Source: Myxococcales bacterium
GTDB taxonomy: Bacteria > Myxococcota > Myxococcia > Myxococcales > Myxococcaceae
Direction of reading: 5' to 3'
Assembly (NCBI GenBank): GCA_020846875.1
Contig: JADLDB010000064.1
Coordinates: forward strand, 1 to 38,059
DNA: 38,059 nucleotides
Under the pieces are notes generated by a model. It was not told where the DNA came from and made no database searches. It worked only from the letters and a program-made list of their open reading frames with translations. Every line of letters begins with the position of its first letter. Positions within the stretch are counted from its first letter, which is position 1. Shown piece by piece: positions 1 to 38,059 of this stretch. Both the position numbers and the translations under genes were made by a program.

Positions 1-63
1 CGCCCGAAGAGGGCTGTCGGTAAGCCGTATGCGGGAAATCCGCACGTACGGTTTGAACGGGGG
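1..63 (+). mobile_element. 3' end of a group II intron (domain V visible)
   Basis: Bases 22-54 fold as a textbook group II intron domain V. The AGC catalytic triad is at 23-25. The lower stem (22-29 with 47-54) is followed by the two-base CG bulge at 45-46. The upper stem (30-34 with 40-44) is capped by a GAAA-containing loop that is one base shorter than the usual form. The rest of the intron and any reverse transcriptase lie outside the window. Domain VI and the exact 3' splice site cannot be fixed; they should lie between 55 and about 120. Competing hairpins are possible there (64-70 with 110-116, or 101-106 with 110-115). Whether the element is complete and active or only a remnant cannot be told from here. 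Confidence 0.72.
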
Positions 64-123
64 TCCTGCCCGAGACAGTGGAATTCAACTCAACGAAACC
101 CCTGCCGGAGGCAGGATCTACCA

Positions 124-750
124 ATGACGACGACCGGCATCGGAGGCCCCCGCCCGCTGGCTGCGCTGCCCCAGGCGCGGGACGCGACGCTGTCGCTCGA
201 GCAACTCGCGCCGTGGATCGACAAGTACGCCTCGCAGTACGGCGTGCGACCGGAGTTGATCGCCGCGGTCATCCGCCAGGAGTCGAGCTTCATCAACCAC
301 ACCGTGCACCGCGACGGGACGGGGCACGGGCTGGTCGGGCTAGACGACAACGGGCTGTTGCCGGACTTCGAGCGCTGGTCGGGCCTGCGGGTGGGGCGGG
401 GGCGGAGCGCGGTGACGATCGCCCCCGAGAAGCAGGTCGAGTTCCTCGCCAGGACCCTGGCCGACTACACCCAGCGCGTGGGCGGCGACGACTGGGAGGC
501 GGTGCGCGCCTGGCACGCGGGCATGGGTGGACGCGATCGCCCGCACGCGCGTGAGTACGAGGACTTGGTCCGTGGGCATGAGCCGGTGGTGATGCGCGGC
601 CTGGCGCCCACCGCTGGTGCCGAGCCTCCCGAGGCCGCGTCACAGGCGGTGTCCGCCTTCGAGCCCGCCGCGCCCGCACGGGAGCCGCTGCGGCTGGACG
701 CGCCGGCCGGCGCGCCGGTAACCAAGAGCCTCGACTACGGCGACGTCTGA
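124..750 (+). CDS. lytic transglycosylase (SLT)-like protein
   Basis: Encodes 208 residues. Residues about 40-60 match the first helix of the SLT/lysozyme-like fold (YGV-PELIAAVIRQESSF), with E53 as the likely catalytic glutamate. A Gly-rich HGLVGLDD segment follows where SLT enzymes usually have GAMGLMQL, so the match is partial. The likely role is cleaving peptidoglycan glycan strands. From about residue 150 the protein is Pro/Ala-rich and low in complexity. No signal peptide is visible, so export would need another route. The ATG at 124 has a good GGAGG at 107-111. The gene sits directly after the group II intron end, so it may belong to a mobile or phage-derived segment, or the intron may have inserted just upstream of it. 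Confidence 0.6.
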   Translation: MTTTGIGGPRPLAALPQARDATLSLEQLAPWIDKYASQYGVRPELIAAVIRQESSFINHTVHRDGTGHGLVGLDDNGLLPDFERWSGLRVGRGRSAVTIAPEKQVEFLARTLADYTQRVGGDDWEAVRAWHAGMGGRDRPHAREYEDLVRGHEPVVMRGLAPTAGAEPPEAASQAVSAFEPAAPAREPLRLDAPAGAPVTKSLDYGDV

Positions 751-910
751 CGCCCCATTCAACCCACCGCGTTACTCCAGAGGCGATCCACCGCTCGCCT
801 CGCCGCGCCTGCGCGGGCTGCTTCTGCACGGTGGGCCCTGCTTGCGCGCGGCGTGGAAACAGCCCTGGCCGGTGGGACTTTCGCTGCTCCGGGTGGCAGG
901 CTACGGGCCC

Positions 911-3310
911 ATGCGTGCGTCCCTCTTCCTCCTTCTCTTGTCAGCCGCCGGCTGTACCTGCGGCGAGGTCCACATCAGCGGGAATGACGGCGGCACGGGG
1001 GGCGGCGGAGGCGGGGTTGGCGGTGGAGGGGGCGGCACCGGTGGCGGAGGCGGCGGCTCGAGCGACGGAGGCTGCGCGACGCCCTGCACCCAGGGGGTGT
1101 GCCTCGGCGGCAGTTGCTGCGCGGCGGCCTCGGTGTGCGGCGGCGCGTGCTGTTCGTCCGCGCAGGTGTGCCTGTTCAGCCAGTGCGTCACTCCCGGCCG
1201 CGCCTGCCAGACGGCCAACGACTGCGCGATGGGCGAGTACTGCGAGACGGCGCTGGGCACCGACGGCGGCACGGCTGTGGACGGCGGCGCCTGCACCCAG
1301 CCCTTGCCGCTGGGCGGGCGGTGCCTGGCGAGGCCCGAGGTGTGCGCGGACGGCGGCGTGTCCGACGGGGGCTGCATCGAGGCCTGTGAGTACCGCGGCA
1401 CGGCGGGCCCGCTGACGGCGGTGAAGCGGTGGACCTGGGGGCCTACGGCGCGCGTGCGCCCCAACGTCACCGATGTCTGGGCGACGCCCGCGGTGGGCCG
1501 CCTGGTGGACGCCAACTGCGACTCGCGCGTGGACGAGCTCGATCCACCCAACGTCGTCTTCGTCTCCGGCCGCGCCATCCACGCCACCACCGGCGTGGGC
1601 ACCTGCTGCCAGTGCACCGGCGCCACCACCAGCGCCTGCCTCACCGGCGTCCTCCGCGTGCTGGACGGGCGGACCGGCCAGGAGGCCTGGTCCCTGGAGA
1701 AGGCGTCGGCCAGCTCGAGGGGCTTCGCCGGCCTCTCGGTGGCGCTGGGCGACCTCGACGCCGACGGGAGCCTCGACATCGTCGCGGTCACCGGCGAGGG
1801 CTACGTGGTGATGGTGGACGCGAAGGGCACGGTGCGGCGCACCAGCGATCTGCCCATCCCCGGGAGCAACAACGCGACCTTCGGCTGGGGCGGAGGCTTG
1901 TCGATCGCCGACATGGACAACGACGGCTTCCCCGAGATCGCCTACGGACCCACCGTCTTCACCACCACCAACAACGCGATCACCCGCCGCTTCTCGGGCG
2001 CGGCCGGGCAGGGGGGCGGTGGCATTCACGAGGCCCTGTCCACCTTCGTCGATCTCGACGGGCAGGCCGACAACCACCTCGAGCTGCTCGCCGGCAACAC
2101 CGCCTACCGCGCCGACGGCACCACCTTGTGGAACCGGACGGATCTCACCGACGGCTTCCCCGGCGTGGGCGACTTCAACCGCGACGGCCAGCCCGACGTG
2201 GTGCTGGTCACTGGCGGGAGAGTCACGGTCCTCGCGGGCGCCACCGGCGCCACCGTGCTGGCTGCCCGCACGCTGGGAGGAAACGGCTTCGGAGGGCCCC
2301 CCACGGTGGCTGACTTCGACGGGGACGGCCGCGCGGAGATCGGCGTGGCCCAGGCGAACTTCTACACGGTGCTCAAGCCCGACTACGTGGGCATGGATCT
2401 GGACCTGCTCTGGCAGAAGCCGAACCACGATCTCTCTTCGTCGGTGACGGGCTCTAGCGTGTTCGACTTCGAGGGCGACGGCCGTGCCGAGGTGATCTAC
2501 GCCGACGAGTGCTTCCTCTGGGTCTTCGATGGGAGGACGGGCAACGTGCGCTTCGCAGCCTCCACCTCCTCCTTCACTGCGACCGAGGCCTCCCTGGTCG
2601 CCGACGTAGACGGTGACGGCCGGGCAGAGATCCTGATGGTGTCCAACGGCGCGGATCCTTCGAGCGCCGGCTGGAAGTGCAAGGACGCGAACGGAAACCC
2701 GTCGGTGGTCAACGGCGTCACCTGGGTGCCGGGGCCAGCGGCGAGTGAGGCGTACCGGGGCGTGACGCTCTTTGGCGACTCGGCGAACGCGTGGGTCGGC
2801 ACGCGCACCCTGTGGAACCAGCACGCCTACCACGTGAGCAACATCTGCGACGATCGCGACAGCGCCTGCCTGCCCGCGGGAGGGTACGGCAGCATTCCCC
2901 GGGTCGAGCGCCGCAACTGGGCCGTCCCGTGGCTCAACAACTTCCGGCAGAACGTGCAGGACCGGGGGCTGTTCGACGCGCCGGATCCGACGGTCAGCCT
3001 GACGGTGGAGTGCTTCAGCCCGCTCCAGGCGCACGTGGCGGTGCGCAACCAGGGGCTGGCGTCGCTGCCCGCGGGCGTGGTGGTGGCCGTCTTCCGCAAA
3101 GGGACGCCGGACACCGAGGTGGGACGCGCCAGCACCACCCACCCGCTGGCGCCGGGCCAGACCGAGGCGCTCACCGCGGCGCTCACCGGCGGCGGCGCGA
3201 TGGACACCTTCTTCGCCCGCATCGTCATCGATCCGTTGAACCCGACGTTCCACGAGTGCCGCAGCGGCAACAACCAGTCGCTCGACGTGGCGCCGGTCTG
3301 CATTCAGTGA
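911..3310 (+). CDS. FG-GAP/VCBS repeat lipoprotein
   Basis: A 799-residue exported lipoprotein. The ATG at 911 gives a short signal peptide ending in a lipobox (SAAGC, lipidated C15). A 25-residue poly-glycine/serine linker and a Cys-rich region (about residues 55-180) follow. About seven FG-GAP-type repeats then appear, each with a calcium-loop motif of the DxDxDGxxD/E kind, for example DLDADGSLD, DMDNDGFPE, DFNRDGQPD, DFDGDGRAE and DVDGDGRAE. These should form a beta-propeller. The C-terminal 100 residues look like a CARDB-type Ig-like domain. Surface display and binding to matrix or ligand are typical of the family; the ligand is unknown. The stop overlaps the convergent cytochrome gene by 7 bases. 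A longer start upstream (842) is unlikely because it would bury the signal peptide. Confidence 0.85.
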   Translation: MRASLFLLLLSAAGCTCGEVHISGNDGGTGGGGGGVGGGGGGTGGGGGGSSDGGCATPCTQGVCLGGSCCAAASVCGGACCSSAQVCLFSQCVTPGRACQTANDCAMGEYCETALGTDGGTAVDGGACTQPLPLGGRCLARPEVCADGGVSDGGCIEACEYRGTAGPLTAVKRWTWGPTARVRPNVTDVWATPAVGRLVDANCDSRVDELDPPNVVFVSGRAIHATTGVGTCCQCTGATTSACLTGVLRVLDGRTGQEAWSLEKASASSRGFAGLSVALGDLDADGSLDIVAVTGEGYVVMVDAKGTVRRTSDLPIPGSNNATFGWGGGLSIADMDNDGFPEIAYGPTVFTTTNNAITRRFSGAAGQGGGGIHEALSTFVDLDGQADNHLELLAGNTAYRADGTTLWNRTDLTDGFPGVGDFNRDGQPDVVLVTGGRVTVLAGATGATVLAARTLGGNGFGGPPTVADFDGDGRAEIGVAQANFYTVLKPDYVGMDLDLLWQKPNHDLSSSVTGSSVFDFEGDGRAEVIYADECFLWVFDGRTGNVRFAASTSSFTATEASLVADVDGDGRAEILMVSNGADPSSAGWKCKDANGNPSVVNGVTWVPGPAASEAYRGVTLFGDSANAWVGTRTLWNQHAYHVSNICDDRDSACLPAGGYGSIPRVERRNWAVPWLNNFRQNVQDRGLFDAPDPTVSLTVECFSPLQAHVAVRNQGLASLPAGVVVAVFRKGTPDTEVGRASTTHPLAPGQTEALTAALTGGGAMDTFFARIVIDPLNPTFHECRSGNNQSLDVAPVCIQ

Positions 3311-5628
3311 GCGCCGAGTTGCTGCAGGAGCGCACGGGTGCGGGGATCGTCCGCGGCGACGGCCTCAAGTCGCCCGGCGAAGGTGAGCGCGGCTGCCCCG
3401 TCTCCTGACTCTGCGCGCCACTGGGCCGCCGCGAAGAGCAGCTCGGGATCGAATGGATGATGCGCGAGGGCGCCGTCCACCACGCGGAGGGCGTCCCCAG
3501 CCCTCCCCGTGTCGTGGAGCGCGACGGCGTACACCCACGCGAAGCGCGGATCGTCCGGGGCGAGGGTGGACGCGCGGGAGAGCGCCTCGAGGGCCTCCGG
3601 GAGGCGCCGCTGCCGGACGAGCGCGAGGCCGAGCGCGTGGTGGGCGGCCGCCGCCGAGGGATCGCGGAGGAGCGCGCGCCTGAGGACCTGCTCCGCCCGG
3701 GCCTCCTCACCCTGGGCGCGGTGGAGATCGGCGAGGTTGACCGACGCCTCCACCATCGAGGGATCGATCGCCAGGGCCTTCTCGAGCTCGGCGCGGGCCG
3801 TCGCTGGGTCTGCCCGCGTGGTGGCAAGGGTGGCGAGGGTGAAGTGGGCCTCGGGGCGATCGGACTGGAAGCGCAGCTCGTCGAGGAGTTCCTGGCGGGC
3901 GCGATCGATGGCCGGACCTGTCAGCGTGGTGCCCGACAGCGCCCGCGCCGCCTCGACGCGCACCAGCCGCGAGGGATCGGCCAGCAGCGGTGACAGCTCC
4001 GCGAGGAACGGCGTCGGGTCGCGCTGGCCCAGCCCAGCGACGGCAGCCGTCCGCACCAGCGGGTCGCGATCCTCGAGGCCGCGGCGCAGCGCGGCCGTCG
4101 TCGCGGCGGACGGGTGCCGCGCCAGCCGGCCGAGCGCGCTCGCGCGGACGAACGCCGGCTCCTCAGGATCCGCGGCCAGCTCCCTCAACGCCACGAGCGC
4201 CGCCGGATCTCCCTTCTCGACGCCGGAGAAGGCTTGCGCGAAGTCCTGAAAGCCGGGCGCGCGTCGTGGGAACCACCGGGCGACCTCCTGCGCGGCCCAG
4301 TCGGGGCTCTGAGCCGCATGGCACGAGGTGCACGCGTTCGGAACGCCGAGCCTGACGGAGAGCTCCGGCCGGGGAATGCGGAACGAGTGATCGTGGCGTG
4401 GATCATTCACCATGTACGTCCTCGGCGGCAGGTGGCAGCCCGCGCACGCGGCCCCCGGCGACCCCTGCGCGTGGTGGTGGTGCTCCGGTGCGTCGAAGGC
4501 CTTCGCGTCGTGGCACTGCGCGCAGACTCCGCTGCCCGCTGCGCGGAGCTTCCCCGAGTGGGGATCATGGCAGTCGGAACAGGTGACGCCGCGCGCGTAC
4601 ATCTTGCTCTGGAGGAAGGAGCCCCAGGTGTACACCTCGTCGCGCTGCTGGCCGTCGGCGAAGTACAACCCGGGCTCGAGCAGCGCCGGCCGGAAGGCGT
4701 CGAGGAAAGGCTGGCCAGCCACGTGCGCGTCGGTGAGCTGGGCGCGGCGCGCGTGGCAACGGGCGCACACGTCGAGCTCCCGGCTGGACTCGCGCGGCCG
4801 CGATCGACTCGCGTGCCGCGCGCCGGGCGGCCGGGTCCAGGTCACCCCGCGGCGTTCATCGAGCGAGGCGGTGAGGCCCCGGGTGGCGTTCCGGGCGCGG
4901 TCTTCGGGTGCGGCGCGCGCCCAGGTGAGGTGCGAGGAGCCCGGCCCGTGGCACGCCTCGCAGCTCACCGAGTCGTCCGTCCAGGTGGTGGCAAAGGCGT
5001 TGTTCTGCGCGTCGAAGCCCTTCCGGACGTTGGTCGAGTGGCAGTCGGCGCACTGGTAGTTCCAGTTCTGATCGATGGCCGTCCAGTGGAGTCGATCGCC
5101 GGCCGCGACGCGCCCGCCGGGGTAGAGCTGGAACCAGCGCTGGCCGCCGGCGTCCGGAGCTCGCGCGTCCCAGGCGAGGCCGAGCGCCTGCTTCCGCCCG
5201 TCCGGGAAGTCCACCAGGTACTGCTGCAGCGGCTCCACGCCGAACGTCCAGGAGATCGCGAAGTCGTCCAGCCCGCTGTCGGGGCCGTCGGTGCGCACGA
5301 AGAAGCCGCCGTCGCGCCGGAAGAAGGTGGAGGTGACTGCGCCCGAGGTGAAGCTGGCGTCAGCGAAGTCGCCCAGCACCGTGGCGTCGCTCACCCGCGC
5401 CATGGCCCGCGCGTGCTGCGAGGTCCGCCACGAGCGCAGCTCCTCTTCGTGACAGGCCCCGCACGCGGCTCCACCGACGAAGGCCACGGGAGGAGGGGAG
5501 CCCACAGGAGGAGTCACCGCGCCCTGGCTTTGCCAGAGCGTGGCGGCGGAAATCGCCACGAGCAGCGCGGCCGCCAGGAGGAGACGCCTGGGCGCTCGAG
5601 CGTCCCTTCGTGATGCGCTTCGCGCCAT
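3304..5628 (-). CDS. octaheme cytochrome c with HEAT and TPR repeats
   Basis: A 774-residue protein with an N-terminal basic stretch and a membrane/signal segment (residues 15-30). Eight CxxCH heme c motifs lie at about 56-60, 193-197, 223-227, 288-292, 350-354, 369-373, 395-399 and 433-437. Residues about 470-570 are HEAT-like, with a proline- and arginine-rich 31-residue period. Residues about 590-770 are tetratricopeptide repeats. The heme part resembles cytochrome c554/nitrite-reductase-like families, so periplasmic electron transfer or small-molecule redox chemistry is likely. The repeats suggest a docking surface for a partner. No cytochrome c maturation or quinol-oxidising gene is adjacent. 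The assigned ATG has a GGAG about 16 nt upstream. An earlier start is possible but has no signal-peptide logic. Confidence 0.85.
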   Translation of the reverse strand: MARSASRRDARAPRRLLLAAALLVAISAATLWQSQGAVTPPVGSPPPVAFVGGAACGACHEEELRSWRTSQHARAMARVSDATVLGDFADASFTSGAVTSTFFRRDGGFFVRTDGPDSGLDDFAISWTFGVEPLQQYLVDFPDGRKQALGLAWDARAPDAGGQRWFQLYPGGRVAAGDRLHWTAIDQNWNYQCADCHSTNVRKGFDAQNNAFATTWTDDSVSCEACHGPGSSHLTWARAAPEDRARNATRGLTASLDERRGVTWTRPPGARHASRSRPRESSRELDVCARCHARRAQLTDAHVAGQPFLDAFRPALLEPGLYFADGQQRDEVYTWGSFLQSKMYARGVTCSDCHDPHSGKLRAAGSGVCAQCHDAKAFDAPEHHHHAQGSPGAACAGCHLPPRTYMVNDPRHDHSFRIPRPELSVRLGVPNACTSCHAAQSPDWAAQEVARWFPRRAPGFQDFAQAFSGVEKGDPAALVALRELAADPEEPAFVRASALGRLARHPSAATTAALRRGLEDRDPLVRTAAVAGLGQRDPTPFLAELSPLLADPSRLVRVEAARALSGTTLTGPAIDRARQELLDELRFQSDRPEAHFTLATLATTRADPATARAELEKALAIDPSMVEASVNLADLHRAQGEEARAEQVLRRALLRDPSAAAAHHALGLALVRQRRLPEALEALSRASTLAPDDPRFAWVYAVALHDTGRAGDALRVVDGALAHHPFDPELLFAAAQWRAESGDGAAALTFAGRLEAVAADDPRTRALLQQLGAH

Positions 5629-5736
5629 GCGTCCGGTCCCAGCTCCGGTGGGGACTGCGGCGAGACTATGCCTCGCTTCGGCTCCGCTTTCTGTGGTGGC
5701 GGACGGCCCCGGGAGATCGGGTAAGAGGCCGCTGCC

Positions 5737-7752
5737 GTGGACTTGTCGCACCTGAACCCGCCGCAGCGCGAAGCGGTCCTCACCACCGAGGGCCCACTGC
5801 TGGTGCTCGCCGGCGCGGGATCCGGCAAGACGCGCGTGATCACCCACCGCATCGTCCACCTGCTGGAGAAGAAGGTGCCGGCGAAGTCGATCCTCGCGGT
5901 GACCTTCACCAACAAGGCCGCCGCGGAGATGAAGGAGCGTGTGGTGCACCTGGGCGGGCAGAAGGCCGCCGGCGTCACGCTGTCCACCTTCCACGCCTTC
6001 GGGGCCGAGGTGCTGCGGGCCCACCTCACCAGGCTGGGCTGGCCAAAGAAGTTCGCCATCGCGGACACGGGCGATCAGGTCGCCCTGGTGCGCCGCGCGA
6101 TGCGGGATCGGCAGATCGACGACAAGACCTTCGATCCCCGCAAGGTGCTGACGCTCATCTCTCGCGCGAAGAACTCCGGGGTGGAGCCGCAGCCGAAGCC
6201 GGAAGGGCAGGGCGATGATCTCGATCTCGCCGCGCACCTCGTCTTCCCGCTCTACCAATTGGGCCTCAAGGCCCAGGGCGCGGTGGACTTCGACGATCTG
6301 ATCGTCTTCCCGTCGCGGCTGTTCACCGAGTTCCCCGAGGTGAAGCGCGAGTACGCGCGCCGCTTCCGCTACGTGATGGTGGACGAGTACCAGGACACCA
6401 ACCGCGCCCAACTGGAGCTGCTGGTCCACCTCGCGGGCGGCCACCAGAACGTGTGCGTGGTAGGCGACGACGATCAGTGCATCTACTCGTGGCGTGGCGC
6501 CGAGGTGCGCAACATCCTCGACTTCGAGCGCCACTTCCCCGGCGGGAAGGAGGTGCGGCTCGAGCAGAACTACCGCTCGACCTCGGTGATCCTCGACGCC
6601 GCCAACGCCGTGATCGAGAAGAACCCGCACCGCCGCCCCAAGCGCATGTGGACCGACCAGAAGGGCGGCGCGCTGATCCAGGTGGTCTCCACCCCCAACG
6701 AGGAAGAGGAGGGCCGCTGGGTCGCCGCGGAGGTGAAGAAGGCGGTCGCCCAGGGCGTGCCGGCGGACGAGATCGCCGTCCTCTACCGGGTCAACGGCCA
6801 GGCGCGCTTCTTCGAGGAGTTCCTGCGCGAGAAGCAGGTCCGCTACGAGGTGGTGGGCGGGAGCGAGTTCTTCGATCGCCGCGAGGTGAAGGACGTGATC
6901 GCCTACTTCAAGGTGATCGCCAACCCGAGGGACGAGGTGTCCTTGCTGCGCATCGTCAACGTGCCCGCGCGCGGCATCGGCGACGTGACGATGGAGCGGC
7001 TCACCTCCTGGGCCATCGCCGAGGACGTGCCGCTGTGGGAGGCGATGCGCCGCGCTCGAGAGATCGACGCGCTGCCGCAGGGCGCGCCCGAGAAGGTGCT
7101 GGAGTTCGTCGCCCTCATCGAGCGCTACCGCAAGGCCTTCACCAAGGGGAACCTGGCAGAGGTGACGCGCCACCTGCTGGGCGACATCGGCTTCGTCGAG
7201 GCCGCCCGCTCGCATGCACCCAGCCTGGCCGCGGGCGATCGCAAGGCCAAAGCCGTGGCCCAGGTGATCCAATCGCTGGAGGCCTACGAGAAGAAGGAAG
7301 GCCCCAAGGCGTCGCTGCTCATCTACTTGAACCGCCTCGCCCTCGACACCAAGGAGGAAGAGGAGGAGCCCCACCACACCCCCGGCCGCGTGACGCTGAT
7401 GACCCTGCACGGCGCCAAGGGCCTCGAGTGGCGGCTCGTCTTCCTCGTCGGCTGCGAAGAGGATCTTCTGCCCCACTCCGGCATGCAGGGCGAGGCCCCC
7501 AACCCCGAGGAGGAGCGCCGCCTCTGCTACGTCGGCATGACGCGGGCCCGCGAGCGCCTGCTGATGACCCGCTGCACCAGCCGCATCCGCCGCGGGCGCG
7601 AGCTCCTCCGCACCCCCAGCCGCTTCCTGGGCGATATTCCGCAGTCATTCTGCGACGTTATGGACGTCGGTGCGATCCCCGAGGGGCCGCCCACCGAGAA
7701 AGAGAAGAGCTTCTTCGCCAGCTTGAAGGAACGCTTGAAGGCTGGGGCCTAG
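5737..7752 (+). CDS. UvrD/PcrA-family ATP-dependent DNA helicase
   Basis: A 671-residue superfamily 1A 3'-5' DNA helicase. Motifs seen: Q-motif (LNPPQREAV, 6-14), Walker A (AGAGSGKT, 25-32), motif Ia (FTNKAAAEMKER), Walker B (VDEYQDTN, 216-223), motif III (GDDDQCIYSWRGA, 244-256), motif IV (QNYRST, 278-283), motif V (TLHGAKGLEW) and motif VI (YVGMTRARERL). It unwinds DNA in repair or replication restart. It is shorter than E. coli UvrD (about 720 residues) and lacks an obvious long C-terminal tail, so UvrD, PcrA and Rep cannot be separated here. The GTG start has no SD but a TAAGAG hexamer ends 9 nt before it, which suggests a leaderless mRNA. The start lies about 110 bp from the divergent cytochrome gene. 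Confidence 0.93.
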   Translation: MDLSHLNPPQREAVLTTEGPLLVLAGAGSGKTRVITHRIVHLLEKKVPAKSILAVTFTNKAAAEMKERVVHLGGQKAAGVTLSTFHAFGAEVLRAHLTRLGWPKKFAIADTGDQVALVRRAMRDRQIDDKTFDPRKVLTLISRAKNSGVEPQPKPEGQGDDLDLAAHLVFPLYQLGLKAQGAVDFDDLIVFPSRLFTEFPEVKREYARRFRYVMVDEYQDTNRAQLELLVHLAGGHQNVCVVGDDDQCIYSWRGAEVRNILDFERHFPGGKEVRLEQNYRSTSVILDAANAVIEKNPHRRPKRMWTDQKGGALIQVVSTPNEEEEGRWVAAEVKKAVAQGVPADEIAVLYRVNGQARFFEEFLREKQVRYEVVGGSEFFDRREVKDVIAYFKVIANPRDEVSLLRIVNVPARGIGDVTMERLTSWAIAEDVPLWEAMRRAREIDALPQGAPEKVLEFVALIERYRKAFTKGNLAEVTRHLLGDIGFVEAARSHAPSLAAGDRKAKAVAQVIQSLEAYEKKEGPKASLLIYLNRLALDTKEEEEEPHHTPGRVTLMTLHGAKGLEWRLVFLVGCEEDLLPHSGMQGEAPNPEEERRLCYVGMTRARERLLMTRCTSRIRRGRELLRTPSRFLGDIPQSFCDVMDVGAIPEGPPTEKEKSFFASLKERLKAGA

Positions 7753-7771
7753 AGGAAAGCCGCGGGCCTGC

Positions 7772-7800
7772 TTGACAGGGTGGGGCTCGACAGGTAGTCG
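7772..7800 (+). promoter_or_regulatory. promoter of the rplM-rpsI operon
   Basis: A perfect -35 box TTGACA at 7772-7777 is followed by a 17-bp spacer and a weak -10 TAGTCG at 7795-7800. Transcription would start near 7807, about 22 nt before rplM. The -35 match and spacing are strong. The -10 keeps only the leading TA. Confidence 0.5.
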
Positions 7801-7828
7801 GGCGCCCTTTCCGGAGGCTTTGAAGACC

Positions 7829-8278
7829 ATGCCGCACCAGAGGACGTACAGCGCGAAGGCCAAGGACATCAAGCGCGAGTGGCACGTGATCGACGTGTCC
7901 GGCAAGGTGCTCGGCCGCGCCGCGACGCAGATCGCCACGCTGCTCAAGGGCAAGCACAAGCCGATGTACACGCCGTCCATCGACACCGGCGATCACGTGG
8001 TGGTGATCAACGCCGCCAAGGTGCGCGTCACCGGCAACAAGGCGAGCGCCAAGATGTACTACCGGCACCCGAACGCCGGCTTCCCGGGCGCGCTCAAGAG
8101 CACCAACTTCGCGACGCTGCAGCAGCGTCACCCGGAAGACATCATCCTGAACGCGGTGCGCCGCATGCTGCCCCGCAACGCGCTGGGCCGGCAGATGATG
8201 ACCAAGCTGCGCGTGTACGCCGACGACAAGCACCTGCACACCGCCCAGAAGCCCGCGGCGAAGCAGATCGACGCCTGA
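7829..8278 (+). CDS. rplM: 50S ribosomal protein L13
   Basis: 149 residues, the usual L13 length. Recognisable blocks are the N-terminal WHVIDVSGKVLGRAAT, the central GDHVVVINAAKVRVTGNK, the KMYYRHP element and the C-terminal AVRRMLPRNALGRQM, which bind 23S rRNA early in large-subunit assembly. The ATG at 7829 is supported by GGAGG at 7813-7817. Frame-compatible codons further upstream (7772) would place the start inside the promoter. It is followed 23 bases later by rpsI, the usual bacterial L13-S9 pair. Confidence 0.98.
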   Translation: MPHQRTYSAKAKDIKREWHVIDVSGKVLGRAATQIATLLKGKHKPMYTPSIDTGDHVVVINAAKVRVTGNKASAKMYYRHPNAGFPGALKSTNFATLQQRHPEDIILNAVRRMLPRNALGRQMMTKLRVYADDKHLHTAQKPAAKQIDA

Positions 8279-8301
8279 TTCTTTGAGGGAGACGAGACAC
8301 C

Positions 8302-8703
8302 ATGGCCAAGTCCGGCACTGAAGGTTTCTACGCAACCGGCCGCCGCAAGGAGGCCACCGCCCGCGTGTGGCTGAAGGCCGGCTCGGGCGCGATGATCGTC
8401 AACGGCCGCCCGCTCGACGAGTACTTCGGGCGCGAGACGTCGATCATGATCATCAACCAGCCTCTCCAGGTGCTGGAGCAGATGGGCAAGGTGGACATGA
8501 CGGTCAACGTGCGCGGCGGTGGCCTCTCTGGCCAGGCCGGCGCGATCCGCCACGGCCTGTCCCGCGCCCTGTGCCGGCTGAACGCCGACTTCCGCTCGCC
8601 GCTGAAGAAGGCGGGCTTCCTCACCCGCGACGCCCGCGCCGTCGAGCGCAAGAAGCCGGGTCGCCCGGGCGCCCGCAAGCGCTTCCAGTTCTCCAAGCGC
8701 TAA
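8302..8703 (+). CDS. rpsI: 30S ribosomal protein S9
   Basis: 133 residues. Shows the family signatures [15 protein letters not shown] near the N-terminus, the central [19 protein letters not shown], and the basic C-terminal tail ending FSKR. The last residues reach the ribosomal P-site tRNA in known structures. The SD-like GAGGGAGA at 8284-8291 precedes the ATG by about 10 nt. It is co-transcribed with rplM and followed by a clear hairpin terminator. Confidence 0.98.
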
Positions 8704-8728
8704 AGCGCTCCAACTGGCGCTCCGCCGC

Positions 8729-8770
8729 GAGCCGCCGCTCCTGGTTCGGAGTGGGCGGCTCGTCGCTTTT
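8729..8770 (+). terminator. rho-independent terminator after rpsI
   Basis: GAGCCGCC at 8729-8736 pairs perfectly with GGCGGCTC at 8754-8761. CTCC/GGAG extends the stem inward around a TGGTTC loop, and a short T run follows (8767-8770). It ends the rplM-rpsI unit before the next gene. Confidence 0.75.
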
Positions 8771-8827
8771 CAAGCCCTACCTGCCCGTACCTGCGCGGGA
8801 AACCGTGGGCTGGGCCGGGTGGGACCG

Positions 8828-8836
8828 TGCTACCGT
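8828..8836 (+). promoter_or_regulatory. extended -10 promoter element of the pilT-like gene
   Basis: TGCTACCGT sits with its hexamer TACCGT (8831-8836) ending exactly 7 nt before the ATG at 8844. No Shine-Dalgarno is present. The same TGCTA element at the same distance precedes rph, so a leaderless transcript starting at or near the ATG is likely. Confidence 0.45.
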
Positions 8837-8843
8837 CCGGGCA

Positions 8844-10196
8844 ATGGAGCTCAACGAGATCCTGCAGATCGCCCTCCGCGGCGGAGCGAGCGACATTCAC
8901 CTGAAGGCCGGCCTGCCCCCCATGTTCCGCGTGGACGGCGCGCTGGTGCCCCTCAAGGACGGCAAGCGACTGCCGCCCGAAGAGGTGGCGCGGATGGCGT
9001 TCGGGATCATGAACGAGTTCCAGAAGGACAAGTTCAAGACCTCCAACGAGGTGGACCTGGCGTACGGCGTCCCCGGCCTGGGGCGCTTCCGCGTCAACGT
9101 CTTCCAGCAGCGCGGCACCATCGGCGCGGTGCTGCGCGTGATCCCCTTCAAGATCAACTCCATCAAGGAGCTGATGCTGCCGCCGGTGCTGGAGAAGATG
9201 GCGCTGGAGGAGCGCGGGCTCATCCTGGTCACCGGGACGACGGGCTCCGGTAAGTCCACCACCCTGGCGGCGATGATCGATCACATCAACGCCAACGAAA
9301 CCAACCACGTCATCACCATCGAGGACCCGATCGAGTTCCTCATCCGCGACAAGCGCTCGATCGTCAACCAGCGCGAGGTGGGCGTCGACACGCTGTCCTT
9401 CAACCAGGCCCTGAAGAGCGCCCTGCGGCAGGACCCGGACGTGGTGCTGGTGGGCGAAATGCGCGACCTCGAGACGATCGAGACGGCGCTGCTCGCGGCC
9501 GAGACGGGCCACCTGGTGATGTCGACGCTGCACACGCTGGACGCGACGGAGACGATCAACCGCATCATCTCGGCGTTCCCGCCGCACCAGCAGAAGCAGA
9601 TCCGCATCCAACTGGCCAGCGTGCTGCGCGGGGTGGTGTCGCAGCGCCTGGTCCCGCGGGCCGACGGGAAGGGCCGCGTGGCCGCGGTAGAGATCATGAA
9701 GATGACCGCCCGCATGCGCGAGCTCATCGAGGACAAGGATCGCACCAAGGAGATCGCCGACGCGATCGCCCAGGGCCACGTGTCCTACGGCATGCAGTCC
9801 TTCGATCAGTCGCTGATGATGCTGGTGCGGGCCAACGCCATCACCTACCAGGAGGCCCTGCGGCAGGCGTCCAACCCGGACGACTTCGCGCTGCGCTTCC
9901 AGGGCATCAGCTCCACCTCGGACTCCAAGTGGGACGACTTCGATCGCAAGCCGGGCGAGGAGCGCGCCGCCCCGGGCAGCATGGCCTACGTGCAGCAGAT
10001 GAACGCCAACGCCCAGGCCGCCGCCCAGGTAGGGCGCCAGGGCCAGCCTCAGCAGCCCGGGGCCCGCCCGGTGACGGGGAGCGTCCCGCAGCAGGCGCCG
10101 CCTCCTGCCGCCGCGCCTGCGCCCGCCCCCGCCGCCAAGCCGACCCAGCCCGCCGCGCCGAAGCCCGACGACGACTTTCAGATCGAGCGCTTCTGA
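8844..10196 (+). CDS. PilT/PilU-family type IV pilus retraction ATPase with a C-terminal tail
   Basis: A 450-residue secretion ATPase. The N-terminal PAS-like domain contains SDIHLKAGLPP. Walker A GTTGSGKST is at 131-139, the Asp box (TIEDPIEF) near 158-165, Walker B (VVLVGEMRD) at 200-208 and the His box (STLHTLDATETINR) at 227-240. The core ends near residue 355, the usual PilT length. About 95 extra residues rich in Gln, Pro and Ala follow and end in an acidic DDDFQIERF. The PilT signature AIRNLIRE is replaced by RMRELIED (residues 290-297), so this is probably a paralogue rather than the canonical PilT. The expected role is ATP-driven pilus disassembly for twitching (S-motility in myxobacteria). 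No other pil genes are in the window. Confidence 0.9.
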   Translation: MELNEILQIALRGGASDIHLKAGLPPMFRVDGALVPLKDGKRLPPEEVARMAFGIMNEFQKDKFKTSNEVDLAYGVPGLGRFRVNVFQQRGTIGAVLRVIPFKINSIKELMLPPVLEKMALEERGLILVTGTTGSGKSTTLAAMIDHINANETNHVITIEDPIEFLIRDKRSIVNQREVGVDTLSFNQALKSALRQDPDVVLVGEMRDLETIETALLAAETGHLVMSTLHTLDATETINRIISAFPPHQQKQIRIQLASVLRGVVSQRLVPRADGKGRVAAVEIMKMTARMRELIEDKDRTKEIADAIAQGHVSYGMQSFDQSLMMLVRANAITYQEALRQASNPDDFALRFQGISSTSDSKWDDFDRKPGEERAAPGSMAYVQQMNANAQAAAQVGRQGQPQQPGARPVTGSVPQQAPPPAAAPAPAPAAKPTQPAAPKPDDDFQIERF

Positions 10197-10536
10197 TCGA
10201 TTCCGTCGGGAGTGGGCGCGTGGCGGAGGCAAGACGACCTCGCGCGCGGCGCGTTGAGTTTGATCAGGCGACCTCGCGATGCCGTGAATCGGGTGCCCCC
10301 GCCGAGAGACGATTACGTTGCGCAGCCTGATTGTCCACCCGCGCAAAGGGGGAGCACCCACGCCGGCCGCCGCACCGCAGCCCAGCGAGCCCGCACCGGC
10401 GACCTGAGCGACCTCGCCCTCCCTCGATCCTGAACCCTGCGCCGTGCCGCGCCGCGCAGCAGCAGCGCGTTGGCTCTGGGCCCTGCCGAAGCCCTTCTCC
10501 GGAGGCCAAGGGCGGTCGCGGGCGGGCCCAGGGATC
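10197..10536. other. intergenic region of 340 bases with one structured inverted repeat
   Basis: No convincing gene, tRNA or known small RNA is seen. Near its right end TGGGCCC (10477-10483) pairs with GGGCCCA (10524-10530), and inside it GCCCTT (10491-10496) pairs with AAGGGC (10508-10513). This nested hairpin lies just downstream of the stop codon of the minus-strand Cys-rich gene and could end its transcription, although no U tract is present. The left part also holds short direct repeats of GACCTCGCG. Confidence 0.4.
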
Positions 10537-11136
10537 TCAGCGCGACGTCGTCTGGCTCACCGCCTCGTGGCTGACGGGCGGCAGCGGCGGATCGAAGCAG
10601 GCGATGCGCCCTTCCACCACGCGGCACCGCCCCTTCGGTGTCTGCGCGCACTGCGCGTCCTGGTACGAGCGCTTGCAGTCCCAGCCGCACGCGAACGCGG
10701 CGTCCGTCTGCAGGCACGCCGCGCCCGACAGCTCCTCCGGCTTGTAGTGGTGAATGGCCGCCGGCGCTGGATCCCAGCACACCACGCGATCGAAGCGCGT
10801 CGCGCACACCCCCCACGGCGTCTGCGCGCACGCCAGATGGTTGGGCGAGCTCGCGCAGGCGAAGCCGCACGACACGTCGCGGAACTTCGCCTTGCATGTG
10901 GCCCTCTTCAGCGCGTCGCCGCCGTGCAGCCGCGCCTCCTCCGGCGGATCCCAGCACACCAGTTGCTGCTCGAGCCGCTGACACACCCCCTGAGGCGTTT
11001 GCGCGCACTTGACCTGGTCCAGCTCGGCCCGGCACTGGAAGCCGCAGGCGACGTTCATCCCCGAGGTGCGGCACTCGGGCCTGGGCTCGGTGGACGGCTG
11101 CGCGACGGCGACCAGGGTCAACACGGTGAGCATCAT
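10537..11136 (-). CDS. secreted Cys-rich protein with three internal repeats
   Basis: A 199-residue protein with a short signal-peptide-like N-terminus (MMLTVLTLVAVAQ). The mature part is almost entirely three copies of a 58-60 residue unit starting near residues 21, 80 and 140. Each unit has six cysteines arranged as C, x6-7, [AS]CG[FW]xC, x7-8, CAQTPxG, xC, x6-7, C[WF]DP. The invariant CAQTP-G core and the cysteine spacing suggest a small disulfide-linked module in the periplasm or outside the cell. I do not recognise the family. Two adjacent ATG codons (11136 and 11133) could each start it. The gene is divergent from the AgmX-like gene, with about 195 bases between them. Confidence 0.75.
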   Translation of the reverse strand: MMLTVLTLVAVAQPSTEPRPECRTSGMNVACGFQCRAELDQVKCAQTPQGVCQRLEQQLVCWDPPEEARLHGGDALKRATCKAKFRDVSCGFACASSPNHLACAQTPWGVCATRFDRVVCWDPAPAAIHHYKPEELSGAACLQTDAAFACGWDCKRSYQDAQCAQTPKGRCRVVEGRIACFDPPLPPVSHEAVSQTTSR

Positions 11137-11331
11137 GGCGGGGGATAACGACGGCGCCCGCCAGCCGATTCACGCGCGTGTGCGCTTTGCCAGCGTGGCA
11201 GTGGGGGGGCGCTGGCCGTGACGAATTGGCAGGGCCGCCGCAGGGAACCGGAACGGGTGGGCGCTGTCTGTGCCGCTCATACCTGCCGCCGCGGCGCCCA
11301 GCGCCCAGGCCCATCGAACAGGAGCCGCCTC

Positions 11332-12528
11332 ATGTCCGACACATCCCGTGTCTGCGCTACCCGTGTGTCCGCACCCCTCGACGAGCCCGTCCTCGCGCTC
11401 TCGCTGCGCTGGGGAGATCGTCTGCTCTCGCTGGAGCACGTCGGCCCTGGCCAGCGCCCGCACATACGCGACGTCGCGCTGACGTGGACGGAAGCTGGGC
11501 CCAGCCTCACTCCGCCGAGATCGCCCCGGATCCGGATCACTCCGGACGCGGTGGTGTCCGTGCCGCTCCCCTCGGGGCTGACTCTCGAGGCCCGGCTGCG
11601 CCGCCGGGAAGCCGCGCCCGAGGGCCTGGAGCCGTCCCGCGAGCAGCTCTTCTTCCTTCGCGTGTTCGCCTTCGCCACGCTGGGCCTCCTCGCCGCAATC
11701 GCGATGATGGTGGTGACGCCGGCGCTCGAAGACGGGGACTTAGGCTTCTTCCACGGGCCGGCGCTGGGGCCCCAGGCGCATTACGTCCAGCCGATCCCGG
11801 TGCTGAAGAAGGTGATGGACGCCGCGCCAGCGCTCGTCGATCCCGGCAAGCAGGGCGAGATGAGGACGCCCGCGAAGGCCGCCGCCCATCCGGCCGGCGA
11901 GCGCGACAAGAGAGCCGAGGCGCGAAGCCTGCTGGAGACGATGATGGGCGGGCCCGCGCTCAACGCGGTCACCGCGGGCTTCGGAGCAGGGCTGGACGAG
12001 GCGCTCGCCAACCTGGGCCCGTCCGCTCCGTCGGCGGACGCCTCGGGGCTGGCCGGCCTGGGATCGCGCGGCACCGGGCCGGGCGCGTCCACCCGCGGCC
12101 TGGGGATCGGCGGGACAGGGACGGTGGGCGGCCTTCCGGGCTTGGGGCTGCCCGAGCTCAAGGCAGGCCACAAGAACGTGACGGTGATCTGCGAGCTCCC
12201 CTCGGGAACGTTCACTGACGGCCTCAGCCGCGACGAGGTGCTGCGGGTGGTGCAGCGGCACCAGAGCGAGATCCGCTTCTGCTTCGAGTCCGCGCTGCAG
12301 AAGCAGCCCTCGCTGTCGGGCAAGGTGTCGGCGCGGTGGGTGATCGCACCCTCCGGAGACGTGGAGGCGGCGGAGATCTCCGAGGCCAGCCTCGACTCGG
12401 CGGACGCGCAGGCCTGCATGCTGTCGCGGATCCGCCGGTGGCGCTTCCCGACGCACGGCGGCGACCAGGTGGTGGTGAACTTCCCCTGGCTGTTCAGCCT
12501 GGCGGGCGAAGGCGAGGCGACGGAGTAG
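11332..12528 (+). CDS. AgmX/PglI C-terminal domain protein (TonB-like), membrane-anchored
   Basis: A 398-residue protein. A soluble N-terminal part (1-105) is followed by one transmembrane segment (about 106-128), then a Gly/Ala-rich linker (about 215-280) and a C-terminal domain (about 305-395) of the AgmX/PglI type. The domain holds LSRDEVLRVVQRHQSEIRFCFES and a final CMLSRIRRWRFP, which contain the paired cysteines and the [IR]RWRFP motif typical of this myxobacterial family. The topology resembles a TonB-like periplasmic reach from the inner membrane. In Myxococcus xanthus AgmX relates to gliding motility, but a motility role here is inference only. The ATG at 11332 has AGGAG 8 nt upstream; the in-frame upstream extension looks non-coding. 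Confidence 0.75.
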   Translation: MSDTSRVCATRVSAPLDEPVLALSLRWGDRLLSLEHVGPGQRPHIRDVALTWTEAGPSLTPPRSPRIRITPDAVVSVPLPSGLTLEARLRRREAAPEGLEPSREQLFFLRVFAFATLGLLAAIAMMVVTPALEDGDLGFFHGPALGPQAHYVQPIPVLKKVMDAAPALVDPGKQGEMRTPAKAAAHPAGERDKRAEARSLLETMMGGPALNAVTAGFGAGLDEALANLGPSAPSADASGLAGLGSRGTGPGASTRGLGIGGTGTVGGLPGLGLPELKAGHKNVTVICELPSGTFTDGLSRDEVLRVVQRHQSEIRFCFESALQKQPSLSGKVSARWVIAPSGDVEAAEISEASLDSADAQACMLSRIRRWRFPTHGGDQVVVNFPWLFSLAGEGEATE

Positions 12529-12538
12529 CGGCCTCGCC
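12511..12538. terminator. inverted repeat between convergent genes, possible bidirectional terminator
   Basis: GGCGAGGC (12511-12518) and GCCTCGCC (12531-12538) form a perfect 8-bp stem with a 12-base loop that spans the stop codon of the AgmX-like gene. No T run follows, so function as a terminator is uncertain. Confidence 0.35.
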
Positions 12539-12543
12539 TGGCG

Positions 12544-13335
12544 CTACTCGTTCTTGTCCGCGTCGTCCGCGTCGTCCGCGTCGTCGGCCAGCTCGCCTGA
12601 GCGCGCGGCGCTCTCGAGGATGTCGGTGAGGCGGGCCAGGCGGGTCGGCCCCACCACGTGCTTTCCGGACAAGAAGCCGAGGAACTCGGCCAGGGTGCCC
12701 GCGGCCGTGTTCAGCTCGGCCTCGGACAGCTCTCCCGACAGGCGCTCGAGCGCGTCGTCGAGGTGCTCGGGGTTGAGCGGCTGGGGCCCTTCCCCCCAGG
12801 CGGCCTCCAGCAGCGTCTCGGCCACCTTGAGCCGGAAGGGGCGCTGCTCCGGCTTGCCCGCGCGGACGAAGGCGTCGTTCCAGTCGTCCACCTGCTCCTG
12901 GGAGAGCGCCGCGAGGTGGGTCAGCGAGTCCAGCGTCTCGCCGAGGAACTCCTTGTCGAAGACGTCAGGATCCTCCGCGAAGCCGAAGGCCTCCTCCAGC
13001 ACGGCCTGGGCGACCAGGTGCTGCGCCTCCTCGTCGGACGCGCCCTGGGCCTTGAGCGCGCTGGTGGCCGACGCGATGCGGGGGCCGATCGCCGGATCCT
13101 GCGACAGCCGGTGGGTGGCCGCCTTCGTGGCGAGGACGATCAACTGCTGCTGCACCGTAGGGGACACGCTCTTCTTCCCGCGGGCCTCGGCCAGCGCCTT
13201 CGCCAGCGTTGGATCGGTCGCGACGATCTGCACCAGGGCCGCCTCGTCGGCGTCCAGGGTGTCCTCGTTCTGGCTCTTGTCCACGGCGTTGAGCGCGGCG
13301 GCCACGTCGAGGAAGCGGGCGATGACGGGGTGCAT
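12544..13335 (-). CDS. hypothetical helical protein with acidic tail
   Basis: A 263-residue, mainly helical, acidic and soluble protein with no signal peptide or membrane segment. I do not recognise a family. It reads like a helical-repeat scaffold (many ALxxA and AExLLEAA patterns). The C-terminus ends in a tandem Asp-Asp-Ala tract encoded by three direct copies of a 9-bp unit (12556-12582). The ATG at 13335 is preferred over an in-frame GTG at 13359. A TGCTACGCC promoter-like element (13348-13356, minus strand) lies between the two, and the first eight residues from the GTG would be read from the promoter. It is divergent from recX, 53 bases away. Confidence 0.65.
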   Translation of the reverse strand: MHPVIARFLDVAAALNAVDKSQNEDTLDADEAALVQIVATDPTLAKALAEARGKKSVSPTVQQQLIVLATKAATHRLSQDPAIGPRIASATSALKAQGASDEEAQHLVAQAVLEEAFGFAEDPDVFDKEFLGETLDSLTHLAALSQEQVDDWNDAFVRAGKPEQRPFRLKVAETLLEAAWGEGPQPLNPEHLDDALERLSGELSEAELNTAAGTLAEFLGFLSGKHVVGPTRLARLTDILESAARSGELADDADDADDADKNE

Positions 13336-13388
13336 GCGTGACGCGAGGGCGTAGCACACTGCCGGCGCCTTGAGAGAGAGTGCGTGCG

Positions 13389-13835
13389 ATGCCTCGCAAG
13401 CCGAAGGACGCCTACCAGCACGCGCTCTCTCTGCTCGGACGACGCGAGCGCACCACCCAGGAGCTGCGGGCGGCGCTCCTGGCGAAGGGGCACCCGGAGG
13501 CGGAGGTGGAGCCGGCGATCGCGCGGGTGCGGGCGCTGGGCTACCTCGACGACGCGCGGGTGGCCCAGGCGCGCGCGCGCAGGGAGCTCCCCGAGGGGAG
13601 GAGCCGGGCTGACGTCACGCGGCGGCTGGTGGCGCACGGCGTCAGCGAGGACGTCGCCCGGCGCGCCACCGAGGAGGCAGCCCGGGACGTCGATCACCAC
13701 GACGAGGCGTCAGCCCGCGCGTTCATCGCCCGGCGCCGCGTCACCGGGCTGAAGGCAGCCCGCCTGCTCGCCTCCCGGGGCTACGAGGAGGCGCTCATCC
13801 GCCGGGTGACGGGCCTGGGGGAAGGCGACGACTGA
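13389..13835 (+). CDS. recX: RecX-family regulatory protein
   Basis: 148 residues with three-helix RecX repeats: the first around ALSLLGRRERTTQELRAALLAKGH, the second around VRALGYLDDARVAQARAR, and the third around GLKAARLLASRGYEEALIRRVTG. RecX binds RecA filaments and limits recombinase activity. The GYLDDARVA motif is the clearest family signature. The ATG has GAGAGAG 8 nt upstream. recA is not adjacent. bamD starts 35 bases downstream. Confidence 0.85.
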   Translation: MPRKPKDAYQHALSLLGRRERTTQELRAALLAKGHPEAEVEPAIARVRALGYLDDARVAQARARRELPEGRSRADVTRRLVAHGVSEDVARRATEEAARDVDHHDEASARAFIARRRVTGLKAARLLASRGYEEALIRRVTGLGEGDD

Positions 13836-13854
13836 CGCAGGCAGCGGTTAGGGG

Positions 13855-13860
13855 TATAGG
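13855..13860 (+). promoter_or_regulatory. -10 element before bamD
   Basis: TATAGG ends 10 nt before the ATG of bamD and matches the -10 consensus at four positions. No Shine-Dalgarno follows it, so a near-leaderless start is possible. Confidence 0.4.
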
Positions 13861-13870
13861 TCCTCCCGCC

Positions 13871-14734
13871 ATGTCGCCCCGTGCCGTCCTCTCCTGCCTG
13901 GTGCTGTCCTGCGCGCTCGCCCTCTCTGGCTGCAAGACGCTCGGCGCGTTGGGGGGCAGCGACGAGGGCGGCGAGGTGGACTTCGCCAACGACGCCGAGT
14001 CGAACATGAAGCTGGGCGACGAGGCGATGGAGTCGGAGAACTTCGGCGAGGCCTCCCGCTACTACGAGTACGTGAAGACGAAGTACCCCTTCCTGGAGGC
14101 GGCCAAGACGGCCGAGCTCAAGCTGGGCGACTGCGACTTCCTGCGCGACCGCTTCATCGAGGCGCGGGATCGCTACCAGAACTTCGTGCGCCTCCACCCC
14201 ACGCACCCGAAGGTGGACTACGCCGCCTTCCGCGCCGCGCTGACCCACTACAAGGACATCCCGTCCGATCTCTTCATCCTCCCCCCGGCCAGCGAGAAGG
14301 ATCAGCAGGAGGTGCGCGCGGCGATGAACGCGATGAGCGACTTTTTGCGCATCTACCCCGACTCCCAGTACGTGCCCGAAGCGAGGAAGGTGCTGACCGA
14401 GGTGAAGACGCGGCTCGCCGAGCATGAGATCTACGTGGCTGACTTCTACCGGCGCCGCGATCGCTGGCCCGCGGTGATCGGCCGCCTGTCCACCGTGGCG
14501 AAGAACTTCTCGGGCACCGGCTACGACGAGAAGGTCTACTTCGGGCTGCACGAGGCCTACCTGAAGATGAAGGACGAGAAGCGCGCGAAGGAAGCCCTGC
14601 GCTCCTACCTGGCGCTGCACCCCAACGAGCGCGACGCCTCCCGCGCCCGTGAGCTGCTGGGGCCCGACGTGCCGGCCGCTCCCGCGCCTGCTCCTGCCCC
14701 AGCGCCCTCTGCCGAGCCAGACGCGGGGACATGA
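13871..14734 (+). CDS. bamD: BamD-type outer membrane assembly lipoprotein
   Basis: A 287-residue lipoprotein. The signal peptide ends in LALSGC with lipidated C21. TPR-type repeats follow: EAMESENFGEASRYYEYVKTKYP is the first, and RDRYQNFVRLHPTHPKVDYAAFRAAL is the second with the BamD-like YAAFRAAL helix. The FLRIYPDSQYVPEA repeat comes next. BamD supports BamA in folding outer membrane proteins. The last 25 residues are a Pro/Ala tail. The length exceeds the E. coli form (245) mainly because of this tail. The stop overlaps the next start by 4 bases (ATGA), so the two genes are translationally coupled. Confidence 0.88.
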   Translation: MSPRAVLSCLVLSCALALSGCKTLGALGGSDEGGEVDFANDAESNMKLGDEAMESENFGEASRYYEYVKTKYPFLEAAKTAELKLGDCDFLRDRFIEARDRYQNFVRLHPTHPKVDYAAFRAALTHYKDIPSDLFILPPASEKDQQEVRAAMNAMSDFLRIYPDSQYVPEARKVLTEVKTRLAEHEIYVADFYRRRDRWPAVIGRLSTVAKNFSGTGYDEKVYFGLHEAYLKMKDEKRAKEALRSYLALHPNERDASRARELLGPDVPAAPAPAPAPAPSAEPDAGT

Positions 14735-15405
14735 GCCAGGGCTACCGCGCGCTGGGCTTCCTCGCCGCGACCGCCGCGCTCGTCCTCGCCGTCGGCGTGC
14801 TGGGCCCGCGCCTGCTGGGGCTCGCCGCCGGTCCCGAAGCCGAGCTGGTGACGCGCCTCAAGAAGCTGGAGAAGAACGGGTTGGAGCTCGAGGTGCCCGG
14901 CGCGGGGACGCTCCACGCCGCCCAGGTCTCCTTTCAGCGGATCTCCGTGCGGCTCGACGCGGACGGGCAGGGCGCCACCATCACCAGCACCCTCGATCTC
15001 ACCGGCAACCTCCAGCGCCCGGGCGCCGTCGCCCGCACCACCGTCTCCTCCCTGGGCCTCGAGCGCGCCCGCTACCTCTTGCGCGACGGGCAGTGGCGGG
15101 CCCAGTCCACCGACGCGCCCCGCCTCCTCGCGATCCTCACCGCGCTGGAGCAGCGCCGAGAGCTGCTCGAGTCGCCGCGCCTGCCCCCCGACGCCGGGCT
15201 CGACGCGCTGGAGCAGCTGACGCGACGCGCCTACACCAGCCTTGCCTGGTACATCCGCAGCGAGCGGGAGGACGTGACGGTGGCGGAGGACTACCGGCTG
15301 ACAGGTGACACGCCGCAGCGCCCGGTGGATGACAAGGGGACCCGCCGCCTGTCACTGGTGGAGGACAGCGCCGGATTGTTCACCTTCCGCGGTGGCATCA
15401 TGTAG
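14731..15405 (+). CDS. membrane-anchored hypothetical protein coupled to bamD
   Basis: A 224-residue protein with one N-terminal hydrophobic segment (about residues 9-28) that acts as an anchor or uncleaved signal. A periplasmic domain mixing beta and helical parts follows (LRKK-type charged helix at 38-50, then a beta-rich section, then a helical LLAILTALEQRRELL). I do not recognise a family. Its ATG overlaps the bamD stop, so it is made together with BamD and may belong to envelope biogenesis (inference). The C-terminus contains a short beta-type RLSLVEDSAGLFTFRGG. Confidence 0.7.
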   Translation: MSQGYRALGFLAATAALVLAVGVLGPRLLGLAAGPEAELVTRLKKLEKNGLELEVPGAGTLHAAQVSFQRISVRLDADGQGATITSTLDLTGNLQRPGAVARTTVSSLGLERARYLLRDGQWRAQSTDAPRLLAILTALEQRRELLESPRLPPDAGLDALEQLTRRAYTSLAWYIRSEREDVTVAEDYRLTGDTPQRPVDDKGTRRLSLVEDSAGLFTFRGGIM

Positions 15406-15440
15406 GGTAGCGCTCCCTCAAGGTTCCACGGGGTTCCGTA

Positions 15441-16175
15441 ATGGACGAGGCGCTCAGGCAACTGCTCACGCTCAGTCGTGGCTACTTCGAGAAGAAGCAG
15501 TGGGCGGAGGCCGAGAAGTACCTCACGCAGGTCGTCGAGCAGAACCAGTCCTTCGCCGACGTCTACAACATGCTGGGCGTCGTGTACCACGACCAGGGGC
15601 AGTTCGCCCGGGCGCAGCGGGCCTTCGAGGCGGCCTTGCGAATCAACCCGGCCTACACCGACGCGGCGCTCAACCTGGCCATCATCTACAACGACCTGGG
15701 CAAGTACCGGGAAGCCAAGGAGGTCTACTCGGCCGCCATGTCCCGGCAGCGCGCCACCCCCAACAAGATGGATCCGTACGTGCGCGGGAAGATCGCGAAC
15801 ATGTACGCAGACATCGCCAACGTCTTCGCCTCCAGCGGGATGCTGGACGAGGCGATCGCCGAGTACCGCCGCGCGCTGGAGCTGGGCCCCACCTTCGTCG
15901 ACATTCGCCTCAAGCTGGCCGACGCCCTGCGCGATCAAGGCGAGCACCACGAGTCGCTCAAGGAGTTCGAGGCGATCCTGAAGGCCAACCCCAACTACCT
16001 GCCGGGCCGGGTCCACTACGGGATCACCCTCTACTCGGCGGGCCGGAAGGCCGACGCGATCGCGATCTGGGAGGACGTGCTGGCCCGCAACCCGGGCAAC
16101 AAGAGCGCTGAGATGTACCTCCGCCTCGTCCGCGACCCGGGGAAGGAGGCGACGAAAGATGGGGCGAATGGGTGA
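15441..16175 (+). CDS. tetratricopeptide repeat protein
   Basis: A 244-residue cytoplasmic protein with no signal peptide. It is built almost entirely of TPR units, about five to six. The best ones read YFEKKQWAEAEKYLTQVVE, LGVVYHDQGQFARAQRAFEA, LAIIYNDLGKYREAKEVYS, ASSGMLDEAIAEYRRALELG and YSAGRKADAIAIWEDVLARNP. TPRs mediate protein-protein contacts. The gene lies 35 bases after the previous one and touches the next region, with its stop at 16173-16175 overlapping a possible upstream start for the FHA gene. It may therefore be an adaptor for the FHA-DUF4388 protein; that is an inference from position. Confidence 0.88.
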   Translation: MDEALRQLLTLSRGYFEKKQWAEAEKYLTQVVEQNQSFADVYNMLGVVYHDQGQFARAQRAFEAALRINPAYTDAALNLAIIYNDLGKYREAKEVYSAAMSRQRATPNKMDPYVRGKIANMYADIANVFASSGMLDEAIAEYRRALELGPTFVDIRLKLADALRDQGEHHESLKEFEAILKANPNYLPGRVHYGITLYSAGRKADAIAIWEDVLARNPGNKSAEMYLRLVRDPGKEATKDGANG

Positions 16176-16178
16176 TGA

Positions 16179-16187
16179 TGCTACAAT
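16179..16187 (+). promoter_or_regulatory. extended -10 element before the FHA gene
   Basis: TGCTACAAT, with the hexamer TACAAT at 16182-16187, matches the -10 consensus at five of six positions. It lies downstream of the earliest possible start codons and so supports the GTG at 16223 as the true start. Confidence 0.45.
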
Positions 16188-16222
16188 CGTTCGGGCGTCA
16201 GGTGCCGCGGGGAGTACTGATC

Positions 16223-17146
16223 GTGAGTGACGGGTTCGCGCTCAAGTTCATCAGCGGGAAGTACCAGGGAGGCGAGTTCCCGCTGAAGGGCGAGAAGCAG
16301 GTCATCATCGGCCGCTCCAGCGAGCTGGACATGGTGCTGGTCGAGGACATGGTGTCGCGCAAGCACGCGAAGATCACCATGGCCGGCGGGAAGATCACCA
16401 TCGAGGATCTGGGCAGCACCAACGGCACCTTCGTCAACGGCGAGAAGGTGAAGACCTCGCGGATCAAGGAAGGCGATCGGATCCTCATCGGCACGTCGAT
16501 CTTGAAGCTGGTGAAGGCCGGCGCGGGCGGCCCCGAGTTGTCCGACGCGCAGGTGAAGCAGCAGCTCGAGCAGGTGGCCGCGGTGCAGTCGGCGCGGCAG
16601 ACCCGCACGGCGATGACCGGCAAGCTGGAAGAGGTCCCGCTGCCCGATCTGCTGCAGCTCTTCCACACGTCCAAGAAGAACGGCGTGCTGATGGTGCGCG
16701 GCGAGCACGAGGGGCGCATCTACATGCGCCAGGGCAAGATCTACTACGCGGTCATCGACGACAACCACGAGCTGGGGCCGCAGAAGAGCTTCAACCGGAT
16801 CGTCACCTGGGAGCAGGGCGAGTTCGAGCTGCAGCCGCCCGACAACCAGGAGTTCATGACCGAGCTGGACGAGTCCACCGAGCACCTCCTGATGGACGCG
16901 CTGCGGCAGTTGGACGAATTCCGCCGCATCCAGCCGTCGCTGCCCCAGCCGGATCAGACCCTGACCATCTCGGTGCCGCTGGAGGTGCCGCTGAGGGACT
17001 TGAGCGCGGATGAGCTGGACCTGGTCCAGCTGTCGCTCAACTGGGGCACGCTGCAGGGCATCTTCGATCACGCGCCGCAGGACGATCTGACCGCGGGGAC
17101 GATGATCGTCAGCTTGATCGAGCGCGGCTACCTGCGCGTCGGCTGA
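16223..17146 (+). CDS. FHA domain and DUF4388 regulatory protein
   Basis: 307 residues from the GTG at 16223. The N-terminal FHA domain (about 8-97) has the core motifs GRS (30-32), SRKHA (45-49) and STNGTFVNG (65-73) that bind phosphothreonine. A DUF4388 (PATAN-like) domain follows at about 135-240 (GKLEEVPLPDLLQLFHTSKKNGVL and a GRIYMRQGKIYYAV strand). This pairing is common in myxobacteria and links Ser/Thr kinase signalling to effectors. The remaining C-terminal 70 residues are unassigned and acidic. Upstream in-frame starts at 16172-16178 would add 15-17 residues but run across a promoter-like element. A GGGGAG sits 8 nt before the chosen GTG. Confidence 0.85.
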   Translation: MSDGFALKFISGKYQGGEFPLKGEKQVIIGRSSELDMVLVEDMVSRKHAKITMAGGKITIEDLGSTNGTFVNGEKVKTSRIKEGDRILIGTSILKLVKAGAGGPELSDAQVKQQLEQVAAVQSARQTRTAMTGKLEEVPLPDLLQLFHTSKKNGVLMVRGEHEGRIYMRQGKIYYAVIDDNHELGPQKSFNRIVTWEQGEFELQPPDNQEFMTELDESTEHLLMDALRQLDEFRRIQPSLPQPDQTLTISVPLEVPLRDLSADELDLVQLSLNWGTLQGIFDHAPQDDLTAGTMIVSLIERGYLRVG

Positions 17147-17187
17147 CCGTGCGGTAGGGCCAGGCGTATTTGCGTTATGACGCGCCC

Positions 17188-18240
17188 ATGAGCGCGATCC
17201 CGAACGCGGTGCCCCGCCTCACGTCTCTGTCTGCCTGTGCTGGGTGCGCGGCCAAGCTGCGCCCGGATCTCCTCGGAGAGCTGCTGGCCGGGCTGCCGAA
17301 GGTGAAGTCCAAAGCCGCGCTGGTGGGCTTCGACACCAGCGACGACGCGGCGGTGTACCAGCTCACGAAGGATCTCGCGGTGGTGGAGACGGTGGACTTC
17401 TTCCCGCCCGTCCTCGACGACCCGTACGCCTACGGGCAGATCGCCGCCGCCAACGCGATGAGCGACGTGTGGGCGATGGGCGGCAAGGCGCTGTTCGCGC
17501 TCAACCTGGTGGCCTTCCCGAAGGAGCTGCCGGTGTCGATGCTCAAGGCGATCCTCGCCGGCGGGGCGGACAAGGCGACGGAGGCGGGCATCCCCATCCT
17601 CGGGGGGCACTCGGTGCAGTCGCCGGAGCCCAAGTACGGCATGGCGGTGACGGGCGTGGTGCACCCGAAGAAGATCCTCACCAACGCGGGCGGCAAGGCG
17701 GGCGACGTCCTCCTCCTCACCAAGCCCGTGGGCACGGGCATCGCCACCACTGCGCTCAAGCGGGGCCTGGCCTCCAGCGCGCTGGTGAAGCGGGTGACGG
17801 CGCAGATGGCCGCGTTGAACCAGGCGGCGGGCGAGGTGTTCGCCGGCGGGGCCTTCCCGGTCCACGCGCTCACCGACGTGACGGGCTTCGGGCTGCTCGG
17901 GCACTGCCTCGAGGTGGCGCGCGGCGCGAAGCTGAAGGTGACGCTGGAGCTGGAGCGCGTACCGCTGCTGCCGGAGATCGCCGCGCTGGCCGAGCAGGGG
18001 GTGGTGCCAGGTGGGACAAAGGCCAACCTGGCGCACGCGCAGCGGTGGGTGCGCTTCCCGGAAGGGCTGCCGGAGCCGATCCGCCACGTGCTGGCCGACG
18101 CGCAGACCAACGGAGGGCTGCTCGCCGCCGTGCCGGAGAAGGCGGTGCCCAGGGCCCTGCGCGCCCTGGAGAAGAAGGGCGTGGAGGCCTGGGCGATCGG
18201 GTGGATCTCGAAGGGAAAGGCGGGGGTCGAAGTGGTGTAG
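17188..18240 (+). CDS. selD: selenide, water dikinase
   Basis: A 350-residue SelD that makes selenophosphate from selenide and ATP. The N-terminus reads SACAGCAAK, with the catalytic Cys at residue 20 and the essential Lys at 23 (Cys17 and Lys20 in E. coli). The usual second Cys (19) is Ala here. Further family blocks are the FDTSDDAAVYQL strand, YGQIAAANAMSDVWAMGGKAL, GGHSVQSPEPKYGMAVTG, TDVTGFGLLGHCLE and DAQTNGGLLAAV. No selenocysteine codon is used in the active site. Selenoprotein or 2-selenouridine genes are not in the window. The ATG has no SD; a TTATGA hexamer ends 7 nt before it. Confidence 0.95.
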   Translation: MSAIPNAVPRLTSLSACAGCAAKLRPDLLGELLAGLPKVKSKAALVGFDTSDDAAVYQLTKDLAVVETVDFFPPVLDDPYAYGQIAAANAMSDVWAMGGKALFALNLVAFPKELPVSMLKAILAGGADKATEAGIPILGGHSVQSPEPKYGMAVTGVVHPKKILTNAGGKAGDVLLLTKPVGTGIATTALKRGLASSALVKRVTAQMAALNQAAGEVFAGGAFPVHALTDVTGFGLLGHCLEVARGAKLKVTLELERVPLLPEIAALAEQGVVPGGTKANLAHAQRWVRFPEGLPEPIRHVLADAQTNGGLLAAVPEKAVPRALRALEKKGVEAWAIGWISKGKAGVEVV

Positions 18241-18260
18241 CCCCCCGGCGGGGGTACACT
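18241..18260 (+). promoter_or_regulatory. hairpin and -10-like element before the amidase gene
   Basis: A CCCCCC/GGGGG hairpin (18241-18254) directly follows the selD stop. TACACT (18255-18260) then ends 11 nt before the GTG start of the amidase. It may act as an attenuator or weak terminator for selD and as the -10 of the next gene. Confidence 0.3.
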
Positions 18261-18271
18261 TCTTTGCCAGC

Positions 18272-19036
18272 GTGCGCTCGTCCCGCCTCCTCGCGCTGCT
18301 CGTGCTGCTGCCCCTGCCCGCGCTGGCGGGAGGCCCGGTGATCATCCTCGATCCCGGGCACGGGGGAGAGCAGGCCGGCGCGTCGGCTCCTTCGGGGCTC
18401 AAGGAGAAGAGCCTGGCGCTTACCCTGGCGAAGAAGGTGAAGAAGTCGCTGGAGGACGAGCTGGGGGCGACCGTCATCCTCACCCGCGATCGCGACGCGC
18501 TGGTGCAGTTGTCCGAGCGGGTCACCCTGGCCAACGGGAAGAAGCCGGATCTGTTCCTCTCCATCCACGCCAACTCGATGCCCACCCAGAAGCAGCGGCT
18601 GATCAACGAGGGGATCGAGACGTACTTCCTCTCGGCGGCGGCGTCGGGCGAGCAGGCGAAGAAGGTGGCGGCGCGGGAGAACGCCGAAGTGGGCGGGCAG
18701 CCGAAGGGCGCGGCGGGCGACACCTTGTCCTTCATCCTCGCGGACCTGCAGCGCTCCGAGGCGCACCACGACTCCAGCCGGCTCGCCTACGCGGTGCACG
18801 AGGCGCTCGTCCAGGCCACCGGGGCCGTCGATCGCGGCGTGCAGCAGGCGCCCTTCTACGTCCTGATGGGGCTGGACGCCCCGGCGGTGCTGGTGGAGGT
18901 CGGCTTCATCTCCCACCCGCAGGAGGGCAAGCGGCTGGCGGAGGACGAGTACCAGGCCACGCTGGCGGCGGCGATCACCCAGGGCGTGGGGGGCTTCCTC
19001 CGGCAGGTGACGGCGCGGGACGGCCAGAAGGAGTAG
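18272..19036 (+). CDS. N-acetylmuramoyl-L-alanine amidase (Amidase_3)
   Basis: A 254-residue secreted zinc amidase that cuts the bond between MurNAc and L-Ala in peptidoglycan. The GTG start gives a clean signal peptide (SSRLLALLVLLPLPALAGG). The catalytic domain then has ILDPGHGG (His30), a Glu after GLKEK (E45), DLFLSIHAN (His99) and VLVEVGFISHP (E209), the usual zinc and catalytic set. The length is typical for a minimal AmiC/CwlD-type enzyme without an AMIN domain. No SD is seen; the upstream TACACT suggests a near-leaderless start. It is followed by rph 21 bases later. Confidence 0.92.
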   Translation: MRSSRLLALLVLLPLPALAGGPVIILDPGHGGEQAGASAPSGLKEKSLALTLAKKVKKSLEDELGATVILTRDRDALVQLSERVTLANGKKPDLFLSIHANSMPTQKQRLINEGIETYFLSAAASGEQAKKVAARENAEVGGQPKGAAGDTLSFILADLQRSEAHHDSSRLAYAVHEALVQATGAVDRGVQQAPFYVLMGLDAPAVLVEVGFISHPQEGKRLAEDEYQATLAAAITQGVGGFLRQVTARDGQKE

Positions 19037-19041
19037 CCCTG

Positions 19042-19050
19042 TGCTAGAGG
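19042..19050 (+). promoter_or_regulatory. extended -10 element of rph
   Basis: TGCTAGAGG, with the hexamer TAGAGG ending exactly 7 nt before the ATG at 19058 and no SD, is the clearest leaderless-type promoter in the window. Confidence 0.5.
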
Positions 19051-19057
19051 ATCGCTC

Positions 19058-19771
19058 ATGCGATCCTTCAGCCGCGGCGCGCTCGATGCTCGACCCGTGA
19101 CTCTCACCCCCGGCGTCAACAAGCACGCCGAGGGCAGTTGCCAGGTGGAGTTCGGCGACACCAGGGTGCTGGTGACCTGCAGCGTGGAGGAGAAGGTGCC
19201 CCCGCACGTCTTCGGCACCGGCGGGGGCTGGGTGACGGCGGAGTACGGCATGCTGCCGCGCTCGACGCACGGGCGGATGAAGCGGGAGGCGGCGCAGGGC
19301 AAGCAGGGCGGGCGCACGCTGGAGATCCAGCGACTCATCGGCCGGGCGCTGCGGGCGAGCATCGATCTCAAGGCCCTGGGGCCGCGCACGCTGACCCTGG
19401 ACTGCGACGTGATCCAGGCGGACGGCGGCACGCGCACCGCGTCGATCACCGGCGCGTGGGTGGCCATGGTGCTGGCGCTGCGGAAGCTGAAGAAGAAGAG
19501 CACCATCAACCAACTGCCTCCCTTGACGCACGTGGCGGCGATCTCGGTGGGCGTGGTGAAGGGCGAGGTGGTGGTGGACCTCGACTACGACGAGGACTCC
19601 ACCGCCGAGGTGGATCTGAACGTCGTGGCGCTCGAGGGCAGCCGGCTGGTGGAGGTGCAGGGCACCGCGGAGAACGGCCACTTCGATCGCGCGCGGCTGG
19701 ACGAGATGCTGGACGCGGGGACGGCGACCATCGAGAAGCTGGTGGCGCTGCAGAAGCAGGTCCTGGGCTGA
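19058..19771 (+). CDS. rph: ribonuclease PH
   Basis: A 237-residue phosphorolytic 3'-5' exoribonuclease that trims tRNA 3' ends and some rRNA. The signature blocks are complete: [74 protein letters not shown] and [18 protein letters not shown] (with the metal-binding Asp pair). The stop codon overlaps the rdgB start by one base (TGATG), a common rph-rdgB arrangement. The start has no SD but an upstream TGCTAGAGG element. Confidence 0.96.
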
Positions 19772-20358
19772 TGCGGACGCTGGTCTTCGCGACCGCGAAC
19801 CTGGGCAAGAAGGAGGAGCTCGAGGCGCTGCTGGGGCCCGGGTGGCTCGTCCGGAGCGCGGCGGACTTCCCCAAGCTGCCCGAGGTGGAGGAGGACCAGC
19901 CCACCTTCGAGGGGAACGCGGCGAAGAAGGCGCACGCGTTCGCGAAGGCGACGGGGCTGATGGCGCTGGCGGACGACTCGGGGCTGTGCGTGGACGCGCT
20001 CGAGGGCCGGCCGGGCGTCTTCTCGGCCCGCTACGCGCCGGGGACGGACGGCGATCGGATCGCCAAGCTGCTGGGCGAGCTTGGCGACGTGCCGGCTGGA
20101 CAGCGCACGGCGCGCTTCGTGTGTGCGCTGTGCCTGGCGACGCCGGACGGGAAGGAGACGTTCACCCGGGGCACCTGCGAGGGGCGGATCATCGGCACTC
20201 CACGGGGCACGCACGGCTTCGGGTACGATCCGATCTTCGAGCTGCCCCACGGGAAGACGATGGCGGAGCTGACGCGCGACGAGAAGTCCGCCGTCTCTCA
20301 CCGGGGCGCCGCCTTCCGCGCGCTGGCACGGATGGTTTCCCTCTCTCCCATCGGGTGA
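19771..20358 (+). CDS. rdgB: dITP/XTP pyrophosphatase (RdgB/HAM1)
   Basis: 195 residues. It hydrolyses non-canonical purine nucleotides (dITP, XTP) to monophosphates, keeping them out of DNA. Motifs: VFATANLGKKEEL at the N-terminus, TFEGNAAKKAHAFAKATG, the catalytic ADDSGLCVDALEGRPGVFSARYA, and HGFGYDPIF plus SHRGAAFRAL at the C-terminus. The ATG overlaps the rph stop. The C-terminal coding sequence ends in a strong hairpin around the stop codon. Confidence 0.96.
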   Translation: MRTLVFATANLGKKEELEALLGPGWLVRSAADFPKLPEVEEDQPTFEGNAAKKAHAFAKATGLMALADDSGLCVDALEGRPGVFSARYAPGTDGDRIAKLLGELGDVPAGQRTARFVCALCLATPDGKETFTRGTCEGRIIGTPRGTHGFGYDPIFELPHGKTMAELTRDEKSAVSHRGAAFRALARMVSLSPIG

Positions 20359-20362
20359 GAGG
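20340..20362. terminator. GC-rich hairpin at the end of rdgB, possible bidirectional terminator
   Basis: CCTCTC and CCC (20340-20349) pair with GGG and GAGAGG (20353-20362) around an ATC loop with one T-T mismatch. The hairpin spans the rdgB stop and separates it from the convergent minus-strand gene. It has no T run and resembles the repeated GC-rich palindromes found at gene ends in high-GC genomes. Confidence 0.35.
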
Positions 20363-20387
20363 AGGGAGAGGGCGCGGGAGAGGCGAG

Positions 20388-21020
20388 TCACCTCCTCAAG
20401 TGCTCCACGGCCCCTGCGAGCAACTGGGCGATCCCTCGCTTCGGCACGTGGACGAGCTTCTTCCTGACGGGGCCCAAGGCGGAGTCCTGGTACTGGTTGG
20501 ACACCTTGTGATGGAGCTCGGTGGCGCCCCAGAGGAGCACCAGCTCGGCCCAGGCCAGATCGGCCTTTGCCTGCTCGATGGGCCGGGCCTTCGTCCCGTC
20601 GACGAGGCGGAGCTCCAGCGAGGTCCCGATCAACCGCGCCAGCTCCTCGCGCACGGCCGGCGATCCCCCGACGACGACGAGCCGCGAGGCCCCGCGCTGC
20701 CGGCAGGCCTCGACCAGCTCTCTCACCGCGCGCTGGTTGTCGGAACCACCGCACCGCTGGCAGGTGGACTTCGGCTCGCAGCGCACGGCTTGTTTGCCGG
20801 AAGCCCTGGCGAAGGCCACGCACTCCGGCGTGGCGCAGTGCAGGAAGAACCGCGCGCTCAGCGCCGTCTGGGCGCGGGGGAGCTTCTCGGTGGACAGGCG
20901 CGACTTCCCCGGGCGGGTGAGGCCGGCCTCCTCCAGCGCGGCGCGGGCTTGTCGCTTCACGTCGGGGAGGGCGAAGCCTGCTTCGGCGAGCCAGGCGTCG
21001 ATCTCCACGTCGGCGCTCAC
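20388..21020 (-). CDS. DUF2325 domain protein with Cys cluster, coupled to rnhB
   Basis: A 210-residue protein from the GTG at 21020. The C-terminal 100 residues match the DUF2325 pattern (LVVVGGSPAVREEL, then ADLAWAELVLLWGATELHHKVSN). The N-terminal 60 residues look like a small helix-turn-helix. In between lies a Cys-rich segment with C62, C67, C81, C87 and C90 (CxxC at 87-90), so a zinc or Fe-S site is plausible. The GTG overlaps the rnhB stop as GTGA, so the two are translationally coupled. Function is unknown in the family; a nucleic-acid-linked role is suggested only by the partner. Confidence 0.7.
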   Translation of the reverse strand: MSADVEIDAWLAEAGFALPDVKRQARAALEEAGLTRPGKSRLSTEKLPRAQTALSARFFLHCATPECVAFARASGKQAVRCEPKSTCQRCGGSDNQRAVRELVEACRQRGASRLVVVGGSPAVREELARLIGTSLELRLVDGTKARPIEQAKADLAWAELVLLWGATELHHKVSNQYQDSALGPVRKKLVHVPKRGIAQLLAGAVEHLRR

Positions 21021-21874
21021 CTCCGGGCGGCCTTCTTCGCGGGGGCCAGCTCGAACAGCTCTTCCTGCTCGGGGATCAACCCCAGCGCCTTCTTGATGGG
21101 GGTGAAGCTCTTCCTGTGGATCTCCAGCACGCCCAGGCGGGCGATGGCGTCCAGGTGCTCGGGCGTCGGGTAGCCCTTGTGAGAGGCGAAGCCGTAGCCG
21201 GGGTACTTCTCGTCCCACTCGTGGAGCAGGTGATCGCGCGACGTCTTGGCGAGGATCGCGCCGGCGGCGATGGACAGGCTCTGGGCGTCGCCCTTGATGA
21301 TCCCCCGCTGGGGCTGGGGGATGCCGGGGATCTTCCGGGCGTCGACCAGCACGTAGTCTGGCGGAACCGCGAGCCCCTCCACGGCGCGGCGCATGGCCAG
21401 AAGGCCCGCGTGGTAGATGTTGAGAGAGTCGATGTCCTCCAGCGAGGCCCAGCCGATGGCCCAGGCGACGGCGTCGCGCTTCACCGCTGCGGCCAGGTCA
21501 TCGCGCTTGGCCTCGTCGAGGATCTTCTTGGAGTCGTCGAGATCCTTGAGCTTGTACCCGCGGGGGAGGATCGCCGCGCCCGCGCAGATCGGCCCGGCGA
21601 GCGGCGCCATGCCCGCCTCGTCCACGCCGGCGATGTGCACGTGGCCCTCGCCCCAGAGCGCCGTCTCGAACTTGAGCATGTGGCGCAGGCGCTGGCCTTC
21701 GGCGCGGTTGTCGGCCTGGCGGGACCGGAGGGCCTTGAGCAGCGCCTGGGCGCCCTGGCGCTCGTCGTCCTCGAGCTGGGCGAGGACGTGTCTGGGCACG
21801 CTCCGGCCGTCGGCGAGGTAGCGCTGGCGCAGCTTCGCGAGCGGAAGAGACTCCGGAGCAGACCGGCGGGCCAC
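21017..21874 (-). CDS. rnhB: ribonuclease HII with altered GRG motif
   Basis: A 285-residue RNase HII that removes ribonucleotides and RNA primers from DNA. The catalytic acids are all seen: D85 and E86 in GVDEAG, D178 in VLVDAR and D196 in KGDAQSLSIAAGAILAK. The substrate-contacting Gly-Arg-Gly motif after VDEA reads GMA here (residues 88-90). The DSKKI block is at 114-118. An N-terminal extension of about 80 residues is present, similar in size to the one in Bacillus RNase HII. The GTG start (21874) has no SD. The gene lies 12 bases after the small lipoprotein gene and overlaps the DUF2325 gene. Confidence 0.9.
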   Translation of the reverse strand: MARRSAPESLPLAKLRQRYLADGRSVPRHVLAQLEDDERQGAQALLKALRSRQADNRAEGQRLRHMLKFETALWGEGHVHIAGVDEAGMAPLAGPICAGAAILPRGYKLKDLDDSKKILDEAKRDDLAAAVKRDAVAWAIGWASLEDIDSLNIYHAGLLAMRRAVEGLAVPPDYVLVDARKIPGIPQPQRGIIKGDAQSLSIAAGAILAKTSRDHLLHEWDEKYPGYGFASHKGYPTPEHLDAIARLGVLEIHRKSFTPIKKALGLIPEQEELFELAPAKKAARR

Positions 21875-21886
21875 GTCGGCGGCGGC

Positions 21887-22276
21887 CTACTGCAGTTGGA
21901 GGGTGGCGGCGCGGGGGGTGACGGACGAGCTGCACTCGCCGCCGATGAAGGTGAACTCGGCGGTCTGGGTGCGCAGATCGTTGATCTGCCCCTGCACGCG
22001 GACGATGCCCGGGCCCTTGTCGAGGACGATCGCCACGCCGTTGCCGTTGGTGGCGAGCACCACCTCTTCACCCGCGGTGACGTAGGTGACGACGACGCCG
22101 GCGTTGGACTGGGGAGCGCCCGACCGATCGAGGACGGTGACCGGGGCCTTCACGCCGACGTCCGAGCAGGTGACCTGGCCGCGCCCGCCGTCAGGCAGGG
22201 AGGCGTCGTAGCTGGTGCCGCAGCCAGCGAGGACAGCGGCGAGGGACAGGGCAAGCAGGGAGCCGAAGAGGCGCAT
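21887..22276 (-). CDS. small Ig-like lipoprotein
   Basis: A 129-residue lipoprotein. The signal peptide ends in LAGC (lipidated C19). The mature part is beta-rich with two cysteines (in QVTCSD and GGECSS) that may form a disulfide. The pattern TVLDRSGAPQSNAGVVVTYVTAGEE followed by TNGNGVAIV resembles bacterial Ig-like (Big_1) or carboxypeptidase-regulatory-like folds. Function is not recognised. It lies 12 bases after the M61 peptidase gene, so the two may be co-transcribed with rnhB. Confidence 0.7.
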   Translation of the reverse strand: MRLFGSLLALSLAAVLAGCGTSYDASLPDGGRGQVTCSDVGVKAPVTVLDRSGAPQSNAGVVVTYVTAGEEVVLATNGNGVAIVLDKGPGIVRVQGQINDLRTQTAEFTFIGGECSSSVTPRAATLQLQ

Positions 22277-22288
22277 GGGGCAAGCGAC

Positions 22289-24079
22289 CTACACCCCCCG
22301 TGGCGGGGATTCAACGGGGGCAGCGTCAGCGTCCCACGGGGCGCCCAGCCACGCCTGGAAGGCAGCCCTCTGCGCGTCGGTCGGGTGCTCGACTCTGGCC
22401 AGCCACACTGCGTCCGCCGGCCGCGCGCCGAGCACCACCGGCAGCTCGATCAGCCGATCGCGACGGAAGAGGGTCAACTTCACCGTCTCGCCGGGCTTCT
22501 TGTCCTCGCAGCGGCTCAGCAGTTGGCCCGCGTCGCACTTGAGGCCGTCCAGCGCGGCGAGCTCATCGTCCGCGTACACACCCGCCTGCATCGCGGGCGA
22601 TCCGTCGAACACCGTGGCGATGGTGGAGGAGCCCCTGGTCGCCACCCCGAGGTACCCCGGGTTCTTCTCGCCCTTGCTGCGCGGTGGCGTGCCGCCCTTG
22701 TCACCGCTGGACTCGCGCGGACGGAACTTCGCCTCGAGGCCCACGTGCGCGAAGGGCGACAGCTCCAGCTCGTCCACGCCGCGCAGGGCGCGATCGAAGA
22801 AGGGCTTCAGGTTGACGCCGGCCACCTCCTGCGCCGCGGCCTCGACGCCGTCCTCCGGGACGCCCGACTCGTCGCCGTAGCGCTTCCAGAGCAGCCGCTG
22901 CAGGTCGTCCAGGCTCTTCGCGTCGCCCGTCGCCTGGCGGATGGTGAGATCGAGCAGCGCGCAGACCAGCTCGCCCTTCAAGTAGTAGCTGACCGCGGTG
23001 TTGGGGGTGTTCTCGTCGGGCCGGTAGTGCTTGGTCCAGGCGATCATCGAGGCGTCCACCAGCGGCAGCACCAGCCGGCCCGGCGTGGTGTACAGCGCGG
23101 TGAAGGACTCCCCCAGCCGCGTCAGGTAGCGCGGCGCCGTCATCAGCCCCGCGCGGCGGGTGATCAGGTTGTCGTAGTAGCTGGTGCAGCCTTCGAACCA
23201 CCAGAGCAGTTGCGTGTAGTTCTCCTGCGCGTAGTCGAAGGGCACCAGGCGGCGCGGCTTCACCCGCTTCACGTTCCACAGGTGGAAGTACTCGTGGGCG
23301 GCGAGGGTGAGGAAGTCCTCCCAGCCCTTGCTGGACGAGAAGCCGCCGCGCGGGAAGAGCAGCACGGTGGACGCCTTGTGCTCGAGGCCCCCGCGGCCCT
23401 TGTCGGAGGCGTGCACGACGAAGACGTAGCGGGCCACAGGCAGGCCGCCGAACATCGCCGCCTCGGTCTCGACCAGCTTCGTCAAGTCGGCGACCAGCTT
23501 CTTCTCGTCCAACTGCGGCTCGCCCCAGAGGACGACCTCGTGCGGGACGCCCGCGGCGGTGAAGGGGACGGGGGTGTGCGGCCCCACCTCGAAGGGCGAG
23601 TCGACCAGCTCGTCGTAGTCGCGCGCCACGTACTCGCGGCCCGACAAGGGCAGGGCCACGCTGACGCGCCAGTCGGCGTACGGCTCCACGCTGACGCGGT
23701 GCTCGGCCCGGCGCAGGGACTCCGCGTAGAAGAACACCGTCGCGCCGTTGAAGTAGCCGTGCGTGCCGTCGAGGTGGCTGGTCCGCACGGTCAGCTCGTT
23801 GGCGTACACCTTGTAGAGGCAGCGCACCGGCTTGTTGGCGGCGTGGATGAGGAAGCTGCGCTTGTCCTGCCGCTCGAAGGGCACCGAGAAGCCGGCCTCG
23901 TCCACCACCCTGAACTCCTGCACGTGCCGCGCGTACTCGCGTACCAGGTAGCTGCCCGGCGTCCACACCGGGAGGCAGACGGTCAGCGTGTCGCCCGCCG
24001 CTGGGAAGGTGGCCTCCACCTCGAAGAGGTGGGAGTGCGGCCGGGACATGGAGACGCGGTAGCGGATCGCCAGAGCCAT
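22289..24079 (-). CDS. M61-family glycyl aminopeptidase with PDZ domain
   Basis: A 596-residue M61 metallopeptidase. The N-terminal beta domain (1-170) contains LPVWTPGSYLVREYARHVQ. The catalytic domain has GLEH (231-234), the zinc motif HEYFH (262-266) followed by LWNVKRVKP, and the downstream Glu at about 296 in WWFEGCTSYYD, all typical of M61. A PDZ domain lies at about 490-570 (YLGVATRGSS...VFDGSPAMQAGVYADDELAALDG). It cleaves peptides with a preference for N-terminal Gly or Ala in characterised members. No signal peptide is visible, so a cytoplasmic location is likely. The tandem repeats begin about 110 bases upstream of its start. Confidence 0.93.
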   Translation of the reverse strand: MALAIRYRVSMSRPHSHLFEVEATFPAAGDTLTVCLPVWTPGSYLVREYARHVQEFRVVDEAGFSVPFERQDKRSFLIHAANKPVRCLYKVYANELTVRTSHLDGTHGYFNGATVFFYAESLRRAEHRVSVEPYADWRVSVALPLSGREYVARDYDELVDSPFEVGPHTPVPFTAAGVPHEVVLWGEPQLDEKKLVADLTKLVETEAAMFGGLPVARYVFVVHASDKGRGGLEHKASTVLLFPRGGFSSSKGWEDFLTLAAHEYFHLWNVKRVKPRRLVPFDYAQENYTQLLWWFEGCTSYYDNLITRRAGLMTAPRYLTRLGESFTALYTTPGRLVLPLVDASMIAWTKHYRPDENTPNTAVSYYLKGELVCALLDLTIRQATGDAKSLDDLQRLLWKRYGDESGVPEDGVEAAAQEVAGVNLKPFFDRALRGVDELELSPFAHVGLEAKFRPRESSGDKGGTPPRSKGEKNPGYLGVATRGSSTIATVFDGSPAMQAGVYADDELAALDGLKCDAGQLLSRCEDKKPGETVKLTLFRRDRLIELPVVLGARPADAVWLARVEHPTDAQRAAFQAWLGAPWDADAAPVESPPRGV

Positions 24080-24191
24080 GGGCCGGGTGGTTCGCACCCG
24101 CCGGGCCCTGGGTCAAGCCGCTCAGCGGGGCGGCTCACCAGCAGGTGCCGGTGTCCTTCGTCACTGGGTGGTCGCCGCGGACCAGGAGGCC

Positions 24192-24386
24192 CTTTGCTGG
24201 CACAGGGAGAGCACTTTGCTGGCACAGGGAGAGCACTTTGCTGGCACAGGGAGGGCACTTTGCTGGCACAGGGAGGGCACTTTGCTGGCACAGGGAGGCC
24301 CTTTGCTGGCACAGGGAGGCCCTTTGCTGGCACAGGGAGGGCCCTTTGCTGGCACGAGGAGAGCACTTTGCTGGCACGAGGAGGCC
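24192..24386. repeat. tandem repeat, nine copies of a 21-22 bp unit
   Basis: Units begin CTTTGCTGGCAC and continue with AGGGAG or GAGGAG plus a variable GGCC, GGCA or AGCA end. They start at 24192, 24214, 24236, 24258, 24280, 24301, 24322, 24344 and 24366. Units 1-2, 3-4 and 5-6 are pairwise identical, and 8-9 share CACGAGGAG. Degenerate partial units flank the array at 24181-24191 and 24387-24396. The array lies between the stop of the ABC ATPase gene and the start of the M61 gene. No coding frame across it has a plausible gene context. Confidence 0.9.
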
Positions 24387-24399
24387 CTCTGCTGGGCGC

Positions 24400-25434
24400 T
24401 CACGCGGCAGGCGGGTACAGGCGAATCCGGCCCAGGCGCAAGGGCAGCCTCGACGAGGGCGTGGCGTCGTCGCGGGGCGGGCCGACCGCGCGCAGCACCC
24501 GATCGCCGAGGAGGAAGCGGTACTCGGTAGCGCTGCCGAGGAAGAGCCGCGCGCTCAAGGGGAGCGCGGGGCCGTCGCCGCCGACGTGGAGATCCTCCGG
24601 CCGCACCACCAGGGTGGCCGGGCCCTCGGCCGAGTCACTCCCTGCGGGGAGCGGGAAGCGCACGCCGGCGCACACGAAGCAGCCGCCCTCCACCACGCCA
24701 TCGAGCTGGTTGGCGCCGCCCACGAAGCTCGCCACGTACGGCGTCGCCGGCTCCCGGTACACCACGTCCGGCCGGCCCACCTGTTCGATCACTCCGCGGC
24801 TCATCACCGCCACGCGATCGGCCAGCGCCAGCGCCTCGCCTTGATCGTGGGTGACGAAGATCATCGTCGTGCCGAGGCGGGCGCGCAGGGCGGCGATCTC
24901 ACCGCGGAGCTCCTCGCGCAGCGCCGCGTCCAGGTTGGACAGCGGCTCGTCCAGCAGCAGCACCTTCGGGTTCGCCACCAGCGCGCGCGCGATGGCCACG
25001 CGCTGGAGCTGCCCGCCGGAGAGCTGTTGAGGCAGCCGATCGCCCAGCGCGGACAGCCGCACCCAGCTCAAGCCCTCGGCTACGCGCCGCTCCACCTCGG
25101 ACCTCGCCACGCGCTGGAGCGTCAAGGGGTAGGCGACGTTCTGCGCCACGGTGCGGTTGGGCCACACCGCGTAGCTCTGGAACACCATTCCCAGGCCGCG
25201 GCGCTCGGGCGGCGTGCTGCCCTTCGGGCCGTCCACCTCCTGCCCGTCGATACAGATGACGCCGCGATCGACGCGCTCCAGGCCCGCCACCATCCGCAGC
25301 GTGGTCGTCTTCCCGCAGCCCGACGGCCCCAGCAGCGCCACCAGCTCCCCGCTGGCGATGGACAGCGACACGCCCTTCACCACCTGCGTGGCGCCGTAGG
25401 CCTTGTGGACGTCGGTGAGCTGGACCGAGGCCAT
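24400..25434 (-). CDS. ABC transporter ATP-binding protein (Fe3+/polyamine/phosphonate type)
   Basis: A 344-residue ATPase that powers the permease encoded just upstream. Walker A GPSGCGKTT is at 36-44, the Q-loop is FQSYAVWP (86), the signature LSGGQLQR is at 138-145, Walker B VLLLDEP at 158-164, and the H-loop is FVTHDQGEAL. A C-terminal TOBE-type domain follows (about 245-344) with VVRPEDLHV. The family handles ferric iron, polyamines or aminoalkylphosphonates; the substrate cannot be read from the ATPase. The ATG lies two bases after the permease stop, so the two are coupled. Confidence 0.93.
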   Translation of the reverse strand: MASVQLTDVHKAYGATQVVKGVSLSIASGELVALLGPSGCGKTTTLRMVAGLERVDRGVICIDGQEVDGPKGSTPPERRGLGMVFQSYAVWPNRTVAQNVAYPLTLQRVARSEVERRVAEGLSWVRLSALGDRLPQQLSGGQLQRVAIARALVANPKVLLLDEPLSNLDAALREELRGEIAALRARLGTTMIFVTHDQGEALALADRVAVMSRGVIEQVGRPDVVYREPATPYVASFVGGANQLDGVVEGGCFVCAGVRFPLPAGSDSAEGPATLVVRPEDLHVGGDGPALPLSARLFLGSATEYRFLLGDRVLRAVGPPRDDATPSSRLPLRLGRIRLYPPAA

Positions 25435-25436
25435 CT

Positions 25437-27062
25437 TCAGCGGGCCTCCCGCCGGGTGAGCAGCGCCTGCGCCGCCTGCGCGAGCAGCAGCAGCAGCACG
25501 AAGGCACAGGCGATCACCGCCGCCGCGCCCGGATCCGCGTAGCTCTGCAGCTCGAAGAGCAGCGTGCCCAGCACGTCCGCGCCGGTGGGGATGAGCAGCA
25601 CGCTCAGGGTCAGCTCGGTCATGCAGACGAGGAAGGTGATCAAGAAGGCCGCGCCCAGGGCGCCCTTGAGCTGCGGCCAGGTGGCGTCGACGAAGGCCCG
25701 CGCCCGCGAGGCCCCGAAGATCCGCGCCGCCTCCGCCAGGCTGGGATCCACCTGCGCCAGCGCGTCCGAGGCGCTCCTCGCGCCGAAGGCCAGGTGCTTC
25801 ACCGCGTACGCGACCAGCAGCAGCCACAGCGTGTTCCCCAGCGCCAGCACGAAGGCCACCCGCTCGAAGGCGATGAAGCGCACGTCGCGGGAGAAGGCCA
25901 CCAGCAGCCCCAGCGCGAGCACCGTCCCCGGCACTGCGTAAGGTGCGCCCGCCAGCGCCTCGAGCCAGCGGCGCCGCGTCGACGCCACGGCGAGCCCCAG
26001 CCCCGTCACCAGCGTGGCCGCGGAGAAGGCGAGCAGCACACTGCGCCCCGCCGCGGAGATCGTCCTGGGGCTCGACAACACCGCGCCCCAGTGCTTCGTC
26101 GTCAGTCCAGTGAGCTGCCCCCACACCGGCTGCACCGAGGTGAGCGCCACCGCGAGGAGCGGCAACACCACCAGGATCACTCCCAGCGCCACCGCCACCG
26201 CCGTCAGGGGCCCGCGCCAGCGCCCCAGGGGCATGGGACGGAGGGAGAGGCCCTTCCCCGAGGACAGCCGCACCTCGCCCGCGCGCGTCAGCCAGCGGCT
26301 CACCAGCAGCACCACGCCCGCCAGCACCAGCAGCTCCACCGACAGCACGGCGGCGCGCGCGAGGCCCGTCGAGCCCATCAGCACCTCGCCATAGACACGT
26401 GTCGTCAGCGTGGGCGTGGGCGGCGTCGCCGTCACCCCCAGCAGGTACGGCACCCCGAAGGCCGAGGCCGTGAAGAGGAAGGTGAGGGCGGTGCCCGAGA
26501 GCGCCGCCGGCAGCGCCAGCGGCAGCGAGATGGTGAGGAGTGTGCGCGCGGGCGAGGCGCCGGAGATGCGGGCGGCCTCCTCCAGGGACGAGTCGAGGCG
26601 GGAGAGCGCCGCGGTGGTGGCGAGGAAGACCAGCGGCAAGCCGGCGGAGCCCAGCACGAAGGCGATCCCCGCCGCCCCGTAGATGTCGAAGGTGCCCGCG
26701 CCCAGCGCCAGGTTGAGCAGGCCCGCCTTCGGGTTGGCCAGCGACACCCAGCCCATGCCGAGGATGAACGGAGGAATCGCGGTGGGCAGCGTGAAGGTGG
26801 CCTTGAGCGCCTTCTTGAGGCCGAGATCGGTGCGCACCAGCAGCAGCGCCAGCGGGACGCCCACCAGGAAGGCGAACAGCGCCGCCCCCAGTGAGGTGAG
26901 CGCAGTGCCACCCAGCGCGCGCACCGCGTCGGCGCTCGTCCACACCGCCCACCAGTCGAGGTCCTCCGCGCGCGCGGCCCGGGCGAGGAGGAGCAAGAGC
27001 GGCAGGCCCGCGAAGACGAAGAGGCCGGCGGCCAGCAGCGCGGTGGGCCAGCGGCGCGTCAT
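25437..27062 (-). CDS. double-length ABC transporter permease
   Basis: A 541-residue inner-membrane protein made of two permease halves in tandem, so one polypeptide supplies both membrane domains. Each half has an EAA loop that contacts the ATPase: EEAARISGASPARTLL near 178 and AEAARIFGASRARAFV near 448. About twelve membrane segments are visible. This fused arrangement is typical of FbpB/AfuB-like iron permeases and of some thiamine or phosphonate systems. The ATG overlaps the stop of the solute-binding gene (ATGA). Confidence 0.93.
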   Translation of the reverse strand: MTRRWPTALLAAGLFVFAGLPLLLLLARAARAEDLDWWAVWTSADAVRALGGTALTSLGAALFAFLVGVPLALLLVRTDLGLKKALKATFTLPTAIPPFILGMGWVSLANPKAGLLNLALGAGTFDIYGAAGIAFVLGSAGLPLVFLATTAALSRLDSSLEEAARISGASPARTLLTISLPLALPAALSGTALTFLFTASAFGVPYLLGVTATPPTPTLTTRVYGEVLMGSTGLARAAVLSVELLVLAGVVLLVSRWLTRAGEVRLSSGKGLSLRPMPLGRWRGPLTAVAVALGVILVVLPLLAVALTSVQPVWGQLTGLTTKHWGAVLSSPRTISAAGRSVLLAFSAATLVTGLGLAVASTRRRWLEALAGAPYAVPGTVLALGLLVAFSRDVRFIAFERVAFVLALGNTLWLLLVAYAVKHLAFGARSASDALAQVDPSLAEAARIFGASRARAFVDATWPQLKGALGAAFLITFLVCMTELTLSVLLIPTGADVLGTLLFELQSYADPGAAAVIACAFVLLLLLAQAAQALLTRREAR

Positions 27063-28078
27063 CGAGAGAAGGCCTCGCTGAAGTCAGACTTCACCCGCGC
27101 CCCTTCGCGCAGGCCCCGGCGGAGGAGCTCCTCGTTCCACGGCTGGCTGCGCGCGACCAGCTCGGTCAGCGAGACGATCTTCCGCGGACCGGGGATCCGC
27201 GGATCGACCGCGTGCATGTCTCCGGGGCTGGCGATGATCGCCTGGAGCGTCGGCGAGAGCAGCGCGTCCACCACCGCCTTCGCGGCCTCCGGGTTGCGCG
27301 CCGTGGAGAGGATCGCCGCGTAGCCGGGGATCAACACCGCGCCGTCCCGGGGCCAGGCGATCTCGATCGGGCTGCCCTTCGCCTTCGCCGCCAGCGCGTT
27401 CTCCAGGAGCAGCACCCCCACCTTCGCCTCGCCGCCCTCCACCTTCTGCAGCACCGCCGCGTTGCCGCCGGCGACCCGCGCGCCGTTGGCCCGCAGCGCC
27501 GTGAAGAACCCCGGGCCGTACTTCGCCTCGAGCGCCACCGCCCAGGTGTACGCCGTGCCGCTGGTGAGGGGATCGCCCAGCGCCACCTCGCCCTTCCACG
27601 CCGGAGTCGTCAGCGCCTCGAAGCTCTCGGGTGCCGGCGCGCCCGCGCGGTGGATCAGCACCATGGTGGACAGGCGCACCGCCCCGTAGTGCCCGTCGAG
27701 ATCGGACAGCCCCGCCGGCGTGCGCAGCCCGTTGGGGGAGACGTACCGGAGGAGCCGGCCTTCGTCCTTGAAGCGCTCGTAGAGGAAGGGATCGGACGTC
27801 ACCAGCACGTCGCAGGGTGTGCCCCCCGCCGAAAGCTCCGCCTCCAGCTTCGCCGTCACCTTCTCGCTGCCCGCCTGGAACCAGCGCAGCGTCACCCCCG
27901 GGAGCGCCGCCTTGAGGCCCGGCTCGAGCGCATCGAGCACGCTCCGGTACATCGAGGTGTAGATCCACACCTCGCCCGCGGGCCGGCCCGTGGCGCTGGC
28001 GGGGCCGCCGCCGGGAGTCGCCGTCTCGATGCGACAGCCGCAGAGGGCGAGGGCGGCGAGGGCGAGGGCGAGGCGCAC
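27059..28078 (-). CDS. lipid-anchored extracellular solute-binding protein
   Basis: A 339-residue solute-binding lipoprotein. The signal peptide ends in LALCGC (lipidated C15). The mature part shows the FbpA/PotD-like pattern: VWIYTSMYRSVLDALEPG at the start, CDVLVTSDPFLYERFKDEG, a central GTAYTWAVALEAKYG and the C-terminal VLIPGYAAILSTARNPEAA. The family delivers Fe3+, polyamines, thiamine or phosphonates. The paired Tyr ligands of classic FbpA are not clearly seen, so iron is an inference from the locus. The GTG start has no SD; a TGCTACAAG element (28089-28097, minus strand) ends 10 nt before it, so the ABC genes may have their own promoter. Confidence 0.88.
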   Translation of the reverse strand: MRLALALAALALCGCRIETATPGGGPASATGRPAGEVWIYTSMYRSVLDALEPGLKAALPGVTLRWFQAGSEKVTAKLEAELSAGGTPCDVLVTSDPFLYERFKDEGRLLRYVSPNGLRTPAGLSDLDGHYGAVRLSTMVLIHRAGAPAPESFEALTTPAWKGEVALGDPLTSGTAYTWAVALEAKYGPGFFTALRANGARVAGGNAAVLQKVEGGEAKVGVLLLENALAAKAKGSPIEIAWPRDGAVLIPGYAAILSTARNPEAAKAVVDALLSPTLQAIIASPGDMHAVDPRIPGPRKIVSLTELVARSQPWNEELLRRGLREGARVKSDFSEAFSR

Positions 28079-28088
28079 GGGCCCGCGC

Positions 28089-28097
28089 CTTGTAGCA
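28089..28097 (-). promoter_or_regulatory. extended -10 element before the solute-binding protein gene
   Basis: TGCTACAAG on the minus strand, with the hexamer TACAAG ending 10 nt before the GTG. It lies in the 33-base gap after the thioredoxin-like gene and would allow transcription of the ABC genes alone. Confidence 0.35.
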
Positions 28098-28111
28098 CCC
28101 GGGGAAAGCCC

Positions 28112-28453
28112 TCACGAGCCCGCGCCGGCCGCCTGCTCCTTCACCACCGTCAGCCAGTACTCGCGCCCGTAGTACTGCCGCATCATCCCCAGCTTCCTCC
28201 CGTCCTTGAACAGCACGAAGGCGGGGATGCCGGCGATCGCGAAGCGCCGCGCCAGCTCCGGGTAGTCGTAGGCGTTCACCTTCACCACCCGCACGCCGGC
28301 GGGCAGCCCGGGCAGCAGCTCCGGCAGCTCGCGCGCGAAGATCTCGCAGTTGGGGCAGTCCGGCCCCCAGAAGTACGCCACCCTCAGCGGGCCGGGCCCC
28401 GCCATCAGCGCGTCGAAGGTCTGCGGTGTCGCGTGCTCCAGCGCGGCGCTCAT
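28112..28453 (-). CDS. thioredoxin-like protein (CPNC)
   Basis: A 113-residue thioredoxin-fold protein. The active site is WGPDCPNC (Cys 33 and 36) in place of WCGPC, and the cis-proline is seen in AGIPAFVLF (P77). There is no signal peptide, so it should act in the cytoplasm as a disulfide reductant. It is the first gene of the minus-strand arm, 33 bases before the solute-binding protein gene. AAGGGG lies about 6 nt before the ATG, and a TACAAG hexamer ends 8 nt before it. Its link to metal uptake is positional only. Confidence 0.85.
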   Translation of the reverse strand: MSAALEHATPQTFDALMAGPGPLRVAYFWGPDCPNCEIFARELPELLPGLPAGVRVVKVNAYDYPELARRFAIAGIPAFVLFKDGRKLGMMRQYYGREYWLTVVKEQAAGAGS

Positions 28454-28495
28454 GGCAGCCCCTTGTAACCACGCGCGCCTTGACGCGCTCGCCTG

Positions 28496-28515
28496 ATGCA
28501 CGGTAGGCCGTGCAT
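28496..28515. promoter_or_regulatory. perfect 8+8 inverted repeat, candidate operator
   Basis: ATGCACGG (28496-28503) and CCGTGCAT (28508-28515) are separated by TAGG. The symmetry and position between two divergent transcription units suit a dimeric regulator. TTGACG at 28480-28485 just upstream could be a -35 box. The bound protein is not identified. Confidence 0.5.
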
Positions 28516-28519
28516 TACT

Positions 28520-28536
28520 TTGCGAGTGATTCTCAA
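28520..28536 (+). promoter_or_regulatory. Fur-like box
   Basis: TTGCGAGTGATTCTCAA has the 7-1-7 symmetry of Fur boxes. Its right half ATTCTCA matches the consensus family exactly, and the left TGCGAGT matches the complementary TGAGAAT at five of seven positions. It lies in the divergent promoter region, and it overlaps the GTG proposed as the imelysin start. If Fur binds here, either the true start is slightly downstream or the site acts over the first codons. Confidence 0.5.
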
Positions 28537-29716
28537 AATCCTGGGCCTCGCCGTGGTGATCGGCGCGCTGCTCGCCGGGCTGGGCTGTCCGAGCTCGAAG
28601 ACGGAGCCGGAAGGGGACGCCAAGCGGGCGGTGCTGAAGGCGGTGGGGGAAGGCGTGATCCTCCCCACGCTGGAGGGCTTCCTCGCCGAGGCCCGCGCGC
28701 TGGAGCTGGCGGCCAACGCGTACGCCACGGCCCGGGCAGCGGGGCCGGCCTCGGCGGAGCTGACGGCGGCGAGGGACGCCTTTCGCACCGCCTTCCTCCG
28801 GTGGCAGGTGGCGGAGGTGCTGCAGGTCGGACCGGCCGGGCCCGCGGGGACGATGACTGGCGGGCTGTCGCTGCGGGACACGATCTACTCCTGGTCGGTG
28901 GTGAACACCTGCCGCGTGGACACCCACCTCGTGGACAAGGCCTGGGAGGCGCCCGGCTTCTTCGACACCGCGCTGGTGACCTCCACCGGGCTGGACGTCG
29001 TGGAGTACCTGCTCTTCGTCGACGCGGCGGCCAACACCTGCGACGCCACCGCGCCCATCAACACCAACGGCACCTGGGCGGCGCTCTCCCCGGACGAGCT
29101 GGCCCGCCGGCGGGCGGAGTACGCCAAGGCGGCGGCGGCGCACGTCGCGGCCACCGCGGCCCGCCTGGTGAGCCAGTGGAAGGAAGGGGGCTTCCTCACC
29201 GCCTTCACCACCGCCGGCCTGCCGGGCAGCCCCTTCCCCACCGCCCAGGAGGCGCTCGATCAGCTCTTCGCCGCGCTCTTCTACGTCGACGCCATCGTCA
29301 AGGACGACAAGCTGGCCAACCCCGCGGGCCTGACGATCACCTGCCTCGACCTGGCCTGCCCCCAGCTCGCCGAGGCCGTCCCGTCCGGCTACTCCCGCGA
29401 GGCGCTGGTGGAGAACCTGAAGGCGGCGAAGGCGCTGCTGCGCGGCGGCTTCACCGGGAGCGGCAAGGGCTTCGACGCCTTGCTCGCGGCCAGGGGTGCG
29501 GAGCCGCTGGCCGATCAGATGGTGGCGGCGCTGGACGAGGCGATCGCCTCGGTCGCCACGCTGACCGTCCCCGTGGATCAGGCTGTCGTGTCCCAACTCG
29601 ACGACGTGAAGGCCGTCCACGCGAAGGTGAAGGCCTTCACGGATCTCCTGAAGTCGCAGTTCGTCACCGTGCTGAACCTCCGCGTCCCCCAGGAGGGGGC
29701 CGGGGACAACGATTGA
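28526..29716 (+). CDS. imelysin-family (M75-like) lipoprotein
   Basis: About 396 residues from the GTG at 28526. The signal peptide (MILKILGLAVVIGALLAGLG) ends in a lipobox with C21. The mature protein is almost all helical and follows the imelysin pattern: LRWQVAEVL, LRDTIYSWSVVNTCRVD, then STGLDVVEYLLF where many members have GxHxxE. Here the His is Asp (GLDVVE, about 155-160) while the Glu is kept. Imelysin proteins are iron-regulated periplasmic or outer-membrane lipoproteins such as IrpA and EfeO/EfeM relatives. An ATG at 28496 is in frame but would place a palindrome inside the coding sequence. It is followed 17 bases later by a second lipoprotein gene. Confidence 0.8.
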   Translation: MILKILGLAVVIGALLAGLGCPSSKTEPEGDAKRAVLKAVGEGVILPTLEGFLAEARALELAANAYATARAAGPASAELTAARDAFRTAFLRWQVAEVLQVGPAGPAGTMTGGLSLRDTIYSWSVVNTCRVDTHLVDKAWEAPGFFDTALVTSTGLDVVEYLLFVDAAANTCDATAPINTNGTWAALSPDELARRRAEYAKAAAAHVAATAARLVSQWKEGGFLTAFTTAGLPGSPFPTAQEALDQLFAALFYVDAIVKDDKLANPAGLTITCLDLACPQLAEAVPSGYSREALVENLKAAKALLRGGFTGSGKGFDALLAARGAEPLADQMVAALDEAIASVATLTVPVDQAVVSQLDDVKAVHAKVKAFTDLLKSQFVTVLNLRVPQEGAGDND

Positions 29717-29733
29717 AGCTCAAGGGAGGAAAC

Positions 29734-30813
29734 ATGCGGCTGTTGCAAGGAAGTCTCGTCGCGCTGTTCGTGCTGGGCTGTGGTGGTGGCGTCTCGGCAG
29801 ATCCCTGCGCCGGCGGGCCCGCCTACCCCGACGAGGCCTTCGCGACGAACGCCTCCGCCGAGCTGGCCATGGCCGATCAGCTCCTGGCGATGAACGCCCT
29901 GGTGAAGGACGTGAATGCGCGGCCCACCGCGGCGCAGCTCCAGAGCATGTACGAGGCCGGCACGCCCAGCCTCTCGTCCATCGCCGCGCCGGCGGTCACC
30001 GCGTCGCTCCCGGCGCTCTTCGCGTCGATCGAGTCGTCGGCAGCGGGCACGTGGACGCCCGCAGAGCCACCTCCTGCCACCGGGGGGCGTCTGGGTGGGG
30101 TGCTGTTCTCGGCGCGCGGGCAGGATCTCCAGGAGGCGCTCGAGAAGGGTCTGCTCGCGGGCGCCCACTACCATGAGGCGCTGCGGTTGCTGGAAGGCGA
30201 AGTCACCCCCGCGACGGTCGATCGGATCCTCGCGCTGTATGGCGCGTGGCCCAGCTTCCCGATGGACACCAAGGCGGCGGTCAACCCGGACCGCTTCTCG
30301 GCGGGCTACGCGAAGCGCCGCACCAACCCGGCCGCCGAGACGCCCGGGCTGTACCTCACCATCAAGCAGGCCTTCATCGACGCGCGCGCGGCGGCGGCGG
30401 GGGGGGCCACCTGCGCGGCGAAGCGCGACGCGGCGCTCGAAGTCCTCCGCAGCGGCTGGGAGCGGGCGATGGTCGGCACGACCGTCTACTACCTGAACAG
30501 CGCCGCCGGGAAGCTGGAGAAGAGCAACCCCACCGACGCCGAGCGCGCGTCCGGCTTGCACGCCTACAACGAGGCGGTGGGCTTCCTCAAAGGGCTGCGC
30601 GCGCTTCCGGCGTCCTCGCGCCGTGGGAGCGACGCGCAGCTCGACGAGGTGCTCGCCACGCTGCTCGCCCCGTCGGGCGCCGAGGTCGAGTCGTACAAGT
30701 TCCTCACCGACGGCGTGACGAACCTGCCCCGCCTCGTCCAGGCCGGCACGCAGCTTCAGGCCGCGTGGGCGTTCACCGCGGACGAGGTGGCGAACTTCAA
30801 GGTCAACTACTGA
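29734..30813 (+). CDS. second helical lipoprotein of the imelysin locus (GxHxxE motif)
   Basis: A 359-residue lipoprotein. The signal peptide ends in LFVLGC (lipidated C16). The mature part is helical and contains EKGLLAGAHYHEALRLLEG with an exact GxHxxE motif (G143 to E148), and later GLHAYNEAVGFLKGLRAL. I do not match it to a named family with certainty; DUF4856-like or a divergent imelysin are the best candidates because such proteins accompany imelysins in other genomes. GGGAGGA just before the ATG is the strongest SD of this locus. The stop overlaps the next start by one base (TGATG). Confidence 0.7.
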   Translation: MRLLQGSLVALFVLGCGGGVSADPCAGGPAYPDEAFATNASAELAMADQLLAMNALVKDVNARPTAAQLQSMYEAGTPSLSSIAAPAVTASLPALFASIESSAAGTWTPAEPPPATGGRLGGVLFSARGQDLQEALEKGLLAGAHYHEALRLLEGEVTPATVDRILALYGAWPSFPMDTKAAVNPDRFSAGYAKRRTNPAAETPGLYLTIKQAFIDARAAAAGGATCAAKRDAALEVLRSGWERAMVGTTVYYLNSAAGKLEKSNPTDAERASGLHAYNEAVGFLKGLRALPASSRRGSDAQLDEVLATLLAPSGAEVESYKFLTDGVTNLPRLVQAGTQLQAAWAFTADEVANFKVNY

Positions 30814-32141
30814 TGCTCGGCCGGGTCCGCGCGAAGCTGTCCGAGCCGGTCGACGTCGCCAGCCTGGCGACGCTGCGGACCGTCTTCGGGCTGCTGATGT
30901 GCGCGGGCCTGGTGCGCCTGCAACTGACCGGCTGGGTGGAGCCGCTCTTCACCGCGCCGCGCTTCACCTTCACCTACCAGGCCTTCGCCTGGGTGCCTCA
31001 CCTGCCCGCGGCGTGGGTGAGCGCGGTGGTGTGGGGGGCGGCGGCGGCGGCCCTGGCCTTCGCCCTGGACGTCTACCCGCGGGTGTCGGGCGCAGTCTTC
31101 GTGGTGCTCTTCGCCTGGCTGCAGCTCTTCGACGTCACCAACTACCTGAACCACTACTACCTGGCGGTGCTGCTGGGCGCGCTGCTCACCCTCCTGCCCA
31201 CGAGCTGGAGGCAGGGGCAGGTGCCGCGGTGGGCGGTGTGGCTGGTCCGCTTCCAGGTGGGCGTCGTCTACTTCTACGCGGGGCTGGCCAAGCTGGGCAG
31301 CGACTGGCTGCTGCACGCGCAGCCGTTGTCGATCTGGTTCGCGGCGCGCACCGAGACGCCCCTCCTCGGGCCGCTCCTCGCCCAGCCCTGGGCGGCGTAC
31401 GCGGCGGCGTGGTTCGGCTTTTTGAACGACTTGACGATCGTCGCCTGGCTGTCGTGGCGGAGGACGCGCCCCTTCGCCTACCTGGTGCTCGTCCTCTTCC
31501 ACACGCTGACCTTCGTCTTCTTCGACATCGGGATGTTCCCGTTCCTCATGACGGCGGCGGCGCTCGTCTTCTTCGCGCCGGATTGGCCGCGGCGCTTCTT
31601 CCTCAGGCCGCCCCGGCCGACGGTGGCTGCCTCGCGCCTCATCCCGCTGCCGCTGCTGATCGCCGTCGGCGCGTTCTGCGCCTTCCAGGTGCTGTTCCCA
31701 CTGCGCGACCTCGCGCTGCCGGGCGACGTGCTGTGGAACGAGGACGGGATGCGCTGGTCCTGGAAGGTGATGGTGCGGGAGAAGAACGGCGCCGTCGCCT
31801 ACCGGGTGAGACAGCCGCGCACGGGCCGCGAGTGGCAGGTGAACCCCTCGGCCTGGCTCCTGCCGCGCCAGGCGAACGAGATGAGCGGGCAACCGGATCT
31901 GATCCTCCAGTTGGCCCACCACGTGGCGCAGGACTTCGCCGCGCGCGGGATCGCGGACGTGGAGGTGCGCGCCGACGCCTGGGTGTCGCTCAACGGCAGG
32001 GCGCCGAAGCCGCTCATCGATCCCTCCGTCGATCTGACGAAGGTGGCGGACTCCGCGTGGGGCTCGGCCTGGGTGCTGCCAGGGCCAGACGAAGGCCCGT
32101 TGCCGGCCTTCCGGCCCGAAGAGGCGACGGCATGGCGCTGA
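30813..32141 (+). CDS. HTTM/vitamin K-dependent gamma-carboxylase-like membrane protein
   Basis: A 442-residue integral membrane protein with about seven or eight membrane segments in the first 290 residues and a soluble C-terminal domain of about 150 residues. It matches the HTTM/VKGC family: FDVTNYLNHYYLAVLLG (His114, at the place of human GGCX His160), VVYFYAGLAKLGSDWLLHAQPL (Lys160, at the place of the catalytic Lys218) and VLFHTLTFVFFDIGMFPFLM. Human VKGC carboxylates Glu to Gla using reduced vitamin K. Bacterial relatives exist without a known substrate. Its place between two lipoproteins and a TonB receptor suggests it acts on one of them (inference). The stop overlaps the next gene by 10 bases. 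Confidence 0.85.
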   Translation: MLGRVRAKLSEPVDVASLATLRTVFGLLMCAGLVRLQLTGWVEPLFTAPRFTFTYQAFAWVPHLPAAWVSAVVWGAAAAALAFALDVYPRVSGAVFVVLFAWLQLFDVTNYLNHYYLAVLLGALLTLLPTSWRQGQVPRWAVWLVRFQVGVVYFYAGLAKLGSDWLLHAQPLSIWFAARTETPLLGPLLAQPWAAYAAAWFGFLNDLTIVAWLSWRRTRPFAYLVLVLFHTLTFVFFDIGMFPFLMTAAALVFFAPDWPRRFFLRPPRPTVAASRLIPLPLLIAVGAFCAFQVLFPLRDLALPGDVLWNEDGMRWSWKVMVREKNGAVAYRVRQPRTGREWQVNPSAWLLPRQANEMSGQPDLILQLAHHVAQDFAARGIADVEVRADAWVSLNGRAPKPLIDPSVDLTKVADSAWGSAWVLPGPDEGPLPAFRPEEATAWR

Positions 32142-34423
32142 GCTTCTTCGCGCTGAGCGCGTGGCTCCTCGTGGCAGCGCTCGCGCCGCAGGACGCTGCC
32201 GCGGTCGAGGAGGCACCTCCCGTGGCGCCGGCGGCGAGCTCCGAAGGGGAAACCGACGGAGGGCTGACGCCTGCACCGGAGACCGCCCCCGGCCTCTACG
32301 GCTCACCCGACGCCGGCGCCGCACCTTCCCGCGAGACGACGGTGATCGCCCAGCGGCAGGTGGACCTGCGCCGAGTAGCCGGCTCGGCCCAGGTGATCGG
32401 CCGGGAGGAGTTGGAGCGCACCGAGAGCAACGACATCAACCGGGTGCTGCAGAGCGTCCCCGGCGTGTACGTGCGGGAGGAGGACGGCTTCGGCCTGCGG
32501 CCCAACATCGGCCTGCGCGGCGTCAACGCCGATCGCTCGAGCAAGGTGACCCTGATGGAGGACGGCGTGCTGTTCGCGCCGGCCCCGTACTCCGCGCCCG
32601 CGGCCTACTACTCGCCCCTCGTCACCCGCATGGTGGCGGTGGAGGTCTTCAAGGGGCCCGCGTCCATTCAGTACGGGCCCAACACCATCGGCGGGGCGAT
32701 CAACTACCGCACCCGTCCGCTGCCCCGGCAGGCGGAGGGAGATCTCGATCTGTCGATCGGCAACTACGGCACCGGCAAGGTGCACGCCGTGGCCGGCTAC
32801 GGCACGGAGCGCTGGGGCGTGCTGCTCGAAGGGGTGCACCTGCAGAGCGGCGGCTTCAAGCAGCTCGACGGCGGCGGCGACACCGGCTTCGACAAGAACG
32901 AGCTGATGCTCAAGGTCGGCTGGGCGAGCGATCCCCAGGCGCGCCTGCGCAACGCCTTCGAGCTCAAGCTGGGCTTCTCCAACGAAGGCTCGAACGAGAC
33001 CTACCTGGGCCTGGCCACCGACGACTTCGCGTTGACGCCGCAGCGCCGCTACGCCGCCAGCGCGGACGATCGCATGGAGTGGTGGCGCACCCAGGGGGTG
33101 ATCACCCACCGCCTGTCCGTGGGCGACTGGCTGGAGGTGAGCACCACCGCCTACCGGAACGACTTCGCGCGCACCTGGCACCGCTTCGATCACTTCTCCA
33201 GCGGCCCCGACGTCTACAAGGTGCTGGCGTACCCCACCGGCAGCAACGCGGTGTACCGGGCGATCCTCGCGGGTGACGAGGACTCGACGGGCGAGGATCA
33301 GCGCCTGGTGATCCTCGACAACGGCCGGCGCTTCGTGTCCCAGGGTGTGCAGGTGAACGCCACCGCGACGTTCACCACCGGCCCTTTGGCGCACGAGGTG
33401 GAGCTGGGCGCGCGCTTCCACCACGACGAGATCCGCCGGGATCACGTCGGGAACTTTCTTCACATGCGCAGCGGCGCCCTGGTGCCCTCGGGGGACGCGC
33501 CGGAGCAGTTGGCGGCGAACGTGGCCTACACCAGATCGTTCTCCGGCTTCGTCGCGGATCACCTGACGTGGGGCCGGCTGCTGGTGTCGCCAGGCCTGCG
33601 GATCGAGGTGCCGGACGAGCACTTCGGGGACGAGCTGACCGGCCGGTCGAGCAGCGGCACCAGCGTGGTGCCCCTCTTCGGCCTGGGCGCGGTGTACGGC
33701 CTGGACTTCGGGATCTCGGTGTTGGCTGGAGTGCACCAGGGCTTCTCGCCGGTGGCCCCGGGGCAGGATCCGTCGGTGCAGCCGGAGCGGGCCATCAATT
33801 CCGAGGCCGGGGTGCGCTACGCGCACAACGGGCTGCGCGCCGAGCTGATCGGCTTCTGGAGCGAGTACCAGAACATCACCGGCGAGTGCACCGGCAGCAC
33901 CGGCTGCACCAGCGACGCGATCAACCAGCAGTACAACGGTGGCCGCGCCCGGGTGCTGGGGCTCGAGGCCATGGGCAGCGCCCGCAAGCGGCTCCCGCTG
34001 GGCTTCGTGCTGCACGCCGATCTCTCGTACACCTTCACCCAGGCCTGGTTCCTCACCGCGTTCACCTCGGCGAACCCGATCTGGGGGGCGGTGGCGCAGG
34101 GCGACGCGCTCCCCTACATCCCCCAGCACCAGGGGCAGGTGCGCCTGCGGGGCCAGCGCGGGCCCTTCGAGCTCGGGGTGGGCGCCATGTACTACGGCGC
34201 GATGCGCGAGGTGGCGGGGCAGGGCGAGGTGCCCGAAGTCGAGGAGGTCCCCGGGCGGGTGCTGCTCGACGTCACCGCCTCGGCGGAGGTGGGCGCGGGC
34301 CGGGTGTACTTCACCGCCACCAACCTCCTCAACCAGTCGGCGCTGGTGTCCCGCCGGCCGATGGGCGCCCGGCCGCAGGCGCCGCTGCTCGTGCAGCTCG
34401 GCTTCAAGTACTCGTTCCGGTGA
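32132..34423 (+). CDS. TonB-dependent outer membrane receptor (FecA-like)
   Basis: A 763-residue outer membrane receptor. A signal peptide (about 1-24) and a Pro/Glu-rich linker are followed by a TonB-box-like ETTVIA (68-73). The plug (about 75-200) has IGREELERTESNDINRVLQ, SVPGVYVREEDGFGLRPNIGLRG and EVFKGPASIQYGPNTIGGAINY. A 22-strand-type barrel ends in an aromatic KYSFR. FecA-like plugs transport ferric citrate or other ferric chelates using TonB energy. A short disulfide-like CTGSTGC pair sits in an outer loop near residue 590. The ATG overlaps the end of the HTTM gene. Confidence 0.93.
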   Translation: MALSFFALSAWLLVAALAPQDAAAVEEAPPVAPAASSEGETDGGLTPAPETAPGLYGSPDAGAAPSRETTVIAQRQVDLRRVAGSAQVIGREELERTESNDINRVLQSVPGVYVREEDGFGLRPNIGLRGVNADRSSKVTLMEDGVLFAPAPYSAPAAYYSPLVTRMVAVEVFKGPASIQYGPNTIGGAINYRTRPLPRQAEGDLDLSIGNYGTGKVHAVAGYGTERWGVLLEGVHLQSGGFKQLDGGGDTGFDKNELMLKVGWASDPQARLRNAFELKLGFSNEGSNETYLGLATDDFALTPQRRYAASADDRMEWWRTQGVITHRLSVGDWLEVSTTAYRNDFARTWHRFDHFSSGPDVYKVLAYPTGSNAVYRAILAGDEDSTGEDQRLVILDNGRRFVSQGVQVNATATFTTGPLAHEVELGARFHHDEIRRDHVGNFLHMRSGALVPSGDAPEQLAANVAYTRSFSGFVADHLTWGRLLVSPGLRIEVPDEHFGDELTGRSSSGTSVVPLFGLGAVYGLDFGISVLAGVHQGFSPVAPGQDPSVQPERAINSEAGVRYAHNGLRAELIGFWSEYQNITGECTGSTGCTSDAINQQYNGGRARVLGLEAMGSARKRLPLGFVLHADLSYTFTQAWFLTAFTSANPIWGAVAQGDALPYIPQHQGQVRLRGQRGPFELGVGAMYYGAMREVAGQGEVPEVEEVPGRVLLDVTASAEVGAGRVYFTATNLLNQSALVSRRPMGARPQAPLLVQLGFKYSFR

Positions 34424-34432
34424 CCGGCGCCC

Positions 34433-35290
34433 TCATCGCTGGTACTCGGCCACGTTCGCGGCGATGGTGGCGGTGATGTCCTCGAGCGGAAGATCGTTCA
34501 GGTCGCCCTCGAAGGGATCCTCGATCTCCACGCCGATCTCCTCGATGCCGAGCAGCACATAGGTGACGGCGAAGACGATGGGGATCGTCGCCCACCCGAA
34601 GCTGGCCAGCATGGCGAAGGGCAGGGTGACGCAATAGGCGACCAGGGAGCGGCGCAGGTGCACCACGTAGGCGAAGGGCAGCGGGGTCCTGTCGATCCGC
34701 TCGCACGAGCCGATGATGTCGATGAGCAGGTGCACGTTGTGCTCCAGCATCGCCAGGACGAAGTCGGACAGGCCCCCGGCGTCGCGGGCGGCCTTCAGGT
34801 GAAAGGTGATGCGCTGGGCCAGGGCGGTCGTCTGGTGCGCCTTCCCGCGGACGAAGGCTGCGTCGTCCGGCGCGAGCCCCTCCGGCTCCCACAGTTGGCC
34901 GCGCAGCGAGAGCATGCTGACCTGAGGGAAGGCGGCGTCGAGCGCGAGCACCCGCTGGAGCTGCTCCGGGTGCCCGGCGAGGTGCACGGTGGCGGAGCGT
35001 GCCAGGTTGCGGCAGGTGTTCACCATCGCGCCCCAGAGCTTCCGCCCTTCCCACCAGCGGTCGTACGCCTGGTTGGTGCGGAAGACGAGCAGCAGGCCCA
35101 GCGCCACCGAGACGATGGCGTGGATGGAGGTGGCCTGGGGCACCGACAAGGGCGTGACGTACTCGTGCAGCACGGTGATCACCGCGGCCACCACCGTGAC
35201 CGCCAGCGCGCGCCAGGCGATCACCGCGAAGCGGGTGCCGTGAACGCCGATCAGCGCCCGGCGCCAGTTGTGGGGATCGTAGTTGATCAT
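34433..35290 (-). CDS. bestrophin-family membrane protein
   Basis: A 285-residue inner membrane protein of the bacterial bestrophin/YneE family. About four membrane segments are seen (near residues 23-42, 55-72, 215-235 and 238-255). The family motifs are NQAYDRWWEGRKLWGAMVN (about 73-91) and the C-terminal IEDPFEGDLNDLPLEDI. Bacterial members form pentameric channels that conduct cations in the one studied structurally. The start is 16 bases after the DUF1571 gene, so these belong to one operon. Its stop is 9 bases from the convergent TonB receptor stop. Confidence 0.9.
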   Translation of the reverse strand: MINYDPHNWRRALIGVHGTRFAVIAWRALAVTVVAAVITVLHEYVTPLSVPQATSIHAIVSVALGLLLVFRTNQAYDRWWEGRKLWGAMVNTCRNLARSATVHLAGHPEQLQRVLALDAAFPQVSMLSLRGQLWEPEGLAPDDAAFVRGKAHQTTALAQRITFHLKAARDAGGLSDFVLAMLEHNVHLLIDIIGSCERIDRTPLPFAYVVHLRRSLVAYCVTLPFAMLASFGWATIPIVFAVTYVLLGIEEIGVEIEDPFEGDLNDLPLEDITATIAANVAEYQR

Positions 35291-35306
35291 CTCGCCCGGG
35301 TCCGCG

Positions 35307-36143
35307 TCAGAGCCCCTTGTCGGGGTCGAACGTGTCGTCGCCGACGGACGCCTTCTTCACGTTGGAGAACTCGAAGCGCTCCAGCAGCGCGCCCGACGCG
35401 TCGAAGCCTTCCACCCGCACTGGCACGCCCGCCGCCACGTCGGTGCAGATGCGCGAGCTGGCCGAGTCGAAGCCGGCGCCCTTGTTGGGCATCACGTACA
35501 GGGAGCAGTAGTGGCCCTTGGCGTCCCAGCCCTCGTGCTTGATCGTCATGCCGCCGTTGGTCTTCGCCTTCGCCTGGTCGCGCTCGAAGCGCCTGAGCAG
35601 GTTGCCGAGGCCCGACTCCTTCACGGTGTGGTTGGAGTCCTTCTTCGCCAGGCCGCTGTCGAGGCTGATCCACAGCCGCCCGGCGATGCTGAAGAAGCCG
35701 GCTTCACGGACGCGGAACTCGTCGGCCTTCACCGCGGGGTTGTAGATGACCTTTCGTCCCTTGGCCGGACCTTCGACGAACTCGAGGCGCACGGCGAAGG
35801 GGCTCTCGCGCAGGGTGGTGGTGATCTGCTGCTCGTCGAGCAGCTTGCCGCCCACGCGCTCCTGCTTGGTCATGGTGTACGTGTAGGTGCCCAGGCTGGC
35901 GACGGCCTTCTGGCCCATCTTCACCAGGGCCTCGCTGGGCGTGGTGGTCATGAAGGTGGCCAGCTCGTCCTTCGACATCTTCGCCACGCGCGCGCGGCGG
36001 TCGGCCTCCGACAGCTCGGTGAGGGGCGGCGGCGCCTCGGGGGCGGGCGCCACGGCGGCCTGGGGGGCCTCGGGGGCGCCGCCGTCCACCTGGGCGACGG
36101 CGGGCAGGGCGAGGATCAGCAGGAGGGGAGCGATCGGCTTCAT
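35307..36143 (-). CDS. secreted DUF1571/LolA-like protein
   Basis: A 278-residue exported protein (signal peptide MKPIAPLLLILALPAVAQ). A Pro/Ala linker follows, and then a beta-rich domain with SLGTYTYTMTKQERVGGKLLDEQQITTTLRE, the LEFVEGPAKGRKVIYN strand and a WDAKGHYCSLYVM region. The TYTYTMTKQER start and the later GRKVIYN pattern suit DUF1571, a family with a LolA/LppX-like fold thought to carry lipids. Two cysteines (in HYCSLY and RICTDV) may pair. It lies 42 bases after the DLPPV protein gene and 16 bases before bestrophin. Confidence 0.7.
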   Translation of the reverse strand: MKPIAPLLLILALPAVAQVDGGAPEAPQAAVAPAPEAPPPLTELSEADRRARVAKMSKDELATFMTTTPSEALVKMGQKAVASLGTYTYTMTKQERVGGKLLDEQQITTTLRESPFAVRLEFVEGPAKGRKVIYNPAVKADEFRVREAGFFSIAGRLWISLDSGLAKKDSNHTVKESGLGNLLRRFERDQAKAKTNGGMTIKHEGWDAKGHYCSLYVMPNKGAGFDSASSRICTDVAAGVPVRVEGFDASGALLERFEFSNVKKASVGDDTFDPDKGL

Positions 36144-36185
36144 CGGCGAGGGAGTCTGCCTTTGAGCGACGGAGCAGGGAAGCGC

Positions 36186-37550
36186 TCAGGGCCGGTTGGG
36201 GACGAACTTCGAGTCGCTGGACTCCGGCCGCACCAGGCCCTTGCTGTCGGTGTCGCCCGGGAGGATCTGCAGGGCCACCTCGCCCTCGTTGTCGCCCAGG
36301 TAGGGATCGAGGATCGCGAAGCGCGCGCCCGGGCCCTGCACCAGCACGTCGTCGCCCGGCGCCAGGACACCGAAGCGCCAGCGCCCGGGCTCGGTCCCGA
36401 CGGGCAGCCGGTAGGCGACCTTGAGCGGCGTCTGCTCGCCCAGCTTCGCGGTCTGCTCGCTGCGCAGGAGGACCCGGCGGGACTGACCGGGATCGATTTC
36501 CAGCAGCCGCGCCAGCTCGAAGTCGTAGCACTCGGCCAGGGGGGAGACGGTGATCGTCTTGCGCTGGGCCTTGCGGGCGAGATCCTCGAGCTCGAGGACG
36601 ATCGCGGTGTCGGTCTTCACGTCCGTGCCGGGCTCGCAGTGCAGTCGCAAGGTGCGTGCCCCGCCGAACTGCAGCGCGTGGTGGGTGGCCATGCGGTGCA
36701 GCACCCCCCAGCCGGCCTTCTCTTCGAGGCGCGCCAGGACGATGCCGGCCTTCGGATCCTCTCCTTTCAAAGAAAGGCGGTACTTGTGGGTGGGCTCCAG
36801 CGGGACGTCGCGCGCGTGCAGGGCGCGGGGATCGATGACGTGGCGCCTGGCGTCCAGGGTGAATTGGCCAGCCGGGGCAGGGGCCGGGGCTTTGGGTTTG
36901 GGGGGAGAAGCCGGCCGCGGCGAGGGGTCGGCGGCGACGGGCGTGTGCGTGGTGGGCGGCCCGTCGACCCACTCGATGGGCTGGGGCTTCGCGGGCCGGG
37001 TCAAGAGCGGCCAGACGAGCCAGAGGAGCAGGAAGAGCACGGCCACGCCCAAGCCCATGGCCACCAGGCGCGACGGCGTGAGGCCGAAGGGCGGAGGTCC
37101 GGGGGCCTTTGACGCCTTGCGCTTCGCCAGCCGGGGCGCGGTGACGGCGTTGAGGTCGGGCCTGGGGCGGGCCAGTGGGGTCAGCTCGGAGCCGCTGGGC
37201 ACCGGCGGGAGATCCTCGTTGGTGGCCTCGACGGGAGGGAGACCGGAGGACGGGACGGGCGGAAGATCGGTCGAGGTGGCCGGGACGGGCGGGAGATCAG
37301 TTGAGGTGGAAACGACCGGCGGGAGATCGGTCGTGGTGGGGGCGACAGTCGGAAGGCCTCGGTCCGTCGTGCCCACCGGCAAAGCGTCGGTGTCCGTCTC
37401 GAGCAACTCCGGCGAAGAGGCCGCCAGCGGATCGATGAGCTGGGTGGCGTCGGTGCGCGGTTGTCCCACCGGGAGCAAGTCGTTCGCCGTCGCGTCCACC
37501 ACCGGGTGCGCCGGCTTCTTGTCGGTGCTGCCCGAGTCGTCGTGCGCCAC
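36186..37550 (-). CDS. single-pass membrane protein with DLPPV repeats
   Basis: A 454-residue protein from the GTG at 37550. The N-terminal part (about 60-118) has a repeated [ST]TDLPPV motif (four clear copies plus variants). One membrane segment follows (about 163-183), then a Pro/Ala linker and a beta-rich C-terminal domain (about 225-454) that should be periplasmic. I recognise no family for the C-terminal domain. GAGG lies 10 nt before the GTG. The in-frame extension upstream to 37682 is Arg-rich and looks non-coding. It is the first gene of the operon with the DUF1571 and bestrophin genes. The N-terminal motifs could be docking sites for a cytoplasmic partner (inference). Confidence 0.65.
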   Translation of the reverse strand: MAHDDSGSTDKKPAHPVVDATANDLLPVGQPRTDATQLIDPLAASSPELLETDTDALPVGTTDRGLPTVAPTTTDLPPVVSTSTDLPPVPATSTDLPPVPSSGLPPVEATNEDLPPVPSGSELTPLARPRPDLNAVTAPRLAKRKASKAPGPPPFGLTPSRLVAMGLGVAVLFLLLWLVWPLLTRPAKPQPIEWVDGPPTTHTPVAADPSPRPASPPKPKAPAPAPAGQFTLDARRHVIDPRALHARDVPLEPTHKYRLSLKGEDPKAGIVLARLEEKAGWGVLHRMATHHALQFGGARTLRLHCEPGTDVKTDTAIVLELEDLARKAQRKTITVSPLAECYDFELARLLEIDPGQSRRVLLRSEQTAKLGEQTPLKVAYRLPVGTEPGRWRFGVLAPGDDVLVQGPGARFAILDPYLGDNEGEVALQILPGDTDSKGLVRPESSDSKFVPNRP

Positions 37551-37919
37551 GGCGCTGCATCCTCGATCGCCCGGGCAGAGACGTCCACGGCCGACGCGAG
37601 GAACCCACGCAGTTCCTGCGCGCTTGCCGACAGCACGGCTGCACTTCCGCGGTTCATGTCTTTCGGCGAGGAGGGAGGCCAACCGTCGCCTTTCCCTCGG
37701 TCACAACTCTGTCATGCCGGGGCATGAGAAGGGCTGTTCTCGCGGAGACGGGTAAGTACCGTGACTTCTTGAGTCCGCAGAAGCTGCGCCTCCCCAGGCC
37801 CAATACTCAGGAAACCGCTGTCGTTGGAGCTGGTTAGGACCGGGCTGAGGTCTTGCACGAGCGCCGGCCGGATCGTCCGTGTCGTGCATCTGCGAGTTCT
37901 CTTCGAGAGGGAAGGCTTT
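37551..37919. other. divergent intergenic region with inverted repeats
   Basis: About 370 bases between two divergent genes. CATGCC and GGCATG (37713-37726, two-base centre) form a perfect palindrome. TGCACGA (37854-37860) and TCGTGCA (37882-37888) form a 7-bp inverted repeat 21 bases apart, which fits an operator. Both lie upstream of the lipoprotein gene at 37920. No gene is convincing in this stretch. Confidence 0.4.
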
Positions 37920-38059
37920 ATGAGACACCTGAGTCGGGTCCTGTTCGCGGCAGCGTGCTGCATCGTCGTGGCGGCGTGTACGGGGCCCGCGGGCTCGAAT
38001 GGCCAGAATGGGCAGGACGGCCAACCGTGTACGGTGCGGGACAACGGGAACGGCACGGC
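37920..38059 (+). CDS. Gly-rich lipoprotein, start only (cut by the window edge)
   Basis: The first 46 residues of a lipoprotein. The signal peptide (MRHLSRVLFAAACCIVVAAC) ends in a lipobox with C20. The mature start has collagen-like G-x-y triplets (GPAGSNGQNGQDGQ) followed by CTVRDNGNGT. In myxobacteria such starts often precede long secreted lipoproteins with collagen-like stretches. GAGAGG and AGGGAAGG lie 5-12 nt before the ATG. The rest is outside the window. Confidence 0.7.
   Translation, partial: MRHLSRVLFAAACCIVVAACTGPAGSNGQNGQDGQPCTVRDNGNGT

Follow-up and report, generated by a model that had tools for sequence, protein, structure and literature searches.

Imelysin operons of other bacteria are regulated by Fur, and Xu et al. 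2011 defined an IPPA family of imelysins, which have lost the histidine of the motif (PMC3143127). Purified PIBO and IPPA imelysins exhibited no specific binding of Fe(III) or heme (PMC3143127). In human GGCX, conserved pocket residues bind and deprotonate vitamin K (PMC12589487). A list of Fur-regulated genes in Riemerella includes those for a TonB receptor, a 'vitamin K-dependent gamma-carboxylase' and an imelysin lipoprotein, together with an adjacent hypothetical gene (PMC5609570).

The window (the whole stretch of DNA analyzed, 38,059 nucleotides from a Myxococcales bacterium) contains four plus-strand genes that join these elements (Table 1). Successive genes are separated by a 17-base gap, a 1-base overlap and a 10-base overlap, and the same set recurs elsewhere, consistent with an earlier note, made from the sequence alone, in which the four genes were taken as one unit. 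The four-gene arrangement is real and conserved. Profile matches also uphold the assignments of the first gene to imelysin lipoproteins and of the third to HTTM/VKGC-like proteins (Table 1); for the former, Foldseek matches to 3pf0 (TMt 0.83) and 4ecg indicate an imelysin fold. The fourth product had been called a FecA-like receptor. It is a TonB-dependent receptor, but its score against the FecA equivalog model is 112.7 bits, whereas the curated cut-off is 1100; the FecA identity was rejected and 'FecA-like' is to be read as a generic label.

Table 1. Features of the operon and of the divergent genes in the window.
Feature	Position	Strand	Remarks
Imelysin lipoprotein, IPPA (GxxxxE) family	28496..29716	+	PF09375 E 2e-30; GLDVVE; tail GDND; folds 4ecg/3pf0/7xrx
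DUF4856-family lipoprotein	29734..30813	+	PF16148 E 4.5e-5; homologues in 40+ related loci
HTTM/VKGC-like (GGCX-type) membrane protein, lumenal domain	30813..32141	+	PF05090 E 1.5e-60; PF22777 E 4.6e-44
TonB-dependent outer-membrane receptor	32132..34423	+	Pfam Plug and TonB_dep_Rec barrel
Fur-box-like site TGCGAGTGATTCTCA	28521..28535	+	2 mismatches to TGAGAATNATTCTCA; inside 5' end of annotated imelysin ORF
Thioredoxin-like protein	28112..28453	-	PF00085 E 1e-11
Lipoprotein-type ABC solute-binding protein (SBP_bac_6/SBP_bac_11)	27059..28078	-	
Fused ABC permease, two BPD_transp_1 domains	25437..27062	-	
ABC importer ATPase	24400..25440	-	

The second lipoprotein had been counted as a further imelysin, but motif and profile analyses leave a single imelysin in the operon. 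Its sole Pfam match is DUF4856 (23.0 bits, with a cut-off of 22.3). The GxHxxE motif is not conserved in this family (His in 2/45 and Glu in 4/45 sequences), and profile–profile comparison of DUF4856 with imelysins gives a probability of 0.6%; on these two grounds, the imelysin assignment was rejected. A structural model with a pLDDT of 93 has no Foldseek match at E <= 0.001. In VIA-align, this model gives middling matches to helical bundles; the best Z score is 7.7, to catenin helical bundles, which is within the range for unrelated helical proteins. No imelysin occurs among the matches listed, although this does not establish that the fold differs.

A scan with the HTTM protein identified 80 loci in Myxococcota, Bacteroidota and Acidobacteriota. 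Most of these have an imelysin gene directly before the HTTM gene and a TonB receptor gene after it, and about half have a DUF4856 gene; the commonest order is DUF4856–imelysin–HTTM–receptor, the first two genes being swapped in the window. At four loci (L020, L023, L028 and L037), a TonB gene follows the receptor gene. An imelysin gene is located directly upstream on the same strand for 50/59 GGCX-type genes sampled from 146 Myxococcota genomes (some of the nine remaining genes are close to contig ends) and for 26/31 sampled from 118 Bacteroidota genomes. Co-occurrence in genomes yields Fisher p values of 6e-20 (Myxococcota) and 3e-22 (Bacteroidota), which overstate independence because the sampled genomes are related. 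Thus, the conserved neighborhood that the earlier note had proposed to search for is present in both phyla.

In a tree of the enzymes, the imelysin-linked ones are mostly in one clade (94/97 support), and RibF-linked and other unlinked paralogues are placed outside it. Three genomes (L130, L131 and L132) have an imelysin–receptor operon, and a GGCX-type gene was not found in them; the enzyme is therefore not indispensable. Among the open-access papers searched, none was found with both HTTM and imelysin, and none mentions DUF4856. The host genome (7.06 Mb in 200 contigs) has a single HTTM gene, gives two matches to imelysin and has a separate locus with DHOR and imelysin genes at G000:C92.

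The Fur-box-like site at the 5' end of the operon is the only match with three or fewer mismatches in the 38 kb, where 0.16 matches are expected. The start of the imelysin gene is ambiguous (ATG 28496 or GTG 28526), and use of the GTG would also give a lipoprotein-type signal. As the site is inside the annotated ORF, it must overlap the start unless translation truly begins at 28526 or farther downstream. Among the homologous operons, Fur-box-like sites with two or fewer mismatches were present in the approximately 300 bases upstream of 33/81 operons, compared with 5/1620 control windows drawn from the same loci; 38/81 operons have no Fur-like site within three mismatches. Because of this enrichment and the Fur-regulated homologous set in Riemerella, iron acquisition is well supported as the setting of the operon, in line with the link to iron biology drawn in the earlier note. 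Judging from these upstream sites and from the Riemerella set, for which derepression under iron limitation is reported, the operon is very likely iron-regulated and probably switched on by iron shortage.

On balance, we favor the reading that the locus is a Fur-controlled iron-acquisition operon with a quinol-using GGCX-like step, although with some reserve. The failure of purified imelysins to bind Fe(III) or heme specifically, the operons with no Fur-like site, the enzyme-less genomes and the small number of loci with an adjacent importer weigh against it. The TonB-dependent receptor would carry an iron compound through the outer membrane, and in the periplasm the IPPA imelysin and the DUF4856 lipoprotein would bind this compound or pass it on. 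The GGCX-like protein is predicted to be an inner-membrane protein whose active site faces the periplasm, and may spend menaquinol (bacterial vitamin K2) and oxygen on a step that the system needs; its likeliest target would be the iron carrier or the partner lipoprotein. Possibly, the divergent ABC importer finishes the route to the cytoplasm.

The divergent genes described previously, namely a thioredoxin-like gene and a complete ABC importer with a lipoprotein-type solute-binding protein (SBP), are all present. The thioredoxin gene was rejected as a member of the system, as it is not conserved beside other operons and, among the related loci scanned, the thioredoxin profile matches the window alone. 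The view of the importer as the inner-membrane half of the route is weakly supported. An SBP, a fused permease and an ATPase of the same general class adjoin the operon at four other loci (L017, L037, L040 and L044), and the L017 and L040 enzymes group with the window enzyme in the tree (100/92). The SBP itself is divergent, however: it is 26% identical to that of L037, and at the other importer loci BLAST at E 1e-5 detected no counterpart to it, so that orthology of the importers across loci was rejected. A part for the importer in iron transport is plausible.

The nearest solved relatives of the SBP bind iron compounds or pyridoxal phosphate. The pyridoxal-phosphate binder 6wce and the aminoethylphosphonate-type protein 4r6y stand beside iron-compound binders, and among importer models those of PhnSTU2 come closest in score; this would fit an operon for some other TonB-dependent cargo that is merely iron-regulated, with the neighboring importer taking up a phosphorylated compound. 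The Fur-box enrichment, the Fur regulon listing and the Fur-regulated imelysin operons elsewhere argue against such a cargo, which we regard as distinctly unlikely.

The third product has the HTTM and lumenal domains of GGCX-type proteins, and its alignment with human GGCX (E 7e-27) covers the transmembrane domain and part of the lumenal domain. Its residues Lys160, Asn113, His114 and His230 correspond to GGCX Lys218, Asn159, His160 and His287. The GGCX residues K218, N159, H160, F286, H287, F299 and W223 are unchanged in every homologue (88/88), and F294, V210 and G259 (87/88) and A214 (85/88) are nearly so; the quinone pocket and the catalytic base Lys218 are therefore kept. The full Glu-substrate pocket (N158, N159, H160, Y395 and R436) is not: N159 and H160 remain, whereas N158 is replaced by Leu in 88/88 homologues, and Y395 and R436 are changed in the window enzyme. 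In addition, K217 is replaced by Ala, and the C99–C450 disulfide is changed. As the quinone pocket and the base are kept and most of the Glu-substrate contacts are changed, the protein probably is enzymatically active and uses menaquinol, but on a substrate other than that of GGCX. The host genome contains menA and a VKOR homologue, which may serve the GGCX-like enzyme. The remark in the earlier note that no role in such a system is assigned to the carboxylase-like member is still true.

The conserved quinone pocket would also suit a role as redox partner, in which the enzyme, linked to quinol, would reduce or oxidize iron for the imelysin in place of the di-haem (EfeB/DHOR-type) proteins of other imelysin operons, and DHOR is absent near many GGCX-type operons. 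About ten loci (L050, L051, L066, L068, L092, L093, L100, L102 and L106) nevertheless have DHOR as well as the GGCX-like enzyme, and the chemistry of GGCX is oxygenation via a strong base, with no known electron transfer to iron. In our judgement, a redox partner of this type is unlikely.

The motif of the imelysin is GLDVVE rather than GxHxxE, with loss of the motif histidine; this histidine is missing from nearly all enzyme-adjacent imelysins and is kept in second-copy and other imelysins. The enzyme-adjacent imelysins terminate in D-x-D in 89/90 cases, the single exception being a frameshifted locus, and in 12/12 further loci of a second Bacteroidota set. In most Myxococcota the tail reads GDND, whereas other loci have a DNDGD-like one; it contains no Glu. 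Of the other genes in GGCX-type loci, just 3/539 encode such an end. Two of them encode the non-imelysin lipoproteins directly upstream of the enzyme gene in L101 and L103, and besides these the D-x-D end is found in 1/537 non-imelysin genes. The occurrence of this end on a different lipoprotein upstream of the enzyme hints at a link between tail and enzyme. The L101 and L103 enzymes are within the imelysin-linked clade; being related, the two loci count as a single case.

This distribution would be explained if the partner lipoprotein were modified by the enzyme on its Asp-rich C-terminal tail, perhaps through Asp carboxylation, to generate a metal-binding site, and the kept N159/H160 pair, which binds carboxylate, is in accord with this. 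Taken alone, the 89/90 count suggested that the tail marks partners of the GGCX-like enzyme specifically, but controls without the enzyme carry it too. IPPA imelysins beside DUF1513 and without a GGCX-like gene, on proteobacterial plasmids and in Myxococcota (L170/L171), have a DGD terminus, and the same Asp-rich tail is present in PDB 3pf0 and in the three enzyme-less operons. Because enzyme-less IPPA imelysins share this end, the Asp-rich tail is a signature of the IPPA family; no mention of it was found in Xu et al. (PMC3143127). Depending on the lineage, the position following the tailed imelysin is taken by HTTM or by DUF1513. The lack of Glu in the tail and the changes of N158, Y395 and R436 in the Glu pocket further argue against tail modification, which we consider rather unlikely. 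A low probability is likewise given to the fuller proposal of a bacterial counterpart of Gla formation on a different substrate, in which menaquinol and oxygen would be used by the vitamin-K-type enzyme to modify the acidic C-terminal tail of the lipoprotein, yielding a metal site for iron acquisition.

To our knowledge, bacterial relatives of GGCX have long been without a physiological setting. A testable one is offered by the Fur-box-linked iron operon of Myxococcota and Bacteroidota, in which the partner protein can be named and the quinone-pocket residues are intact and open to mutation. Provided that the enzyme is active, bacterial iron uptake would make use of vitamin-K-dependent chemistry, and the ancestral substrate of the family could be looked for in an iron operon.

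Comparison with known systems places the operon as follows. EfeUOB likewise employs an imelysin-domain protein in iron uptake, but the window operon has neither an Ftr1-type permease nor an EfeO cupredoxin domain. With human GGCX, the window enzyme has the quinone pocket and Lys218 in common, but it is without K217, the C99–C450 disulfide and the C-terminal Arch region, in addition to the altered Glu pocket. The Leptospira orthologue of the vitamin K-dependent carboxylase is likewise a bacterial GGCX-type enzyme; Rishavy et al. reportedly found in 2005 that it is an epoxidase with no detectable carboxylase activity. In Riemerella anatipestifer, the products of RAYM_09779-RAYM_09794, compared by annotation alone, have the same functions, and their genes are adjacent by locus number and Fur-regulated; they are table entries that were not presented as a system (PMC5609570). 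In the Fur-linked imelysin operons with DUF1513, an IPPA-family imelysin is tied to iron and Fur, as here. Unlike in those operons, the IPPA imelysin is here normally followed by a GGCX-like gene (in the window, DUF4856 is located between them), DUF4856 and the TonB receptor are added, and most loci have neither DHOR nor a canonical GxHxxE imelysin. Overall, the operon is a newly seen variant of the Fur-linked imelysin operons, the unusual part of which is the GGCX-type enzyme.

Distinct from the operon, the host genome carries a second imelysin locus (G000:C92), which includes a di-haem protein (DHOR) and in which the GxHxxE motif is intact (GVHGIE). Near the operon, relatives of Myxococcus encode a beta-propeller protein of the DUF5122 family instead of DUF4856 (loci L022, L026, L027 and about 17 more).

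GGCX-like genes also occur in other settings. Those immediately downstream of a small lipoprotein at L101 and L103, which has no Pfam match and ends C-terminally in SDSDSD or GSDFD, belong to the imelysin-linked clade. No imelysin is found near the Paracoccus albus plasmid gene, and those following RibF-type genes form a clade of their own, in Bacteroidota.

Within the window, a perfect inverted repeat, ATGCACGG-TAGG-CCGTGCAT, lies at the annotated imelysin start, immediately 5' of the Fur-box-like site. Near the end of the ABC importer ATPase gene, GCAGGCACAGG-like units form a repeated array, translations of which show TGGCACAGG repeats.

Coordinates of the loci and repeats
Feature	Location
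DHOR + imelysin, host genome	L107:6987-9268
Small lipoprotein upstream of GGCX-like gene	L101:7050-8039; L103:7232-7981
RibF-type FAD synthetase/riboflavin kinase gene, then GGCX-like gene	L134:6009-6953; L135:5804-6745; L138:7852-8793
GGCX-like gene adjoining DUF393 gene, plasmid	L173:5974-7365
Inverted repeat	window 28496-28515
Repeated array	window 24145-24450
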